Positions 1-64,000 of a stretch of 64,000 nucleotides of DNA are shown here, in pieces. Under the pieces are notes generated by a model. That model searched no databases. It worked only from the letters and a program-made list of their open reading frames with translations, and had not been told where the DNA came from. Numbering within the stretch: the stretch's first letter is position 1; every line of letters begins with the position of its first letter. Origin of the DNA: Natrarchaeobaculum sulfurireducens (GTDB lineage: Archaea; Halobacteriota; Halobacteria; Halobacteriales; Natrialbaceae). Position numbers and translations under genes: made by a program. Location: assembly GCF_003430825.1 (NCBI RefSeq), contig NZ_CP024047.1:1860001-1924000 (forward strand), written 5' to 3'.

Positions 1-3000
1 GCCGACGGTCGCCGTCTGGTTCTACGAATCCCACTGGACCCACGAGAACACCCGCTACGTCGACGCGCAGGTTCGCGCGCTCGAGGGCCAGGGCGCGAAC
101 GTCCTCCCGATCTTCTGTAATCCGGCGACGGATACCGAAGAACAGGAGGACGCGGAGTGGGTGACGGACAACTGGTTGATCGACGACGAGGGACAGCCGG
201 TCGTCGACGCCGTCCTCTCTTCGTTCATGTTCTCGCTGTCGATGGACGAACGCGGCCGCAGCGCCAGCGACGAGGGCCAGTCGGCCGAGGACGTCTTCCT
301 CGACCGACTCGGCGTCCCCGTCATCCAGACGATCACGACGATGCGCTCGCGCTCTCGGTACGAGTCGAGCGAGACGGGTGTGATGGGCTTCGAACTCGCC
401 CTCTCGGTCGCGTTGCCGGAGTTCGACGGGAACGTCATCACCCACCCGATCTCGGGCAAAGAGCGAACCGACGACGATGCTGGGATCGGATCGACCCCCA
501 AGCATCACTTCCCGATCGACGACCGGATCGACCACGCCACCCGGCTGGCGGTCAACTGGGCACGACTGCGTCACACCCCGAACGAAGAGAAGACCGTCGC
601 CGTCGTCCTCCACAACTACCCACCGAGCGACGACGGAATCGGGACGGCGTTCGGCCTCGACTCGCCCGAGTCGACGGTCAACTTACTCTCCGAACTCGCG
701 GCCCGGAACTACGATCTCGGCGACGGACTGCCCGAGGACGGCCAGACGCTCGTCGAAACACTGACCGCGCAACTGACGCTCGAGGACCGCTGGGTGGCTC
801 CCGAAGACGTTCGTGACCTCTCGGTCGACGTCGTCTCGGCCGAGCAGTACGAGGCGTGGTTCGGCGACGCCGACGAGCGGTTCCAGGAGCACATCGTCGA
901 AGAGTGGGGCACGATTCCGGATCGCCCGTTCGCGATTCCCGGTGTTGAGTTCGGCAACGTGCTCGTCACCGTCCAGCCCCCGCGCGGATTCGGGATGGAC
1001 CCCTCGAAGGTCTATCACGACTCCGATCTCCAGCCGCCACACGACTACTACGCCTTCTACGGCTGGCTGCGCAACGAGTTCGAGGCAGACGCCGTGGTCC
1101 ACCTCGGCACGCACGGCAGCCTCGAGTGGCTCCCCGGCAAGACCGTCGGCTTAAACGGCGAGAGCGCACCCGACCAGCTGATAGACGACCTGCCGAACGT
1201 CTACCCCTACATCGTCAACAACCCTGGCGAGGGGACCCAGGCCAAACGGCGCTCCTACGCGGCGATCGTCGATTACCTGACGCCCGTGATGAGAAATGCC
1301 GGGACGTACGACGAACTGTCGGAACTCGAGGAACTCGCCAACCAGTACCGCGAGGCCGGGATGGAAGACGCCCGCGCGGACGACGGCGAGCACCTCGAGA
1401 CCCTGATTCGAGAGACGGTCGAGGACCTCGATCTAGCGGTCGAGCTGGGAATCGCAGGAACCATCGACGAGAAAGCCGACGTTCGCGGACCTGACGAGGC
1501 CGGTTCTACGCTCGCAGAGGGCGAGGTCGACGGCGACGACCTCGAGATCGGCGAGCTGGTCGAGCGCATCCACGAGTATCTCACGGACGTCAAGACCACG
1601 CAGATCCGACTCGGGCTGCACACGATGTCCGAGCCGCCCGAAGGCGAGCGATTGGTCGAATACCTGGTCGCGCTGACCCGTCTCGAGAACCCCGGCGCGC
1701 CGAGCCTGCGCGAAAGCGTCGCGGGCGCGCTGGGCGTCGATTACGAGACGATGTTGAACGCGCCCGGCGAGTACGACGACGCCCTCGGAATGACCTATGC
1801 CGAGGCCGCAGACGTGGTCTACGAGACGAGCGTCGAGTTGATCGAGACGCTCGCAGCACACGGCTTCGACGTGCCCGTCTCCGAACTCGAGGGCGGTCCC
1901 GACGACGAGGTCAACATCAACCTCATGATCGTCGACCTCGAGACGATCGGCGACGCGCGTGCGAAACCGGGGGCTCACGACGACCTGCGGAAGGTCCTCG
2001 CGTACGTCTGCGAGGAGGCTCAGCCGCGCGTCCAGGGTGCCGAAGACGAGATTCCGCGCACCGCGGACGCCCTCTCCGGTTCGTACGTCCCACCGGGCGG
2101 CTCCGGCGCGCCGACCCGCGGTGGCGTCGACCTGCTGCCGACAGGGCGGAACTTCTACACGCTCGATCCACGGAAGGTGCCCGCGAAGGCGGCCTGGCAG
2201 GTCGGACGCGAGGTGGCCGAGGGTGTTCTCGAGCGCCACCACAACGAGACCGGCGAGTACCCCGAGGAGATCGGCGTCGTCGCCTGGGGGACCCCGACGG
2301 TCCGCACCCGCGGCGAGACGATCGCTCAGGTGCTCGCGATGATGGGCGTCGAGCCACAGTGGACCGACGCCGGCCGGATCGACGACGTCGAGCCGATCCC
2401 GCTCGAGGAGCTGGATCGGCCGCGAATCGACGTGACGACGCGTGTCTCCGGGCTGTTCCGTGACGCCTTCCCCGCGGCTGCAGGCGTCATCCACGATGCC
2501 GTCGACGCCGTCGTCGACCTCGAGGAGCCCCACGAAATGAACTACGTCAAAAAACACGTCGAGGAGGAAGCCGAGCAGTTGCGAGCGGAGGAGAGACTCG
2601 ACGAATCGGACGCCCGGAACGCGGCGAAACACCGCGTTTTCACCACCAAACCCGGCGGCTACGGGGCTGGGACGAACAAGGCCGTCGACGAGGGCAACTG
2701 GGACGACCGGTCTGATCTCGCGAGCGTCTACGTCCAGTGGGGCGGCTACGCCATGGGCTCCCGCGGGCGGGTTTCTGACGCCCACGCATCCTTCGAGCGA
2801 CGGCTCTCGAGCGTCGATGCGACAGTCAAGCTCGAGGACACGATGGAACAGGACGAGTTCGACTCCTCGGACTGGTATGCGTTCCACGGCGGCTTCATCT
2901 CCGCCGTCGCCGAGGTCTCGGGTGAGGAACCCGCCTCCTACGTCGGCGACTCCTCGGACCCGGACAACGTCTCCGTCTACACGAACGAGGAGAAAGTCCG

Positions 3001-3388
3001 GAAGGCCATGCGCGCACGCGTGCTCAACCCCGACTGGCTCGAGTCGATGGAAGACCACGGCTACAAGGGCGCTGGCGACCTCTCGACGACGGTCGACGTC
3101 ACCCTCGGCTGGGACGCCACGACGGGCGTCGTCAGCGACACGCTGTGGGAAGACGTCGCCGAGAAGTTCGCCTTCGACGACGATCGCCAGGCGTGGATGC
3201 GCGAGGTCAACCCGTGGGCGCTCGAGTCGATCACCGACACCTTACTCGAGGCGATCGATCGCGACCTCTGGGACGCCGACGACGAGACCGTCGATCGGCT
3301 ACGCGACCTGAACCTCGAGGTCGAGGGTGACCTCGAGGCGCGGACGACCAACGAGGCCGTCGGTGCAGGGGTGGCCACCGATGACTGA
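1..3388 (+). CDS. cobN: Cobaltochelatase subunit CobN (5' end outside window)
   Basis: Large subunit of the ATP-dependent cobaltochelatase that inserts cobalt into the corrin ring. The reading frame is open from base 2, so the gene starts upstream of the window; about 1128 residues are visible. The CobN/BchH signature HLGTHGSLEWLPGK lies near bases 1099-1140, followed by the conserved YPYIVNNPGEGTQAKRR stretch near 1204-1254. The end overlaps the cbiC start by 8 nt, so the two are probably co-transcribed and translationally coupled. Family assignment is firm; whether it uses cobalt or magnesium rests on the cbiC and cbiE neighbours. Confidence 0.93.
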   Translation, partial: PTVAVWFYESHWTHENTRYVDAQVRALEGQGANVLPIFCNPATDTEEQEDAEWVTDNWLIDDEGQPVVDAVLSSFMFSLSMDERGRSASDEGQSAEDVFLDRLGVPVIQTITTMRSRSRYESSETGVMGFELALSVALPEFDGNVITHPISGKERTDDDAGIGSTPKHHFPIDDRIDHATRLAVNWARLRHTPNEEKTVAVVLHNYPPSDDGIGTAFGLDSPESTVNLLSELAARNYDLGDGLPEDGQTLVETLTAQLTLEDRWVAPEDVRDLSVDVVSAEQYEAWFGDADERFQEHIVEEWGTIPDRPFAIPGVEFGNVLVTVQPPRGFGMDPSKVYHDSDLQPPHDYYAFYGWLRNEFEADAVVHLGTHGSLEWLPGKTVGLNGESAPDQLIDDLPNVYPYIVNNPGEGTQAKRRSYAAIVDYLTPVMRNAGTYDELSELEELANQYREAGMEDARADDGEHLETLIRETVEDLDLAVELGIAGTIDEKADVRGPDEAGSTLAEGEVDGDDLEIGELVERIHEYLTDVKTTQIRLGLHTMSEPPEGERLVEYLVALTRLENPGAPSLRESVAGALGVDYETMLNAPGEYDDALGMTYAEAADVVYETSVELIETLAAHGFDVPVSELEGGPDDEVNINLMIVDLETIGDARAKPGAHDDLRKVLAYVCEEAQPRVQGAEDEIPRTADALSGSYVPPGGSGAPTRGGVDLLPTGRNFYTLDPRKVPAKAAWQVGREVAEGVLERHHNETGEYPEEIGVVAWGTPTVRTRGETIAQVLAMMGVEPQWTDAGRIDDVEPIPLEELDRPRIDVTTRVSGLFRDAFPAAAGVIHDAVDAVVDLEEPHEMNYVKKHVEEEAEQLRAEERLDESDARNAAKHRVFTTKPGGYGAGTNKAVDEGNWDDRSDLASVYVQWGGYAMGSRGRVSDAHASFERRLSSVDATVKLEDTMEQDEFDSSDWYAFHGGFISAVAEVSGEEPASYVGDSSDPDNVSVYTNEEKVRKAMRARVLNPDWLESMEDHGYKGAGDLSTTVDVTLGWDATTGVVSDTLWEDVAEKFAFDDDRQAWMREVNPWALESITDTLLEAIDRDLWDADDETVDRLRDLNLEVEGDLEARTTNEAVGAGVATDD

Positions 3389-4151
3389 GGACGACCCCCT
3401 CGAGTCCGACGGCGGGGCATACGAGCGTGAGTACGCCGACCTCGGCGCGACGACCCAGGAGGCGATGGAGATCGCCGAGACGAGTATGGACATCGTCCGG
3501 CAGTTCGTCCCCGACGAGACGCTCGCGGATCGCATTCGACAGAAGTCCGTCCACTCGATGGGCGATATCGAGTTTCAACACCTGCTCGAGTTCACCGGGG
3601 GCGACGACCTCGGAGCCGACGAGGACGCCCCCGTTCGAGCTGGTGCCCGTGCCGTCCTCGAGGCGGCGAACGTCGTCACGGACATCACGATGGCCCAGGT
3701 GGGAATTACTGGCCGCGGGCACGACTGCGAGAAGCACAAGGCGATCGGCCACGGCTCCGAGTTGGCCAACGAGACGGGTATGACCCGGACCGCTGCGGGC
3801 GTCCTCGAGCTCGACAAACGGGGGGTCTACGACGGCGCAATCGCGACGGTGGGGAACGCGCCGACGGCCGCCTTCGCGCTCGCCGACTGCATCGAGAACG
3901 GCACCCGACCGGCCGTCGTCGTCGCGACACCCGTCGGTTTCGTCAAGGCCGAAGAGAGTCGTGGGCGCATTCGCGAGGTGAGCGAGAGCTACGACGTGCC
4001 CGCGATCACGAACGTCGGGCGACGCGGCGGCAGCGGCCTCGCTGCCGCGCTGACGAACGAACTGATTCACGTCGCCACAGACGTCCGGGCGGGCGACCTC
4101 GAGCTCGAGCGCACGGCCGACGAACGAAGCGCCGACGAGGTGAAAAAATGA
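3381..4151 (+). CDS. cbiC: Cobalt-precorrin-8 methylmutase CbiC
   Basis: Moves the C11 methyl group to C12 in cobalt-precorrin-8 to give cobyrinate. Family motifs are RQKSVHSMGDIEF near the N-terminus (with the catalytic-type histidine), GNAPTAAFAL in the middle and ATPVGFVKAEESR towards the C-terminus. ATG 3381 is preferred over the upstream in-frame ATG at 3327 because it overlaps the cobN stop (ATGACTGA) and removes an 18-residue Arg/Pro-rich extension read from cobN coding sequence. The stop overlaps the next start by 4 nt (ATGA). 256 residues, slightly longer than bacterial CbiC because of an acidic N-terminus. Confidence 0.92.
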   Translation: MTEDDPLESDGGAYEREYADLGATTQEAMEIAETSMDIVRQFVPDETLADRIRQKSVHSMGDIEFQHLLEFTGGDDLGADEDAPVRAGARAVLEAANVVTDITMAQVGITGRGHDCEKHKAIGHGSELANETGMTRTAAGVLELDKRGVYDGAIATVGNAPTAAFALADCIENGTRPAVVVATPVGFVKAEESRGRIREVSESYDVPAITNVGRRGGSGLAAALTNELIHVATDVRAGDLELERTADERSADEVKK

Positions 4152-4987
4152 GCGACGAGTACGACCTCGACAGTGGGCCGGACCCGGCGACGTTCGCAGC
4201 CGCGGCGGCCGAACCCGACATCGACGAGGAGAGCGCTGCGCCGAGGGGGCAGCGAGACGGAGGCGGCGGAGCCGCCGAAGTCCACGACCCCGTCTACGCC
4301 GTCGGCGTCGGACCGGGGAACCTCGAGTACCTCACCCCGCGTGGCGAGCGTGCAATCGCCGAGGCGGACGTCGTCGTCGGTTTCACGACCGTCGTCGAGT
4401 TCGTCGCGGAGTGTACCGACGCCGACCTGCTGACCTGTGGGTACAAGGACGAAGCAGCGGCGCTTTCGGAGTTCGCCGAGCGCGTCGCTGCTGGCGAGTC
4501 GGGCACCGCCGTCGCCATGGGCGATCCGAACCACTCGGGCTACCAGTTCGTCGGGAAAGTCCAACGCGCCCTCGAGCGTACGGCCCCCGAAACGCCGCTT
4601 CGGGTGATCCCTGGCATCTCCTCGATCCAGCTCGCTGCGAGCCGTGCCCGAACGCCAAAGGAGGATTCGACGTTCGTCACGCTTCACAAAAGCGGCGACG
4701 TTACCGCGGATATGGATCGTCTCGCGGCGGCCGTCGACGAGCGCCACCTGCTCGTCCTCCCCCGACCCTACGACATCATGCCCGGCGACATCGCCGAGTT
4801 TCTGCTCGAGTCGGGTGCTGACCCCGCCCTCGAGGCGCTGGTGTGTGAAAAATTGACCCACAAGGCCGAGGAGATCCACCGGTTTACCCTCGCGGAACTG
4901 GCGGCACACGCCGGTGGCGACGGGCCGGAGGACACGCCCTTTTCGGACCTGATCGTGCTCGTGGTTCGACAGCCCGTCGAGGCGTAG
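4148..4987 (+). CDS. cbiE: Cobalt-precorrin-7 (C5)-methyltransferase CbiE
   Basis: SAM-dependent tetrapyrrole methylase of the cobalamin pathway. It begins with an acidic tail of about 45 residues, then the YAVGVGPGNLEYLTPRGERA motif typical of the fold, a GDPNHSGYQF segment where most CbiE proteins have GDPxFYG, and IPGISSIQLAASRA, which is characteristic of CbiE. No CbiT (C15-methyltransferase/decarboxylase) domain is fused. The ATGA overlap with cbiC supports an operon. CbiH and CbiF were considered, but the PGISSIQLA motif and the size favour CbiE. Confidence 0.82.
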   Translation: MSDEYDLDSGPDPATFAAAAAEPDIDEESAAPRGQRDGGGGAAEVHDPVYAVGVGPGNLEYLTPRGERAIAEADVVVGFTTVVEFVAECTDADLLTCGYKDEAAALSEFAERVAAGESGTAVAMGDPNHSGYQFVGKVQRALERTAPETPLRVIPGISSIQLAASRARTPKEDSTFVTLHKSGDVTADMDRLAAAVDERHLLVLPRPYDIMPGDIAEFLLESGADPALEALVCEKLTHKAEEIHRFTLAELAAHAGGDGPEDTPFSDLIVLVVRQPVEA

Positions 4988-5007
4988 CGACGGTCACCAC
5001 TGGCATC

Positions 5008-5172
5008 TCACTCGTCGGCACTTCGTTCTCTGAGTACGGTACTGACTGTCGTCGACACTTCCTCGAGCGCGACGGAGTGGGTCTTTCGGAGGTCGCCAGC
5101 CTGGGCTTCGTCGAGGTGTCGAAGCGCCTCTCGAAGGTGGTACTCGGTGTCGATGTGTTCGTCGTCGGTCAT
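5008..5172 (-). CDS. Small conserved-looking hypothetical protein (54 aa)
   Basis: A 54-residue acidic, probably helical protein beginning MTDDEHIDTEYHLREALRHL. A longer in-frame start at 5409 exists, but the added residues are Arg/Ser-rich and look like read-through of non-coding sequence; the composition becomes typically haloarchaeal only after the methionine at 5172. It converges with cbiE, with 20 nt between stops. I do not recognise a function; size and composition resemble many small haloarchaeal proteins of unknown role. Confidence 0.6.
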   Translation of the reverse strand: MTDDEHIDTEYHLREALRHLDEAQAGDLRKTHSVALEEVSTTVSTVLRERSADE

Positions 5173-5450
5173 CTCCCTCGTCGACGATGAGATAATGGAT
5201 TCGGACGGGTAACTCTGTCGGGAGGACGTTAGTTGGCCACACACGTCCCTGTGTCCGTTTCTGAGTGTCTCTCGGTGCCGTCTATTCGAGGGCGTCGTGA
5301 ATCCTGCCCGTCGAGAAACTCGCTCCCGGTTTCGTCGTCCAACCACTCGGTCGAACAGTTGGGAGAACCGACCGTCTCGGCTGCGATCGTAACTCGACAT
5401 CGAGTACAATATGTGTAGTTAAGTAGCGTCGAGACGGTCGTTCAGACAGA

Positions 5451-6425
5451 ATGGGTTACTATGCGGGCGTCGATCTCGGTGCGACGAACGTGCGAGCGGT
5501 CGTCGCCGAGGCCGATGGGACGACGATCGGCGTCAGTCGAAACGAGACACCGCGTGGGCCGACGGGCATCGACGTCACCGAGGGTGTCCTCGAGACGCTT
5601 CGTGAAGCGTGCGTCGACGCGGGTGTCGCCCCCAACCGGATCGTGGCCGCTGGGATCGGCTCGATCGGTCCGTTCGATCTCGTCGAAGGAGCCGTCATCG
5701 ATCCGGCGAACCTGCCGGATTCGATCGACCGAATCCCGCTCACCGGGCCGATCGAGAACCTGATCGACAGCGACGACGTCTACCTCCACAACGACACGAA
5801 CGCGGGCGTCATCGGTGAACGGTTCCACTCGAGTCGAAACCCGGACGACATGGTCTACATCACGATCTCTTCGGGGATCGGAGCGGGCGTCTGCTGTGAC
5901 GGTCGGGTGCTCGACGGCTGGGACGGTAACGCCGGCGAGGTCGGCCACTACGTCGTCGATCCGACCGGTCGTCTGACCTGTGGTTGCGGCCACGACGGCC
6001 ACTGGGAGGCGTACTGCTCGGGCAACGGCATCCCTGACTACGCCCGACTGCTCGCCGAGGACGACCCGTCGATCGACACCGAATTGCCGCTCGAGGGCCC
6101 TGAATTCACGGCGAAAGACGTCTTCGATCTCGCGGGCGAAGACGAGTTTGCCGACTACGTGATCGACCAGGTCGCACACTGGAACGCCATCGGTGTCACG
6201 AACGTCGTCCACGCCTTTTCGCCGATCGTGATCTCTTTCGGCGGTGCCGTTTCCCTCCACAACGAAGCGCTCGTCGTCGACCCGATTCGCAAGCGCGTCT
6301 CGGAGATGGTGATGACCAACGTCCCCGAAATTCGCGTCACCGACCTGGGCGACGACGTCGTCGTCGAGGGCGCACTGGCGAGCGCGCTCACCGACGGCAC
6401 CGGCGACCGACGTCACCACGAGTGA
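5451..6425 (+). CDS. ROK-family sugar kinase (probable glucokinase)
   Basis: ATP-dependent sugar kinase of the ROK family, 324 residues. The N-terminal phosphate-binding motif is GVDLGATNVRAV (residues 6-17); the catalytic aspartate is D114 in LHNDTNAG. The zinc site has H165 and C176-x-C178, but the expected third cysteine (position 183) is a histidine, in CGCGHDGHWEAYCSG. It stands alone on the + strand with an AT-rich stretch (GTAGTTAAGTAG, about 5415) upstream as a possible promoter. Glucose is the likeliest substrate from family knowledge, but the sequence alone does not prove it. Confidence 0.85.
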   Translation: MGYYAGVDLGATNVRAVVAEADGTTIGVSRNETPRGPTGIDVTEGVLETLREACVDAGVAPNRIVAAGIGSIGPFDLVEGAVIDPANLPDSIDRIPLTGPIENLIDSDDVYLHNDTNAGVIGERFHSSRNPDDMVYITISSGIGAGVCCDGRVLDGWDGNAGEVGHYVVDPTGRLTCGCGHDGHWEAYCSGNGIPDYARLLAEDDPSIDTELPLEGPEFTAKDVFDLAGEDEFADYVIDQVAHWNAIGVTNVVHAFSPIVISFGGAVSLHNEALVVDPIRKRVSEMVMTNVPEIRVTDLGDDVVVEGALASALTDGTGDRRHHE

Positions 6426-6672
6426 TAGCGTCCTTCGCTGTCGTCGGAACGCGGTGACCCATCGCTTGCTCGTGGTGAGCCCCACTTTGGCGCTCACCGA
6501 CGCGGAACGCGGCGACGTGACTCCATCGCAGTACGCCGAACTGACAACAGTTCTTAATGGCCTGGATAGACGGCACCGCCGACGGACCACCGAACCGGGT
6601 CTTTCGTGGTCGTTACTGACGAATACGGGCGTCCTGCGCAACGTATTCCCCGCTCGAGTCCTAAGCAGGGGT

Positions 6673-7038
6673 ATGTCAGAATCCGACGCCGACCGTCCGC
6701 TCAAAGCGCGCGTCGAGGAGTGGCTCAGCCGCGAAATGCCGATCATCCAGATGCACGGCGGGACGAGCGCGGTTCGGGAGGCCGACCCCGAAACTGGCGA
6801 AGTGATCATCGAACTCGGTGGCGGCTGTTCGGGGTGTTCCGTCAGCGACGTCACTACGGGTAACATCGAAGCCGCGCTCATCCAGTGGCCCGAAATCGAC
6901 GAGGTGACGGTTCGAGTTCCTGACCCCCGGGACAGCCTCGGCGGCCCCGACCAGGCCGAGTCGATCATGGGCATCGACCGAACCGAGGGTGGTCGCGGCG
7001 ACTGGGGCTCGTCGAACCCCGGCAAAGACCACCTTTAG
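6673..7038 (+). CDS. NifU C-terminal-domain Fe-S cluster protein
   Basis: A 121-residue protein made mostly of one NifU C-terminal (Nfu) domain, which carries a labile 4Fe-4S cluster for delivery to apoproteins. The cluster-binding cysteines are C52 and C55 in LGGGCSGCSVSDV. The helix-strand pattern before it (LKARVEEWLSREMPIIQMHGG) fits the fold. The start at 6673 is chosen because the upstream in-frame extension to 6454 is low-quality sequence. No A-type or SUF partner is adjacent. Confidence 0.88.
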   Translation: MSESDADRPLKARVEEWLSREMPIIQMHGGTSAVREADPETGEVIIELGGGCSGCSVSDVTTGNIEAALIQWPEIDEVTVRVPDPRDSLGGPDQAESIMGIDRTEGGRGDWGSSNPGKDHL

Positions 7039-7252
7039 AGTCTGTCTCTCCGTTTTGCCCCTCCGTTCTGTCTCTCGATAGCGTGTCCGTCGAAGGTAGT
7101 CGAGACACACCTCGAGTCGGATCCTGCTATCTGCTCGAGGGCCAGTTTCATCCGCCGCTCGAGAACGTCGAGCCTGTGGGGTACGTTGGCAGGACCGGAG
7201 AGTTTTGGGAACTCCTATATGCTTTTACGCGCCAATTACGGAGTCGTACACC

Positions 7253-7300
7253 ATGACGACGTGTGGACGTCCGCGACACGGAGGTGACGGCGATGGGTAA
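7253..7300 (+). CDS. Possible leader mini-ORF before ACT-hom operon
   Basis: A 15-codon reading frame (ATG at 7253, TAA at 7298-7300) overlaps the start of the ACT-domain gene in another frame, and the operon's Shine-Dalgarno sequence lies inside it. Translation through it would cover the ribosome binding site of the next gene. It encodes MTTCGRPRHGGDGDG, with two threonines and one cysteine but no run of a regulatory amino acid. It may be chance in GC-rich DNA. Confidence 0.2.
   Translation: MTTCGRPRHGGDGDG
7280..7287 (+). promoter_or_regulatory. Strong Shine-Dalgarno deciding the ACT-protein start
   Basis: GGAGGTGA, a full complement to the 3' end of haloarchaeal 16S rRNA, lies 5 nt before ATG 7293. 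This favours ATG 7293 over the GTG at 7263. Confidence 0.75.
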
Positions 7301-7850
7301 CGAAACCAGCGACGGAGACGACCCGGAGACAGACGGCGGCGTCCGGCCGTACACGGTTCGACTCGAGCTCGTCGACGAACCGGGAGAGCTGCTCCGCGCG
7401 CTCGCACCGGTCGCCGACAACGGAGGGAACCTGCTTTCGATCCACCACGAACGCGGCAACATCACACCCCGCGGTCACATCCCCGTAGAGGTCGACCTCG
7501 AGTGTCCGCCGGATCGCTTCGACGACGTCGTCGACGCGCTGCGAAACGCCGGCGTCAACGTGATTCAGGCCGGCGCAGAACACTACGGCGAGGAGATCAA
7601 CGTCGTTCTCGTCGGCGAACTCGTCGAGACCGACCTTTCGGAGACGCTCTCACGGATCGAAGCCGAGGCCGACTCGGTCGTCCGCGACCTCTCGCTTTCG
7701 GCTCCGGACGGAACCGATGGAATCTCGAGCGCACGCGTCCGACTCGCGATCGACTCGGGTCGTGCCGACGAGGCACTCGCAGCGATTCGCTCGATCGGTT
7801 CCTCGAAGGATCTCACTGTCGTCGAACCACTGCTCGGGGGTGAGGCCTGA
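7293..7850 (+). CDS. ACT-domain protein, probable regulator of homoserine dehydrogenase
   Basis: A 185-residue protein with an N-terminal ACT domain (TVRLELVDEPGELLRALAP..., about residues 20-90), the module that binds amino acids in biosynthetic enzymes, and a second, less typical alpha/beta half. It overlaps the start of homoserine dehydrogenase by one base (TGATG). Haloarchaeal homoserine dehydrogenase here lacks its own ACT domain, so this protein probably supplies feedback control in trans. That role is inference from the neighbour; the ligand (threonine or methionine) cannot be read from the sequence. The start at 7293 is set by a strong Shine-Dalgarno. Confidence 0.85.
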   Translation: MGNETSDGDDPETDGGVRPYTVRLELVDEPGELLRALAPVADNGGNLLSIHHERGNITPRGHIPVEVDLECPPDRFDDVVDALRNAGVNVIQAGAEHYGEEINVVLVGELVETDLSETLSRIEAEADSVVRDLSLSAPDGTDGISSARVRLAIDSGRADEALAAIRSIGSSKDLTVVEPLLGGEA

Positions 7851-8797
7851 TGCGTCTCGCTATTCTCGGTTCCGGCGCCGTCGGCCAATCAGTCGCCGAC
7901 CTCGCTGGCGAGTATGGACACGAAGTCGTTGCGCTCGCAGACTCGAGTAGCGCCGTCGTCGACTCCGACGGCATCGACGTCGACGATGCGCTCGAACGCA
8001 AGATCAGTTCGGGAGCCGTTGGGGACGCCGACCCAGCGGCCGTTTTCGAGACTGACTACGACGTACTGGTCGAGGCGACGCCGACGACCCTCGACGACGC
8101 CGAACCCGGCTTCACGCACGCAAAGCGCGCACTCGAGGCCGACCGCCACGTCGTCCTCGCGAACAAGGGGCCGGTCGCCGAACGCTATGAGGATCTGCGA
8201 GCAATCGAAGCCGACAGTGCAGGCTCGGTCCGGTTCGAGGCCACGGTCGGTGGTGCGATTCCGGTCCTTTCGACGATCGAAGACGAGACGCCACAGGCGG
8301 TCACCGCAGTTCGTGGCGTCTTAAACGGCACCGCGAACTTTATCCTCACCCGGATGGCCGCCGAAGGGCTCGACTACGAACACGTCCTCGCGGAGGCCCA
8401 GGACCTGGGTGTCGCCGAGGCCGATCCGACGTTCGACGTCGACGGCACCGACGCCGCGCTGAAGTTCGTCATCCTCGCAAACGTGCTCTCCGACGGCGGC
8501 TTCTCGCTCGAGGATGCGACCGTCGAGGGCATCCAGAACATCCCCGGCAGCGCACTCGACCTCGCGGCGGAGGATGGCCGAACGATCCGACTCATCGGCG
8601 AGGCGACCCGCGAAGGCATCCGCGTCGGGCCTCGACTCGTCCCCGAAAACGGCGCACTCGCCGTCACGGGCACACGAAATATCGTCCAGATCGAGACTCG
8701 CCACGCCGGCTCGCTGCACTCGAGCGGCCGCGGTGCTGGCGGTCCCGAGACGGCAACCGCAGTTCTCTCGGACGTCGGTCGACTCCCCGAACTGTAA
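7850..8797 (+). CDS. hom: Homoserine dehydrogenase
   Basis: Reduces aspartate semialdehyde to homoserine in threonine and methionine synthesis. The N-terminal Rossmann motif is ILGSGAVGQSVADLA (residues 5-19). The catalytic region includes VLANKGPVA, GGAIPVLSTI, GVLNGTANFILTRM and AEADPTFDVDGTDAALK, the last containing the family's conserved Asp/Lys. At 315 residues it is the short form ending after the catalytic domain, with no C-terminal ACT domain; the gene just upstream encodes one separately. It is read from an ATG overlapping the previous stop. Confidence 0.95.
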   Translation: MRLAILGSGAVGQSVADLAGEYGHEVVALADSSSAVVDSDGIDVDDALERKISSGAVGDADPAAVFETDYDVLVEATPTTLDDAEPGFTHAKRALEADRHVVLANKGPVAERYEDLRAIEADSAGSVRFEATVGGAIPVLSTIEDETPQAVTAVRGVLNGTANFILTRMAAEGLDYEHVLAEAQDLGVAEADPTFDVDGTDAALKFVILANVLSDGGFSLEDATVEGIQNIPGSALDLAAEDGRTIRLIGEATREGIRVGPRLVPENGALAVTGTRNIVQIETRHAGSLHSSGRGAGGPETATAVLSDVGRLPEL

Positions 8798-9031
8798 CTG
8801 ACTCGGCGTCTTCTTCGTCATCTTCGTTTCGCGCTCCGGTGTGGCCTGCGTCGAGTTCCATGGCTCTCAGGTCGTCGTTCGGGCCCGGATTTTCGATCCA
8901 TCTTGAGCAGCCGTTTCGACCGGTCACACGTCCGCCGAAACCGTGTGTACGTGACACAAACCGCAAGCAGGCGTCGGGTTTGGCTGAATGCGCTTTCGAA
9001 ATGGTTTTAACCGCAACGAGCCAAAGGCACC

Positions 9032-9039
9032 GATATAAG
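9032..9039 (+). promoter_or_regulatory. TATA-like box for EF-1A
   Basis: GATATAAG centred about 28 nt before ATG 9064, the spacing expected for an archaeal promoter giving a leaderless or nearly leaderless mRNA. The 266-base gap before it shows no other gene. Confidence 0.55.
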
Positions 9040-9063
9040 CGCCTCTGCGCGTGAGCTACAACA

Positions 9064-10326
9064 ATGAGCGAACAACACCAGAACCTGGCCGTCATCGGCC
9101 ACGTTGACCACGGGAAAAGTACGCTCGTGGGACGACTCCTCTACGAGACGGGGAGCGTACCCGAGCACGTAATCGAGCAGCACCGCGAAGAAGCCGAGGA
9201 GAAAGGCAAGGGCGGATTCGAGTTCGCCTACGTCATGGACAACCTCGCCGAAGAGCGAGAACGTGGTGTCACCATCGACATCGCCCACCAGGAGTTCTCC
9301 ACCGACGAGTACGACTTCACCATCGTCGACTGTCCTGGCCACCGCGACTTCGTCAAGAACATGATCACGGGCGCATCCCAAGCGGACAACGCCGTCCTCG
9401 TCGTCGCCGCTGACGACGGTGTCGCGCCCCAGACCCAGGAGCACGTCTTCCTGGCTCGAACCCTCGGTATCGACGAACTCATCATCGGCATCAACAAGAT
9501 GGACGTCGTCGACTACAAGGAAGACACCTACGACGACGTCGTCGACGAAGTCTCCCAGCTGCTCAAGCAGGTCCAGTTCAACGTCGATGACGCCTCGTTC
9601 ATCCCGATCTCGGCGTTCGAAGGCGACAACATCGCCGACTCCTCGGACAACACGTCGTGGTACGACGGCGAAACCCTGCTCGAGGCCCTCAACGACCTGC
9701 CGGCACCGGAGCCGCCGACGGAAGCGTCGCTCCGCCTGCCGATCCAGGACGTCTACACGATCTCGGGTATCGGTACCGTCCCCGTCGGCCGCATCGAGAC
9801 CGGTGTCATGAACACCGGCGACGATGTCGTCTTCCAGCCCTCGGACGTTGGTGGCGAGGTCAAGACCATCGAAATGCACCACGAAGAGGTGCCCAAGGCA
9901 GAACCCGGTGACAACGTCGGGTTCAACGTCCGTGGCATCGGCAAAGACGACATCCGCCGCGGTGACGTCTGTGGCCCCGCCGACGACCCGCCGAAAGTCG
10001 CCGAGACCTTCCAGGCGCAGATCGTCGTCATGCAACACCCCAGCGTGCTCACGGCAGGCTACACGCCAGTCTTCCACGCTCACACGGCCCAGGTCGCCTG
10101 TACGATCGAGTCCATCGACAAGAAGATGGACCCCGCAAGCGGCGAAGTCGCCGAGGAGAACCCCGACTTCATCCAGTCGGGTGACGCTGCTGTGGTCACC
10201 ATCCGACCGCAGAAACCCCTCAGCATCGAGCCGTCCAGCGAGATCCCAGAACTCGGGAGCTTCGCCATCCGCGACATGGGCCAGACCATCGCGGCCGGCA
10301 AGGTCCTCGACGTCAACGAGAAATAA
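9064..10326 (+). CDS. tuf: Translation elongation factor 1-alpha (aEF-1A)
   Basis: GTPase that delivers aminoacyl-tRNA to the ribosome. G1 motif GHVDHGKST (residues 12-20), G3 DCPGHRDF, G4 NKMD and G5 SAF are all present, followed by the two beta-barrel domains ([21 protein letters not shown] marks domain 2). 420 residues, normal for haloarchaea. It is followed with zero spacing (TAAATG) by rpsJ, an archaeal gene order seen widely. Confidence 0.98.
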
Positions 10327-10635
10327 ATGCAGCAGGCACGCGTTCGACTCGCGGGCACGAGCCCAGACGACTTAGACGACATCTGCGACGACGTCCGCGA
10401 GATCGCGAGCAACACCGGCGTCAACCTCAGCGGTCCGATCCCGCTGCCGACGAAGACCCTCGAGGTGCCGACCCGGAAGTCGCCTGACGGCGAGGGCACC
10501 GCGACGTGGGAGCACTGGGAGATGCGCGTCCACAAGCGCCTGATCGACCTGGACGCCGACGAACGCGCACTCCGACAGCTCATGCGCATTCAGGTGCCGA
10601 ACGACGTCTCGATCGAGATCGTCCTCGAAGACTGA
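10327..10635 (+). CDS. rpsJ: Ribosomal protein uS10
   Basis: Small-subunit protein S10, 102 residues, full length. Diagnostic segments are [22 protein letters not shown] and [21 protein letters not shown]. The start codon abuts the EF-1A stop, so the gene is translated from the EF-1A transcript. Confidence 0.98.
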
Positions 10636-10770
10636 TCTCAGTCGGGCCGATTCGCGTACATTTCCTTCGTTTTCTCACGGTCGAGAGCTGTGGCTGTCTC
10701 GGCTCGAGTACTCAGAGCCTATCAGGTGTACGTAGCGGGAACTTTTGTCGCTCGCCACCCTAGGAATCGT

Positions 10771-11421
10771 ATGGTGAGTCAGGCCGGTGGGCGGTCGACG
10801 ACGAGTCCTCACAGCGGTGAGCCCGGGTCGACGACGCCGATCCTCGAGTTGCTGATCGTCTTCGTCGTCGTTTTCGTCGCGCAACTCGTCGCCGACGTTC
10901 TGGGAGCGATGGCCGGACTGTTCGTCCTCACGCCGCCGATCACCGACAACCCGTGGACGATCGTCACGAGCGTCTACGCCCACGGAGGCGTCGGACACCT
11001 CCTCTCAAACAGCCTCGCGCTCGTCGTCTTCGGCTGGCCGGTGGCCCGTGCGACGACCCGGCTGCGATTTCACACGTTTTTCGTGACGACCGGCGCGTTG
11101 GCCGGGATATCCCAGATTTTCGTCACGAACGCCGTCGTGGCGACACCGGTGGTCGCCAGCCCCGGGACGCCCGGCGTTCTCGGGGCCAGCGGTGCCGTCT
11201 TCGCGCTGCTTGGCTATTTGATCGCCTCGAATCGGCTCTCGGTGAGTCTGGCTTCGTTCGTCGACGTCCCGCGCTGGCTCTCGGTGCTCGTCTTTCTCGG
11301 ACTTGCCGTCGCCGTTACCCTGGCGACCGCTGCACCAGGAGTCGCCCTGATCGCACACTTCACCGGCTTCCTGCTCGGATTGCTCGCCGGTCGCACTCGA
11401 GTTCTCTCCGTCGGTCGCTGA
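10771..11421 (+). CDS. Rhomboid-family intramembrane serine protease
   Basis: 216-residue membrane protein with about six hydrophobic segments. The catalytic serine is S140 in GVLGASGAVFALLG and the catalytic histidine is H196 in ALIAHFTGFLLG, on two late membrane helices. The HGGVGHLLSNSLAL segment (71-84) matches the conserved rhomboid loop. Start at ATG 10771 is preferred because the 27-residue upstream extension (from 10690) is not hydrophobic and covers likely promoter sequence. Substrate unknown. It may simply follow rpsJ by position. Confidence 0.88.
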   Translation: MVSQAGGRSTTSPHSGEPGSTTPILELLIVFVVVFVAQLVADVLGAMAGLFVLTPPITDNPWTIVTSVYAHGGVGHLLSNSLALVVFGWPVARATTRLRFHTFFVTTGALAGISQIFVTNAVVATPVVASPGTPGVLGASGAVFALLGYLIASNRLSVSLASFVDVPRWLSVLVFLGLAVAVTLATAAPGVALIAHFTGFLLGLLAGRTRVLSVGR

Positions 11422-11677
11422 CTACCGGGCACCGGACGGTCGATGCTGTGGGTACGAATAGCCGTCACTCACAGTACCTGCTCGCTCCCAACGGCAAACT
11501 GTGAGGTAGCTATCGACCCCTTTAGAACGAATCCGCTCCCGGTACATTGGATCGAACGGCTCCGACGACTTGCCGCCGACAGCTGACTACCGCGTTGGAC
11601 TCGAGTCCGTGGTTCCGTCTCACCATCTACCGACGAAACACAAGCTACAAGTAGAAACCACGGGTATACCTGCTCGA

Positions 11678-11749
11678 GGGCTCGTAGATCAGTGGCAGAT
11701 CGCTTCCTTCGCAAGGAAGAGGCCCCGGGTTCAAATCCCGGCGAGTCCA
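11678..11749 (+). tRNA. tRNA-Ala(CGC)
   Basis: Folds as a normal tRNA: acceptor GGGCTCG/CGAGTCC, anticodon stem CTTCC/GGAAG with loop TTCGCAA (anticodon CGC, 11710-11712) and T arm CCGGGTTCAAATCCCGG. The acceptor stem contains the G3:U70 pair that identifies alanine tRNAs. Discriminator A at 11749; CCA is not encoded; no intron. Confidence 0.96.
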
Positions 11750-11937
11750 CTTGGAATTAACAGTCCTATAGAGTTCTCTACCGCAAGATAGGACCGTCGA
11801 AACGGCTTGATTCGTAACTTTTGGGCCGAGAATAACAACACGAGCCACTTCGCGATGGACATCGTGACTCCTGCGACGCCAGTCGCACCGAACGCGCCAG
11901 CGATGATCGCGATGACGAAAAACAGCAGTGCGAGTTG

Positions 11938-12311
11938 TGAACTACCCCACCCTACCGCGCTCGGGGCTACTCGCCTCTCGGTTGTAGAGGGTGGGGCTTC
12001 CTGTTTCTGTGTCGGAGCTTGCATCCGACGTGGACACAGCGGCTCCAGACTCCGCAGGCGGCTTCCCTTTACGGGTGGTTCGGAGTGTCCCACTCCCACC
12101 GGATGGACACTCGGCCACAACCAACGGTGCGCGCTTCTTGTCGCGCTTGAACACCGCCGGAAGCGTGGTAAGCCGTACTACTCCCTTCGACTGCAGGGAT
12201 AGTAAGGCCATGTCGTGCGGTGAAAGTAAAACGATGGCGGCGCTGTATCCCCGCCCTACTCGCTCACTTCGTTCGCTCCTTGAGGACGGGGGCTTAGCGC
12301 CTATAATCAGC
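11938..12311 (-). mobile_element. IS200/IS605-type remnant or MITE inserted in DUF1328 gene
   Basis: 374 bp between the two halves of the DUF1328 gene. On the minus strand it begins GCTGATTATAGGCGC, has an imperfect GC-rich hairpin at about 12254-12297 (CCCCCGTCCTC ... GAGTAGGGCGGGG) and ends in GGTGGGGTAGTTCA, directly after a TAG stop. The frame ending at 11942 (residues such as DASSDTETGSPTLYNREAS) resembles the C-terminal tail of haloarchaeal TnpB proteins. No catalytic part of TnpB and no TnpA remain, so it is non-autonomous. No target duplication is seen, as expected for this family. Confidence 0.6.
11942..12140 (-). pseudogene. tnpB: TnpB C-terminal tail fragment
   Basis: About 65 residues in one frame, from VVAECPSGGSGTLRTT to NREASSPERGRVG and a TAG stop at 11944-11942, a few bases from the element's right end. 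Serine/threonine-rich tails of this kind, containing an EAGSPTL-like motif, end many haloarchaeal IS1341-type TnpB proteins. The zinc-finger and RuvC parts are missing. The left boundary is approximate. Confidence 0.45.
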
Positions 12312-12517
12312 TAACATGGTCGTCTCGAGAGCCGTTTGCGGGAAAGGGATTCGGCCTGAACACGCCATACCGCGGGAGTTGGCCGGGGGGTTATATCTCG
12401 AGGAAGGCCTGTGATCCCTACTCAGCAGTCACGGGTCGTTGACCTCTGGTGGACACTCGAGCAGGGTGAAAAACGGCTACGAAAGCGATTCTCGGGGAGT
12501 GACTTGGGCGTGAAGAC

Positions 12518-12913
12518 TCACTCGTTGAGGTGAGAGCGATAGCCCTTCGGTTCGAAGCCGCGCCGACAGATCACGCGTTTCCGACCGACGGTGATCGCGC
12601 TGATCTGGTCGTCGGTCTCCATACGGTCGATGACGGTCTCGAGCCGATCTTCCGACCAGCCGGTACGTTCCTGGATGGTGGTGGCGTCGACGCGACCTCC
12701 GCGCTCGACGAGCAGGCGAAGAATCTTATCCTCGTCTGGGAGGTCGCGTTCGTCGACGCCGTACTCGAACTGTTCTGCATAGCTCAGCGTTTCGTTTGCC
12801 GACTGTTCATCGTTCGATTCCGCATCCGTCGTGGACTCGGTTTCTTCTGCCCCCTCTGTCGATGAGCGACGCCAGAGAGACGAGAGCCGAGTCCAAATCG
12901 TACTGAGTGCCAT
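12518..12913 (-). CDS. Winged-helix DNA-binding protein
   Basis: 131 residues. After a short hydrophobic/basic N-terminus (MALSTIWTRLSSLWRR) and an acidic linker comes a winged-helix domain (about residues 58-120): DKILRLLVERGGRV, the recognition-type segment TTIQERTGWSEDRLETVIDRM and a wing ISAITVGRKRVICRRG. The ending GFEPKGYRSHLNE is typical of a haloarchaeal group of putative transcription regulators. An AT-rich TATA-like box (CAAATATAAA on the minus strand, 12981-12990) lies upstream. Targets are unknown. Confidence 0.75.
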   Translation of the reverse strand: MALSTIWTRLSSLWRRSSTEGAEETESTTDAESNDEQSANETLSYAEQFEYGVDERDLPDEDKILRLLVERGGRVDATTIQERTGWSEDRLETVIDRMETDDQISAITVGRKRVICRRGFEPKGYRSHLNE

Positions 12914-13254
12914 GTGTTAGTTACCCTCCGATGTGACGATCACTGGGGTGAAGCAGTTGTGTTGCAGTTCTATCCACTGATTTATATTTGTGCCGCCGGC
13001 AGTCCACTTCCCGACGAGTTCGTGACAGCGTTGACGTCGCCATCGTGGAAGGGAAGTAACCTTGCGACTGGCAAGGACACAGCGTCCACGGGGTAACAAT
13101 AGCTCGAAAAAGACGACGAGGTCACTCCTTCAGCAGTCGATGCCAGTAGCCGGGACCTGACGTCGAAGCCTGCTGTCGAAGTATCTGGGAGCAAGTCACA
13201 CGCATTTGCTGGGAGGTCGCTCGGATGGGATCGGCGTCGACTTTCGAGTCGTGA
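12914..13254. other. Intergenic region, no gene seen
   Basis: 341 bases between the winged-helix gene start and the surE 3' end. The left third holds the winged-helix promoter. The rest has only short frames without haloarchaeal codon habits; I see no RNA gene or repeat. Confidence 0.6.
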
Positions 13255-14061
13255 TCAGCGATCTGTGACGCCGACGGTTTCACCGTAGGTCGCCGCGAGT
13301 TCCTCGAGGGTGTCATGGTGATTGGTCGAGTGGGGTGCCGTCAGCGGAGAGATGCTGATCCGACCCTCGGCGACGGCGCGCCGGTCGGTCCCGTTCGGAT
13401 CGGGAATCACGTCGGGATCCATCGATTCCCAGACGCGGTCTTTGAGGTGGACGGCGTCGCCGTTTCGCTCGGCGTCCATCTCGTAGCGTTTCGACGGGTG
13501 AGTGATCTCGACCGGTGCAGGATCACCGTCGGCCAGGGGGACGTTTACGTTGAGATACGCAGCGTGGTCGAAGACGCCGGCATTGATGGCTTTCTCGGCG
13601 AGAAACGACGTAACTCGGGTTGCGTCAGCGAAGTCGTCGGTGGTAAACTCGATCTCCGAAAGCGGCGTCTCGTCGACGGGCACGTACATGGAAGTCGCAA
13701 TTGCGGGTACGTCGAAGAACGCGGCCTCGACCGCGGCACTGACCGTGCCGGAGCGACCGAGGACGTACTCGCCGAGGTTCGCGCCTTCGTTACAGCCGGA
13801 GACGACGAGGTCAGGGAACGGGCCGAGTTCGGCCAGGCCCGCAACGACGCAGTCTGCAGGCGTGCCGTAGACGGCGTAGCCGAGTTCGTGTTCGGAGACG
13901 TCGACTTCGTGTGAGATCGAGCGACCACACGCGCTGTGATCGTTTGCAGGGGCGACGACGGTGACGTTGGCGTGCTCCGAGAGAGCCTCGTAGAGCGCGC
14001 GGATGCCGGTGCTATCGATGCCGTCGTCGTTGGTGAGGAGAATTTCGAGAGAGTCGCTCAT
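13255..14061 (-). CDS. surE: 5'/3'-nucleotidase SurE
   Basis: Metal-dependent nucleoside monophosphate phosphatase, 268 residues. The N-terminal metal motif is LLTNDDGIDSTG (DD = metal ligands), with VVAPANDHSACG carrying a further conserved serine and VVSGCNEGANLGEYVLGRSGTVSAAVEA holding the SG-N metal/substrate motif. Length and order are normal. It is monocistronic, on the strand opposite to its right-hand gap, with ATG 14061 as the only good start. Confidence 0.94.
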   Translation of the reverse strand: MSDSLEILLTNDDGIDSTGIRALYEALSEHANVTVVAPANDHSACGRSISHEVDVSEHELGYAVYGTPADCVVAGLAELGPFPDLVVSGCNEGANLGEYVLGRSGTVSAAVEAAFFDVPAIATSMYVPVDETPLSEIEFTTDDFADATRVTSFLAEKAINAGVFDHAAYLNVNVPLADGDPAPVEITHPSKRYEMDAERNGDAVHLKDRVWESMDPDVIPDPNGTDRRAVAEGRISISPLTAPHSTNHHDTLEELAATYGETVGVTDR

Positions 14062-14146
14062 ATTCGTTCGTCGGAGTGTGATCCAAAAAGCCCTCCGCTT
14101 TGTGATCAGTTAGCACGTGCAACGAGAGGTCGAGTCGATCGCGGGC

Positions 14147-15643
14147 TCAGGCAAGCCGATCGACGACGGTCTCCTCGTCGACGACGAGGTTGAACGCTTC
14201 CTCATCGTCGTTCCAGAGGGCGAGGGCGCGCTCGAACGAGAGAACGTCACCGTAGTCGGCTTCGAGCAACGGTCGGTTGAGCGACGTCTCGTTTGTACAG
14301 ACGGCGTAGTGGTCGACGGACTCGCTTCCGTCGCTGATCTTGAACAGCGGGTTCGCGTCGCCGTCGCTCAGCGATCGGCTGAGTTTCGCCGCGACGAGAT
14401 CGATTCGATTTGGCACGTGACGGTCCATATCAGCCATTTTCGCCCACTGACTGGTTTCGAGCGAGAGCTCGATCCGTCGCTTCGAATCGAGTCGCAACAG
14501 TGAGTACGAAAACTGGACATCGGCGTTGACGAACTCACCGGAGTCGTGGTCGTCGTCGGCCGGCGGTGTCGCGTCCTCGAGACGCTGCTGGACCGACGGG
14601 ACGGCGAGGTCGGGACGGACGTCGAACGACCAGCCGCGGTCGGTAGGCCGCTCGCCCGGCCAGAGGCGCACAGCGGGGCTGTAGACCGTAACGCGACCCT
14701 CGCCGTCGCTGTCGTCGCCTCTTTCCCACAGGCGCTCGTCCTCGAGTTCGCGTTCGATCTCGCGAAGGCCGATGCTCGTGTTTTTGTCGGCTGGCGCCAT
14801 CGCGAGCATCGTCCCGTTGGGTGCGAGCATCTCGAGATACGACCGGGTGACGGCAACGGGATCGTCGAGTTCGCTCAGGACGTTACAGGCGAGCACGAGG
14901 TCGAAACCGTCCCCGGGAGCGCTGGGGTCGAATCCGTTGTCGGGTTCCCCAACGGTCAGGGAGTCGAAGTCTTCCGCTGTCGAGCGGTGGATCGTCGCGT
15001 GGACGTTGGGTCCGGTCGTTTCGAGCATCGACTCGAGCACGTCCGCAGCTGCGCTCGGCTCGACCGCGTGGTACTCGAGCAGGGCGTCCTCGGGGAGGTA
15101 CTCGTGAAGGCCGAGTGCAGGGCCGCCGACGCCGGCGCCGACGTCGAGGACGCGAAGTGATCGCCCCAATAGCCCACGGTCGGCAAGGTCGTCGAGCGCG
15201 TACTGGACCGCGGCGTAGTACGCCGGCAAGTGATAGATCGCATAGCCCGCTGCGACATCCTCGTCGTACTCGACGTGGCGTCCCTCGAGGTAGCTCGCTT
15301 TGAACCGCCGAATCGTCGACCGGAGCAGGTCGCCGCTGACGCCGTCGGCCCAGTCGGCGCCGTAGCGGTCGACCAGGAGGTCCTCGAGGTGTCGTTGGTA
15401 GCGGTCGGGAAATCGGCGAACCGGCCCAGTCAGCGGTGATACCGGGTCGTCGTCGACGGGGACGAAGGTTCCGTCATCACGTTCGATCAGACCGAGGTCT
15501 ACGGCTTCCTCCCGGAGAAGCTGGCGAACGACTGCTGGGTGTGGGGACCCCTCGATGTACTCGCAGATCTCTTCGGGATCGATCGGGCGGACGTTCCGGA
15601 GATACTTCGCGTTTGAACGGACGGCCTCGCGGTGGTCGCTCAT
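14147..15643 (-). CDS. Rsm22/METTL17-like methyltransferase
   Basis: 498-residue class I SAM-dependent methyltransferase. The N-terminal helical part and the segment AAGYAIYHLPAYYAAVQYALDDL (about 131-153) followed by LRVLDVGAGVGGPAL (164-177) match the Rsm22 family of ribosome-associated methyltransferases, whose eukaryotic members act in mitochondrial small-subunit assembly. A second motif is FDLVLACNVLSELDD. The start overlaps the tyrA stop by 4 nt (ATGA), so it is co-expressed with tyrA. The rRNA-related role is inference from family; no substrate is demonstrated by sequence. Confidence 0.75.
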   Translation of the reverse strand: MSDHREAVRSNAKYLRNVRPIDPEEICEYIEGSPHPAVVRQLLREEAVDLGLIERDDGTFVPVDDDPVSPLTGPVRRFPDRYQRHLEDLLVDRYGADWADGVSGDLLRSTIRRFKASYLEGRHVEYDEDVAAGYAIYHLPAYYAAVQYALDDLADRGLLGRSLRVLDVGAGVGGPALGLHEYLPEDALLEYHAVEPSAAADVLESMLETTGPNVHATIHRSTAEDFDSLTVGEPDNGFDPSAPGDGFDLVLACNVLSELDDPVAVTRSYLEMLAPNGTMLAMAPADKNTSIGLREIERELEDERLWERGDDSDGEGRVTVYSPAVRLWPGERPTDRGWSFDVRPDLAVPSVQQRLEDATPPADDDHDSGEFVNADVQFSYSLLRLDSKRRIELSLETSQWAKMADMDRHVPNRIDLVAAKLSRSLSDGDANPLFKISDGSESVDHYAVCTNETSLNRPLLEADYGDVLSFERALALWNDDEEAFNLVVDEETVVDRLA

Positions 15644-16431
15644 TCCGGCTCACCCGCCGTGTCGGTTGCCTCGTTGTCCGTCTCCGTGCTCCCATCTGTC
15701 TGCCACCGATCCGCTGCCTCGCGGTAAAGCGATTCGACGGCGGCCGGATCTGCTTCGGCGAGTTCGGCGGCGGCGTCGGCGACCGCGTCGGCTCCGTCGA
15801 ACGACGCCTGAATGTCGGCGTAGACCCGCGGGGTCCCCTCGGTCACCTGTTCGACCAGGTCCGAGAGGCCGTCGTAAATCGGCGTCTCGAACCCGTCGGG
15901 CGCTGGGCTGGCGGCGAGTGCGAACGAGAGGACGGCGGCGTGCGTCGCCGCCTGGACCGTCTCCATCGCCTCGTCGTGTTCGGCGGCCGTCGTCTCGAGG
16001 ACGTCGTTTCCGCGGGCCTCGAGCGTCTCGATCAGCCCGTCGGTCGTCGGACCGGATCGGCCCCTAACGACGGCGATCGAGCCGGGTGCCCGTTCGGGCG
16101 CGAAAAGCGGGTGAAAGCTCACGCGCTCTCGGTCGGAGGCCTGTTCGGCCATCGCTTCCAGAGGCACGTCCATGACGCCCGAAACGTCGACGATCGCCTG
16201 CTTGGCCCGGTCAGCGTGGGCGTCGATCGCTTCGGCAACGTGGGTCATCGGGACAGCGAGACAAACGACGTCGTAGCGGTCGTCACCCTCGAGGTCGGCG
16301 ACCGTTCCGTCGACTGATTCGGCGGCGCTCGCTGCGGCGTCTCGGTCGAGGTCGGCGAACGCGACGTCTGCCTCGAGGCCGCGGCCGAACCACGTTCCCA
16401 TCGATCCCGCGCCGACGATCAGTACGTCCAT
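15640..16431 (-). CDS. tyrA: Prephenate dehydrogenase
   Basis: NAD(P)-dependent dehydrogenase of tyrosine synthesis, 263 residues. The Rossmann motif is LIVGAGSMGTWFG (4-16), followed by VVCLAVPMTHVAEAI and VDVSGVMDVPLEAM and the prephenate-binding segment VSFHPLFAPERAPG. The C-terminal half is helical (dimerisation). There is no ACT or chorismate mutase fusion. The final residues are acidic. ATG 16431 gives the expected N-terminus. Confidence 0.9.
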   Translation of the reverse strand: MDVLIVGAGSMGTWFGRGLEADVAFADLDRDAAASAAESVDGTVADLEGDDRYDVVCLAVPMTHVAEAIDAHADRAKQAIVDVSGVMDVPLEAMAEQASDRERVSFHPLFAPERAPGSIAVVRGRSGPTTDGLIETLEARGNDVLETTAAEHDEAMETVQAATHAAVLSFALAASPAPDGFETPIYDGLSDLVEQVTEGTPRVYADIQASFDGADAVADAAAELAEADPAAVESLYREAADRWQTDGSTETDNEATDTAGEPE

Positions 16432-16549
16432 CGGTGCGAGGTATCCGTCGGCGTTCTAAAAGCCGTTCGATTACGCGAGCCCACCACGTAGACGGATGCC
16501 AGAGAAATGCTGCTGTGAGAAATGCGGTGCAAGCGAACTGGGGTGGATT

Positions 16550-16921
16550 TCAGTTATCGTCCTCGAGCGCGTCGGCGATGCGCTTGAGCGCGCGGGTCTG
16601 GTCGCGCATCTCGTCGCGAAGCTGGCGGACCTCACGGACGAGTTCCTCGTTTCCGACCTCCTCGCCGCGACCGCCTGGACCGCCCGGGCCGCCGCCCATG
16701 CCGCCGGGACCGCCGCCCATCATGCCGCCCATCATCTGAGCGAACGGGTTGCCGCCACCCATGCCACCGGGACCGCCACCGCCGAACGGACTCTCCGGCG
16801 GTTCGCCCTCGCCGTCGCCCTCTTCGGCGCGCTTCTCTCGGATCTCCTCGACCCGCTCGCGGAAGGATTTTTCCTCGCCGTCGTCGCTGCTCTCATCGGT
16901 GGATTCGTTTTCGTCCGACAT
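16550..16921 (-). CDS. Gly/Met-rich acidic protein with C-terminal coiled coil
   Basis: 123 residues in three blocks: an acidic, charged N-terminus (MSDENESTDESSDDGEE...) running into a helix, a central glycine/methionine tract (about residues 48-90, repeats such as GGPGGMGGG and MMGGMMGG), and a C-terminal helix (EELVREVRQLRDEMRDQTR) likely to form a coiled coil. Start 16921 is chosen because the upstream ATG adds 13 non-acidic residues. Function unknown; GGM tails occur in chaperonins, and a similar tract ends the FKBP at 51282-52250. Confidence 0.7.
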   Translation of the reverse strand: MSDENESTDESSDDGEEKSFRERVEEIREKRAEEGDGEGEPPESPFGGGGPGGMGGGNPFAQMMGGMMGGGPGGMGGGPGGPGGRGEEVGNEELVREVRQLRDEMRDQTRALKRIADALEDDN

Positions 16922-17146
16922 ACACTCGGGTTCTGCTGCCCAGCGGAAAAGGGTTGCCATGTTTTCGATTCGCGCCCCACTTCGTCGCTCGAGACGTGCG
17001 CCCTGAACGCCACCGGGCGGCCGTCGCGGGATGCCAGCGAACGTCGGTCAGCCGCTATCGGCGAGCGTCACAACTGGTGTACGCGCCGCTCGAGTGAGCC
17101 GTGGACGGACAACGGAACACACGAACACTGCCGCCAGCACAGCCGC

Positions 17147-17899
17147 CTACCCGAACGAGCCGAGCGAGGACTGTAACTCGCGGCTCGAGGACCCCTCCTC
17201 GAGTTCGTACCCGACGAGGTCGCGCATATCGACGGCGTACGTCGTCCCGGCCCGGTCGATAACGAGCAGGCGTCCTTTCACCCCCTGGACCGTTCCCGAA
17301 ACCATCGTCTCACGGACTGGTTGCGTCTCGAGGTCGAGCCCGTAATCGAACTGGAACCGCTCGAGGACGTCGAACTCCTCGAGAACGGTCTCCCAGGCCG
17401 ACTCGTCGACGCGATTCGCGAGCGCGGCGACCTTCGGCCCAGTTCGGACGCGGTCGACCAGCCGCGTGGCGATCTCGGCCTCGAGTTCGCGGGCGATCCG
17501 ACCGTTCGAGACGGTGTGGACGTGAGCCCCACGGTCGGCGCCTTGCTCCCGGAGACGGGTCTCGAGTCGGTGACGTTTCGTGACGCCGACTTTGAACGTG
17601 TCGGGAGCGAACGCGGCAATGTAGACGGCGTGGTCGTCGTAACAGTCCATCTCGGGTTTCAGGCAGGTGCCCGTACAGCGAGCACAGACCCACGTGCTAG
17701 TGTGGAACTCACAGTACGGCGTCGTGGTTCGATCACAGTGAACGTGTTCGCCGTCGTCGATCACACCAGCACAACGACGCGAACCGAGCGCGTACGAGAG
17801 GGTATCACCGGGCTCGAGCGGCTGTCGCTCGAGGTCTCCCTCGTCGGCGAGTAACAGCGCCGAACCGCGTCCGCTCGGCTCGTACCCGACCAGTTGCAC
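17147..17899 (-). CDS. DUF2797 zinc-binding protein with GIY-YIG-like half
   Basis: 250 residues. The N-terminal half has a cysteine cluster (C43, C55, C63, C72, C75, C79, C86) likely to bind zinc, in CARCTGTCLKPEMDC and nearby. It is followed by AVYIAAFAPDTFKVGVTKRHRLETRLREQGA (about 91-121), which resembles the core of GIY-YIG nuclease folds and is typical of DUF2797. Start is GTG at 17899. The right-hand neighbour is divergent. Biochemical role not established. Confidence 0.8.
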   Translation of the reverse strand: MQLVGYEPSGRGSALLLADEGDLERQPLEPGDTLSYALGSRRCAGVIDDGEHVHCDRTTTPYCEFHTSTWVCARCTGTCLKPEMDCYDDHAVYIAAFAPDTFKVGVTKRHRLETRLREQGADRGAHVHTVSNGRIARELEAEIATRLVDRVRTGPKVAALANRVDESAWETVLEEFDVLERFQFDYGLDLETQPVRETMVSGTVQGVKGRLLVIDRAGTTYAVDMRDLVGYELEEGSSSRELQSSLGSFG

Positions 17900-17948
17900 G
17901 AAAGGGAGTTAGCAGCCGGAAGTCATAGGCGTACTGTTCCGGACAAGA

Positions 17949-17956
17949 GCTATACG
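17949..17956 (+). promoter_or_regulatory. TATA-like box for BsuPI-domain gene
   Basis: GCTATACG centred about 26 nt before ATG 17979, compatible with a leaderless transcript. Confidence 0.45.
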
Positions 17957-17978
17957 GGCGACCGGCCAACCTCGAGCT

Positions 17979-18332
17979 ATGACGATCGAAGGCGCCCTCG
18001 ATGTGGCGGTATCGACGACCGATGGCGGAACGCCGAGAGTCGAGTTCGCGTTCACCGTCACGAACGAGGGCGGCGAAGCGGTCGATCTCCACTTTTCCGA
18101 CGCCGCAAAGGCAGAGTTCGTCGTCCAGGACGAGAGCCGGGAGGTCTGGCGCTTCACGGAGGGCCGTGTGTTTGCCCAGATGCTCAGTACGGATCGGCTC
18201 GAGCCGGGTGAGTCGGTCACGTACGACGGCGAGTGGGACGGCGCGAGCCAGGGCGCGTACACCGTCATCGCGGAGCTACAGGCACGAGAAGCGACGTGTA
18301 CGGCGCGAGCCGAATTCGAGGTCAGCGCCTAA
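17979..18332 (+). CDS. BsuPI-domain protein (putative proteinase-inhibitor fold)
   Basis: 117 residues with an all-beta, immunoglobulin-like pattern: VEFAFTVTNEGGEAVDLHFS, a strand ending in VWRFTEGRVFAQML, then LEPGESVTYDGEWDGA and GAYTVIAELQA. This order (VTN, W-S-G-F-type strand, LxPGES, W, G-Y-x-V) matches the BsuPI domain named after a Bacillus intracellular proteinase inhibitor. There is no signal peptide, so it is cytoplasmic. Inhibitor activity in archaea is not known. Confidence 0.75.
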   Translation: MTIEGALDVAVSTTDGGTPRVEFAFTVTNEGGEAVDLHFSDAAKAEFVVQDESREVWRFTEGRVFAQMLSTDRLEPGESVTYDGEWDGASQGAYTVIAELQAREATCTARAEFEVSA

Positions 18333-18414
18333 TTGCGGTCGCCGTTGTCCTCGAAAGCCGGCCGAACGTGCTGGCGCCGGTGTGTATAAACACCCGCCAT
18401 CCTAACGGCTCGCC

Positions 18415-19281
18415 ATGCAAGCTCTGGTCGTCGCGGCGCACGGATCACACCTGAATCCGGACGCCTCCGCTCCGACCTACGCCCACGCCGACGCCATCCG
18501 CGAGACGGGTGCGTTCGACGAGGTTCAGGAAGCGTTCTGGAAAGAAGAGCCACACTTCCGTGAGGCCCTCCGCTCGCTCGAGGCCGAAGAGGTGTACGTC
18601 GTCCCGTTGTTCATCAGCGAGGGATATTTCACGGAACGAGTAATCCCGCGCGAACTCAGACTCGAGGGCTGGGATCCCTCGCTGTGGGACTCCGATGGGA
18701 CGAACGCAGCGAGCGTCACACTCGAGGCCGGCGACGTGGGGAAGACGGTCCACTACTGTGGGCCAGTTGGGACCCACGACGCGATGACCGACGTGATCGT
18801 CCGTCGAGCCGAGCGCGTGACGGGGGATCCACAGGTCGGGCCGGAGGTCGGTCTCGCAGTCGTTGGCCATGGCACGGACCGTAACGAAAACTCCGCGAAA
18901 GCGATTGAGTACCACGCCGAGCGCATCCGCGAACGGGAGCGATTCGAGGAAGTGAACGCACTGTACATGGACGAATCCCCAGAGGTCGACGACGTGACGG
19001 CGTATTTCACGAGCCGCGACATCGTCCTCGTCCCGCTGTTCATCGCCGACGGCTTTCACACCCAAGAGGACATCCCCGAGGACGTCGGTCTGACCGACGA
19101 CTACCGGGAAGGCTGGCCGATTCCTGCCGACGTCGACGGACACCGCCTCTGGTACGCCGGCGCGGTTGGCACCGAGGAGCTGCTGGCAGCGGTTCTCCTC
19201 GAGCGCGCGGCAGCGGCCGGGGCCGACGTCGGTGACGCGCTCGAATCGGTCCAGGGCGACGTGACCGGCACAGGTGTCTGA
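18415..19281 (+). CDS. cbiX: Sirohydrochlorin cobaltochelatase CbiX (two-domain)
   Basis: Inserts cobalt into sirohydrochlorin at the start of the anaerobic cobalamin route. Two CbiX/SirB-type halves are visible: AAHGSHLNPDA (residues 7-17, catalytic-type histidine) with VVPLFISEGYFTERVIP, and VVGHGTDRNENSAKA with VLVPLFIADGFHTQEDIP. 288 residues. The next gene starts 2 nt after the stop and encodes an Fe-S protein found with CbiX in other haloarchaea. The locus is separate from cobN-cbiC-cbiE at the left end. Confidence 0.9.
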   Translation: MQALVVAAHGSHLNPDASAPTYAHADAIRETGAFDEVQEAFWKEEPHFREALRSLEAEEVYVVPLFISEGYFTERVIPRELRLEGWDPSLWDSDGTNAASVTLEAGDVGKTVHYCGPVGTHDAMTDVIVRRAERVTGDPQVGPEVGLAVVGHGTDRNENSAKAIEYHAERIRERERFEEVNALYMDESPEVDDVTAYFTSRDIVLVPLFIADGFHTQEDIPEDVGLTDDYREGWPIPADVDGHRLWYAGAVGTEELLAAVLLERAAAAGADVGDALESVQGDVTGTGV

Positions 19282-19283
19282 CC

Positions 19284-20414
19284 GTGGTGGATCGACCGGT
19301 ACACCGCGAGACCGTCCGCATCGCGACGGATCAGGGAATCGACTTCGACGGCCTTCGACTCGAGTGCGACGACGGAACCTACGTCCTCGAGACTCCCGAC
19401 TACGACCTCGCACAACTCGACGAGGCCGCGCTCGTGGAGGCACTCGAGGCGGCAGAGCCGTACGTGAGCAACTGGTACTACTGGCAGGAGACGGTCGGTG
19501 GTGAGGGGACGGCCCGACGGGCGTTCCTGCGATGGTGTGAGCGGGCACCGGTCGCCGCGGCTTCCGGCGAGGGGCAGATGGGTGCCGATCCGCTCTCGGT
19601 CCCCGGCCGATACGAGGGGCTTTCGGACGGAATCGACCGACAATGGGGGCAGTTGTCGATCACGACTCGATTCGTCGACGGTTCCACCCCTGACGGCGAA
19701 CGCGTCTACGATCTCGGCCACGTCGACGACGCTGACACCGACCCGGAAACTCTCGAGGAGTGTCCCGGCTTCCGGGCGGCCCGCGAAATCGCTCGGTTCG
19801 ACGAGAACGATCGTTATCGACCGCTGAAGACCGCCCCGACGCTGCGATCGGGCTGGACGTGTATCGGCCTCTCCGGCGCGCAGCTGGTCGAGACCGTCGA
19901 CGCGTTCTATCCATCGACGATCGCGAACTGGCACCGCGAGCGATGTGGTGAGCTCGACATCGACCACTGGAACGAGGCGGCAGCACGCCAGACTGGGATC
20001 TACAACGTGGTCGACGAACTCCCCCGCGAGGCCGTCGACTGGATGGCGAAAGCCTGCTGTGTCGACTCGCAGTGTCTGCGCCGCCGCGAGTGGCAGTACG
20101 CCGACGGCGACGACCTCGCGGTCCCCGGCGGCGACGGTCAGTTCCCCTGTCGCGAGCCATGTTCGCTCGTGATCGCCGCCGCCCGCGAATGGACCGCCCT
20201 CGAGTCAGACCCCGAACGACGGTACGAACTCGAGCTCACGGAACGCGAATTCGTGCAGCTATCGACCCTGATCGACGCGGTCGCCGACGACCGACTCGGG
20301 GAGATTCGCGAGGCAGACTTCGCCGACGGCGCGAACCGCTACCGCGCGCGGTATCTCCGTGCGAAGCGCTTCGCTGACGGCGAACTCGAGGCGAGCGACC
20401 GGTCCGAGAAGTGA
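19284..20414 (+). CDS. DR2241-type 4Fe-4S protein linked to CbiX
   Basis: 376 residues, GTG start 2 nt after cbiX. The C-terminal half contains cysteines in CCVDSQCLRRREW and CREPCSLVIAAAREW, which fit a bound Fe-S cluster; an earlier region has RWCERAP and GWTCIGLSG. The layout agrees with the DR2241 family, whose members accompany or are fused to CbiX. Its role in cobalt chelation (for instance electron transfer or stabilisation) is inference from the tight pairing. Confidence 0.75.
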   Translation: MVDRPVHRETVRIATDQGIDFDGLRLECDDGTYVLETPDYDLAQLDEAALVEALEAAEPYVSNWYYWQETVGGEGTARRAFLRWCERAPVAAASGEGQMGADPLSVPGRYEGLSDGIDRQWGQLSITTRFVDGSTPDGERVYDLGHVDDADTDPETLEECPGFRAAREIARFDENDRYRPLKTAPTLRSGWTCIGLSGAQLVETVDAFYPSTIANWHRERCGELDIDHWNEAAARQTGIYNVVDELPREAVDWMAKACCVDSQCLRRREWQYADGDDLAVPGGDGQFPCREPCSLVIAAAREWTALESDPERRYELELTEREFVQLSTLIDAVADDRLGEIREADFADGANRYRARYLRAKRFADGELEASDRSEK

Positions 20415-20432
20415 ACACCGATCGGACGGACG

Positions 20433-21020
20433 TTACAACAAGAGCCACACCGCAATGGCGACGCCGCCGAGGACGATCGCCAGTCCGAACACGGCGACGA
20501 AACTACCGACCGTCGCCGTCGTTGCGACCGCGACCGCGAGCGCGAACGCACCGAGAGCAAGCACCGCGAGCGTCGTCGAGTCGACCCCGAGATCGTCGCG
20601 GACGAACGCGAGGGCACGGTCGACCGCGGGTGGATCGGATCGCTCTCGGTTCGGTTTCGTCAGCGTCTCGTCGACCTCGATCTCCGGCGATGGCGGTAAC
20701 AGCGTGACGTCGACCGACACCGACTCCGAGCCGTAGCCGGTGACGAACTCGAGATATCCGGAAACCGGTTCGTCGATGGCGTTGCCGTCGACGTCGATTG
20801 GCACGCCGACGCTGTCGTCGGTGGCGATATAGTAGTTCGACTGCTCGATCGACGCGATCCGACCGAGGTCACCGCCGAGCCGACAGTGGACGTGTGCCGG
20901 CCGCTCGTGACCGCACAGGACGACGCCGAGTTGGCGGTCAGTCTCGAACGACTCGACGTCCGTCTCGAGCGTGTTTGCGGCCGTCCGATTGACGTGAACG
21001 GTGATCTCGGTCCCGGACAC
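20433..21020 (-). CDS. Haloarchaeal membrane protein with two C-terminal TM helices
   Basis: 195 residues, GTG start. The first 130 residues are soluble and beta-rich (TEITVHVNRTAANTLETDVESF...), with a C-x-H segment (VVLCGHERPAHVHC). The last 50 hold two hydrophobic helices (LAVLALGAFALAVAVATTA and GSFVAVFGLAIVLGGVAIAV), so it is likely anchored with the N-terminal domain free. It begins 15 nt after trm112 and probably shares its transcript. No function is recognised; such proteins (DUF7524-like) are haloarchaeal only as far as I recall. Confidence 0.7.
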   Translation of the reverse strand: MSGTEITVHVNRTAANTLETDVESFETDRQLGVVLCGHERPAHVHCRLGGDLGRIASIEQSNYYIATDDSVGVPIDVDGNAIDEPVSGYLEFVTGYGSESVSVDVTLLPPSPEIEVDETLTKPNRERSDPPAVDRALAFVRDDLGVDSTTLAVLALGAFALAVAVATTATVGSFVAVFGLAIVLGGVAIAVWLLL

Positions 21021-21035
21021 AGTCGATCAGGCCGT

Positions 21036-21230
21036 TTAGGCTGGCGTCTCCTCGCGCATGTCCGGCGGGAGCAGGTTCGGGATCCCGTCTTCGATCGGAT
21101 ACCGTTCGCCACACTCCGCACAGACGAGCACACCGGCGACGATCTCTTCACCGTCGTACTCGGCGTCCTCGAGTTCGAGTTCGTGTTTATCGAGCGGACA
21201 GCGGAGAATCTCAAGCAACGACTCCTTCAT
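21036..21230 (-). CDS. trm112: Trm112-family methyltransferase activator
   Basis: 64-residue zinc-ribbon-like protein that stabilises and activates several methyltransferases acting on translation components. Start ATG 21230 gives the usual MKESLLEILRCPL N-terminus. Visible cysteines are C11, C37 and C40 (CAECGERYPIEDGIPNLLP); the fourth cysteine of classical zinc-binding members is absent (CPLDKHELEL), which I believe is common in haloarchaea. A Trm9-like enzyme encoded at 32268 is a plausible partner. It sits between purA and a membrane-protein gene, on the same strand. Confidence 0.85.
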   Translation of the reverse strand: MKESLLEILRCPLDKHELELEDAEYDGEEIVAGVLVCAECGERYPIEDGIPNLLPPDMREETPA

Positions 21231-21332
21231 AGTACGTAGGCATAGCGCATTCAGCAAAAGGTTTCGGGAAAATCGTTCCCGTCGAAACACTCGAGCCCGG
21301 TGTGGAAATCCGGTGAGAGACGTCCGCTAGCG

Positions 21333-22694
21333 TTACTTGTAGGGGTTTTCGACGACGACGGTCTCCTCGCGGCCGGGGCCGACGCCAACGGCATAGATGG
21401 GCACGTCGAGTTCGTCAGAAACGAACTCGAGATAGTCCCGTGCGTTTTCGGGGATAGCGTCGTACCCCTCAGCAGCGACGGCTGCCCAGTCGACGTCAGG
21501 CCAGCCCTCGAACGTCTCGAAGGTGGCCTCACACTGGCCCCACTGTTCGGTCGTCGGGGGCATCGTCAGGAGTTCCTCGCCGTCGAAGTCGTAGCTGACG
21601 CCGATTTTGACCTCCTCGAGACCTGCGAGTACGTCGACGTGATTGATCGCGAGGCCGGTAAAACTGCTCGCCCGTGCGGCGTGGCGAAGCATCGGCAGGT
21701 CGAGCCACCCGACACGGCGCGGGCGACCGGTGACAGTGCCGTACTCCCCACCTTCGTCGCGGATGTAGGTCGCGAGTTCCTCTTCGGCCTCGTCGGCTTC
21801 CGCTGGGTCATAGCCCGGCGTCTGTCCCTCGACACCGCCGAGTTCGGTCGGGAGCGGGCCGGTACCAACGCGCGAGAGGTAGCCTTTGACGATACCGACG
21901 ATCTCGCCGGTGCCGACGACGCCTGGACCGAGGCCGCTGCCGACGGCTGCGCCGCCAGCGGTCGGGTTCGAAGAGGTGACGTACGGGTAGACGCCGTGGT
22001 CGATGTCAAGCGAGGTTCCCTGGGCACCCTCGAGCATGACTTCGTCGCCAGCGTCGATCCGCTCCTGGAGGAACGTCCCACAGTCGACGGTCATGTCTTC
22101 GGCGGCGAGTCGCTCGCCGTACTCGAGATAAGTCTCATAGAGGTAGTCGATGTCGAACTCCTCGCCAGTCTCCTTGCCGAAGACTTCTTCGGCGAGTGCT
22201 TTCTTCTGGGGAACGACGTACTCGAGTCGCTCACGAAGGATTTCGGGGTCGAGGAGGTCGCCGATGCGGACGCCACGGCGGCCAGCTTTGTCCTCGTAGG
22301 TCGGGCCGATCCCTCGTTTGGTCGTCCCGGCGGCGAGGTCTTCTTTCTCGGTTTCTTCGATTCCATCGAGCGCCCGGTGATACGGGAGGATGACGTGTGC
22401 GCGCTCGGCCACGCGTACGTCAGGCTCGAGGCCGCGCTCGCGAAGCTGGTCGAGTTCGTCGAACAACGTCTCCGGATTGACGACGCAGCCATTGCCGAGG
22501 ACGCCGACTTTGTCCCGGACGGCGCCCGACGGCACGAGCGATAACTTGTACTTCGTACCGTCGTGAACGACGGTATGTCCAGCGTTGTCGCCGCCCTGAT
22601 AGCGGACGACGACGTCGGCTGCGTCGCCATACACGTCGACGACGCCGCCTTTGCCTTCGTCGCCGAGTTGCGACCCGACGATTGTGACGGTCAT
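21333..22694 (-). CDS. purA: Adenylosuccinate synthetase
   Basis: Joins IMP and aspartate using GTP, the first step from IMP to AMP. The N-terminus has GSQLGDEGKGGVVD (GTP-binding glycine-rich loop with catalytic Asp) and GGDNAGHTVV (catalytic histidine). Other motifs are GIGPTYEDKAGRRGVRIGDL, LEGAQGTSLDIDHGVYPYVTSSN and GRPRRVGWLDLPMLR. 453 residues, normal. ATG 22694 is chosen because the 40-residue extension to 22814 is not conserved-looking. Confidence 0.97.
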   Translation of the reverse strand: MTVTIVGSQLGDEGKGGVVDVYGDAADVVVRYQGGDNAGHTVVHDGTKYKLSLVPSGAVRDKVGVLGNGCVVNPETLFDELDQLRERGLEPDVRVAERAHVILPYHRALDGIEETEKEDLAAGTTKRGIGPTYEDKAGRRGVRIGDLLDPEILRERLEYVVPQKKALAEEVFGKETGEEFDIDYLYETYLEYGERLAAEDMTVDCGTFLQERIDAGDEVMLEGAQGTSLDIDHGVYPYVTSSNPTAGGAAVGSGLGPGVVGTGEIVGIVKGYLSRVGTGPLPTELGGVEGQTPGYDPAEADEAEEELATYIRDEGGEYGTVTGRPRRVGWLDLPMLRHAARASSFTGLAINHVDVLAGLEEVKIGVSYDFDGEELLTMPPTTEQWGQCEATFETFEGWPDVDWAAVAAEGYDAIPENARDYLEFVSDELDVPIYAVGVGPGREETVVVENPYK

Positions 22695-22946
22695 AACAGC
22701 GGCGGATTCTTGCCGGGCCGATAAACAGATTACGGTATTGGCGGGCCCCGATTCTAAATCTGTACACGGTCGTGGATACATGCTGTTCAGAACACCAGGT
22801 GTGTTGGCCCGCACAGGTCGTGTCCCCTGAATTCGTCGCTGATACCGCCATACAGACGACCGATGACGGCCATGAAGCCGAAACGTTAACTACTCGCAAA
22901 AACTAAGAACGAGTTGTCACCCTTCTGGTCGGATCGCGAGAGTAAC

Positions 22947-22954
22947 TTTTAAAA
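22947..22954 (+). promoter_or_regulatory. TATA box for HTH gene
   Basis: TTTTAAAA within AACTTTTAAAAGG, centred 30 nt before ATG 22981, indicating a leaderless transcript. Confidence 0.6.
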
Positions 22955-22980
22955 GGTCCTAAGACAAGTTAACAAATGCC

Positions 22981-23286
22981 ATGATAGACCGACTTGAGAA
23001 GGAAGTCGACATGTTGGAACGACATCTGCAGGTCCTGAAGATGGTTATCGAGAACGAGCCGATCGGGATCGTCAAGATGTCGAACGAGACGGGTTACCCT
23101 CACCACAAGGTTCGGTACTCCCTGCGTGTCTTAGAAGAAGAGAACCTCATCGAACCCTCCAGCCAGGGTGCGATCAAAACCGAGCGTACCGCCGAGTTCG
23201 TCGACGAACTCGACGGCAAGATCGACGACATCGTCGACAAGCTCGAGTCGATGAAGATCGAAGACGTCGCCGAAATCGAAGGCTAA
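22981..23286 (+). CDS. Winged-helix DNA-binding protein (small)
   Basis: 101 residues, starting with a helix (MIDRLEKEVDMLERHLQVLKM) then a winged-helix unit: IGIVKMSNETGYPHHKVRYSLRVLEEENLIEPSSQGAI, where YPHHKVRYSLRVL is the likely recognition helix, and a final helix suited to dimerisation (LDGKIDDIVDKLESM). Widely conserved type of haloarchaeal predicted regulator; targets unknown. Followed by two hairpins in the convergent gap. Confidence 0.8.
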   Translation: MIDRLEKEVDMLERHLQVLKMVIENEPIGIVKMSNETGYPHHKVRYSLRVLEEENLIEPSSQGAIKTERTAEFVDELDGKIDDIVDKLESMKIEDVAEIEG

Positions 23287-23294
23287 TTCTCTCT

Positions 23295-23314
23295 CGGTCC
23301 GCCCTGACGGACCG
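23295..23314 (+). terminator. Stem-loop after HTH gene
   Basis: CGGTCCG-CCCTGA-CGGACCG: a perfect 7-bp stem with a 6-nt loop, starting 9 nt after the stop codon at 23286. Possible terminator or mRNA end stabiliser. Confidence 0.45.
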
Positions 23315-23400
23315 TCCCCTCGTCTAGTACGTCTCACGAGCCACAACCACGGCCGCGAGCACGGTCTTCGGATCTGATACCGACCCCAATCGACCTGAAC

Positions 23401-23435
23401 GGTCTCACAGTCTGTAGAAGACTGCCGCTGAGACC
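23401..23435. terminator. Strong hairpin between convergent genes
   Basis: GGTCTCACAGTCT-GTAGA-AGACTG, a CCGC bulge, then TGAGACC: 13 base pairs around a 5-nt loop with one 4-nt bulge. It sits between the 3' ends of two convergent genes and could act on either transcript. Confidence 0.45.
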
Positions 23436-23467
23436 GACAATGTCCTCAACCGACCGGTCCCGGTCCG

Positions 23468-25915
23468 TTAGAGTTCCGGCACGCTCATGTGGAAGCCGTC
23501 GGACTGGGATTCGACCAGACAGAGGTGATAGCCCTGCTTTCGCGAGACGTTGACGAAACTCGACTTCGAACTTCGGCTGAGGAACCCACCGGTGGTCGCC
23601 TGCTCGGTGACCTCGAGTGCGCCGGGTTCGAAGTAACTCGAGGTGACGGCAATCGCGGCCGCGAGGTCCGGATAGTTCGCTTTCACCGCGGAGGCGGCCT
23701 CCTCGAGGCCGGCGAGTAGTTCCTCGCTCGCCGGTTCTCTCGAGTCGTTCACCGTCACGACGACGAGCGGATTGCCCATCTTGTCGTACGCGACGACGTC
23801 GAACGAGACCTGGTCGGGAACGTCCTCGGTGTCGTCGTCGGCCAGCGAGATCGACCCCTGAAGCTCCGCTCGATCGATTCGTGGGATGGCGTCGTAGAGG
23901 TCGGCTAGCCCGCTCGCGTGACCGGTGTCCCGGATCTCGTAGAGCAACACTTCGGTGAGCCAGTCGACGAACTGGTAGGCCATCGTTCCAGTGAGAAACT
24001 CCTCGTAGGACTGGCCGTCGACGGCCACGTCGGCGGCGTCGAACTCGGTGTGCTGTTCGAGTCGGAGGTTCGCGGCGACGTCATCCCGGTCGGCATCGCC
24101 TTCGTGAGCCGTTCGAAGCGTCGGCTCGCTTTTGGATCCGTATCGGACGAAGAGGTTCGTTCCGGAGCGGGCCTGGGCAGCCGAGAGCTGTCTCGAGGCC
24201 GCCACGGTCGTCTCGTCGTCGCGGGCCTGCTCGAGTTCGGTCTCGAGGTCTGCGATGTGCGACTGGAGTCGTTCGACGCGCTCGGTCAGCTCCTGATTCT
24301 CCGACTGGAGCCGGTCGCGTTCGGACTCGAGGCGCTCGGCTTTCGAGACGAGTTCCTCTCGGCGGGACTCGAGGCGCTCGACGCGCGCTTTGAGTCGCTC
24401 GATCGGGTGCTCAGCACGCGATTCCGACTGGGCGCTGGCACTCGCCTGTGAGCCGTCAGTCGAGCGATTCGCGGATCTCGACCGTGTCTGTTGTCGCTGG
24501 GTTGCGGTCGACGTCCCAGTCGCGTCGGCCGATCGCGATTCGCTCGCGACAGCCGATCGGCCCTCACCGGAGCGGCTCGCTTTCTGGCGGGGCTTCGTTG
24601 CTTCCTTGGACGGCCTCGAGTCGGCGTTGCTGGTCTTGTCGGGGTCGATCGACGGAATGCTTCGCGTCTCTCGCCACTGTTCTTCCTCCTCGAACCGTTC
24701 CTCGAGTTCGGATTCGGCCTCGTCGTCGGCCGAATCGGACCCACCGCTGGTGTCGTCGGCCGAATCGGACGTGTTGTCGGTATCGATCGTAGAGGCCACA
24801 GCGTCGGCGGTCGATTCAGCGGCGTCGACGCCGTCGACGCTCTCTTCCGTCCACGAAATGTCGTTCTGCTCGAGTTCGGCCGCCGCCGCCTCGACCTCTT
24901 CGGGCTCGAGTGCCGAGCCGCTCGAGTCGTCGGCGGTGTCGTGGGTTGGTTCAGTGCTGGTGTCGTGGGTTGGTTCAGTGCTGGTGTCGTGGGCTGGTTC
25001 AGCACTGGTGTCGTTGACCGGTCCGGCACTGATACCGTCGGCCGGTTCGGCGCTGGTGTCGTCGGTCACCTCAGCACTGGTGCTTTCGAGCGAGTCACCC
25101 TGAGTCGAGTCGGCCGTGGTGATTCCGGCCGGCTCCGGCTCTGTAGTAACCGAGTCGTCGGCGGTGATCCCGGACGTGGACGAGACTCCGTCGGTCCCGG
25201 TGTTTCCACCCGAGATGTCGATCGGTTCGATCGCCGATTCGGTCGGGTCGGCCGACGGTTCCGGGCGATTGCTCGATGACGAGTTGGCCGCTGTCGTGGG
25301 CGTGTTCGTTCCGGATTGGGCGTCGACTGAGCCGTCGTCGTCGCCGGTGTCGCCTCCAGTTTCGGTGTCGTCGTCCGTTTCCGGAACGTCGGTCACCTCG
25401 ACCTCGATGTCGATGACCTGATAGATGCCGACTTCCTCGGCAGCGCGGTCGAACGCATCGTCGCCAGTGAGCAGGCGTTCGGCGTTGCCGATGTACGCCG
25501 CAGCCATCCGTCGGCCGCCGTAGTAGACGGCGTAGTAGTCGCCGCTGAGAACGTTTTCGCTCAGTTCGACGTAGCCGGTGAACGATCCGTCACGGAGGGT
25601 CTTGTCGACCTCCTCGAGCGGCGTCTCGTTCGTATAGTACTTCGCTCGCGTGTCGCCGCCGCGTTCTTCCATCGAACACAGCAACGGCAGGGAGGGGTGT
25701 GGGGCCTCGTAGATGGTGCCGGACGCGTTCTCGAAGTCCTCGATGTCGCCGTCGAATACGCCGACGACGCGGCCGTTGAGCATGAACAGCCACGTGCGGC
25801 TTACACTGACGGCGCCCGAAAAGCCACTCGCAGCGAGATCGGAGAGCGCAGCGTAACCGCCGCTGAACGGGCGAGAATCCCATTGTTCGACGCGCTTTTT
25901 CGTGCGCGGTTCCAT
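23468..25915 (-). CDS. Large three-part haloarchaeal protein with coiled coil (DUF7527-like)
   Basis: 815 residues, no signal peptide. The N-terminal domain (1-175; FSGGYAALSDLAASGFSGAVSV, YYAVYYGGRRMAAAYIG) is globular. A long Asp/Ser/Thr-rich disordered linker follows (about 176-510), including 8-residue repeats such as DTSTEPTH. A coiled coil (about 515-595, RLKARVERLESRREELV...) leads to a globular C-terminal domain (about 600-815, with ASFVNVSRKQGYHL-type ending). The layout suggests a scaffold or sensory protein; I cannot name a function. It converges with the HTH gene. Confidence 0.7.
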   Translation of the reverse strand: MEPRTKKRVEQWDSRPFSGGYAALSDLAASGFSGAVSVSRTWLFMLNGRVVGVFDGDIEDFENASGTIYEAPHPSLPLLCSMEERGGDTRAKYYTNETPLEEVDKTLRDGSFTGYVELSENVLSGDYYAVYYGGRRMAAAYIGNAERLLTGDDAFDRAAEEVGIYQVIDIEVEVTDVPETDDDTETGGDTGDDDGSVDAQSGTNTPTTAANSSSSNRPEPSADPTESAIEPIDISGGNTGTDGVSSTSGITADDSVTTEPEPAGITTADSTQGDSLESTSAEVTDDTSAEPADGISAGPVNDTSAEPAHDTSTEPTHDTSTEPTHDTADDSSGSALEPEEVEAAAAELEQNDISWTEESVDGVDAAESTADAVASTIDTDNTSDSADDTSGGSDSADDEAESELEERFEEEEQWRETRSIPSIDPDKTSNADSRPSKEATKPRQKASRSGEGRSAVASESRSADATGTSTATQRQQTRSRSANRSTDGSQASASAQSESRAEHPIERLKARVERLESRREELVSKAERLESERDRLQSENQELTERVERLQSHIADLETELEQARDDETTVAASRQLSAAQARSGTNLFVRYGSKSEPTLRTAHEGDADRDDVAANLRLEQHTEFDAADVAVDGQSYEEFLTGTMAYQFVDWLTEVLLYEIRDTGHASGLADLYDAIPRIDRAELQGSISLADDDTEDVPDQVSFDVVAYDKMGNPLVVVTVNDSREPASEELLAGLEEAASAVKANYPDLAAAIAVTSSYFEPGALEVTEQATTGGFLSRSSKSSFVNVSRKQGYHLCLVESQSDGFHMSVPEL
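24935..25078. repeat. Six tandem 24-bp repeats inside a gene
   Basis: Units start at 24935, 24959, 24983, 25007, 25031 and 25055; the first two are identical (GGTGTCGTGGGTTGGTTCAG + TGCT) and later ones drift. In the minus-strand protein each unit encodes eight residues (D-T-S-T/A-E-P-T/A-H type). Confidence 0.8.
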
Positions 25916-25986
25916 AGTTCAACAAGCGGGAACCGGAACAAATACTTTTGGCTACTATTCTCGAATCCGATACGTTCAGCCTCGCT

Positions 25987-26265
25987 CTAGATTTTCGATT
26001 CGGCGTCGTCGGCAAGTTCTTTCATTCGTTTACCAATTCGTCCGGCACTCGAGAACTCGTCGTCGCTCATGCCGTTTGCGAGCGCGTTCCCCAGAACGAA
26101 GACCGCGTGTTTGTGCTCGCTCTTGGACTTGTGGACGTGCGAGGGATCGACGTCGAGCTCGTGGTACGGTTCGAAGAGGCTCTCGTCGACCTCCTCGCGC
26201 TCGGCGAAGTACTCCATAATGATGACGAGTTCTTCGTGAAGCTCGAGGAGTTCGTCCTTATGCAT
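25987..26265 (-). CDS. UPF0058 family protein
   Basis: 92-residue helical protein beginning MHKDELLELHEELVIIMEYFAE, diagnostic of UPF0058, and containing LDVDPSHVHKSKSEHKHAVFVLGNALA. The family is archaeal and of unknown function. ATG 26265 is chosen over an upstream in-frame ATG (26346) because family members begin with MHKDEL. It lies 96 nt downstream of the ABC ATPase gene on the same strand. Confidence 0.85.
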   Translation of the reverse strand: MHKDELLELHEELVIIMEYFAEREEVDESLFEPYHELDVDPSHVHKSKSEHKHAVFVLGNALANGMSDDEFSSAGRIGKRMKELADDAESKI

Positions 26266-26361
26266 GCACAGCCTTACGAACGGTCGTGGCTTAAGGATTG
26301 TGTGCGTAGCGGTCGCAAAACGCGGCCTCAGCCGCAATTCACGCATCGGGACGAATCGACG

Positions 26362-27525
26362 TCAGTCGTCGGCTGGGGGGATGGCCCGGTCGCGCTGGCC
26401 AGCAGGGAACCAGGCGAGTTCGTGGTCGGCCGTGACACGGACGGCGACGCGTTCGTCCAACTTGATTCGATCGGAGTGATTATGCATACACTCGATCGTC
26501 TCACCGGAATCGAGTTCGACCCGATACAGGACGGTCGGCCCGAGGTATCGCCGGTAGACGACGCGGCCGTTCGCTTCGGAATCGTTCGCGGGGTACGCAG
26601 TAACGTCGTCCGGACGGATGAGTAGGTCGATCTCGCTGCCGTCGTACTGGTGGGCCAGCCCGTTGACGTCGTCGCGGAGAACGCGACCCAGCGAGGTGGT
26701 GACGTGATCACCGTGGACCTCGCCTGAGAGAAAACTCGCGTGGCCGAGGAAACCGGCGACAAACCGTGATTTGGGCTGCTGGAAGACGCGCTCGGGAACG
26801 TCGATCTGTTCGATGTTCCCCTCGTTCATCACGGCGACACGATCGGAGATCGACAGCGCCTCCTCCTGATCGTGAGTAACCGAAATCGCGGTCACGCCGG
26901 TCTCTTTGATGATTCGACGAACCTCTTCGCGCATCTCGACGCGCAGGTCGACGTCGAGATTCGAGAATGGTTCGTCGAGTAACAACATCTCGGGTTCGGG
27001 AGCGAGCGAACGAGCAAGCGCGATCCGCTGTTGCTGGCCCCCGGAGAGTTCGTCCGGCAGGTGGTCGCCGTGGGTCTCGAGCCCGACGAGCTCGAGCAGC
27101 TCTTCGACGCGAGCGTCGCGTTCTGTGTCGTCCCACTCCTGGAGTCCGAAGGCGACGTTCTCGCGGGCGGTGAGGTGTGGGAAAAGGGCGAACTCCTGAA
27201 AGACGACGCCGACGCCGCGTTCTTCCGGCGGGACGAACTGGCCGTTACCGGCGACGTCGTTGTCATCGAGTCTGATCTGGCCAGCAGAGGGTTTTTCGAG
27301 GCCGGCGATCAGCCGGAGGGTTGTCGTCTTTCCACAGCCGGACGGCCCGAGAAGCGTGAGGATCTCACCGTCGTGGACGGACAACGATAGATCGGAGACG
27401 ACTGGCTCGCCACCGAAGTGTTTTCCGATATCGTCGAGTTCGAGAACGACGCCACCGGTCGTCTCGGGTGTGCGGCTCGGTTCCTGAGTCGTCGTCGAGA
27501 GCAGTTGTCCGTTCGCCATAGTCAT
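26362..27525 (-). CDS. ABC transporter ATPase, iron(III)/spermidine-type, with TOBE domain
   Basis: 387 residues. Walker A GPSGCGKTT, Q-loop VVFQEFALFPHLTARENVAF, signature LSGGQQQRIALARSLA, Walker B MLLLDEPFSNLD and switch histidine SVTHDQEEAL are all present, so the domain should be active. A C-terminal TOBE-like region (LIRPDDVTAY...) places it in the FbpC/PotA class. No permease or binding protein adjoins, so partners are elsewhere or the ATPase is shared. A DtxR/Idr-type palindrome covers its promoter, pointing to metal-dependent control. A second ATG at 27519 is an alternative start. Confidence 0.9.
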   Translation of the reverse strand: MTMANGQLLSTTTQEPSRTPETTGGVVLELDDIGKHFGGEPVVSDLSLSVHDGEILTLLGPSGCGKTTTLRLIAGLEKPSAGQIRLDDNDVAGNGQFVPPEERGVGVVFQEFALFPHLTARENVAFGLQEWDDTERDARVEELLELVGLETHGDHLPDELSGGQQQRIALARSLAPEPEMLLLDEPFSNLDVDLRVEMREEVRRIIKETGVTAISVTHDQEEALSISDRVAVMNEGNIEQIDVPERVFQQPKSRFVAGFLGHASFLSGEVHGDHVTTSLGRVLRDDVNGLAHQYDGSEIDLLIRPDDVTAYPANDSEANGRVVYRRYLGPTVLYRVELDSGETIECMHNHSDRIKLDERVAVRVTADHELAWFPAGQRDRAIPPADD

Positions 27526-27554
27526 CCCCCGGCAGTTACCGGTGTCTACTCTAA

Positions 27555-27570
27555 TTTAGGGTCGCCTAAA
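27555..27570. promoter_or_regulatory. DtxR/Idr-like operator
   Basis: TTTAGG-GTCG-CCTAAA, a perfect 6-bp inverted repeat with a 4-nt spacer, of the TTAGG...CCTAA type bound by iron-dependent DtxR-family repressors (SirR/Idr in haloarchaea). It lies between the TATA-like box and the predicted transcription start of the ABC ATPase gene. Confidence 0.65.
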
Positions 27571-27572
27571 AC

Positions 27573-27580
27573 ACTTATAG
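27573..27580 (-). promoter_or_regulatory. TATA-like box for ABC ATPase
   Basis: On the minus strand CTATAAGT, about 50 nt before ATG 27525, so transcription should begin near 27550 with a short leader of about 25 nt. Confidence 0.5.
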
Positions 27581-27655
27581 CTACCGGTCGCTTCCCATCG
27601 AATGAAAGTACCGACGCCCGTTCGGTCCTGAAACGCCGGTGTGACTACCCGTAGC

Positions 27656-28132
27656 TCAGAGTTCGACGCCGCTCGGGATCAGGCTGTGCTGTCTGAGGAG
27701 ACTTCCGTCGTCGTCATAGACCAGAAACGTCTGTTTGTCATATCTGACGAACGGCTCGTCTTCGTCCTCGAGCGTGATCTCGACGGCGTAGCGACCGTTG
27801 TCGCCGTTCGAACTTTCGCCGTAGCCTCGTGCTGCAGAGATAAACTTCAGAACGTCGTCGGCGTCCTCGTTGAGTTCGAGGATGAACTCGCCGGTGACCC
27901 GGTTCGTCACGCTGACGACGCCGGGAGTGTCGTCGTCGAGCGGGGCTTGCAGTCGAAGCGCGACGTCCGTCTCACCCGCCTCGAGGAGGTCGCCGTCCGG
28001 GCCGGTAAGGCGCTCGCGGAGCATCGTCGATGGGCCAGTGAACTCGATCGATACGGAGGGTTTGTGTGGTTTGCCATCAGTCTCGACCCAGTCGACGTCG
28101 TCGACATCCAGGGTGAAGTGCTCGCGCCTCAT
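27656..28132 (-). CDS. Haloarchaeal conserved protein (DUF5793-like)
   Basis: 158 residues, beta-rich and acidic: MRREHFTLDVDDVDWVE, VSIEFTGPSTMLRERLTG, TDVALRLQAPLDDDTPGVVSVTNRVTGEFILELNEDADDVLKFISAAR. The pattern agrees with a haloarchaeal family I know as DUF5793. ATG 28132 is chosen over 28300, since the 56-residue extension is Arg/Gly-rich and unlike the rest. No function is known; no signal peptide or membrane segment. Confidence 0.75.
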   Translation of the reverse strand: MRREHFTLDVDDVDWVETDGKPHKPSVSIEFTGPSTMLRERLTGPDGDLLEAGETDVALRLQAPLDDDTPGVVSVTNRVTGEFILELNEDADDVLKFISAARGYGESSNGDNGRYAVEITLEDEDEPFVRYDKQTFLVYDDDGSLLRQHSLIPSGVEL

Positions 28133-28332
28133 TCCGTACACAGCGGTTAGCGCTCCCGCCGTATGAACGTAACGCACGACGAATCGGCCAACTGACCGGT
28201 TTCTGTCGGTCGCAGCCCCTCCGGAAGGTGGTTCCGACCGGCCGCCCCACTTAAGCCGTCTCGGTTTCGACATTCCGAAAGACAGACCGTCTTTCCGCAC
28301 CGATCACTAGCGAAGACAAACGGGGGCGAGAG

Positions 28333-30111
28333 ATGACCACACCAGAGGGAGACCTCGAGTTCGAACGGGGACGTGCCGATGGCACCGACGGAAAGCGCTC
28401 GCCACGGTGGATGGCAGATAACGACGGTGAAACCATCCTCGAGCGCGCACGACGGATGATTCGACGGGTCCTCGAGGCGATCCGGGGCACGGAGATCGAC
28501 CTGGTCGAGTACCAGCCCTCAGTGCACGGGCCGCTGCTCGAGTTCGACGGTATCTCCGGACTCGAGGAAGTCGATCGGTACTGGGTCAACGCCCCGTTCG
28601 CGTTCGTCACGATCGGCTACGACCCGGACGCGAACCACCACCGCTACCACGTCGTCGAGCCGACGCTCCGCCCGGACGAACGCGTCCTGCTCGAGACGCT
28701 GTTCGAGGACGTCCGCGACCCGCTCTTATACCGGGATGAACCCCACGACGACGTCGAGACGCTTTTGCGGGAGACGATCCACGAGTATTTAGAGCGTTAC
28801 GGGGCCGAAATCGACGTTCGGGCGTTCTACCGGCTGTTCTACTACGTCCACCGGGATTTCCGGGGCTACGGCCGACTCGATCCGATCATGCACGACCCGC
28901 ACGTCGAGGACGTCTCCTGTGACGGCTACGAACTGCCGATTTTCGTCTACCACGACGAGTACACGGACATCGAGACGAACGTCTCCTTCAAGAAAGCGGA
29001 TCTCGATCGCTTCGTCGTTCGACTCGCCCAGCACTCCGGTCGCCACATCTCGATCGGCGACCCGATGGTCGAGACGACCCTTTCTGACGGCTCGCGTGCC
29101 GAACTGGCCCTCGGCGAGGAGGTTACCCCGCGCGGGTCCGCGTTCACCGTCCGCAAGTACGCTGACGAACCGTTCACTCCCGTCGACTTACTCGAGTACG
29201 GCACGTTCAGCGTCGAACAGATGGCCTACCTCTGGCTCGCGATCGAGCACAACAAGAGTCTCATCTTCGCCGGCGGCACCGCGTCGGGCAAGACGACGAG
29301 CATGAACGCGATTTCGATGTTCATCCCGCCACGTTCGAAAGTGCTCACCATCGAAGACACCCGCGAACTAGAGCTCTATCACGACAACTGGCTCTCGTCG
29401 GTCACCCGTGAGCGACTCCACGACGGCAAAGACGTCACGATGTACGATCTGCTCAGATCGGCGCTGCGACATCGTCCCGAGTACATCGTCGTCGGTGAGG
29501 TTCGCGGCGAGGAAGCGATTACCCTGTTTCAGGCGATGAACACCGGCCACACCACCTATTCGACGATGCACGCCGACTCCGTCCAGACGGTGATCAATCG
29601 CTTAGAGAACGAGCCGATCAACGTCCCGCGAGCGATGGTCCAGAGTCTGGACATCCTCTCGGTGCAGACGCTCACCCGCCTCGAGAGCGGTCGCGTCAGG
29701 CGGAACAAGGTCCTCGCAGAAATCGAGGGGATCGATCAACGAACCGGCGAACTCGACTATTCGACGGCGTACACCTGGGACTCCGAAGCGGACGCGTTTC
29801 GCTCGGAGGGGAGCCAGCTGCTGGCGGAGATCCGTGAGGAACGCGGCTGGAGCCAGACCGATCTCCTGCGCGAACTCGAGAACCGACAGCGGTTCCTCGA
29901 GTACCTCTGGGAGAACGGCATTTCGGACTACCGACAGTTCACTGCGCTCGTCAACGAATACTACGCGGACAAAGCGAGCGTCCTCGAAACGATCCAGGCG
30001 GCCGAGGAATCGCGCGAGTCGTCGGACGCGTCGACGACCGACGAGACGAACGCGGGCAACGATTCGACAGCCTCGGGAACGCCTGTCGGGGGCGGCGGAC
30101 GTCAGGAATGA
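28333..30111 (+). CDS. Type II/IV secretion-type ATPase (PilB/GspE-like)
   Basis: 592-residue motor ATPase of an archaeal type IV pilus-like system. The N-terminal half has HVVEPTLRPDERVLLETL; the motor core has Walker A FAGGTASGKTT (about 312-322), the Asp box IEDTRELEL, Walker B-like IVVGEVRGEEAI and the His box NTGHTTYSTMHADS. The acidic C-terminus ends in GGGGRQE. It overlaps the next gene by 4 nt (ATGA). Drives assembly of a surface filament from the cytoplasmic side of the membrane; filament type cannot be told because no pilin is nearby. Confidence 0.9.
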   Translation: MTTPEGDLEFERGRADGTDGKRSPRWMADNDGETILERARRMIRRVLEAIRGTEIDLVEYQPSVHGPLLEFDGISGLEEVDRYWVNAPFAFVTIGYDPDANHHRYHVVEPTLRPDERVLLETLFEDVRDPLLYRDEPHDDVETLLRETIHEYLERYGAEIDVRAFYRLFYYVHRDFRGYGRLDPIMHDPHVEDVSCDGYELPIFVYHDEYTDIETNVSFKKADLDRFVVRLAQHSGRHISIGDPMVETTLSDGSRAELALGEEVTPRGSAFTVRKYADEPFTPVDLLEYGTFSVEQMAYLWLAIEHNKSLIFAGGTASGKTTSMNAISMFIPPRSKVLTIEDTRELELYHDNWLSSVTRERLHDGKDVTMYDLLRSALRHRPEYIVVGEVRGEEAITLFQAMNTGHTTYSTMHADSVQTVINRLENEPINVPRAMVQSLDILSVQTLTRLESGRVRRNKVLAEIEGIDQRTGELDYSTAYTWDSEADAFRSEGSQLLAEIREERGWSQTDLLRELENRQRFLEYLWENGISDYRQFTALVNEYYADKASVLETIQAAEESRESSDASTTDETNAGNDSTASGTPVGGGGRQE

Positions 30112-32201
30112 CGCTCTCGAGTGTCGTTCCGCTGGCGTTTGCACTCGCTCTCTGCGTGCCAATTCTCCTCGCGACCGTCCACGAAGGCGTCGATCGCGCA
30201 TTGACACGTGTTTCGATCGGTCTGTTCGGTGGCTATATCGAAGAGTTTCGCGAGGAGCATCCGAACCGACAGCAGGCGCTTCGGATGGCGCACATGCCGA
30301 CGACCTATCGGGAGTACGGATCGAAGACGATGTGTTACGCCGCGATCGCTGCCGTCGTCGGCTCGATCCTCGGGATCTACGTTATCTGGGCCCTCTTGCT
30401 CGTACTCGCGATCGAGCCCGACACGATGCGTGAGGCATTGCCCGGCCCGCTCGAGTTCCTCGCGAATCTCGGTGGCCTGCCGGCGCTGTCGGCGGGGGAG
30501 CTGTTCGTCCTCTTCACCGTCGCCTGTGTTACGCTGGGCGCGATCGCGGCCAGCCTCGCTTACTGGATCCGGTGGTGGTATCCTGCCTACGTAGCCGATT
30601 CGCGCAAGCGCGAGATCGACGCGGCGCTTCCGTCGACCATCGCGTTCGTCTATGCGCTCTCGAAAAGCGGGATGGCGTTTCCCGAGGTGGTTCGGATCGT
30701 CGCCCGCCACGAGGCAACCTACGGGGAAGCCGCCGCGGAGTTCGAGGTCGCGATCCGTCATATGGACACCTTCGGGGTCGACGTCATCACCGCCCTCCAG
30801 CATATGGGCCGACAGTCGCCGAGCCCGACGTTCAGTGAGTTTACCGAGAACCTCGTCAGCGTCCTCCAGAGCGGACACAGCCTCTCTACGTTTCTCGAGC
30901 GACAGCACCAGGAGTATCAGGCCGAAGCCGAATCCCAACAAGAACGCGTCCTCGAGTTACTGGGGACGCTTGCGGAGGCGTACGTGACGGTACTCGTCGC
31001 CGGCCCACTCTTTCTCGTGACGATACTGGTCGTCATCGGCATCTCCGTGGGTGGGACGGTCGAGCCGCTGCAGGTACTGATCTACCTGATCCTGCCGCTC
31101 GGGAATCTCGTCTTCGTCGTCTACCTCAGCATGGTTACCGACTCGCTCATCCCCGGCAGCACCAGGCCGGACGAACCGGAGCCAGTAACGCCCATAACGG
31201 GTGGGTCGAGGGGTACCAACGGTGAGAACCGAGGCGCAGTCTCGACAGCTGTAGCTGCTGAGACCGTCCGATCGAACGTCGAGCGAATCCAGTATCACCG
31301 TCGGCTGCAAGCGATTCGCGACCGGTTCGCATCCCCGCTCGAGACGCTGCTCGAACGGCCGAACCTGACTCTCGCGATCACCGTCCCGGTCGCGCTCGCC
31401 GTCGTCGCCTGGCAGTCGCAAGCGGCGATTACGGCTGACGGATTCGACGTGACCGTCATCGACGACGTCGTCGCGCTCGCGTTGCTGTTCGTCCTCGTGA
31501 CGTTCGCCGCCTTCTACGAACTGCATCGCCGCCGGATCGACGCCGTCGCGGCGGCCGTCCCGGACCTCCTCGACCGACTCGCGAGCGTCAACGAAGCCGG
31601 TTCGTCGATGGTGCTGGCCGTCGATCACGTCCGAAACTCCGAACTCGGACCGCTCGGCGAGGAACTCGATCGAGTTTGGGCCGACGTCCAGTGGGGGGCC
31701 GACCTCTCGAGTGCGTTTCGCCGGTTCGAGAGTCGTGTCGGCACCAGAGCCGTCTCCCGGGCGGTCACGCTCATCACCGAGGCGATGAACGCGAGCGGAA
31801 ACCTCGCGACCGTCCTCCGGATCGCTGGTCGCCAGGCCGCGTCCGATCGACGGCTCAAGCGCGAACGGGGCCAGGTGATGGTCGAATACATGATCGTCGT
31901 CTACATCTCGTTTCTAGTGTTCCTGTTCATCGTCACGGTGCTCGCGGCCTACCTCTTGCCGAACATCCCGGTGGAGGGGCTCGAGGCAGGGGGTGGCGGC
32001 GCAGAGGTCGACGGGCTCGCCGGTCTCTCAGCCGGCGAGATGGACGCGTACGGAACGTTGTTCTATCACGCGACCCTCGTCCAGGGGCTCCTCTCGGGGC
32101 TGATCGCCGGCCAACTGAGTACCGGCGACGTACGCGCTGGCGCGAAACACGCGGCAGCTATGATCGCGCTTTCGGTGCTCCTGTTCGCGGTCGTCGTCTG
32201 A
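30108..32201 (+). CDS. Type II secretion system F-type membrane protein (PilC/TadC-like)
   Basis: 697-residue membrane platform protein with two T2SSF-type halves: the first around residues 150-340 (DAALPSTIAFVYALSKSGMAFPEVVRIVARHE..., then hydrophobic segments near LFLVTILVVIGISVG and VLIYLILPLGNLVFVVYLS), the second around 480-690 (AAVPDLLDRLASVNEAGSS..., then ending in LSVLLFAVVV). It pairs with the ATPase just upstream and forms the inner-membrane base of a pilus-like machine. Confidence 0.88.
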   Translation: MTLSSVVPLAFALALCVPILLATVHEGVDRALTRVSIGLFGGYIEEFREEHPNRQQALRMAHMPTTYREYGSKTMCYAAIAAVVGSILGIYVIWALLLVLAIEPDTMREALPGPLEFLANLGGLPALSAGELFVLFTVACVTLGAIAASLAYWIRWWYPAYVADSRKREIDAALPSTIAFVYALSKSGMAFPEVVRIVARHEATYGEAAAEFEVAIRHMDTFGVDVITALQHMGRQSPSPTFSEFTENLVSVLQSGHSLSTFLERQHQEYQAEAESQQERVLELLGTLAEAYVTVLVAGPLFLVTILVVIGISVGGTVEPLQVLIYLILPLGNLVFVVYLSMVTDSLIPGSTRPDEPEPVTPITGGSRGTNGENRGAVSTAVAAETVRSNVERIQYHRRLQAIRDRFASPLETLLERPNLTLAITVPVALAVVAWQSQAAITADGFDVTVIDDVVALALLFVLVTFAAFYELHRRRIDAVAAAVPDLLDRLASVNEAGSSMVLAVDHVRNSELGPLGEELDRVWADVQWGADLSSAFRRFESRVGTRAVSRAVTLITEAMNASGNLATVLRIAGRQAASDRRLKRERGQVMVEYMIVVYISFLVFLFIVTVLAAYLLPNIPVEGLEAGGGGAEVDGLAGLSAGEMDAYGTLFYHATLVQGLLSGLIAGQLSTGDVRAGAKHAAAMIALSVLLFAVVV

Positions 32202-32267
32202 TCGACTCGAGGCCCCGCGCCGGTCACACTCGAACGCTTTTTGCACGTCCCGCGACGACGAGCGACA

Positions 32268-32987
32268 ATGGCCGACGAACACGACCGGGCGGCCGACCGA
32301 TCGAAGCGCGCAGCCGTCCGCGACACGTACGATCGGATCGCCTCCCACTTCGCGTCCACCCGCGAGTACGCCTGGCCCGAGGTCGAATCGTTCGTCCACA
32401 CACACGGGGACCGGACCGACCGCGACGCCTCGAGCCCCCGTCGGGAGCCGACGGTCGGACTCGACCTCGGCTGTGGAAACTGCCGGCACGCCGAAGTGCT
32501 GGCCGCCGAGACCGACCTCGAGTCGATCGTCGGCGTCGACGCCAGCCGCGGACTGCTCGAGACGGGACGTGAACGGGCCCGCGAACGTGAATTCGACGTC
32601 GCGTTGTTGCAAGCCGACGCCGCGGAACTCCCGCTCGCGACGGATGCCGTCGACCTCGCTGTCTACGTCGCGACGCTGCATCACCTGCCAACCCGTCTGG
32701 CCAGGCGAGCAAGTCTCGACGAACTCGCCCGCGTGCTCAGACCGGACGGCCGCGCGCTGGTCAGCGCCTGGTCGACCGCCCACAACCGCTTCGACGAGAC
32801 CGAGGGGTTCGATACGACCGTCGAGTGGACCCTCCCCGGCGGGGAGACCGTCGACCGCTTCTACCACATCTACGACCCCGACGAGTTCGAGGCGGACCTC
32901 GAGACGAGCGCCCTCAAGATTTGCGAGTGGGAACTCTCGAGTGGGAACTGTTATGCGACGGTCGCCGGGTCGGTGGACTCCGTCTAA
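32268..32987 (+). CDS. Trm9-like SAM-dependent methyltransferase
   Basis: 239 residues. The N-terminal VRDTYDRIASHFASTREYAWPEVESF and SAM motif VGLDLGCGNCRHAEVL (about 63-78) match Trm9/ALKBH8 methyltransferases (compare their YxxIAxHFxxTR...WP and DxGCGN), which modify wobble uridines in tRNA. Later motifs are LATDAVDLAVYVATLHHLPT and LRPDGRALVSAW. These enzymes need Trm112, encoded at 21036-21230. ATG 32268 is used; the 9-residue upstream extension is unlikely. Confidence 0.8.
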   Translation: MADEHDRAADRSKRAAVRDTYDRIASHFASTREYAWPEVESFVHTHGDRTDRDASSPRREPTVGLDLGCGNCRHAEVLAAETDLESIVGVDASRGLLETGRERAREREFDVALLQADAAELPLATDAVDLAVYVATLHHLPTRLARRASLDELARVLRPDGRALVSAWSTAHNRFDETEGFDTTVEWTLPGGETVDRFYHIYDPDEFEADLETSALKICEWELSSGNCYATVAGSVDSV

Positions 32988-33041
32988 GGGGGTCCCCTCG
33001 AGGTGCCATGACGCAAAGGGCGACGAGAAATGAGAAGAGTC

Positions 33042-33049
33042 TTAACTTA
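33042..33049 (+). promoter_or_regulatory. TATA-like box for tRNA-Gly
   Basis: TTAACTTA about 28 nt before the tRNA start at 33074, in an otherwise gene-free 86-base gap. Confidence 0.4.
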
Positions 33050-33073
33050 GACGCGCCCAAATTGAGGTACAGA

Positions 33074-33144
33074 GCGCGGATGGTCTAGTGGTAGGACCTG
33101 AGCCTTCCAAGCTCATGGCCCGGGTTCAAATCCCGGTCCGCGCA
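33074..33144 (+). tRNA. tRNA-Gly(TCC)
   Basis: Acceptor GCGCGGA/TCCGCGC, D arm GTCTAGTGGTAGGAC, anticodon stem TGAGC/GCTCA with loop CTTCCAA (anticodon TCC at 33106-33108), T arm CCGGGTTCAAATCCCGG, discriminator A at 33144. No intron; CCA not encoded. Its 3' end is duplicated 105 bp downstream. Confidence 0.96.
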
Positions 33145-33267
33145 TTGCTACGGCGAACAATTCGTGAGCCGTAGCAATCGAATGAGGGATTTGAAGCACG
33201 CGAGTCGCAGCGTCCGAACGGAGTGAGGACGACCGTCTCGTAGTCGGATTCAAATCCCGGTCCGCGC
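33125..33267. repeat. att-like direct repeat at tRNA-Gly 3' end with short scar
   Basis: TTCAAATCCCGGTCCGCGC (19 bp) occurs at 33125-33143 inside the tRNA and again at 33249-33267. The segment between carries no gene. This is the arrangement left when an element integrates at a tRNA 3' end and is later reduced or lost. Confidence 0.7.
33144..33178. terminator. Hairpin just after tRNA-Gly
   Basis: ATTGCTACGGC (33144-33154) and GCCGTAGCAAT (33168-33178) form a perfect 11-bp stem around a 13-nt loop, beginning at the tRNA discriminator base. It may act as terminator or be part of the former element. Confidence 0.5.
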
Positions 33268-33423
33268 TGTTGTACTGCGCCCCGCCTCGAGCAACAGCTC
33301 CTGCAGATCGACGAACAGTTTCTGACGACCGGCGAGGAACGCGCCAGCGAGCACTGCTCGGCGATGAAAGACGAGGTAGTGTGGACGACGCGCTGGCGAA
33401 CTCGGTTCAAAGAGGAGCGTCAC
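33250..33423 (-). CDS. Short coupled ORF ending in the att repeat; possibly truncated gene
   Basis: 57 codons from a GTG that overlaps the stop of the upstream membrane-protein gene (GTGA), which suggests translational coupling. The first 45 residues (MTLLFEPSSPARRPHY, then VFHRRAVLAGAFLAGRQKL) look like real haloarchaeal protein; the last few (TARTGI) are read through the duplicated tRNA end. It may be a gene whose 3' part was replaced by the integrated element. Unrecognised. Confidence 0.35.
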   Translation of the reverse strand: MTLLFEPSSPARRPHYLVFHRRAVLAGAFLAGRQKLFVDLQELLLEAGRSTTARTGI

Positions 33424-33971
33424 TCCTCGAACGGTGAGCGAGCCGGACGGTCGCCGAGATCGATCGTGGCGGCGAAGACGAGCCCGAGGACGATTCCGAA
33501 CAGGACGTGACCGAGGAGGCTCTCGACGGCAGCCCCAGGGAAGTCCTCGGCCGCCTGGGCACCCAACGCTTCGATCCAGACGGGGAGGACGATCAGTGGC
33601 AGGATCGCCCAGATCGCCAGCCCGAAGACGAACCCGGCGGCGACGACCCGACTCATGACCCCGGTTCTCGAGAGCACGTCGGTTTCGACCGTCGTCTTGA
33701 CGATCCCGAGGATCGGCTGCCGGGTGACGAGAAAGCCGAAGACGATCCCGAGGGCGACGCCGTGAGCGATGTGGACTGTCCAGCCCACGACGCCGACGGG
33801 CTCGAGGCCGTAGATCGCTGGAATCGCGGCCGCGAGGACGTCGGGTTCGAACGCCCACATAAGGAGTCCGAACGCGGCGGCACCGAGCGCCCCGCCGAGT
33901 GCCCCACCGAGCGGCCAGCCCCATGTACTGTCGATGCCGACCAGGGACGTGTTCTGTGTATCTGGTGCCAT
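33420..33971 (-). CDS. Conserved haloarchaeal membrane protein
   Basis: 183 residues with about five hydrophobic segments: WPLGGALGGALGAAAFGLLMWAF, HIAHGVALGIVFGFLV, VVAAGFVFGLAIWAILPLIVLPVW and a final LLGHVLFGIVLGLVFAATIDL. Two histidines (HIAHG and LLGH) lie at similar depths in the membrane. Integral membrane protein without a recognised activity; haloarchaeal relatives are sometimes labelled histidine kinase without any kinase motif. ATG 33971 is the natural start. Confidence 0.75.
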   Translation of the reverse strand: MAPDTQNTSLVGIDSTWGWPLGGALGGALGAAAFGLLMWAFEPDVLAAAIPAIYGLEPVGVVGWTVHIAHGVALGIVFGFLVTRQPILGIVKTTVETDVLSRTGVMSRVVAAGFVFGLAIWAILPLIVLPVWIEALGAQAAEDFPGAAVESLLGHVLFGIVLGLVFAATIDLGDRPARSPFEE

Positions 33972-34075
33972 ATCATGCTACCCAATCACAACCGTCTGTA
34001 AAACCCTTCGACCGGCACTCGACTGCCCTGTCGCGGGCCCCACGGGTATTAGTGGCCCGCGGTCGAACGTCCGCC

Positions 34076-34669
34076 GTGGACCTCGAGTTCGACCTGCTTG
34101 GTTGGCCGCCGGACGGCCCGAAACTCCGGCTCGACTACCGACGGTTCAGCTACGCCGGCAAGTTCGTGATGACGAACACGGGGAAGGCCGTCGTGCGAGA
34201 CGGCGAGGAGATCGTCGCAGCCATCGCGTTCAACGAAGATCGAACCGATGCAGAGACGCTGTGGCTACGCTACGTCACCGTCGACCGACACCGACGTGGC
34301 GAGGGGATCGGCCCCCGACTGTGTCGGTTCGCCCGCGACCGGGCGCTCGAGCGCGGCTACGACCGGCTTCGAATCGCCGTCAACAACCCGTTCGCGTACG
34401 AGGCGCTGTACCGCGCCGGGTTCGGCTACACGGGCGAGACGACGGGAATCGCCGAGTTGATCCTCGAACATCCTCGGCGGGCCGACGCTTCCGACGCCGT
34501 CGACGTGACCGATGCCACCGACGCCGACGACATCGGATCGAGCCCGCGAGCGCGCTACCAGGCGGGCCTCGAGGCGTTTCGCGAGCGCGACCTCTCCGCC
34601 GAGGAGGAGACCTTTCTCGAGTCCCGCCGCGGGAGCGATCCGCCAGCAGTCGACGAAACGGACGTTTGA
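34076..34669 (+). CDS. GNAT-family N-acetyltransferase
   Basis: 197 residues, GTG start at 34076 giving MDLEFDLLGWPPDGPKLRLDYRRFSYAGKFVM. The acetyl-CoA-binding region is LWLRYVTVDRHRRGEGIGPRLCRFARDRALERG (R/Q-x-x-G-x-G/A type), followed by LRIAVNNPFAYEALYRAGFGYTG. The acidic C-terminus has a SPRARYQAGLEAFRERDLSAEEE helix. It ends 27 nt before fen1. Substrate unknown. The longer frame to 33899 covers promoter and antisense sequence and was not used. Confidence 0.85.
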   Translation: MDLEFDLLGWPPDGPKLRLDYRRFSYAGKFVMTNTGKAVVRDGEEIVAAIAFNEDRTDAETLWLRYVTVDRHRRGEGIGPRLCRFARDRALERGYDRLRIAVNNPFAYEALYRAGFGYTGETTGIAELILEHPRRADASDAVDVTDATDADDIGSSPRARYQAGLEAFRERDLSAEEETFLESRRGSDPPAVDETDV

Positions 34670-34696
34670 AAGCCCGACGCACCCAACGTCGAGGTG

Positions 34697-35674
34697 ATGG
34701 GAAATGCAGCACTTCGCGACATCGCCGTCATCGAGGAGATTCCCTTCGATGACGTCTCCGGTATCGTCGCCGTCGACGCACACAACTGGCTGTATCGGTA
34801 CCTGACGACGACGGTCAAGTGGACCTCGAGCGACGCGTACACGACCGCAGACGGCACCGAGGTCGCCAACCTGATCGGCATCGTTCAGGGACTGCCCAAG
34901 TTCTTCGAACACGACGTCACGCCGGTGATGGTCTTCGACGGCGGTCCCTCCGAGCTCAAAGCCGACGAGATCGAATCCCGTCGCGAGCAACGCGAAACCT
35001 ACGAGGAGCAACTCGAGATCGCCCGCGAGGAGGGCGACGCGGTGGCAATCGCCCAACTCGAGTCCCGAACGCAGCGATTGACGTCGACGATTCAGGAGAC
35101 GAGTCGCGAACTGCTAGGGCTGCTCGACGTGCCGGTGGTCGAAGCCCCCGCCGAGGGCGAGGCCCAGGCCGCACACATGGTCCGACGCGGCGACGCCGAC
35201 TACGTCGGCTCCGAAGACTACGACGCGTTGCTGTTCGGCGCACCGTACACCCTCCGGCAACTGACGAGCAAGGGCGATCCCGAACTGATGGATCTCGAGG
35301 CGACGCTCGCAAACCACGACCTCACACAGGAACAACTGATCGATGCGGCCATCCTGATCGGAACGGACTTCAACGAGGGCGTCTCGGGCATCGGCCCGAA
35401 AACGGCGATCAAAGAGATCACCGAACACGGCGATCTCTGGAGCGTCCTCGAAGCCCGCGGCGACAGCGTCGAACACGGCGACCGGGTCCGACAGCTGTTT
35501 CGGGAGCCGAACGTCACCGACGAGTACGAGTTCGACACGGCGCTCGAGCCCGACCTCGAGGCCGCCCGCGAGTTCGTCTGCGGGGAGTGGGGGGTCGACG
35601 AAGACGAGGTGGCCCGCGGGTTCGAGCGGATCGACGAGACCGTCACACAGACCGGATTGGATCGCTGGACCTGA
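34697..35674 (+). CDS. fen1: Flap endonuclease 1
   Basis: Structure-specific nuclease that removes 5' flaps during replication and repair. Acidic active-site residues appear in [50 protein letters not shown] and [18 protein letters not shown] (helix-hairpin-helix-like). The C-terminus QTGLDRWT resembles a PCNA-binding PIP box. 325 residues. ATG 34697 gives the standard MGNAALRD N-terminus; the GTG one codon earlier is less likely. Confidence 0.95.
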
Positions 35675-35878
35675 TCTCGCCGTCTGCACCGACGACGCCC
35701 GCTGACCGACTCGAACAGCCGAACGGGTAGAGCGGGAGGGTGGTCCGTGAGTCGGTGCCAATGGTACGAGAAGGAGCGTTGCTCTCGAGGAGCGGTCGCC
35801 CTCGGTGACAGTCGCCATTACCGACGGAAACTCTATACGGGTTCCGGTGAACGGTCTTCATGAGAGGTGACACGATAC

Positions 35879-37915
35879 GTGACAGAGAGACTTGCAGTCG
35901 ACATCGGTGGGACGTTCGTCGACGCGATCACGTTCGATCGCTCGACCCGCAACGTGACCGTCGAGAAGGCGTCGACGACCCCCGCCGAGCCGGCGTCCGG
36001 AGTCGTCTCCTCGGTCGAGAAGGTCGATGCGACCCTCGAGGAGACCGAAGCGTTCGTTCACGGGACGACGCTCGGATTGAACGCCGTCTTAGAGCGGACG
36101 GGCGCGACGACGGGAATTATCACGAACGAGGGCTTCAGGGACGTCTACGAGATCGGACGCACGAGCGTCGAGCGGGAGTCGATGTACGACATTCGCTACC
36201 AGAAACCGGAGACGCTCGTCGACCGACGGCGACGCGTCGGCGTCCCGGGCCGACTGGACGCCACCGGCGAGGAGGTCGACCCACTAGACGCCGAGGCCGT
36301 CAGGGAAGCCGCCACACAGCTCGTCGAGGAGCGAGGTGTCGAGGGGATCGCCATCTGTTTCCTTCACTCCTATCGAAACCCAGCCCACGAACGGGAGGCC
36401 GCCCGGATCGTTCGCGAGGCCTACCCGACGGTCAGCGTCTCCATCTCGAGCGACATCACGCGCGAGTATCGCGAATACGAGCGAACGAGTACGGCCGTGA
36501 TGGACGCCTACATCAAACCGATCTTCGAGACGTACGTCGACGAGGTAGACGAGGCGCTTTCAGCGCGCGGGTTCGACGCACCCTTTTTCATCACCCGATC
36601 GGGTGGCGGGACGCTCACCGCCGACAGGGCGACCAACGCGCCGGTACATACCATCCTCTCTGGCCCCGCCGGTGGACTCATCGGTGCGTCCCACGTCGGC
36701 CGCGAGACTGGCCGCGAGAATCTCATTACGGTCGACGTCGGCGGGACCAGCCTCGACGCCTGCGTCATCGAAGACGGTTCCCCTGCGGTAAAGTACGACT
36801 CCCGACTCGAGCACCAGCCGCTGCAGATCCCCGTCTACGACATCCGAACGATCGGTGCCGGTGGCGGTTCGATCGCCTGGCTCGACGGCGAACTCCTCAA
36901 GGTCGGGCCCCAGAGCGCCGGTGCCGATCCGGGACCAGTCGCGTACGGACAGGGTGGAACCGAACCCACCGTCACCGACGCGGCCGTCGCGCTCGGATAC
37001 GTCGATCCCGGTGACTTCCTCGGCGGCGAGATGGAACTCGACGCCGACGGCGCACGAGGCGCGCTCGAGGAGACGCTCGCCGAACCGCTCGGCTCGAGCG
37101 TTACGGCCGTCTCGCGGGGGATCTTCGACGTCACGCTCGCAAATACCGTCGGCGCGATCCGCGAACTCACGATCGAGAAGGGACTCGATCCCCGCGAGTT
37201 TTCGATGCTTTCGTTCGGCGGCGCGGGACCGATGCTCGTCCCCCTGCTCGCCCGTGAGATGGGTGTCGAGGAGGTCGTCGTCCCGACGGCACCGTCGGTG
37301 TTCTCCGCGCTTGGGATGCTCATGGCCGACGTCGTCTACGACTTCTCGCGGACGAACATCGAGGCGCTGACCGATCTCGAGGTGTCTGCCCTCGAGTCGA
37401 CGTTCGACGCCCTAGATGCCGAGGCCATCGAGACGCTCACGGCAGAGGGGTTCGACGCCGAGGCGATCGATCTCGAGCACACCCTCGAGATGCGCTATCT
37501 GGGCCAGGAACACACCGTCGAGGTGGATGCGAACGAACTCGAGTCGATCGCCGACCTCGGCGATCGCTTCGAGGCCGATCACGAGAGCCGATACGGCCAC
37601 ACGATGGACGATCCGGCGGAGGTCGTCCACCAGCGAGTACGCGCTGTCGGACGCAACGACAAACCGCCGCTCGAGCGCGAGCAGCCGGTCGACGTCTCGC
37701 CCGAACCTGTCGGGACGAGGGACGCGTTCTGTTTCGCCGAGGGCGAACGAACCGCGTTCGACGTCTACGACCGCGACGATCTGCGGGCGGGAGCACAGCT
37801 CGACGGCCCGGCGATCGTCCGGGAGCCGACGACGACCATCGTTTTTCACTCGGATCAGACGGCGACCGTCGACGAGTATGGCCAACTCGTCATCACCGGA
37901 GGTGACACTGCATGA
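35879..37915 (+). CDS. hyuA: Hydantoinase/oxoprolinase subunit A
   Basis: ATP-dependent opening of cyclic amides such as 5-oxoproline or hydantoins, with the B subunit. The N-terminal phosphate-binding motif is LAVDIGGTFVDAI, the second is LITVDVGGTSLDACV, and the family signature VHTILSGPAGGLIGA precedes it. GAGGGSIAW and SFGGAGPMLVPLLAREMG are also typical. GTG 35879 is preferred, since AGGTGA at 35865-35870 lies 8 nt before it and MTERLAVDIGGTF is the usual N-terminus; GTG 35867 is the alternative. It overlaps hyuB by 4 nt. The exact substrate is not shown by sequence. Confidence 0.9.
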   Translation: MTERLAVDIGGTFVDAITFDRSTRNVTVEKASTTPAEPASGVVSSVEKVDATLEETEAFVHGTTLGLNAVLERTGATTGIITNEGFRDVYEIGRTSVERESMYDIRYQKPETLVDRRRRVGVPGRLDATGEEVDPLDAEAVREAATQLVEERGVEGIAICFLHSYRNPAHEREAARIVREAYPTVSVSISSDITREYREYERTSTAVMDAYIKPIFETYVDEVDEALSARGFDAPFFITRSGGGTLTADRATNAPVHTILSGPAGGLIGASHVGRETGRENLITVDVGGTSLDACVIEDGSPAVKYDSRLEHQPLQIPVYDIRTIGAGGGSIAWLDGELLKVGPQSAGADPGPVAYGQGGTEPTVTDAAVALGYVDPGDFLGGEMELDADGARGALEETLAEPLGSSVTAVSRGIFDVTLANTVGAIRELTIEKGLDPREFSMLSFGGAGPMLVPLLAREMGVEEVVVPTAPSVFSALGMLMADVVYDFSRTNIEALTDLEVSALESTFDALDAEAIETLTAEGFDAEAIDLEHTLEMRYLGQEHTVEVDANELESIADLGDRFEADHESRYGHTMDDPAEVVHQRVRAVGRNDKPPLEREQPVDVSPEPVGTRDAFCFAEGERTAFDVYDRDDLRAGAQLDGPAIVREPTTTIVFHSDQTATVDEYGQLVITGGDTA

Positions 37916-39720
37916 GCGAGCCAAACACGGACAGCCAGACGACGATCGACGCCGCCACCGTCGAGGTGGTGCGCAACTACCTCACCTCGGCTGCGACGGA
38001 GATGCAACGAACGCTGGTCAGGACCGCGTACAACACGATCATCTACGAGATCTTAGACTTCGGGATCTCGCTGTACGACCGCGACCGCACCCTGATCGCC
38101 GATTCGCCGGGACTGGCGCTCTTTCTCGGCGCAAACGACTACGCACTCGAGAAGCTAGTCGAACACGTCGGCGAGGAGAACATAGAGCCGGGCGACGTGT
38201 TGCTGATGAACTACCCCTACTGGAGTTCGACGCACACGCTCGACGTGGGCGTCTTCGCGCCCATCTTCCAGGAGGGTCCAGAGGTGCCTCGCGAGGAGAA
38301 CGAACTGCTCGGCTACGCCGCGACGCGGGCTCACTGGCTCGATCTCGGAGCGAAAGACGAAGGATACGTCCTCGACTCAACGGACGTCCACCAGGAGGGG
38401 GTCATCTTTCCCGGTACGAAGGTCCACAAGCGTGGCGAGCCCGACGAGGAGGTGCTCGACCTGATTCGGTTTAACTCTCGGCTCCCGGATAAGGTGCTTG
38501 GAGACCTGAACGCCCAGATCGCTGCGATCCGGACCGGAACACGTCGACTCCGGGAACTCCACGAGAAGTACGGCGGCGAGACGATCAACGCCTGCATCGA
38601 GCGCATCCAGGACCACGGCGAGCGGACGGCTCGCGAGGCCGTCCGTGCGTTGCCCGACGGGGCGTGGTCGGCGGTCGACTACGCCGACGGGACGACCGGC
38701 GACGGCATCCGGATCGAAGTCGAGGTGACGATCGACGGCGAGGAGGTCCACGTCGACTTCTCGGGGTCTGCCGAGCAGGTCGACGGGCCGCTGAACATCC
38801 CCCGCGGGATGACCGAGACCGTCTGCAAACTCTGTTTCAAGACGATCACGACGCCCGAGGAAGCGTCGAACGCCGGTCAGTACGAGCCGCTGTCGATCCA
38901 CGCACCGGAGGGCAACGTCTTCAACGCGAGCTACCCCGCGCCGACGTTTACCATCTGGACCGGCATCGTCAGCGTCGACGTCGTGTTCAAGGCGCTCGCG
39001 AAAGCGATGCCCGAGCGCGTCCCGGCCAGTTCGGGCGGCGATCTGAACGACATCATGCTGTTCGGCGAGGACCCCGAAACGGGCCGCCAGTTCGTCGAGG
39101 CAAACAACGACGCCGTCGGCTGGGGCGGGACGACGGATCACGACGGGGCCACCGCGATCATGCATATCACCGAAACGATGGTCCAGAACATCCCCATCGA
39201 GGTCTTCGAAAGCAAGGCCCCGGTCTCGTTCGACGAACTCTCGCTTCGACAGGATTCAGGCGGTGCAGGGGAATACCGCGGCGGCCTCGGCCTCCGGCGA
39301 GACTTCCGCATGGAGAGCCCCGTCGGCGCGCTCTCGATCGTCCAGAAGACCCGCGAACCAGGCTGGGGGATCGACGGCGGCGACCCTGGCGCGAAAAACG
39401 GCGTCGTCCTCGAGTGTCACGACGACGCCGACGAGCGCGTCCAGGTACTCGTCGACAACACCGACATCTACGACGACGACCGACAGTGGGTCGGAATGTT
39501 CCGGGGGACCTTCCTCGAGGACGAGGTCATCTCCAACCGCACGGGCGGCGGTGGCGGCTACGGCGACCCGTTCGACCGCGACCCCGAAGCCGTCCGCGAG
39601 GACGTGATCGATGGCTACGTCTCCCGCAAGGCGGCCCGCGAGGAGTACGGCGTCGTGATCACCGACGACGACGACATCGATTGGGAAGAAACCGACCGTC
39701 GGAGATCCAAATCGACATGA
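37912..39720 (+). CDS. hyuB: Hydantoinase/oxoprolinase subunit B
   Basis: 602 residues, partner of the upstream A subunit (ATGA overlap). Diagnostic motifs: VVRNYLTSAATEMQRTLVRTAYNTIIYEILDFGISLYD at the N-terminus, GDVLLMNYPYWSSTHTLDV, FSGSAEQVDGPLNIP, PASSGGDLNDIM and a C-terminal GGLGLRRDFRMESPVG and RTGGGGGYGDPFDRDP. The protein is full length. With HyuA and the M24 hydrolase it forms a three-gene unit for cyclic amide use. Confidence 0.92.
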   Translation: MSEPNTDSQTTIDAATVEVVRNYLTSAATEMQRTLVRTAYNTIIYEILDFGISLYDRDRTLIADSPGLALFLGANDYALEKLVEHVGEENIEPGDVLLMNYPYWSSTHTLDVGVFAPIFQEGPEVPREENELLGYAATRAHWLDLGAKDEGYVLDSTDVHQEGVIFPGTKVHKRGEPDEEVLDLIRFNSRLPDKVLGDLNAQIAAIRTGTRRLRELHEKYGGETINACIERIQDHGERTAREAVRALPDGAWSAVDYADGTTGDGIRIEVEVTIDGEEVHVDFSGSAEQVDGPLNIPRGMTETVCKLCFKTITTPEEASNAGQYEPLSIHAPEGNVFNASYPAPTFTIWTGIVSVDVVFKALAKAMPERVPASSGGDLNDIMLFGEDPETGRQFVEANNDAVGWGGTTDHDGATAIMHITETMVQNIPIEVFESKAPVSFDELSLRQDSGGAGEYRGGLGLRRDFRMESPVGALSIVQKTREPGWGIDGGDPGAKNGVVLECHDDADERVQVLVDNTDIYDDDRQWVGMFRGTFLEDEVISNRTGGGGGYGDPFDRDPEAVREDVIDGYVSRKAAREEYGVVITDDDDIDWEETDRRRSKST

Positions 39721-39751
39721 TAGAAGACGACATCGCCCAAACCCAATCACC

Positions 39752-40867
39752 ATGACCGAGTCATCCGTCATCGAGAACAGACTCGAACGCGCCCGCGAGG
39801 CCGCAGCCGAGCGCGACCTCGAGGCACTGGTCTGCTTTCCGAGTTCGAACCTCACCTACCTCTCGGGGTTCGAAGACGAGCCGATGGAACGGCACCTGTT
39901 CCTGTTCGTCACTCCCGAGCGGGAGCTGTTCGTCGCGCCCGAGATGTACGACCACCAGATTCGCGACGCGTCTCCCGTCGAAGACGTCCGAACGTGGAGC
40001 GACGACGAAGACCCGACACGGCTGCTCGAGGCGGTCGGCGACGACCTCGACATCGGCAGTGGGCGGCTCCTGGTCGACGACCGCATGTGGGCGTTGTTCA
40101 CCCAGGACCTGCGGGCGACATTTCCTGACGCCTCGTTCGGCCTGGCTGGCGAGGTGCTCTCTGACCTGCGTATCCGCAAAGACGAGGCGGAACTCGAAGC
40201 TCTCCGCGAAGCCGCGCGGATTTCAGACCACGTCAGTGAGCAGATCCGGGCACTCGCTGGCGAGGCGATCGGCATGACGGAGGCCGAACTCGCCGCCGAA
40301 ATCGACCGTCGGCTCGAGGACGCTGGCGGTTCCGGCGTCTCCTTCGAGACCGTCGTCGGCAGCGGGCCGAACGGTGCCCGGCCACACCATCGCCACGGCG
40401 ACCGCGAGATCGAATCCGGCGATCCCGTCGTCCTCGATTTCGGCACCTGGGTTGAGGGCTATCCCGGCGACCAGACCCGGACGGTCGTCTTCGACGGCGA
40501 GCCGTCAGAGCGGTTTCTGGATGTCCACGAGGCCGTCCTCGAAGCCCACAACGCTGGCGTCGAGGCTGCTGGCCCCGGTGTCGAGGCTCGCGAGGTCGAC
40601 CGCGCCGCCCGGCAAGTACTCGAAGAACGCGGCTACGGTGACGAGTTCATCCACCGCACCGGCCACGGCGTCGGCCTCGACGTCCACGAACCGCCCTATA
40701 TCACGAGCGAGAACGCCCGCAAACTCGAGCCCGGAATGGTGTTCAGCGTCGAACCTGGCGTCTACCTCGAGGGTGAGTTCGGCGTCCGCATCGAGGATCT
40801 GGTCGTCGTCACCGATGGCGGCTGCGAGCGGCTGAACGACTCGCCTCGAGGATGGCAGTCGCTTTGA
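39752..40867 (+). CDS. M24-family metallopeptidase (Xaa-Pro dipeptidase-like)
   Basis: 371 residues with an N-terminal creatinase/prolidase domain (1-135) and a C-terminal pita-bread catalytic domain. All five metal ligands are visible: Asp in VLDFGTW, Asp in GDQTRTVVF, His in RTGHGVGLDVHE, Glu in VEPGVYLEG and Glu in RIEDLVV. It starts 31 nt after hyuB and probably belongs to that operon, so it may cleave the ring-opened product or a proline-like peptide. That role is inference; the family also includes creatinase. Confidence 0.88.
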   Translation: MTESSVIENRLERAREAAAERDLEALVCFPSSNLTYLSGFEDEPMERHLFLFVTPERELFVAPEMYDHQIRDASPVEDVRTWSDDEDPTRLLEAVGDDLDIGSGRLLVDDRMWALFTQDLRATFPDASFGLAGEVLSDLRIRKDEAELEALREAARISDHVSEQIRALAGEAIGMTEAELAAEIDRRLEDAGGSGVSFETVVGSGPNGARPHHRHGDREIESGDPVVLDFGTWVEGYPGDQTRTVVFDGEPSERFLDVHEAVLEAHNAGVEAAGPGVEAREVDRAARQVLEERGYGDEFIHRTGHGVGLDVHEPPYITSENARKLEPGMVFSVEPGVYLEGEFGVRIEDLVVVTDGGCERLNDSPRGWQSL

Positions 40868-40890
40868 ATGGGCACTCGAATAGCAGGGAA

Positions 40891-40919
40891 CTGCTCTGTT
40901 AAACCCTCAATTAGTGAAA
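40891..40919. repeat. Single IS6-type terminal-repeat remnant
   Basis: GCTCTGTT-AAACCCTCAATTAGTGAAA matches the right terminal repeat of the element at 48142-48395 (GGTTTTGTTGAAACCTTCAA...) at most positions. Only this end is found, facing rightward into the AT-rich island. Confidence 0.5.
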
Positions 40920-41026
40920 TATTCAGGAGTTATCCTAAAGGGGAAGCGCCATAATCACATCTCAAATCAAATGTAGAATTTTGTGAATCCCAACTACTAG
41001 TAAATAGTGGAATGTAGAGACGAAAT

Positions 41027-42001
41027 CTACTGTGTGAGACTTACAGAGTGTTCTATTGTTTCTACGTTCTCTCCATCGTAAAAGTCGCATTCTCCACTTA
41101 AGTAAACAAGTTCCTTCCAATCGCCTTCATAACTTTCACGATAGGCAAGGGAGTTCGTGTCAAGAATTGATGTACTTTCTGCGGAACTACCTGTGGATTC
41201 GTATTCCCATTCACCCACATCTAGGTATTCGACTGAACTATCTTCATAATATGTACCTCCAACTTCCACTTCGTATCCAATTTCAATACTTGGGTCTCTA
41301 CTTGCCTCTAAGGCGACCGATACAGTGCCGTCTCGGTTTCCGTCATCACGAGGGGTATGATAATCGAAATCCATCTCATGACCTCCACGCCCCCAGTTGT
41401 GGGTTGTCATTCCATCGGCAATGCGATAGCCAGAATCACATATGCGATCCATCATTCCAGGGTACGCCCAAGTCTCATCACGTAGCGCGAAGTGACTAGG
41501 GTCCTCATCACTTCGGTACAATACATATTTGTTCTGTAGTGAGCCATATGGGCAATTTTCAGTGACTATATCATCATCGTAAACCGCAGACCAGTCACTA
41601 GTATCTTGTGTCTGAAATTCAGACCCAGATTTTTCTTTAAATTCTTTTTGTTTGTCTTTATTTCTCTGATGAAGTGCGGCTTGATCCCGTTTATTTACTG
41701 CAAACCCGAAATCACTATGAATTGTATTGTTGGTTGCGGTAACAACATATGACACGAGTTCACCTTTCGAACTGGGAATTGGTTTGATAACGTCTTTAGA
41801 ATCAATTCCATTTTGTTCAGCTACGGCTTGGATCAATTCCAGTATTTCATCTTGACTAATCGGGTTTTGTAAACTTCCTCTAATAGAGTATACTTCGCGA
41901 CCATCTCCTTTTCCGCTAACGGTCTTTGCTGATCCTGCTACTGCTAATGACCCTATTCCAGCCAACACCTTTCGGCGATTGGTTTTATCCATCATTGCCA
42001 A
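41027..42001 (-). CDS. Exported protein of unknown function, probable Tat substrate, AT-rich
   Basis: 324 residues. The N-terminus TNRRKVLAGIGSLAVAGSA has twin arginines, a hydrophobic core and an Ala-x-Ala-type end, fitting Tat export. The mature part is hydrophilic: a helical first third (SQDEILELIQAVAEQNG), a region with CPYGSLQNKYVLYRSDEDPSH, ICDSGYRIADGMTTHNWGRGG, and a beta-rich C-terminus with repeated Tyr/Glu motifs. Codons favour A/T at third positions, unlike neighbours, so recent transfer is likely. No family is recognised. It is divergent from the lipoprotein gene at 42102. Confidence 0.75.
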   Translation of the reverse strand: MAMMDKTNRRKVLAGIGSLAVAGSAKTVSGKGDGREVYSIRGSLQNPISQDEILELIQAVAEQNGIDSKDVIKPIPSSKGELVSYVVTATNNTIHSDFGFAVNKRDQAALHQRNKDKQKEFKEKSGSEFQTQDTSDWSAVYDDDIVTENCPYGSLQNKYVLYRSDEDPSHFALRDETWAYPGMMDRICDSGYRIADGMTTHNWGRGGHEMDFDYHTPRDDGNRDGTVSVALEASRDPSIEIGYEVEVGGTYYEDSSVEYLDVGEWEYESTGSSAESTSILDTNSLAYRESYEGDWKELVYLSGECDFYDGENVETIEHSVSLTQ

Positions 42002-42101
42002 CCTATAATTAAATACACTTCTATTTATATTTTCCGTTAGCCATTTCCACTAGATACGGGTTTAGGAAAGAACCAAGTGATAAAGGAGTGAAACAGTGAA
42101 T

Positions 42102-43247
42102 ATGAAACGCCGTTCGTTTAGCCTAATAGCTGTGTCGTTGGTAACCGGTTGTCTCTCCATGAATTCGACTGCTAGGAATGACTCGCCAGCCGAGCGAATA
42201 TCGGCGTTCGGCACTGAAGAATGGCCACAACAAGGTGGCGACCCAATGAATCGATATCACGGATACGTGAGTGGAGAATTTGAAAAGGATATCCTTGAAG
42301 TTCAAACCTGGAACACTGACAGCAGAAGTATTCGAGCCCCACCTATTACCTCACAAACAAATACATTTCTCATAGATGGATCCGAGGGAGTTGTTACATT
42401 TGGGACAGACGGGCAGTATGAACGGACCTTTGATTATGTTCTTCCCATTGGAGCAGCTTACATTGATGATGACCTCTTCGTGTTAGGTTCAGAAAAATTA
42501 GTACGTCTCTCAGATAACGAGGTCTCCTGGAGCGTTCCGTTAGAGGTTCCCCCTCAATCTATCAAAGCTACTGGCGACCAAATTCTCGTAACACCGGATC
42601 TGGCAGATAGCATTGTGAGCATCCATAATGCCGATACTGGCGAAATAGTTACGACTACATCAGTTGATGGTACAATATCCTCAGCAGCTTTCTCTGAGAA
42701 CGGCACTGGCTATCTTTTGACCTCCCGCGGCACAGTTATTGCGATTAGTGGAGACCAAGTTGCTGTTCTTGCAGATTTGGATACCTATGGTACGCAAATT
42801 TCTGTTGAAAAGGATATTTTATACGTCGCTGGAAACGATGGCAATGGACTGATCACTGCGCTCGATATAGAGACGGGGGAGATATTATGGGAGATAACGG
42901 AGCCCGGACTTGGTGATTGGGGTTTTGCTGTCGATGATAGGCATGTTTATACATTAACCAATTCTGGAACGCTCACAGCCATATCTGAAGGGGAGATAAT
43001 CTGGACCGCCAAATCAGAGGGGTCATTCCAGAAGCATGCCGGCGCCGACCGTGCACCTGTCTGTACAGATGATTTTGTAATGTATATTGGATCTGAAATG
43101 GCTCTAGTTGTGGTTGACCGTGAGACCGGTACTGAACAGGGACGATATACATGGAATCCAGTTTCACCAAACCGTCCTATTCCATATGGGAATGGGGTGT
43201 TACTGTCTGACCAGGTGGGCCTCTATTGGCTTCCAGTAGACGATTGA
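42102..43247 (+). CDS. PQQ-like beta-propeller lipoprotein, AT-rich
   Basis: 381 residues. The N-terminus MKRRSFSLIAVSLVTGCLS contains an RR pair and a lipobox (TGC), so it is probably exported by Tat and lipid-anchored. The remainder repeats a propeller-blade pattern: EEWPQQGGDPMNRYHGY at the start, then LFVLGSEKLVRL, LYVAGNDGNGLITALDIETGEILWEI, VYTLTNSGTLTAISEGEIIWTA and ALVVVDRETGTEQGRYTW. AGGAGTGA (42084-42091) precedes it; GTG 42096 is an alternative start. No enzymatic residues are evident; binding or assembly role possible. Composition matches the divergent neighbour. Confidence 0.8.
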   Translation: MKRRSFSLIAVSLVTGCLSMNSTARNDSPAERISAFGTEEWPQQGGDPMNRYHGYVSGEFEKDILEVQTWNTDSRSIRAPPITSQTNTFLIDGSEGVVTFGTDGQYERTFDYVLPIGAAYIDDDLFVLGSEKLVRLSDNEVSWSVPLEVPPQSIKATGDQILVTPDLADSIVSIHNADTGEIVTTTSVDGTISSAAFSENGTGYLLTSRGTVIAISGDQVAVLADLDTYGTQISVEKDILYVAGNDGNGLITALDIETGEILWEITEPGLGDWGFAVDDRHVYTLTNSGTLTAISEGEIIWTAKSEGSFQKHAGADRAPVCTDDFVMYIGSEMALVVVDRETGTEQGRYTWNPVSPNRPIPYGNGVLLSDQVGLYWLPVDD

Positions 43248-43492
43248 CTCAGTACATTGCTGGGCTCAGTCTCTGATTCAGGCTGCCATACGCGGTTGGT
43301 CACCCGAATTGCGGAAAGGCGGGCGTTGCCCCGTCGATCGCCACGAGCGGGCCGACAACGATGTGGAAACCGCTGTACGTTCGAAACGGAGGGTGGGAGG
43401 CTTTTCATCGAAGCCAAGCGGGAACGAAGCTCTCTCGAGATTTTACCGAGGGCGCGGCGAAGACGCGCCCACACGCAGAGCCAAAGTTCGTC

Positions 43493-44470
43493 TCAGAACA
43501 GGTGGTCGTCCAGCAATTTCGCTGGGCCGCCGACCTCCCAGACGGTCGTGGAGACGCCGCAGTCGGCGATCTCTTCTTCGACGTACTCGGCGTGCTCGTC
43601 GGTGGTGTTGACGTAGACGGTCGCACCCGTGTCGGTCGAGAAGTAGACCGGAATGTCCTCTTCTTCGCGGAGTTCGCGCACGCGGTTGAAGATGGCGAGC
43701 GTCGCGGGCTGCCAGTAGAGCCAGGCGGAGGGCCCGGTCATCGTCGTCGCTGCGAGCGAGAGCGAGTCGTGTTCGGCGAGTTCGAACGTCCGCTCGAAGT
43801 CGTCGCTTCGCAGGGCGTCGCGCATCTCGGCGATCTGTTCGTGAATGTGTGCGTTCCGGGCCTGGAACATGTGACTGTCGGCGGCCTCGCGGTGAGCGTC
43901 TTCGGTCTCTTTGTGATAGGGGACGAGTCCGACGATGATCTTCAGGTCCTCGTGGAGGTTCGTCGGAACCCGTCGGGAGCGACAGTCCTCGTCGTTCAAT
44001 CCGGTGTACAGTTGCGAGAACGCACCCGTTACGGCTCGAGCTGCAGATGCGGACCCGACGCGAGCGATCGTCGAAATCTCCGGCAGCGAGCACTCGAGGT
44101 CGGCAGCCTCGGCCAGCGCCACCGCAGCGGCTGCGAAGCCGGACGACGACGAGCCGAGGCCGACGTTCGATGGGAAGCTATTCTCGCTCTCGAGGCGGAC
44201 CGGGTAGACGGTGTGAGCGGCGTCAGACATCGAACGCGCCTTCTCGACGACGGCTTCGACGCGTTCGGCGGCACGCCCCTCGAGTTCCTCGCCGTCGACG
44301 ACGAAGGTGTCATCGTCGTAGTCCATCGAGAACTCGACGGTCGTTCGCGTGTGGCTCGGGGCCGTACAGAGGCTGATGCTATCGTGATAGGGGAGCCGCT
44401 CGATCTCGTCGCGCATCCCGTGGTACTTGATGAGTCCCTGGATGGGGTGGGCCATCGCGGTGGCTTTCAT
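43493..44470 (-). CDS. mvaD: Phosphomevalonate decarboxylase
   Basis: GHMP-superfamily enzyme of the archaeal mevalonate route to isoprenoid lipids. ATP-binding-type motif FPSNVGLGSSSSGFAAAAVAL; other segments are HPIQGLIKYHGM near the N-terminus and ASAARAVTGAFSQLYTG. The C-terminus has IPVYFSTDTGATVYVNTT, a typical GHMP motif. 325 residues. Haloferax has an enzyme of this group shown to decarboxylate mevalonate 5-phosphate; assignment to phosphomevalonate rather than diphosphomevalonate rests on that knowledge. Confidence 0.88.
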   Translation of the reverse strand: MKATAMAHPIQGLIKYHGMRDEIERLPYHDSISLCTAPSHTRTTVEFSMDYDDDTFVVDGEELEGRAAERVEAVVEKARSMSDAAHTVYPVRLESENSFPSNVGLGSSSSGFAAAAVALAEAADLECSLPEISTIARVGSASAARAVTGAFSQLYTGLNDEDCRSRRVPTNLHEDLKIIVGLVPYHKETEDAHREAADSHMFQARNAHIHEQIAEMRDALRSDDFERTFELAEHDSLSLAATTMTGPSAWLYWQPATLAIFNRVRELREEEDIPVYFSTDTGATVYVNTTDEHAEYVEEEIADCGVSTTVWEVGGPAKLLDDHLF

Positions 44471-44585
44471 ATCCTATCACGGACGTGATGGTCGCATAAA
44501 GGTCACGGCATCTCTCCGACCCCTCGGGGTCGAGGTGGCCGCCCCTCGAGCGACGTTCACGTTGGACGTCGTAGTCCCGGAGTGT

Positions 44586-44626
44586 CCCGAAAGCGGGGTT
44601 TCGGGTACGCTCGGTGGTGAGCGTAC
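44586..44626. other. Two back-to-back perfect hairpins
   Basis: CCCGAAA-GCGGGG-TTTCGGG (44586-44605, 7-bp stem) is followed, sharing the G at 44605, by GTACGCTC-GGTGGT-GAGCGTAC (44605-44626, 8-bp stem). They lie in the divergent gap between mvaD and the phosphoesterase, upstream of its TATA box. Confidence 0.6.
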
Positions 44627-44642
44627 GCGCCGGCAGGACAAC

Positions 44643-44650
44643 GATATATG
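44643..44650 (+). promoter_or_regulatory. TATA-like box for phosphoesterase gene
   Basis: GATATATG centred 29 nt before ATG 44675. It supports a leaderless start at 44675 and argues against the ATG at 44648, which lies inside the box. Confidence 0.55.
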
Positions 44651-44674
44651 TCTCGGCGTGGGACGTTCGACGCT

Positions 44675-46021
44675 ATGGCCGACGACGCCGAAGGACCGGT
44701 CTACTACGTGGTTAGCGACCTCCACATCGGCGGGGACGATCAGCTGGGCGAGGTCGACTTTCTCGAGGAGTTGCTCGATTTTCTCGAGCGGTTAGAGACA
44801 ACCGATGAGGACGCGGAGCTGATAGTCAACGGCGACGCGTTCGGGCTCTGGGAGTTCACCGAGGTCGAGCGACTGGCGAAGTTCGAGGCGCTGACCGAGC
44901 GCTATCCGGAACTGTTCGAGCAGCTCCGTGCGACGGGGGCGTCGATTCCGATCACGATGTTACCGGGCAACCACGACCACGAACTCGCCGCCTACGACGA
45001 GTACGTCGAGCGACTGGCCGCCTACAACGTCGATCTCGTTCGGGCGGAGTCGATCACCCGCCCGGTCGGCGATCGGACGGTCCACTTCGAACACGGCAAC
45101 CAGCAGGATCCGAACAACCGATTCGAGGACTTCGGCAATCCGTACGAGACGCCGATGGGGTACTTCTACAACACCCACGTGACGAGCCGGGCGGGACGAC
45201 TGTCCGAGCGGGGGCGATACAACTGGCTGAAAGACGTTCAGGCTGTCACGCCGACCGAGCGGGTGCCGCGCTGGCTCTTCTCGAAGTACTTCTACCGCGA
45301 GATGAATCCGCTCTTGCGGTATGCCGTGATTCCGTTCCTGTTGCTGCTCAACGTGAGTCTCGTCATCGCGGTGCTGGCGGGACTGGACGTGGCTGGACTC
45401 TGGACCATGCCGGTCGACACGGCGGACGCAGCGCTCGCCCGACTGGGGCTCGTCGGCGAGGCCGTCCACTTCGTCCTCGTTGTCAACGCGGCGATCGCCG
45501 GCCTGCTCATCCTCGTGGGCATCCCGCTCTACTTCTTTCTCCGTGACCTCAGACAGACCGTCGATCGGTTCGGGGTCTTCGAGACGGACCTCACTGTCGA
45601 CCCTGAGGAGCCGTACGCGGCGGCTGCCCGCGAGGTGTTCGCCGACCACCCGGAAACTGCGATCTTCTGTTATGGACACACTCACCGCCCGGGCGTGAGC
45701 GAGATTGACGGTCGGTTGCTCGTCAACAGCGGGACGTGGCTGAAGCGATTCCACCATCGCGACGTCGTCGCTGGCGTGCTCCCGCCGGTATTTTACCCCT
45801 CCTATCAGCTCTGTGTCGTCCGGATCAGCGCCGATCCTGCCGGCGTGGCCGTCGAGTTCGAGCAGATCGAGAAGACAGCTACTACTACAGAAGAGATCAC
45901 TCGCATCGAACGCCTCCTCACGCTCGGTCGAGAACCGTCACCCGAGTTACCCGACCGGCTGGTCGTCGGCGAACCGACCGCCACACCCCCTCGAGACGCG
46001 GAGTCTGTCCCCGGCAGGTGA
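44675..46021 (+). CDS. Membrane-anchored metallophosphoesterase
   Basis: 448 residues. Calcineurin-like metal motifs: VSDLHIGG (D-x-H), NGDAFGLWE (GD), LPGNHDHE (GNHD) and, at the C-terminal side, CYGHTHRPG (GHTH). Between the third and fourth motifs, two hydrophobic segments are inserted (YAVIPFLLLLNVSLVIAVLAGL and AVHFVLVVNAAIAGLLILVGIPLYFFL), so the enzyme is tied to the membrane. Substrate unknown; such enzymes cut phosphodiesters, including lipid intermediates. The tail (SPELPDRLVVGEPT) is acidic. Confidence 0.85.
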   Translation: MADDAEGPVYYVVSDLHIGGDDQLGEVDFLEELLDFLERLETTDEDAELIVNGDAFGLWEFTEVERLAKFEALTERYPELFEQLRATGASIPITMLPGNHDHELAAYDEYVERLAAYNVDLVRAESITRPVGDRTVHFEHGNQQDPNNRFEDFGNPYETPMGYFYNTHVTSRAGRLSERGRYNWLKDVQAVTPTERVPRWLFSKYFYREMNPLLRYAVIPFLLLLNVSLVIAVLAGLDVAGLWTMPVDTADAALARLGLVGEAVHFVLVVNAAIAGLLILVGIPLYFFLRDLRQTVDRFGVFETDLTVDPEEPYAAAAREVFADHPETAIFCYGHTHRPGVSEIDGRLLVNSGTWLKRFHHRDVVAGVLPPVFYPSYQLCVVRISADPAGVAVEFEQIEKTATTTEEITRIERLLTLGREPSPELPDRLVVGEPTATPPRDAESVPGR

Positions 46022-46125
46022 TCGAGTACGAGTGTACGAGTCGACGGGCTTCGTTTCCCGAGGACCGCCGGGTGGACGACAGGGAAACCCGAACGCTGAA
46101 ACGACCCCACTCCTACCTCATCCTC

Positions 46126-46809
46126 ATGGGAACCCCACGCGAGAGCCGCCAGGAACAGGCCGAAGCGATCGTCGAGCGACTCGAGGCCGAGTACCCCGAC
46201 TCGACGATTTCGCTGCGGTACTCGAACCGACTCGAGTTGCTCATCGCGGTGATCCTCTCGGCCCAGTGCACCGACGAGCGGGTCAACAAAGAGACCGAAC
46301 ACCTCTTCGCGAAGTACGACGGGCCGGAAGACTACGCCAACGCCACCCAGGATGAACTCGCCGAGGACCTGAGTTCGATCACCTACTACAACAGCAAGGC
46401 GGGCTACGTCCGCGACTCGTGCGAGTTGATTCTCGAGGAGTACGACGGCGAGGTGCCGGATACGATGTCCGAGTTGACCGAACTCCCGGGCGTCGGCCGG
46501 AAGACGGCGAACGTCGTCCTCCAGCACGGCCACGACGTCGTCGAGGGGATCGTCGTCGACACCCACGTCCAGCGACTCTCCCGACGGCTGGGGCTCACCG
46601 AGGAGAACCGCCCCGAAAAGATCGAGCAGGAACTGATGGAGCTCGTCCCCGACGGCTACTGGCAGCAGTTCACCCACCTCTGTATCGACCACGGGCGAGC
46701 CGTCTGTGACGCACGAAACCCGGACTGCGGCGACTGTGTCCTCGCCGACCTCTGTCCCTCTGAAAAGGGCGACAGCGACGTCGACCTCGCCTCGGGAGAA
46801 CCCTGGTAA
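46126..46809 (+). CDS. nth: Endonuclease III
   Basis: DNA glycosylase/AP lyase for oxidised pyrimidines. The helix-hairpin-helix is LPGVGRKTANVVL with catalytic K126, and D145 follows in VVDTHVQRLSRRL. The 4Fe-4S cluster ligands are C194, C201, C204 and C210 (C-x6-C-x2-C-x5-C). 227 residues, a normal size. ATG 46126 is used; the open frame extends to 45736, but that region overlaps the previous gene. Confidence 0.95.
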   Translation: MGTPRESRQEQAEAIVERLEAEYPDSTISLRYSNRLELLIAVILSAQCTDERVNKETEHLFAKYDGPEDYANATQDELAEDLSSITYYNSKAGYVRDSCELILEEYDGEVPDTMSELTELPGVGRKTANVVLQHGHDVVEGIVVDTHVQRLSRRLGLTEENRPEKIEQELMELVPDGYWQQFTHLCIDHGRAVCDARNPDCGDCVLADLCPSEKGDSDVDLASGEPW

Positions 46810-46907
46810 CGGCCGCCCTGAGACACGAGCCGCCCTGTTTCGACAGGCCGACCGTTGCAAGCCGAATTACTTTTCGACGCTCGCCGGTAGCCCTGGTTGG
46901 GATCACT

Positions 46908-47159
46908 ATGTCTGACGACACCGACGAGACTGGCAAGGAATCACACGGGCGGAACGTCGAACTCACAAAAGAGCGCTCGCAGGACGACAAAGGCGACGAA
47001 GACGACGAACTCACCGAAGAAGAAAAAGCGGCCCGCGAACGTCAGGACGAAGAGCAACGCCGCCAGGACATCGAACACCGGTCGACAGAGCGTGAGAACG
47101 ACGCCCTCGAGAACGTCAATCCGAACAATTACCGGGACGAAGAGCCCTACAAGAGCTGA
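46908..47159 (+). CDS. Small highly charged acidic protein
   Basis: 83 residues, almost entirely hydrophilic: MSDDTDETGKESHGRNVELTK, then a Glu/Arg/Gln-rich helix (TEEEKAARERQDEEQRRQD) and NVNPNNYRDEEPYKS. Codon use is haloarchaeal and it starts 98 nt after nth on the same strand. Probably a disordered or helical cytoplasmic protein of unknown function. Confidence 0.65.
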   Translation: MSDDTDETGKESHGRNVELTKERSQDDKGDEDDELTEEEKAARERQDEEQRRQDIEHRSTERENDALENVNPNNYRDEEPYKS

Positions 47160-47189
47160 TCGGAGAGTCAGCTCACGCGTTTTTGACGC

Positions 47190-47996
47190 TCATGATGAGT
47201 CACAGTTCGGCGCCGGGACGACGACCGGCAGACCGCCAGGGCTCGAGAGCCGAACGGTAGCGCCGATCGTGAGCGTCTCGCGGTCCTGCCCGTCGACCAC
47301 GAGCGTGACGTCCGCCTCGTTGCGTTCGACGCTGAGGACGATGTCGTCACTTGGGACGACCCACCGAGGGGTTCGGGTGACGAACGGGGCGATAGGGGTG
47401 ACGGCGACGCCGTCGACGCCCACAGAGAGCAACGGCCCGCCGAGCGCGGTAGTGTAGCCATGACTTCCGGCTGGCGTGGCGGCGACGATCCCGTCCGCAC
47501 GGACCGCCTCGAGCAGTTCGTCGCGGCTGTAGACGCCGAACTCGGATATCTGGGCGGGTTCTTTGGTAACGAGCGTGACGTCGAACAGCGCCCGCTCGAG
47601 TTCGGTGTGTTCGTTCGCCTCCGTTGCCGTTTCGAGGTCGCCACCGCGAGATTCGACGTCGACCTCGAGAAGAGGGAGCCGGCGAACCCTGGCGGATCCC
47701 GCGAGCGCAGACTCGAGGGCGCTCGTCGCCTGGGCCGGTTCGACGGTCTCGACACCGGAGATTGAGCCGACCACGAGGGTCGGAACGGTGGCTCTGGCGC
47801 GAGCGACAGCCGCGAGGTCGGCTTCCCCCTCGACGACCAGCAGTGACGGCTCGGCCTCGAGGACGGTCTCGCGTCCGCCGGTGACGGCCCTCCCGCCACG
47901 ATCGTCCACCGTGGCCTCGAGCGCCGCTGGATCGACTGCGCCGTCTGCTGGGCCAATGATTCCGACGAGCGGATCGTCCTCGAGCGCGCCACACAT
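47190..47996 (-). CDS. NAD kinase-like protein lacking the GGDG motif
   Basis: 268 residues. The C-terminal half has the NAD kinase hallmark DGIVAATPAGSHGYTTALGGPLLS and VTPIAPFVTRTPRWVVP. Where active NAD kinases have GGDGT, the corresponding strand is SLLVVEGEADLAAVARA, so the phosphate-binding Asp/Gly set is missing. It may be an inactive or repurposed paralogue. ATG 47996 (MCGALEDDPLVGIIG) is preferred over 48023. It converges with the small acidic gene. Confidence 0.78.
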   Translation of the reverse strand: MCGALEDDPLVGIIGPADGAVDPAALEATVDDRGGRAVTGGRETVLEAEPSLLVVEGEADLAAVARARATVPTLVVGSISGVETVEPAQATSALESALAGSARVRRLPLLEVDVESRGGDLETATEANEHTELERALFDVTLVTKEPAQISEFGVYSRDELLEAVRADGIVAATPAGSHGYTTALGGPLLSVGVDGVAVTPIAPFVTRTPRWVVPSDDIVLSVERNEADVTLVVDGQDRETLTIGATVRLSSPGGLPVVVPAPNCDSS

Positions 47997-48141
47997 GATA
48001 CGGCGTTCACTGGTCGTGAGCAAAAACGTGCGGGGGTCGACAGGCCACAGATCGGACCGACGGTCGCGGTACGCGGTCCGTCTCGTATGGACTTCTGGCC
48101 ATCACTAACGGCGCACCCGCGGCCCGTTTTGCGGTTGCACC

Positions 48142-48395
48142 GGTTCTGTTAAAACCCTCAGTACATGATAAGAGTTGACTGCTGCATACAGAGGGTGGAT
48201 TCATTCTCAGCATCCGCGCGAGCGAAGCGAGCGCGGTTCCCGGACGGCGAGGCCGAAGGCCGAGCAGTCCGCCTTTTTCATCGAAGTTTTTGCGCGAGCG
48301 GTTCGCCGAAGGCGAACCCGACGCGGAAAAAGTTCGCGCTATCTATTCAGCAAGCTTACTGGAATCTATCACTAATTGAAGGTTTCAACAAAACC
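48142..48395. mobile_element. IS6-type MITE (254 bp)
   Basis: Ends GGTTCTGTTAAAACCCTCAG... (48142-48170) and the complement of 48367-48395 (GGTTTTGTTGAAACCTTCAA...) match at 22 of 29 positions. Flanks GTTGCACC (48134-48141) and GCTGCACC (48396-48403) form an 8-bp target duplication with one change. IS6-family elements begin GG..CTGTT and duplicate 8 bp. The interior has no transposase and contains GC-rich palindromic runs such as GCGAGCGAAGCGAGC, so it depends on an element elsewhere. Confidence 0.75.
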
Positions 48396-48427
48396 GCTGC
48401 ACCGAGAACTCGGAACAGCAGTCCATC

Positions 48428-49738
48428 TCACTCGTCGTACGGCCAGTCGCCCGTAATCTGCATCCCCTCGGCGAGGTTCTGAGCCTCGAGATCGGCAGCA
48501 ATGGCTTCGGGCGAGCGGTGCTCGATCGGCAAGTCGTCGCTCGCGAGGTCGACCACGAGGTCGGTCAGGAGGATCGCCTGTTCGCGAAGGTCGCGCTTTT
48601 CGAGTTTCTCGAGCGTATCGGCGAAGGTATGGCCCCAGCCGCGGCCGACGTTCCCGGTTCGGCTCATTACGTGATAGCCGGGGACACCCCACTGGACGAA
48701 CGGCCAGTGGTCGCTGTGGGGGCCAAGCCGGGGAATCGTCTCGATCGGGTGCCCGAATCGATCGGCCACGTCCTCGGCTGCGGCCTCGAGTTCGGGGAAG
48801 CCGTGCGTATAACACTCGAGCGTTCGGCCGCGGACGACGCCGTCGTTGTTGACGATCGCCTTGATCGAGTCGTGATCGGTCGTCTCCGCGTGATGGGCAG
48901 AGCCGACGAGGCCGACTTCCTCTGCGCCGTAGGCGACGAACTCGACGCGCGTCTCGAGGTCGTCTTCGCGGTTGGCCAGAGCGGCTGCGAGTTCCACGAC
49001 CATGGCTGTCCCTGCCCCGTTGTCCAGTGCGCCCTCGGCGATGTCGTGGGCGTCGACGTGGCTCGTCACGAGGACGCGCTCGTCCGTGTCGGGACCCAGT
49101 TCGGCGTGGACGTTCTGGCTTTCTGCTTGATGGACGTCGGCGTCGACGCGGACCTCGACCTCCTCGCCGTCGAACCGCCGCGCCAGTCGCGCACCGACCT
49201 CGCTCGAGACGCCGACGGCCGGAACCTGCCCGATCGGATCGTCCGCGGTCCCAACGCTGCCGGTCGGGGGTAGACAGCCCTCGACGTGGTTTCGGTAGAT
49301 GAAGCCAGCCGCACCGTTCTCGACCGCGTGGTAGTACTTCTCCCGGCGGTGGATGTATCGATCGTAGTAGCTCGGGATGTCGCTGCGGACCATGACGACC
49401 GCGCCTGCTACGTCGTGAGCCTCGAAGTCGGACGGCAGGCCGTAGCCGAGGTCAACTAGCGGTCCGGAGCCGACGTCGGCGGGGCTTCGTGGCAGTGCGA
49501 TACAGGACTGCTCGGTCCCACCGGCGTGGATCGAACTCTCGCCACGGGTCCATCCCTGGATCGAGAAGGGCTCGAGTCGGGCCTCGCGCGCGCCGACCTC
49601 GGCGAGTGCGTCGCGGGTCAGTTCGGCGGCCTCGCGTTCGCCGTCGCTACCTGCCATCCGGTTCTCGAGATCGACCAGTTGCTCGAGGTGCGTCCAGCCG
49701 ACGTCGCTGGTGAAGCGGTCACCAATCCAGTCTGACAT
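48428..49738 (-). CDS. M28-family aminopeptidase with PA domain
   Basis: 436 residues. Residues about 60-215 form an inserted PA-type domain (VDLGYGLPSDFEAHDVAGAVVMV...). Two-zinc peptidase ligands are visible: His and Asp in TSHVDAHDIAEGALDNGAG, Glu pair in YGAEEVGLVGS, Asp in NNDGVV, and His in LGPHSDHWPF. No signal peptide, so probably cytoplasmic. ATG 49738 (MSDWIGDRFTSDVGW) is chosen; the 14-residue extension is unlikely. Confidence 0.88.
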   Translation of the reverse strand: MSDWIGDRFTSDVGWTHLEQLVDLENRMAGSDGEREAAELTRDALAEVGAREARLEPFSIQGWTRGESSIHAGGTEQSCIALPRSPADVGSGPLVDLGYGLPSDFEAHDVAGAVVMVRSDIPSYYDRYIHRREKYYHAVENGAAGFIYRNHVEGCLPPTGSVGTADDPIGQVPAVGVSSEVGARLARRFDGEEVEVRVDADVHQAESQNVHAELGPDTDERVLVTSHVDAHDIAEGALDNGAGTAMVVELAAALANREDDLETRVEFVAYGAEEVGLVGSAHHAETTDHDSIKAIVNNDGVVRGRTLECYTHGFPELEAAAEDVADRFGHPIETIPRLGPHSDHWPFVQWGVPGYHVMSRTGNVGRGWGHTFADTLEKLEKRDLREQAILLTDLVVDLASDDLPIEHRSPEAIAADLEAQNLAEGMQITGDWPYDE

Positions 49739-49904
49739 AACTGTGTACTGAACTCGGGGCTGTGTAACTGTTCCGCCCACACCGGATCGACGTCGGGTGA
49801 CAACGCACCAGACGGATCGACATCAGCCGAAACTCTAATCTCTACAACTGATTTCAGGCAGGAAGAACTGAATCTTTTTGAGGGCGCTCCGTCTCGGGAT
49901 GGGT

Positions 49905-50969
49905 ATGCGGAAGACGCTTGCCGAGTGGCGGCCGGCAGTCGACGAGGCGATCGCCGACCTCGTCCCACAGGAGATCGACGCCGAATATCTGGAGACGTTT
50001 TTCGGCGAACCAACCTACGAGTACGATCCACAGGGGATTCAGCGGGCGCTTTCGGATCCACTGTGGGACCTGCTCGACCGGGGTGGCAAACGGTGGCGAG
50101 CGGTGCTCTTTCTCGTCTTCGTCGAGGCGTTCGGCGAGAACCCCGAAGCGTACCTGCCGTACGCCTGCATTCCGGAGATTCTGCACAACGGGACGATCAT
50201 CGTCGACGACGTCGAGGACGAAGCCTCGATGCGTCGTGGCGACGACGCGCTTCATCACATCTACGGCCAGGACGTTGCACTCAATGCGGGCAACGCGATG
50301 TACTTTCTGCCGTTGAAACTGTTGATGGAGAATCCAGGGGATCTCCCACCCGAACGACGGCTGGCCGCCTACGAAATGTTGATGTACGAACTCAACCGGA
50401 CCCATCTCGGACAGGGGATGGACATCTGCTGGCACAACGAACGCGACGTCCGAATCACGGCAGAACAATATCTCGAGATGTGTGCCTGCAAGACGGGCTG
50501 TCTCGGACGGATCGTTGCCCGACTGGCAGCGATCGTCACCGACCAGCCGACGGCGGTCGAACACGCCGTCGCCGACTACGCGGAACTCACTTCGGTCGCG
50601 TTCCAGATCGGCGACGATATCTTAGACGTCGAGAACTCGCTCGGACGTGCCGGCGAGTTCGGCAAGGAGTTCGGCAACGACGTTCGCGAGGGGAAGAAAA
50701 CCTTGCTCGTTATCCACGCCATCCGAGAGAGTGAACCCGAGCACGCAGCCCGCCTCCAGGAGATCCTCGCCGCGGACACGAACACCGACGAGGAGGTGCT
50801 CGAGGCCCTGTCGATCATCGAAGACGCCGGCAGCATCGACTACGCCCGCGACCGAGCCCTCGCGCTCGCCGCAGAGGCTCGCGAGTCGATCGCTGACCTC
50901 GACCTCGAGGAGACAGCCCACGAGGAGCTACAGGAGTTCACCGAGTTCGTCATCGATCGCGACGTCTAG
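49905..50969 (+). CDS. Polyprenyl diphosphate synthase (geranylgeranyl/farnesyl type)
   Basis: 354-residue trans-isoprenyl diphosphate synthase for archaeal lipid chains. First Asp-rich motif IIVDDVEDEASMRRG, with the conserved GGKRWR before it; second motif FQIGDDILDVENSLG followed by KEFGNDVREGKKTLLVIHA. Start ATG 49905 gives MRKTLAEWRPAVDEAI; ATG 49899 is possible. Product chain length cannot be judged reliably by eye. Confidence 0.9.
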   Translation: MRKTLAEWRPAVDEAIADLVPQEIDAEYLETFFGEPTYEYDPQGIQRALSDPLWDLLDRGGKRWRAVLFLVFVEAFGENPEAYLPYACIPEILHNGTIIVDDVEDEASMRRGDDALHHIYGQDVALNAGNAMYFLPLKLLMENPGDLPPERRLAAYEMLMYELNRTHLGQGMDICWHNERDVRITAEQYLEMCACKTGCLGRIVARLAAIVTDQPTAVEHAVADYAELTSVAFQIGDDILDVENSLGRAGEFGKEFGNDVREGKKTLLVIHAIRESEPEHAARLQEILAADTNTDEEVLEALSIIEDAGSIDYARDRALALAAEARESIADLDLEETAHEELQEFTEFVIDRDV

Positions 50970-51281
50970 CGGCCCACCACCACTCGGGGGGCACCGATCG
51001 TCAGGTCTGACTGTCGCCCCGTCTCGAGCGCTGCGACCGGTTTCGAACCGACCAGTGCGGGCCGGAGGTCTCGAAACCGATCAGTGCTGGCCGGGAACGG
51101 ACGCGAGTGCCACGGCTCGGCCTCTCGTTTCAGGATCGCCCAGCGTCGGGGCTGAGACGCAGAACGTGTCTGGTGTCATATCGAGGGCTGCGCTCAACAC
51201 GCTAGAATGCGGGAATTCGCCTCGAGAATCGGTCGAGGCGGAAAACGAACCGGTGGTTCGACTGTGGACTCGAGGTCGGCG
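50970..51281. other. Intergenic region between convergent genes, with short direct repeat
   Basis: 312 bases, no convincing gene. CGAACCGACCAGTGCGGGCC (51044) and CGAAACCGATCAGTGCTGGCC (51072) are similar and about 28 bp apart, both preceded by GTCTCGA-like sequence. Confidence 0.5.
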
Positions 51282-52250
51282 TTACTCGTCGCCTTCGAGT
51301 TCTTCGACGATCTCGTCGGCGTCGACGTCAGCGTCCTCGAGTGCGGCTTCGAGGTCGCCGCCGCCCATGCCGCCCATCATGCCGCCGAGGCCCATGTCGC
51401 CCATGCCCTCGATGACTTCCTGGACGACGATACGGTCGACGCCGACCTTGTCGATGATCTCTTGGCCGATCTGCTGTTTGCCCATCATCCACTGCTGGTT
51501 CATGGTCATCTGGGGCTCGGCCTCGAGGTAGATCGTCTCTTTCTCGACGACCTCCGTCTCGAACTCGGGTTCGGCGTCGTCGTCATCGTCCTCGTCAGGC
51601 TCGACGGGGACTTCCTCTTCGACTTCCTCGGTCTCGATCCAGAGTTCGGGCTCGAAGCCGAGGTACATCTCGAAGAGGCCGGCAGTCTGCTCCTCGCGGT
51701 CGTCGACGGCACCGACGATCTCGTACTCGTACTCGACGTCTTCGCCGGCCAGCGGGTGGTTGAAGTCGACACGGGCGCGGCCGCCGATGATCGTGCTGAT
51801 GTAGCCCTGCTGGCCGTCGACCTGCACGTTCGCACCGGGGTAGCGGTCGTCCTCATCGATCTTTTCGGCGCTGACAGTCTGGACGTTGTCGGGGTCGTAC
51901 TCGCCGAAGGCGTCCTCGGCAGTGATCGTCACGGTACCCTCGTCGCCGACCGCACTGCCGACGACGGCGTCTTCGACGTCCTCGAAGATGTGGCCCTCGC
52001 CGAGGACGATCGTCCGCGGCTTGAACTCCTGGCCCTGGGCGTCGACGCCTTCTTCCTCGGCGACGTCGGGGTCGGTCGTGTCGACCAGCTGTTCACCCTC
52101 GACGGTGTAGGCGGTGTACTCGAGTTCGACGAAGTCGCCGTGTTGAAGCCCGTCGGCTTCCGTTTCGGCGTCTTCGGATTCGTCTTCAGCTACTTCTTCT
52201 TCGACGTCATCGGCCTGGTCGTCTAGGTCGGCCTCCTGTTCCTCGGTCAT
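51282..52250 (-). CDS. FKBP-type peptidyl-prolyl isomerase with Gly/Met tail
   Basis: 322 residues: acidic N-terminus, then an FKBP domain of the SlyD type (HGDFVELEYTAYTVEGEQLVDTT, PRTIVLGEGHIFEDVEDAVVGSAVGDEGTV, inserted flap AEKIDEDDRYPGANVQVDGQQGYIST, GGRARVDFNHPLAGEDVEYEYEIV). An acidic linker and a C-terminal region ending MGLGGMMGGMGGGDLEAALEDADVDADEIVEELEGDE follow. It assists protein folding. A TATA-like box (ACTTAAAT on the minus strand, 52274-52281) lies 27 nt before ATG 52250, supporting that leaderless start. Confidence 0.93.
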   Translation of the reverse strand: MTEEQEADLDDQADDVEEEVAEDESEDAETEADGLQHGDFVELEYTAYTVEGEQLVDTTDPDVAEEEGVDAQGQEFKPRTIVLGEGHIFEDVEDAVVGSAVGDEGTVTITAEDAFGEYDPDNVQTVSAEKIDEDDRYPGANVQVDGQQGYISTIIGGRARVDFNHPLAGEDVEYEYEIVGAVDDREEQTAGLFEMYLGFEPELWIETEEVEEEVPVEPDEDDDDDAEPEFETEVVEKETIYLEAEPQMTMNQQWMMGKQQIGQEIIDKVGVDRIVVQEVIEGMGDMGLGGMMGGMGGGDLEAALEDADVDADEIVEELEGDE

Positions 52251-52273
52251 ACGTGGTACGTCCGCCCGTCTAC

Positions 52274-52281
52274 ATTTAAGT
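52274..52281 (-). promoter_or_regulatory. TATA-like box for FKBP gene
   Basis: Minus-strand ACTTAAAT centred 27 nt before ATG 52250. The divergent gene's box is at 52307-52314. Confidence 0.5.
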
Positions 52282-52306
52282 ACGACGTTTTCGAGCGAGA
52301 GCGACC

Positions 52307-52314
52307 GATACTTA
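52307..52314 (+). promoter_or_regulatory. TATA-like box for CYTH gene
   Basis: GATACTTA centred 28 nt before ATG 52339, so both divergent genes in this 88-base gap are likely leaderless. Confidence 0.45.
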
Positions 52315-52338
52315 CTCCAGCCAGCCGTCTTCTCGGGC

Positions 52339-52884
52339 ATGTACGAGGTCGAAGTGAAAGTACCCGCGGACCTGGAGCGGGTTCGATCGCGTCTCACAGC
52401 CCTCGAGGCGACTGAGGTTGGCCGGGTCATGCAGGCTGACACCTACTACGACGCGCCACATCGGTCGTTTCCAGAGACGGACGAGGCTCTGCGCCTGCGA
52501 GTGGAGTCACGTCCCGACGAGACCGGCGAAGAGACGCGAATCACGTACAAGGGGCCGCTTCTCGATAGCGACTCGAAGAGTCGCGAGGAGTTCGAGACGG
52601 CGGTTGGAGACGGAGAGACGATGGCGGCCGTCCTGGCGAATCTGGGATTCGAACCCGTCGAAACAGTCCGCAAAGAGCGCGACCGGTTCGCCCTCGAGGG
52701 GTACACTGTCACGCTCGACGCCGTCGACGGCGTCGGCGAGTTCGTCGAAGTCGAAACCGAGGTCAACCGGGAGGCCGACTTCGAGTCGGCTCGCGAGGGC
52801 GCGTTCGACGTCCTCGAGCGTCTCGGGCTCGACCCGGACGATCAGCGCCGGACCTCGTATCTGGAGCTACTGCTTGAGTCGTAA
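52339..52884 (+). CDS. CYTH-domain protein (class IV adenylate cyclase-like)
   Basis: 181 residues. The N-terminal MYEVEVKVPADL carries the E-x-E-x-K signature of CYTH enzymes, which bind triphosphates in a beta tunnel. Further conserved residues are in ADTYYDAP, ALRLRVESR, ETRITYKGPLLD, KERDRFALEGYTVTLDAVDGVGEFVEVETEV. Archaeal members may be adenylate cyclases or thiamine-triphosphatase-like; the sequence does not decide. Divergent from FKBP. Confidence 0.88.
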   Translation: MYEVEVKVPADLERVRSRLTALEATEVGRVMQADTYYDAPHRSFPETDEALRLRVESRPDETGEETRITYKGPLLDSDSKSREEFETAVGDGETMAAVLANLGFEPVETVRKERDRFALEGYTVTLDAVDGVGEFVEVETEVNREADFESAREGAFDVLERLGLDPDDQRRTSYLELLLES

Positions 52885-52957
52885 GCGGTGATCGAGCCGC
52901 GTTTCGACCGGTGGTGGATTACTACGGGGTATTTTCTGACGGATTATGTTTCCGCAA

Positions 52958-52965
52958 GTTATAGA
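52958..52965 (+). promoter_or_regulatory. TATA-like box for SAM synthetase
   Basis: GTTATAGA centred 28 nt before ATG 52990. Confidence 0.5.
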
Positions 52966-52989
52966 ACCTCGAACGCTCTATCCCCGTCA

Positions 52990-54195
52990 ATGAGCGAACG
53001 GAACATTCGGGTCGAGCCGATCGACCGGCAAGCAGTCGAGGATCAGGAGGTCGAAATCGTCGAGCGAAAAGGGATCGGTCACCCGGACTCGATCTGTGAT
53101 GGAATCGCCGAGAGCGTCGCTGGGGCGCTCGCCCGTGCGTATCTCGACCGCGTCGGCAAGGTACTGCACTTCAACACGGACGAGACACAGCTCGTCGCCG
53201 GTGAGGCCGCACCCGCGTTCGGCGGTGGCGAGGTCGTCGATCCGATCTACCTGCTAATTGTCGGCCGTGCGACCAAACACTACGAGGGCCAGACCATCCC
53301 GGCCGAGCGGATCGCGCTGACTGCCGCCCGAAAATACATCGAGGAAACCATCCCACAACTCGAGTACGGCGAGGACGTCATCGTCGACGTGAAACTCGGT
53401 GAGGGAAGCGGTGATCTACAGGAAGTCTTCGGCGAGGACGAAGTGAGCGTTCCGATGGCAAACGACACCAGCTTCGGTGTCGGCCACGCGCCACTGACCG
53501 AGACCGAACGGATCGTCCAGGACGCCGAATCGCGACTGAACGGCGAGTTCGTCGAGGAGAACCCCTACCTGGGCCCGGACGTGAAGATCATGGGCAAACG
53601 CGAGGGTGACGAGATCGACGTCACCGTCGCGGCCGCGATGGTCGACAAGTACGTTCCCGATATGGACGCGTACAAAGACGCCGTCGAATCCGTCCGCGAA
53701 TTCGTCGAGACGGTCGCGAACGAACACACCGACCGCGACGTGACGGTCCACGTAAACACGGCCGACGACTACGACGAGGGCTCGATCTACCTCACCGTCA
53801 CCGGCACCTCCGCCGAACAGGGTGATGACGGCTCCGTCGGCCGGGGCAACCGCGCCAACGGTCTGATCACGCCCAATCGCTCGATGTCGATGGAGGCCAC
53901 CAGCGGCAAGAACCCCGTCAACCACATCGGCAAGATCTACAACCTTCTCTCGACGAAGATCGCCGAGGAAGTCGTCAGCGAGGTCGACGGCATCCGTGAC
54001 CTGCGCGTCCGACTGCTCAGCCAGATCGGCCGTCCGATCGACCAGCCCCACGTCGCTGACGTCCACGTCGTTACCGAAGACGGCGTCGCCCTCGGCGACG
54101 TCGAAGCCGAGATCGAAACGATCGTCGACGCCGAACTGTCGAACGTCACCGAGATCACTCGCAGCGTGATCGACGGCGAACTCACGACCTTCTAA
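52990..54195 (+). CDS. mat: S-adenosylmethionine synthetase, archaeal type
   Basis: Makes SAM from methionine and ATP. 401 residues, archaeal MAT family: [115 protein letters not shown] and [17 protein letters not shown]. Start 52990 is fixed by the TATA box and family N-terminus. It supplies the cofactor for the methyltransferases encoded in this window. Confidence 0.97.
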
Positions 54196-54353
54196 CCCGG
54201 ACCACGGATCGTTCCGACCGGCCGTCCTCGAGCAGCCACATCGATCCCTACCGGGGTTGGTTCAACTCGCCGACCTGTGGTCCGTCGATGTCGACTAACT
54301 GCGGGCCCGACGTCGGCTGTGTGTTCGGCTCGCTGCCGGTCCCCTCGTAACCC

Positions 54354-54361
54354 CCTTATAG
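54354..54361 (+). promoter_or_regulatory. TATA-like box for thiI
   Basis: CCTTATAG, centred 26 nt before ATG 54384. Confidence 0.45.
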
Positions 54362-54383
54362 GCGCAGTCGTCTATCACCGGTC

Positions 54384-55562
54384 ATGCATCCCCCCGGAGC
54401 CGATACCGTCCTCGTTCGCCACGGGGACTTAAACACCAAGAGCGCCCACGTCAAACGGCAGATGGAGGGCCTGCTCGTCGAGAACGTCGAGGCCCTGCTG
54501 GCCGACCGGGTTATTCCCGGCGACGTCCAACACCGCTGGAATCGGCCGTTGATCCACACCACCGAAGACGCCGTCGCAGCGGCGACCGACGCCGCGGCCG
54601 AGACGTTCGGCGTCGTCTCGGCGAGCGCCTGTCGAACCGTCAGCACCGAGAAGGCACAGATCCTCGAGGCCCTCGACGAGATCGCCCGCGAGTGTTACGA
54701 TGGGGGGACGTTCGCGGTCGACGCTCGGCGAGCGTACAGGGAGCTGCCCTACGACAGCGAGGACCTGGCTCGAGAGGGTGGCACCGTCATCTGGGAGGCC
54801 GTCGAAGACGAGTTCGAACCGGCAGTCGATCTCGACGATCCCGACCTCACCTTCGGGATCGAGGTCCGCGAAGACGCGACGTTTCTCTACCTCGAGCAGG
54901 TGTCGGGACCGGGGGGGCTCCCGCTCGGCACCCAGGAGCGTGTGATCGCACTGATCAGCGGCGGGATCGATTCGCCCGTCGCGGCGTACGAACTGATGCG
55001 ACGTGGGAGCCCAGTCATCCCGGTGTACGTCGATCTCGGGGCGTACGGGGGGGTCGACCACGAGGCGCGGGCGATGGAGGCGGTACGGACGCTCTCGAAA
55101 TACGCGCCGAACGTCGACATGCCGGTCTACAAAGTCCCAGGTGGAGAAACGGTCGACCTGCTGGTCCGCGAGATGGAGAACGGCCGGATGCTGTCGCTGC
55201 GACGATTCTTCTTTCGGATCGCGGAGGAGCTGGCAGACCGAATCGACGCCCACGGCATCGTCACCGGGGAGGCCGTCGGCCAGAAGTCGAGCCAGACGAT
55301 CCAGAACCTCGGTGTAACGAGTCGTGCCACCGATCTGCCGATCCATCGTCCGTTGCTCACCCGTGACAAACAGGATATCGTCGCCCAGGCTCGCAAGATC
55401 GGTACCTTTTCGCAGGCGACGATCAACGCCGGCTGCAACCGGGTCGCGCCGAACCGCGTCGAAACCAACGCCCGACTCGAGCCGTTGCTCGAGAACGAAC
55501 CCGACGACCTGTTCGAGCGCGCCGCAGCGGCCGCGGCGAACGCGGAACTGGTAGATCCCTGA
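54384..55562 (+). CDS. thiI: tRNA 4-thiouridine synthetase ThiI
   Basis: 392 residues: an N-terminal ferredoxin-like and THUMP region (about 1-170; VLVRHGDLNTKSAHVKRQM, FAVDARRAYRELPYDS) binds tRNA, then a PP-loop ATP pyrophosphatase domain (IALISGGIDSPVAAYELMRRG, IVTGEAVGQKSSQTIQNLGV). There is no C-terminal rhodanese domain, as in most archaea. Sulfur donor is therefore likely different from the bacterial route. Catalytic-type cysteine in INAGCNRVAPNRVET. Confidence 0.93.
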   Translation: MHPPGADTVLVRHGDLNTKSAHVKRQMEGLLVENVEALLADRVIPGDVQHRWNRPLIHTTEDAVAAATDAAAETFGVVSASACRTVSTEKAQILEALDEIARECYDGGTFAVDARRAYRELPYDSEDLAREGGTVIWEAVEDEFEPAVDLDDPDLTFGIEVREDATFLYLEQVSGPGGLPLGTQERVIALISGGIDSPVAAYELMRRGSPVIPVYVDLGAYGGVDHEARAMEAVRTLSKYAPNVDMPVYKVPGGETVDLLVREMENGRMLSLRRFFFRIAEELADRIDAHGIVTGEAVGQKSSQTIQNLGVTSRATDLPIHRPLLTRDKQDIVAQARKIGTFSQATINAGCNRVAPNRVETNARLEPLLENEPDDLFERAAAAAANAELVDP

Positions 55563-55627
55563 TACGGTCGGCATCCAGCGACTGTGAGACGAAACCACCA
55601 ATAGGGATTCGCACAGACCACTCCACA

Positions 55628-56191
55628 GTGACCCGCGTCTGTCTCATCGGGAACGACGACTGCAATCTCCAGTACGAACTCCTCTCCCGGGAGACCTCGC
55701 GCGAAGCGCTGGCGACGTACGACCTCACCCGCCCGTTCGAGAACTCGCTTTCGGTCCGTACCGTCAGTGTCGGCGCTGCCGTCTCCCTGCTGAACGACCT
55801 CCAGTGGTATCTCACCCGCTTCGTCGACGAAGCGCTCGTCCTCGAGCCCTCCGTTAGCGACGACGAGTGGCTCTCACGAGCGCTCGCTCGAGAGCTGCGA
55901 AACGGCGACGTCGATCCCGACGAGACCGGCGAGTTCTGTAAGATATATGGGCTCGAGCGCGTCGACGCTGCGACGGAGACGGGAGAGTCCGACGTCGACC
56001 GGGAGGCCGACGACGAGGGCGACGCTCGAGACGCCAACGACTCGGACGCAGGCACAACCGCCTCCTTTGCGAGCCAGCGCCTCGTCGAACCACTGTACGT
56101 GCGACGGGCGGGTGGTGAACTCCCCGCGTACGATCTCTGCGACGTCGAGGAGACGCTCGTCGTTCGGGTGACCGAAGCCGAGTACACGTGA
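55628..56191 (+). CDS. Haloarchaeal conserved protein (DUF5804-like)
   Basis: 187 residues, GTG start. N-terminal MTRVCLIGNDDCNLQYELLSRETSREALATYDLTRPFENS is distinctive, with VSLLNDLQWYLTRFVDEALVLEPSVSDDEWLSR. A variable acidic linker (about 118-145) separates it from a C-terminal strand segment LVEPLYVRRAGGELPAYDLCDVEETLVVRVTEAEYT. The group is haloarchaeal as I recall; function unknown. It lies 65 nt after thiI on the same strand. Confidence 0.75.
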   Translation: MTRVCLIGNDDCNLQYELLSRETSREALATYDLTRPFENSLSVRTVSVGAAVSLLNDLQWYLTRFVDEALVLEPSVSDDEWLSRALARELRNGDVDPDETGEFCKIYGLERVDAATETGESDVDREADDEGDARDANDSDAGTTASFASQRLVEPLYVRRAGGELPAYDLCDVEETLVVRVTEAEYT

Positions 56192-56242
56192 GGAGAGAAG
56201 CGACGCGAGCGGTACCGACCCAGGGTCGTAGTAACGCTGTGT

Positions 56243-57217
56243 TCAGTCGAACAGTCCCGTCGAGAGGTATCGTTCGCCGCTGTCCCAGAAGACGGTGACG
56301 ACGAGCGGACAGTCTTCGGCGACCTCGCCGCCGTCGGCCTCGGGCGTGGGGGCTGAATCAAACGTCCCTGGTATCTCGGGGCACTCCCGGTCGGGTTCGG
56401 CAATCTCACGGGCAACCTGCTGGGAGACCAGACTCATCGCGCCGCTCGACTGACCGACGAGGATGCCTTCCTCGCGAGCGAGCCGTCGACACTCGTCTTC
56501 TGCGTCCTCGAGTCGGACGGTTTCGACGCGGTCGATCAGATCCACATCGAGGTTGTCGCTGACGAACCCAGGTCCCATCCCCTGAAAATCGTCGTCCCCT
56601 GACTCGCCAGTCGAGAGGACGGGGTTTCGCTCCGGTTCGACGGCGACGATCTCGACGTCCGGAAACGCCTCGCGAAGCCGTCTGCCGATCCCCGAGAGCG
56701 TGCCCCCGGTTCCAACGCCAGCGACGAAGGCGTCGACCTCGCGATTATCGACCTGTTCGACGATCTCGGCACCCGTCGTTCGGTAGTGAGCCGCCGGGTT
56801 CGCCGGGTTCTCGAACTGGCCGAGCTGGGTCGCTCCTTCGGCCTCGAGTTCGTCGGCTCGCTCACGGGCGTCGGTCATGTCGCCGTCGATCAGTTCGAGG
56901 TCGGCACCGTAGGCTGCCATAATCTGCTGGCGTTCTTCGGACTTGTCCGCCGGCATGACGATCGTCAGGTCGTAGTCGCGGGCGGCGGCGACCAGCGCCA
57001 GCCCGATCCCCGTGTTGCCGCTGGTCGGTTCGACGAGCCGGTCGCCGGGTTCGATCCGCCCCTCGCGTTCGGCCGTCCGAATCATCTCCATGGCCGGCCG
57101 ATCCTTGGCCGAGCCGCCGGGGTTGAACGACTCGATCTTCGCAGCGACGGTCGCCCCCTCCGGCGAGTCGACCTGGACGAGCGGCGAGCCGATCGTATCC
57201 AGGATACTCCCTTTCAT
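56243..57217 (-). CDS. cysK: Cysteine synthase (O-acetylserine sulfhydrylase family)
   Basis: PLP-dependent enzyme, 324 residues. PLP lysine is K38 in SFNPGGSAKDRPA; substrate loop EPTSGNTGIGLALVAAA, phosphate-binding GVGTGGTLSGIGRRL, and GQSSGAMSLVSQQVA at the C-terminal side are all intact. The C-terminus has an inserted acidic stretch (DSAPTPEADGGEVAED) before VVTVFWDSGERYLSTGLFD. Makes cysteine from an activated serine and sulfide; cystathionine beta-synthase is a less likely alternative. Confidence 0.9.
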   Translation of the reverse strand: MKGSILDTIGSPLVQVDSPEGATVAAKIESFNPGGSAKDRPAMEMIRTAEREGRIEPGDRLVEPTSGNTGIGLALVAAARDYDLTIVMPADKSEERQQIMAAYGADLELIDGDMTDARERADELEAEGATQLGQFENPANPAAHYRTTGAEIVEQVDNREVDAFVAGVGTGGTLSGIGRRLREAFPDVEIVAVEPERNPVLSTGESGDDDFQGMGPGFVSDNLDVDLIDRVETVRLEDAEDECRRLAREEGILVGQSSGAMSLVSQQVAREIAEPDRECPEIPGTFDSAPTPEADGGEVAEDCPLVVTVFWDSGERYLSTGLFD

Positions 57218-57380
57218 TGCCCATCAGTATGGAGTCGAGACGTAAACCCGTGCTGGACGGAGGCAGGACGTGCCGGTGTAGGGACCACAGGGAGTGTGGG
57301 GTCGACAAGGAGTGTGGACTCGAGTGGCATCTGCGCTAAAGAGCGGGTAGCTTATCTCGGCTGGCCGAGATGTCTCGCCT

Positions 57381-57710
57381 ATGGACGGCATCGTCTTCTT
57401 CCGGACGGAACGCCACGACGAGGTGATCGCGTTCTACCGCGACCTGGGCGCCGACGTCTGGCTCGAGCAGCCCGACTGTACGATTCTCGAGGCTGGCGAC
57501 TTTCGCTTTGGCTTCTGTGACCGGGAGTCGGCCGACCTCGAGGGCATCGTCACGTTCGTCTTCGAGGATCGTGACGGCGTCGACGCGATGTACGAGCGAC
57601 TGGCCGCTCTCGCGGACGACGAGCCACGGTTCAACGAGACCTACGACATCTACCAGTTCTTCGCCGCCGATCCCGAGGGCCGAACCGTCGAGTTCCAGTG
57701 TTTCGAGTAA
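57381..57710 (+). CDS. VOC-family (glyoxalase fold) protein
   Basis: 109-residue single VOC domain: MDGIVFFRTERHDEVIAFYRDLGADVWLEQPDCTILEAGDFRFGFCD, then IVTFVFEDRDGVDAMYERL and a final strand FFAADPEGRTVEFQCFE. Histidine and glutamates at usual metal positions (H14, E106-type) are partly present. Substrate unknown. Followed 52 nt later by a thioredoxin-family gene. Confidence 0.82.
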   Translation: MDGIVFFRTERHDEVIAFYRDLGADVWLEQPDCTILEAGDFRFGFCDRESADLEGIVTFVFEDRDGVDAMYERLAALADDEPRFNETYDIYQFFAADPEGRTVEFQCFE

Positions 57711-57761
57711 GAGGACGTCGGAAACACGGCTGTTAAGCCACTCGATCCGTAACGCGTGGGT

Positions 57762-58163
57762 ATGAGTCTCGAGACCATGCAACCGAACCCCACCTGGGAC
57801 GCCGCATCCTACGAGGACGCCGTCGCCACGCTCGAAGCACACGCCGACGACCTCGTCTACAAGGTCTGGGGCGGCGACTGGTGCAAGGACTGCCGAAAAC
57901 TCCTGCCCGACTTCGGCGCGGCGCTCGAGGCGGCCGGCGTCCCCGACGACAACATCGAGGAGATCGCTGTCGACCAGGACAAACAGGGCCCCGGCGTCGA
58001 CGAATACGGCATCGAGTACATCCCGACGATCGTCGTCGAGCGCGTCTCCGACGGGCCAGACGAAGACGATGGTGAGGAAGTCGTCCGATTCGTCGAGAAA
58101 GAGGATCTCCCGCCGGCGATCTGGGTGGCCGAACAGCTCGAGGACGCACTCGACGACGACTGA
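57762..58163 (+). CDS. Thioredoxin-family protein
   Basis: 133 residues. The redox motif is W-C-K-D-C in VWGGDWCKDCRKLLPDFGAALE; the cis-proline is in GIEYIPTIVVERV. Acidic C-terminus (LEDALDDD). No signal peptide, so it should act in the cytoplasm as a thiol reductant or related reductase. ATG 57762 is chosen; GTG 57756 and ATG 57777 are alternatives. Confidence 0.85.
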   Translation: MSLETMQPNPTWDAASYEDAVATLEAHADDLVYKVWGGDWCKDCRKLLPDFGAALEAAGVPDDNIEEIAVDQDKQGPGVDEYGIEYIPTIVVERVSDGPDEDDGEEVVRFVEKEDLPPAIWVAEQLEDALDDD

Positions 58164-58221
58164 TCGAGGCCGACTGCCGTTTTCGTTCCGAGATGTCGTT
58201 CCCTGCACCCGCGAGCCGCCG

Positions 58222-59241
58222 TTAGCGATCGGGGTCTGGCCGTTCGACGCCCGTAATCTCGAATCGAGCGCCACCGGCATCGCTCTCGGTGATCGTCAGC
58301 TCCCAGCCGTGGGCCTCGACGGCGTTCGCAACGATGTCGAGCCCGAGGCCCGTCCCGCCACCGGTCCCCGAGTAGCCCCGCTCGAGGACGTTCTCACGAT
58401 CCGATGGGTCGATCCCAGGGCCGTCGTCGGCGATGTACACGCCCGACTCGAGGACGCCGACGTCGATCGTCACGTCGTCGCCAGCGTGTTCGACCGCGTT
58501 TCGAAACAGGTTCTCGAACGCCGTCAGGAGGTGGTCGGGATCGGCGACGACAACGGATTCACCGTCGGGTTCGATCAGGGACGCGTCGGGGGCCTCGATG
58601 ACCGACCAGGCGTCCCTGACGACGGACCGGAGGTGGAGTTCACTGCGGTCGGTCGTCAACCCGTTCCGGGCCTGTGCGAGGACGGTGTCGACGATCGACT
58701 CCATCCGATCGAGTGACTCCGCGACGATTTCGAGCTGCTCTCTGTCGGCCGCGGAAACGGACGGTTCGAGGAGGTCGAGTCGTCCCTTCGCGACCTGGAG
58801 CGGATTTCGAAGGTCGTGGGTCACAACGCTTGCGAACTCCTCTAGGCGCTCGTTTTGGGCCTCGAGTTGCTCGAACTGTTTCCGACGAACGAGCAGATTC
58901 GAGAGCCGCCGAAAGAGGACGACCTGTTGAACGGGAGCCCCGACGACGTCGTCGACGAGCGGATTACCACCGTCCGAACGCTCTTCGAGAAGCGACGGGT
59001 CCAGTCGCGTCTCGGGACGTCGAACGAGGACGACCGGCCTAAACGAGGATGGAGCGTCGTCTTTCAACTCGGTGATCCGGTCACGATACCGCGAAAACGA
59101 TCGATCGTCCACGAGCAAGAGGTCGCCGGTCAGTTCGTTTCGGTCCGTCGTCACGTCGTATCGTGCTTCGAGGAGTTCGGCCAGGGCGTCTCTGTTCGCG
59201 TCGTCGTCGACGAGCAGCTGGATCATCCCGCGATCACTCAT
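58222..59241 (-). CDS. Sensor histidine kinase with degenerate receiver-like N-terminus
   Basis: 339 residues. The first 110 (MIQLLVDDDANRDALAELLEARYDV...LLLVDDRSF) look like a receiver or related alpha/beta domain. Then a short coiled coil, DHp with H142 in FASVVTHDLRNPLQVAKGRLD, and a HATPase: N box AFENLFRNAVEHAG, G1 VYIADDGPGID, G2 YSGTGGGTGLGLDIV. No membrane segments, so it is a soluble kinase. Its partner is unknown; a KaiC-like gene lies upstream on the same strand. Confidence 0.88.
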   Translation of the reverse strand: MSDRGMIQLLVDDDANRDALAELLEARYDVTTDRNELTGDLLLVDDRSFSRYRDRITELKDDAPSSFRPVVLVRRPETRLDPSLLEERSDGGNPLVDDVVGAPVQQVVLFRRLSNLLVRRKQFEQLEAQNERLEEFASVVTHDLRNPLQVAKGRLDLLEPSVSAADREQLEIVAESLDRMESIVDTVLAQARNGLTTDRSELHLRSVVRDAWSVIEAPDASLIEPDGESVVVADPDHLLTAFENLFRNAVEHAGDDVTIDVGVLESGVYIADDGPGIDPSDRENVLERGYSGTGGGTGLGLDIVANAVEAHGWELTITESDAGGARFEITGVERPDPDR

Positions 59242-59380
59242 CGGCGCTCACCGGGGAAAAACGGCCCATTCGTCGGATACCAGTCGCGACGACACGTCGT
59301 CGGTCGACTTGACTGGTACGGAGAGCAGTTTGGAACCGAACACCTGTCATGGCTCGTTTCGGTCAGGACGGCACGTCGTT

Positions 59381-60832
59381 CTATCGGCCGTCGCCGGTCC
59401 ACCGCGGCGTTCCCTCGAGGATACCCTCGACGTCGGTTAAGGGCTCGCCGACGACGATTCCGTCGGACGTGATCTGAAACTCGCGCATGGTCCGTTCGAA
59501 ATCGCTGGCTCGTTTTTTCAGGACGCCGATCCCCTTGCGTAGCTCACCGCCTTGCTCGATGTAGTTGAGTAAGAGGATGTTGTCGGCGATGTAACTGATG
59601 TTGGCGCTGCTCGCACTCGGCATCCCGGTCACCTGCTCGGTTTCGTCGAGGAGTAAGACGGTGACGTCTCGGCTCTTGAGATAGCGGATGAGACCGTGGA
59701 GCTTCCGACCGAGTGCCTCCTCGTCACCCTGGATCGCGACCTTGTATCCGTCGACGCCGTCGATCATCACGACCTCCGACCCGTGGACGTCGACCTGCAT
59801 CTTGACTCGCTGGGCGAACTCTTCAGCCGAGAGTGAGAGCGGTTCGACGGCCTCGATCGAGAGTGCGCCGTCCGCCTCGAGGTCGGACAGCGGCGTACCG
59901 GTCGACTCGGACCGGTAGACGAACGTTTTGGGTGACTCCTCGAAGAGGTAGGCAACGGGAGATCCACCCTGTTCGGCCGCCGCAGCGAGAAACTGCGTTC
60001 CGGTCGTGGTCTTACCGACGCCCGTCGGGCCGCTGATGAACGTCGCCGTTCCCCGCTCGAGGCCACCCCCGAGCATCGTATCGAGCTCGTCGATGCCGGA
60101 GGTGATCTGTGTGGGGATGAACTCTCGTTCGAACTGGTCGGGGATCAGACTCGGATAGACGGCGAGCCCGTCTTCGCGAATTTCGAGCCCGTGGGTGCCG
60201 TCCTGCTGGCCGATCCCCCGGTGTTTCGGAACCGATACTCGTCGTCCACCTTCGCCGCGCTCGAGTTCGATTATCCCGTCGCTGAGCGAGCGAATCTCGT
60301 TGTCGCTTCGGGATTTCGATGGCGTCTGGGTCGCGATGACCGTGGTTCCGCGCCCCTTCAGAAATCGCATGAACGAGATCAGCCGTTTGCGAAACTGGTA
60401 CTCCGAGGGCTCGATGTACTGGAGTTGTGAGATCGGATCCAGAAGCACCCGATCGGGATTGATCTCCTCGATCGCGTCCCGAATGTCCTCGATGAACTGA
60501 TCGGATTCGATGTCTCGCGTATCGACCAGATCGTATGACTGGTTACCCTCGAAGAAATCAGAGTCGGGTCCCAGATCGAGAAACTCAGCAGCAGAGAGAT
60601 CGATCCCGAAACTCGAGGCGTTCGCATGAATCTCCGTCTCCGACTCTTCACCGTGGACGAAGAGGACGGTCTCGTCGTTTTCGAGACCGGTTCGTAGAAA
60701 CTCGATTCCCAGAAGCGTCTTCCCCGTTCCAGGTCGTCCAACAACGAGGTAGAGCCGTCCCATCACGACCCCACCGAAAAGAATCTCGTCGAGGCCCGCC
60801 ACTCCCGTTTCGACCGTCTCTAGAGAATCCAT
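59381..60832 (-). CDS. Two-domain KaiC-like ATPase
   Basis: 483 residues with two RecA/KaiC domains. Domain 1: Walker A GRPGTGKT (32-39), HGEESETEI (paired glutamates) and Walker B-like RVLLDPISQL. Domain 2: Walker A GPTGVGKT (268-275), EESPKTFVYRS and VVMIDGVDGY. Haloarchaea carry many such proteins, some with a role in light or stress signalling rather than a complete clock, since KaiA and KaiB are absent. The histidine kinase 140 nt downstream is a plausible partner. Confidence 0.87.
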   Translation of the reverse strand: MDSLETVETGVAGLDEILFGGVVMGRLYLVVGRPGTGKTLLGIEFLRTGLENDETVLFVHGEESETEIHANASSFGIDLSAAEFLDLGPDSDFFEGNQSYDLVDTRDIESDQFIEDIRDAIEEINPDRVLLDPISQLQYIEPSEYQFRKRLISFMRFLKGRGTTVIATQTPSKSRSDNEIRSLSDGIIELERGEGGRRVSVPKHRGIGQQDGTHGLEIREDGLAVYPSLIPDQFEREFIPTQITSGIDELDTMLGGGLERGTATFISGPTGVGKTTTGTQFLAAAAEQGGSPVAYLFEESPKTFVYRSESTGTPLSDLEADGALSIEAVEPLSLSAEEFAQRVKMQVDVHGSEVVMIDGVDGYKVAIQGDEEALGRKLHGLIRYLKSRDVTVLLLDETEQVTGMPSASSANISYIADNILLLNYIEQGGELRKGIGVLKKRASDFERTMREFQITSDGIVVGEPLTDVEGILEGTPRWTGDGR

Positions 60833-60974
60833 TTCGATGGCCGTACGGTATCTCGGTATCGGTATAAATGTACGTGCCTGTCAGCGACCGGTAAACGACC
60901 GAACGGCGACACGAACTCGTGACCGTTCGACTCACCGATACCGCACTGGCCGCTTCGACCGAGTGGGTGGACCG

Positions 60975-63125
60975 TCAGAACGGGGCGTCTGCCGGATCGT
61001 CCCCCTCGAGCCACTCGAGCGCCGTCTCGACGTCGTGGGTCGGCGCCGAACAGGTCCGCCCGCGACAGACGTACAGTGTCGGTTCGCCGTCGCGGGCCTC
61101 CCGGCCGGCCCAGATCGGCGGGGCGTCCTCGAGACCGAGTTCGCCGAGCCAGGCCTCGAGGCCGTCGTCCGTCGGCGGCCGATGTGCGAACAGTCGGCCG
61201 GAAACGTACCGCGTGGCGAACGCATCCTGCCACGGTTCAGGTGGACTTTCGGCGGCGACGGTGATCTCGACGGGCCCGGCCTCGAGCCGGTCGGCCGCGA
61301 GACAGAGCGTCGCGTGTTCGAACGCGTTCGACTCGAGGCGGTTGGCGTGGGTCTCGAGGACAGCCGAGGCGATCGACTCGAAGTCGTCGCTCGTGAACCC
61401 ATCGAGAGACAGCAGCGTCTCGACGGCAACGCCGGTCGCCGACGGAGTCGACTGGTCCGACAGCTCCTGTGGACGGGTGACCAGCGACTCGCCACTTTCA
61501 GGGGTGAAATACAGCGTTTCGCGGTCGGCATCCCAGAACTCGACCTCGATGACTCGACCCAGCTCGAGTGCGAACGCGAGGTACTCAACCTCGCCGGTCG
61601 CTTCGTAACACGCGAGCGCGCCGCGAGCGAGGAAGGCGTAATCCTCGAGGTAGCCGTCGACCTTGACGTCCCCGTCTTTGTACCGCCGCGAGAGTCGGTT
61701 CGCGTCGTCGTCCCAGAGTCGCTCTCGGACGAACTCGAGCGCGTCGACGGCCTGCTCTGTGTACGCATCATCTCCGAGACAGAGCGCAGCCTCCGCACAG
61801 GTCGTGATCAGGAGCCCGTTCCAGCCCGCCAGTACCTTCTCGTCGCGGTTCGGTCGCGGACGCTCCGCTCGAGCATCGAAGAGAGCATCTCGAGCGTCCT
61901 CGAGTCGTTGTTCGACGGCCGCTTCGGCGAGGTCGTACTCCTCGGCCAGGGCATCGATCGGTCGAATCCGGTTGGGCTGGCTCGTCCCCTCGAAGTTGCC
62001 CGATTCGGTGACGTCGTAGCGGGCACAGAACAGCTCCGCATCCGTCTCGTCGTCGAGTACGTCGTGGACCTCCGCGGGCGTCCAGACGTAGAACACCCCC
62101 TCCTCGTGCTCGCCCGTTTTTGGGTCCTCGCTCTGAGCATCGAGCGTACTGAAAAAGCCGCCATCGGGATGGGTCAACTCGCGTTCGACGAACTCGAGCG
62201 TCTCTCTGACCACCTCGGCATAGCGCTCGTCGCCGGTGAGCTGGTAGCCGGTGAGCAGCGCCCGCGGGATCTCGGCATTGTCGTACAGCATCTTCTCGAA
62301 GTGAGGCACCGTCCAGTCGCGGTCGACGCAGTACCGGTGAAAGCCGCCGCCGACGTGGTCGTAGAGGCCTCCTGCCACCATCGCGTCCAGCGACTCACAG
62401 AGCACCTCGCGGAACGCCTCGCGCCCGGTCCGATCGTACGCCCGGGCGAGTACCTGTAACCGGGACGGCTGAGGGAACTTGGGACCGCTCGAGCCGAAGC
62501 CACCGTGCTGGCGGTCGGCAGTCCTGAGCGCTGCTTCGGCCGCACGCTCGAGTACCTCGCTAGTTGGCGGGGCCGAACCGCGAACCGCGTCGGGCGTCTC
62601 CTCGAGTCGGTCTCTTGCGGCACTGGTCCACTGGTCGGCTCGGTGTTCCATCTCCGCACGATCGTCGGGTGAGTCCCACGAGTCGCTGATTCGTCGACAG
62701 AGATCGAGAAAACCGGGCTGGCCCCGTTTCGCTTCTCTGGGGAAGTACGTCCCCACGAAGAAGGGCTTGCCCTCGGGGGTGAGCCACGCCGACAGGGGCC
62801 AGCCGCCACGACCTGAGACGAGTTGGCAGACCGTCATGTAGATACTATCGACGTCCGGACGCTCTTCGCGGTCGACCTTGATAGGGACGAAGTTCTCGTT
62901 TACTACCTCGGCGACGTTCCCGTCGGCGAAGCTCTCGTCTTCCATGACGTGGCACCAGTGACACGCCGAGTAGCCGATCGAAAGGAAAATCGGGACGTCA
63001 CGGTCGCGGGCGGCCTCGAGCGCCTGCTCGTCCCAGGGCTGCCAGTTGACGGGGTTGTCCGCGTGCTGGCGGAGATACGGGCTCTCTTCCTCGTCGAGGC
63101 GGTTGCGTTCGGTGGGCTGATCCAT
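60975..63125 (-). CDS. Thioredoxin-domain protein of the YyaL/DUF255 family
   Basis: 716 residues. The N-terminal thioredoxin-like domain (about 1-170) begins RLDEEESPYLRQHADNPVNW and has C55-x-x-C58 in SIGYSACHWCHVME; GRGGWPLSAWLTPEGKPFF completes it. A long alpha/alpha toroid-like region follows (GGFHRYCVDRDWTVPHFEKMLYDNA, with YVWTPAEVHDVL later), resembling sugar isomerase folds. Family members are widespread and human SPATA20 belongs to it; the substrate is not known. Confidence 0.9.
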   Translation of the reverse strand: MDQPTERNRLDEEESPYLRQHADNPVNWQPWDEQALEAARDRDVPIFLSIGYSACHWCHVMEDESFADGNVAEVVNENFVPIKVDREERPDVDSIYMTVCQLVSGRGGWPLSAWLTPEGKPFFVGTYFPREAKRGQPGFLDLCRRISDSWDSPDDRAEMEHRADQWTSAARDRLEETPDAVRGSAPPTSEVLERAAEAALRTADRQHGGFGSSGPKFPQPSRLQVLARAYDRTGREAFREVLCESLDAMVAGGLYDHVGGGFHRYCVDRDWTVPHFEKMLYDNAEIPRALLTGYQLTGDERYAEVVRETLEFVERELTHPDGGFFSTLDAQSEDPKTGEHEEGVFYVWTPAEVHDVLDDETDAELFCARYDVTESGNFEGTSQPNRIRPIDALAEEYDLAEAAVEQRLEDARDALFDARAERPRPNRDEKVLAGWNGLLITTCAEAALCLGDDAYTEQAVDALEFVRERLWDDDANRLSRRYKDGDVKVDGYLEDYAFLARGALACYEATGEVEYLAFALELGRVIEVEFWDADRETLYFTPESGESLVTRPQELSDQSTPSATGVAVETLLSLDGFTSDDFESIASAVLETHANRLESNAFEHATLCLAADRLEAGPVEITVAAESPPEPWQDAFATRYVSGRLFAHRPPTDDGLEAWLGELGLEDAPPIWAGREARDGEPTLYVCRGRTCSAPTHDVETALEWLEGDDPADAPF

Positions 63126-63236
63126 GACCCGATTAGGGCCAGGTATAGTAAAAGTCCGCGGTATGTTACTAAGAAGTCGGTCGGAGTAGACGGCCAGAAA
63201 CGGCCCGGCTCGAGTGATACACCGGACGTTGCCGGA

Positions 63237-64000
63237 CTACTGCACCGGCCTGGCCGACGGCGCGAAATCGTCGACGAGGTGTTCGAGCGTTCGGTCGATC
63301 GTCTCGATGTGTTCGGTCTGGGATTCGATTTCGGTGGCAATCGCGCCGGTGTCGGTCGCGATACGCTCCGCACTGGCGACCGTCTGATCGACCATGCTCG
63401 CGACCTCTTCGGTGCTCGAGGCCTGCTCGTCAGTCGCAGCGGCGACCTCGTCGATACCGGCCGAAACCTCGCCGACGACATCGTGGATGTCCTCGAGATG
63501 TTCGACGGCTCGATCGACCTCGTCGATGCCGCGTTCGATCCGCTCGTTGTTCTCGTCTAAGCTCGTGACTGCTGCGTTGGTCTTCTCCTCGACGTCGCGG
63601 ATCGTCCGTTCGATCTCGCTGGCTCGCTGCTGGGAGTCTTCGGCCAGCGATTTGACCTCGCTCGCAACGACGGCGAACCCATCGCCTGACTTGTCGGCGT
63701 GAGCAGCCTCGATCGAGGCGTTCAGCGCCAGCAGGTTCGTCTGATCGGCGATGTTGTCGATGATCGAGACGATTTCGTCGATCTCCGCGACGCTCTGTTG
63801 GATCGCAGTGACGTCTTCGGTTACCTCGGTTGCGGCCTCGCGAATCGATTCCATCGCCGAGCCGACTTCCCCAGCCGACTGCTGGCCGTTTTCAGCGAGT
63901 TCCTGGGCCGTCTCGCCCGCTGCGGCGACTTCCTCCGACGAGGAGGCGATCTCCTCGACCGACGCCGAAAGGCTCGAGGTCTCGTCGGCGACGTGCATGA
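63237..64000 (-). CDS. Methyl-accepting chemotaxis protein, signalling domain (N-terminus outside window)
   Basis: 254 residues visible. The hairpin tip [21 protein letters not shown] and [24 protein letters not shown] is the diagnostic MCP motif that contacts CheA/CheW. Flanking heptad-rich helices hold likely methylation sites (Glu/Gln pairs, such as [16 protein letters not shown]). The frame stays open to the window edge, so HAMP and sensor parts, if any, lie outside. Whether it is a membrane or soluble transducer cannot be told. The C-terminus is FAPSARPVQ. Confidence 0.92.

What the first reader, a model, noticed from the sequence alone, without database searches (positions are those of the whole stretch)
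40868..43250. AT-rich island with two divergent exported-protein genes
Between GC-rich genes lies about 2.3 kb whose codons and gaps are strongly AT-rich. It holds only two genes, divergent: a twin-arginine exported protein of unrecognised family and a propeller-type lipoprotein. Pairing of an exported unknown protein with an anchored propeller suggests a two-part surface module gained by transfer. Composition, signal sequences and orientation are seen; a joint function is inference. This is the best candidate for something undescribed.
Basis: partly seen in the sequence, partly recalled or inferred. Interest (0 to 1): 0.62.

Follow-up and report, generated by a model that had tools for sequence, protein, structure and literature searches.

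The report
Archaeal secreted toxin-like protein with partner
A salt-loving archaeon has swapped an ordinary gene for a foreign two-gene cassette that makes a secreted protein from a large undescribed archaeal family, probably shaped like a membrane-piercing toxin, beside a membrane-anchored partner that may shield its own maker.

Summary
Window 40.9-43.25 kb has GC 0.44 against 0.64 (GC3 0.34-0.40 against 0.80-0.86), with two divergent genes between conserved core genes. Same-genus relatives carry a nitrilase gene beside the decarboxylase; this genome has lost it, so the cassette probably replaced it.

P1 (Tat-exported) has no Pfam or NCBIfam match. It belongs to a patchy, diverse archaeal family found in haloarchaea and, with Sec signals, in other lineages of the phylum. 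Members are usually AT-richer than their surroundings.

The pairing is not chance. PQQ-type propeller genes sit beside 12 of 51 family genes, and none of the 12 lies further than 841 bp from one. Other members have LVIVD or Kelch propellers, or unrelated anchored proteins, next to them.

A moderate-confidence model of P1 matches leukocidin/alpha-hemolysin-superfamily pore-forming proteins almost exclusively, best of all the pro-toxins. A second family model failed, and no sequence match exists. The likeliest reading is a secreted, possibly protease-activated pore former used against neighbours, with the anchored partner protecting or docking it. Family, mobility and pairing are shown; the fold is suggested; toxicity and immunity are inferred.

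The parts
40868..43492 (.). Variable interval between two conserved genes. It holds the AT-rich cassette here; relative G002 has a carbon-nitrogen hydrolase (nitrilase) gene in the same interval
41027..42001 (-). P1: exported protein of an undescribed archaeal family (324 aa as called from TTG; likely start ATG 41995 or 41992)
41912..42001 (-). P1 twin-arginine signal region (RR at residues 9-10, invariant in the first 10-sequence alignment)
   Evidence: Tat-signal Pfam matches in 10 of 37 family members
41633..41893 (-). P1 N-terminal alpha/beta region (residues 37-123), possible pro-domain
   Evidence: AF2 model; alignments with pro-toxins 1xez and 8jbq start at model residues 26 and 12, those with mature toxins mostly at 127-135
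41030..41605 (-). P1 beta-rich C-terminal region (residues 133-324), leukocidin/alpha-hemolysin-like in the model
   Evidence: conserved across haloarchaea and other lineages
41258..41326 (-). P1 alternating polar/apolar stretch TVSVALEASRDPSIEIGYEVEVG (residues 226-248), candidate membrane hairpin
   Evidence: alternation 6.37 against 4.18 shuffled, p = 0.02; region has low model confidence; the role is inference
42002..42095 (.). AT-rich intergenic stretch between the divergent genes, with TATA-like motifs for both directions
   Evidence: sequence; promoter role inferred
42096..43247 (+). P2: PQQ_2-type beta-propeller lipoprotein (383 aa; likely start ATG 42102)
42150..42152 (+). P2 lipobox cysteine (VTG-C)
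   Evidence: sequence; typical lipoprotein signal, cleavage not tested
39752..40867 (+). Flank: M24 metallopeptidase gene (89% identical in G002)
43493..44470 (-). Flank: diphosphomevalonate-decarboxylase-like gene (94-97% identical in two same-genus genomes)

Best explanation
The island is a horizontally gained cassette that replaced a nitrilase gene. P1 is an exported protein of a large undescribed archaeal family. It most likely folds like a small beta-barrel pore-forming pro-protein: an N-terminal (pro-)domain plus a beta-sandwich with an amphipathic hairpin. I propose that it is secreted folded through Tat, becomes active outside the cell (perhaps after cleavage by extracellular proteases), and inserts into membranes of competing archaea, a halocin-like weapon. 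The membrane-anchored propeller lipoprotein P2 binds it at the producer's surface and keeps it from acting on self, or serves as its docking site. Shown: export and lipoprotein signals, family, patchiness, foreign composition, absence of the nitrilase found in relatives, and recurrent adjacency to anchored partners. Suggested by one model: the fold. Inferred: pore formation, antagonism, and protection by P2.
For: Composition and replacement. Family of about 320-430 aa exported proteins; gene GC is below locus GC in 46 of 51 cases, p 2.5e-9. Partner association: all 12 propeller ORFs in 51 neighbourhoods lie within 841 bp of a family gene; chance 1.6e-9, or 4.8e-8 counting 10 lineages. Further anchored or propeller neighbours: a small Cys-containing lipoprotein family directly downstream in L088, L093, L094; an anchored 212-249 aa family directly downstream in L184, L185, L190, L192, L194; LVIVD and Kelch propellers beside L195 and L201. 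Fold: Foldseek top 15 are all leukocidin/alpha-hemolysin-superfamily entries (E 1e-4 to 1e-3). In VIA-align all 50 listed entries are of that superfamily, best Z 9.3 with pro-toxins 1xez (192 residues aligned) and 8jbq (219 aligned), against about 150-160 aligned for most mature toxins. Haloarchaeal halocin H4 is secreted as a precursor and cleaved by halolysin HlyR4 to an active C-terminal fragment (PMC12893001), a precedent for the proposed activation.
Against: The model is moderate (pLDDT 59, pTM 0.61), with Foldseek TM only about 0.3, and a second family member gave a failed model (pLDDT 38). Pfam Leukocidin PF07968 finds nothing in 14 family-bearing genomes, and family profiles find no related solved structure. 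The alternation signal is modest over the family (4.34 against 3.55 shuffled; p < 0.05 in only 13% of members) and is common in beta proteins. 39 of 51 haloarchaeal neighbourhoods lack a PQQ propeller. The window pair is divergent, and P2 lies outside the main clade of family-associated propellers. Membership of halocin H4 could not be tested.
Confidence: 0.42

Rival explanations
1. P1 is a secreted or cell-surface beta-sandwich binding protein (adhesin, sugar or S-layer binder). The anchored propeller or lipoprotein is its scaffold, so the pair is a surface recognition or attachment module, not a weapon.
For: Beta-rich model; partners are almost always anchored; propellers of three sequence families (PQQ_2, LVIVD, Kelch) recur and are typical protein-binding platforms; tandem paralogues in other archaea.
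Against: The structural neighbours are specifically pore-forming proteins rather than adhesins. Unrelated partner folds are easier to explain as diversified protectors than as one scaffold.
Confidence: 0.3
2. The neighbours have no joint role. P1 and propeller lipoproteins both ride on the same AT-rich mobile cassettes and meet in genomic hot spots.
For: Family genes and window genes are AT-rich and patchy; some propellers of the associated clade stand alone (L021, L162); P2 is outside that clade.
Against: Distances of 7-55 bp and same orientation in six of the 12 loci, spread over the P1 tree. No propeller ORF appears elsewhere in 0.55 Mb of neighbourhood. Other unrelated anchored genes occupy the same slot.
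Confidence: 0.18
3. P1 is a secreted enzyme or enzyme-like protein (for example a hydrolase), with an anchored accessory lipoprotein.
For: Exported beta-rich protein of unknown activity; few conserved polar residues (HDW, D, S) could be catalytic.
Against: No enzyme-family match in Pfam, NCBIfam or PDB sequences. The near-invariant residues are mainly G, P, W and S, structural rather than catalytic.
Confidence: 0.08

Closest known systems
Leukocidin/alpha-hemolysin superfamily of beta-barrel pore-forming proteins, above all the pro-toxin forms (Vibrio cytolysin type)
   Same: Predicted fold of the C-terminal region; apparent N-terminal pro-domain; exported; alternating hairpin-like stretch; VIA Z 9.3
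   Different: No detectable sequence similarity; archaeal; Tat or Sec export; no lectin domains; paired with anchored partner genes; moderate-confidence model only
Halocin H4 and HapP (HFX_0892) of Haloferax mediterranei
   Same: Secreted haloarchaeal precursor proteins with antagonistic activity; HalH4 releases an active C-terminal fragment after halolysin cleavage (PMC12893001)
   Different: HapP activity comes from N-terminal helices (PMC12893001), unlike the beta-rich P1.
PQQ_2/BamB-type beta-propeller lipoproteins
   Same: P2 matches PF13360 at 4.7e-16; same length and lipobox as many haloarchaeal members
   Different: Far below the BamB equivalog cut-off (44 against 285 bits); archaeal, beside a P1-family gene; an outer-membrane assembly role is not expected, since haloarchaea have no outer membrane (general knowledge)
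Lipoprotein immunity proteins of bacteriocin systems (NisI type, from general knowledge)
   Same: An anchored lipoprotein encoded next to a secreted membrane-active agent
   Different: No sequence relation shown; protection not tested; different folds

Membership tests
Leukocidin/alpha-hemolysin superfamily (beta-barrel pore-forming toxins) | Sequence match to the family profile PF07968 | tested here: not met
   No hit at E <= 10 in 14 family-bearing genomes; no member of A6 matches it
Leukocidin/alpha-hemolysin superfamily (beta-barrel pore-forming toxins) | Leukocidin-type beta-sandwich fold | tested here: inconclusive
   P1 model matches this superfamily almost exclusively, but pLDDT is 59 and the second model failed
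Leukocidin/alpha-hemolysin superfamily (beta-barrel pore-forming toxins) | Amphipathic stem hairpin that inserts into the membrane | tested here: inconclusive
   Alternation above shuffled on average, significant for P1 (p 0.02) but in only 13% of members
Leukocidin/alpha-hemolysin superfamily (beta-barrel pore-forming toxins) | Oligomeric pore formation and lysis | not testable with these tools
   needs purified protein
Halocin H4 | Sequence homology to HalH4 | not tested
   H. mediterranei plasmid records not held under five accessions; primer pattern absent from 170 held genomes of the family of G358
PQQ_2/BamB-type propellers (P2) | PQQ_2 repeat profile above its gathering score | tested here: met
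   PF13360, 59.6 bits against cut-off 27.6
BamB proper (P2) | BamB equivalog score | tested here: not met
   TIGR03300, 44.1 bits against 285.2
Secreted toxin plus anchored immunity module | Recurrent adjacency of secreted gene and anchored partner gene | tested here: met
Secreted toxin plus anchored immunity module | Partner neutralises the secreted protein | not testable with these tools
   needs co-expression or deletion experiments

The most novel reading that the evidence does not exclude
A phylum-wide archaeal family of leukocidin-like pro-pore-forming proteins, exported by Tat in haloarchaea and by Sec in other lineages, carried on mobile AT-rich cassettes and paired with interchangeable membrane-anchored protectors (PQQ, LVIVD or Kelch propellers and two unrelated anchored families). 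It would be an archaeal class of protein weapons with self-protection.
Probability: 0.36. Interest if true: 0.86.

Novelty: new variant of a known kind. Interest (0 to 1): 0.66.

Why it matters
Halocin activity is reported as near universal in haloarchaea, yet few of the proteins are known, and how producers protect themselves is mostly open. This family gives a concrete, genome-searchable candidate set in haloarchaea and other archaea, with candidate protectors encoded beside it. If the fold is right, it would put leukocidin-like pore formers, known as bacterial toxins, in archaeal competition, and make self-protection by anchored propellers directly testable by deletion and co-expression.

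Tried and rejected
Mobile-element origin with a visible footprint: no tRNA at the island and no flanking direct repeats. Viral origin: no relatives in IMG/VR or phage records, and PHROGs gave nothing convincing. Halocin C8 type: P1 lacks a Cys-rich C-terminus (by eye). Halocin H4 homology: the records are not held under five accession numbers, and a published halH4 primer (from PMC12893001) used as a pattern found nothing in 170 genomes. Makarova-type archaeal toxin survey paper: not held. The second AF2 job, on a Halocatena marina homologue, failed (pLDDT 38). A wider profile of the C-terminal region found no PDB sequence. Bacterial toxin sequences were not fetched as yardsticks. BFVD fold search gave no E below 0.001. 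Literature searches for archaeal leukocidin-like proteins found none; one paper mentions predicted pore-forming toxins in Woesearchaeota (PMC12352652), whose type I could not check.

Full report
OBSERVATION. The island is real. Between an M24 metallopeptidase gene and a diphosphomevalonate-decarboxylase-like gene (Pfam) lies 2.38 kb with GC 0.440. Other windows of that size average 0.639 and never fall below 0.596; the dinucleotide difference is 240 against a maximum of 106 elsewhere; GC3 of the two genes is 0.335 and 0.398 against 0.80-0.86 in four neighbours. It holds two divergent genes: P1 (41027-42001, minus strand, twin-arginine signal) and P2 (42096-43247, plus strand, RR and lipobox, PQQ_2 propeller).

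REPLACEMENT. In the closest same-genus genome (G002) the same two flanks, 89% and 97% identical, enclose a carbon-nitrogen hydrolase (nitrilase) gene of normal composition and no island. A second same-genus genome (G003) also has that nitrilase beside the decarboxylase (90% identical), though its peptidase gene lies elsewhere, and the window genome has none at all. The simplest reading is that the cassette replaced the nitrilase gene. No tRNA, flanking repeat or viral relative was found.

P1 FAMILY. P1 has no Pfam or NCBIfam match and no match in 60 relatives. A wider single-sequence search found 11 diverged hits in the order, the best at 24-31% identity and a few marginal ones, and ten-sequence profile A1 then found dozens of full-length members in 392 genomes (many of its weakest hits cover only the Tat signal and were not counted). 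53 family ORFs lie in the 51 neighbourhoods analysed as one sequence cluster. They share RR signals, an N-terminal alpha/beta region, a PYG motif, PG, HDW, a W-S-Y-x-Q-P-like segment, a later W and PGS. Family genes have lower GC than their surroundings in 46 of 51 cases, mean -0.078, p 2.5e-9. A phylum-wide search found members outside the order, with Sec-type instead of Tat signals and the same core; several are tandem duplicates. Plasmid copies exist in Halorussus vallis and Natronosalvus amylolyticus, annotated as hypothetical proteins.

PARTNERS. In the 51 neighbourhoods every ORF that matches the propeller profile (12 of 12) lies within 841 bp of a family gene. Six are 7-55 bp downstream on the same strand; only the window pair is divergent. 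The chance of all 12 falling within 1 kb is 1.6e-9, or 4.8e-8 if the two closely related pairs are counted once. The genomes concerned each hold at least 10 PQQ_2 matches. Propeller-adjacent members are spread over the family tree, and many, but not P2, L109 or L127, of the associated propellers cluster together. Two members of that propeller clade stand without a family gene within about 1 kb. Other members have other anchored neighbours. A small lipoprotein family lies directly downstream in L088, L093 and L094 (pairwise E down to about 1e-13). A 212-249 aa family with an N-terminal anchor or lipobox lies directly downstream in L184, L185, L190, L192 and L194 (pairwise E down to 1e-19), with a related domain in the same long frame in L187, across an assembly gap. 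An LVIVD propeller lies downstream of L195's member and a Kelch propeller upstream of L201's. None of the small partners has a convincing Pfam match.

FOLD. With eight sequences AF2 gave P1 pLDDT 59 and pTM 0.61. Foldseek's 15 best PDB matches are all leukocidin/alpha-hemolysin-superfamily proteins, probability 0.99-1.00, E 1e-4 to 1e-3, but TM about 0.3. VIA-align lists only this superfamily in its 50 rows. The best two are the pro-toxins 1xez and 8jbq (Z 9.3; 192 and 219 residues, starting at model residues 26 and 12), while most mature toxins align from residue 127-135 with about 150-160 residues. This hints at an N-terminal pro-domain. The tool's own note gives typical best Z of 7-8 for unmatched models, so 9.3 is above background but not decisive. 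A second model on a homologue failed, and sequence tests are negative. A P1 stretch at residues 226-248 alternates polar and apolar residues (p 0.02), but over the family the signal is modest.

FUNCTION. Best reading, with inference marked: P1 is a secreted, perhaps protease-activated pore former used against neighbours; P2 and the other anchored proteins protect the producer or dock the protein. Protease-activated secreted precursors are an established route of haloarchaeal antagonism: halocin H4 is cleaved by halolysin HlyR4 to an active C-terminal fragment, and HapP is a second precursor, active through its N-terminus (PMC12893001). Homology of P1 to HalH4 could not be tested. The main rival is a surface recognition or attachment pair; a looser rival is shared mobility without joint function.

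NOVELTY. I found no description of this family or of leukocidin-like archaeal proteins in the held literature; subscription papers and the 2019 archaeal toxin survey were not available. The exported family and its partner association are new as far as could be checked. The toxin reading needs experiment.

Noticed in passing
L021 904-2094 and L162 1291-2589: Propeller genes of the family-associated clade that stand without a P1-family gene within about 1 kb; possible orphan protectors.
   Followed up: partly
L186 5267-10368: Three P1-family genes in a row in a non-haloarchaeal genome; tandem pairs also in L196, L197, L200, L115 and L109, reminiscent of two-component systems.
   Followed up: no
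L195 2204-4600 and L201 5451-6446: LVIVD and Kelch propellers next to P1-family genes: propellers of three unrelated sequence families share this neighbourhood.
   Followed up: partly
G178:C1:3181218, G209:C1:1230910, G005:C103:30319: P1-family genes or signal-region fragments with in-frame stops, suggesting frequent decay of these genes.
   Followed up: no
window 22001-23500: A second, weaker GC dip (0.56-0.59) just upstream of an adenylosuccinate-synthase-like gene; not examined.
   Followed up: no
L134 4299-5438; L193 5606-6399: Transposase-like ORFs beside two P1-family genes, consistent with mobile surroundings (recognised by eye, not tested).
   Followed up: no
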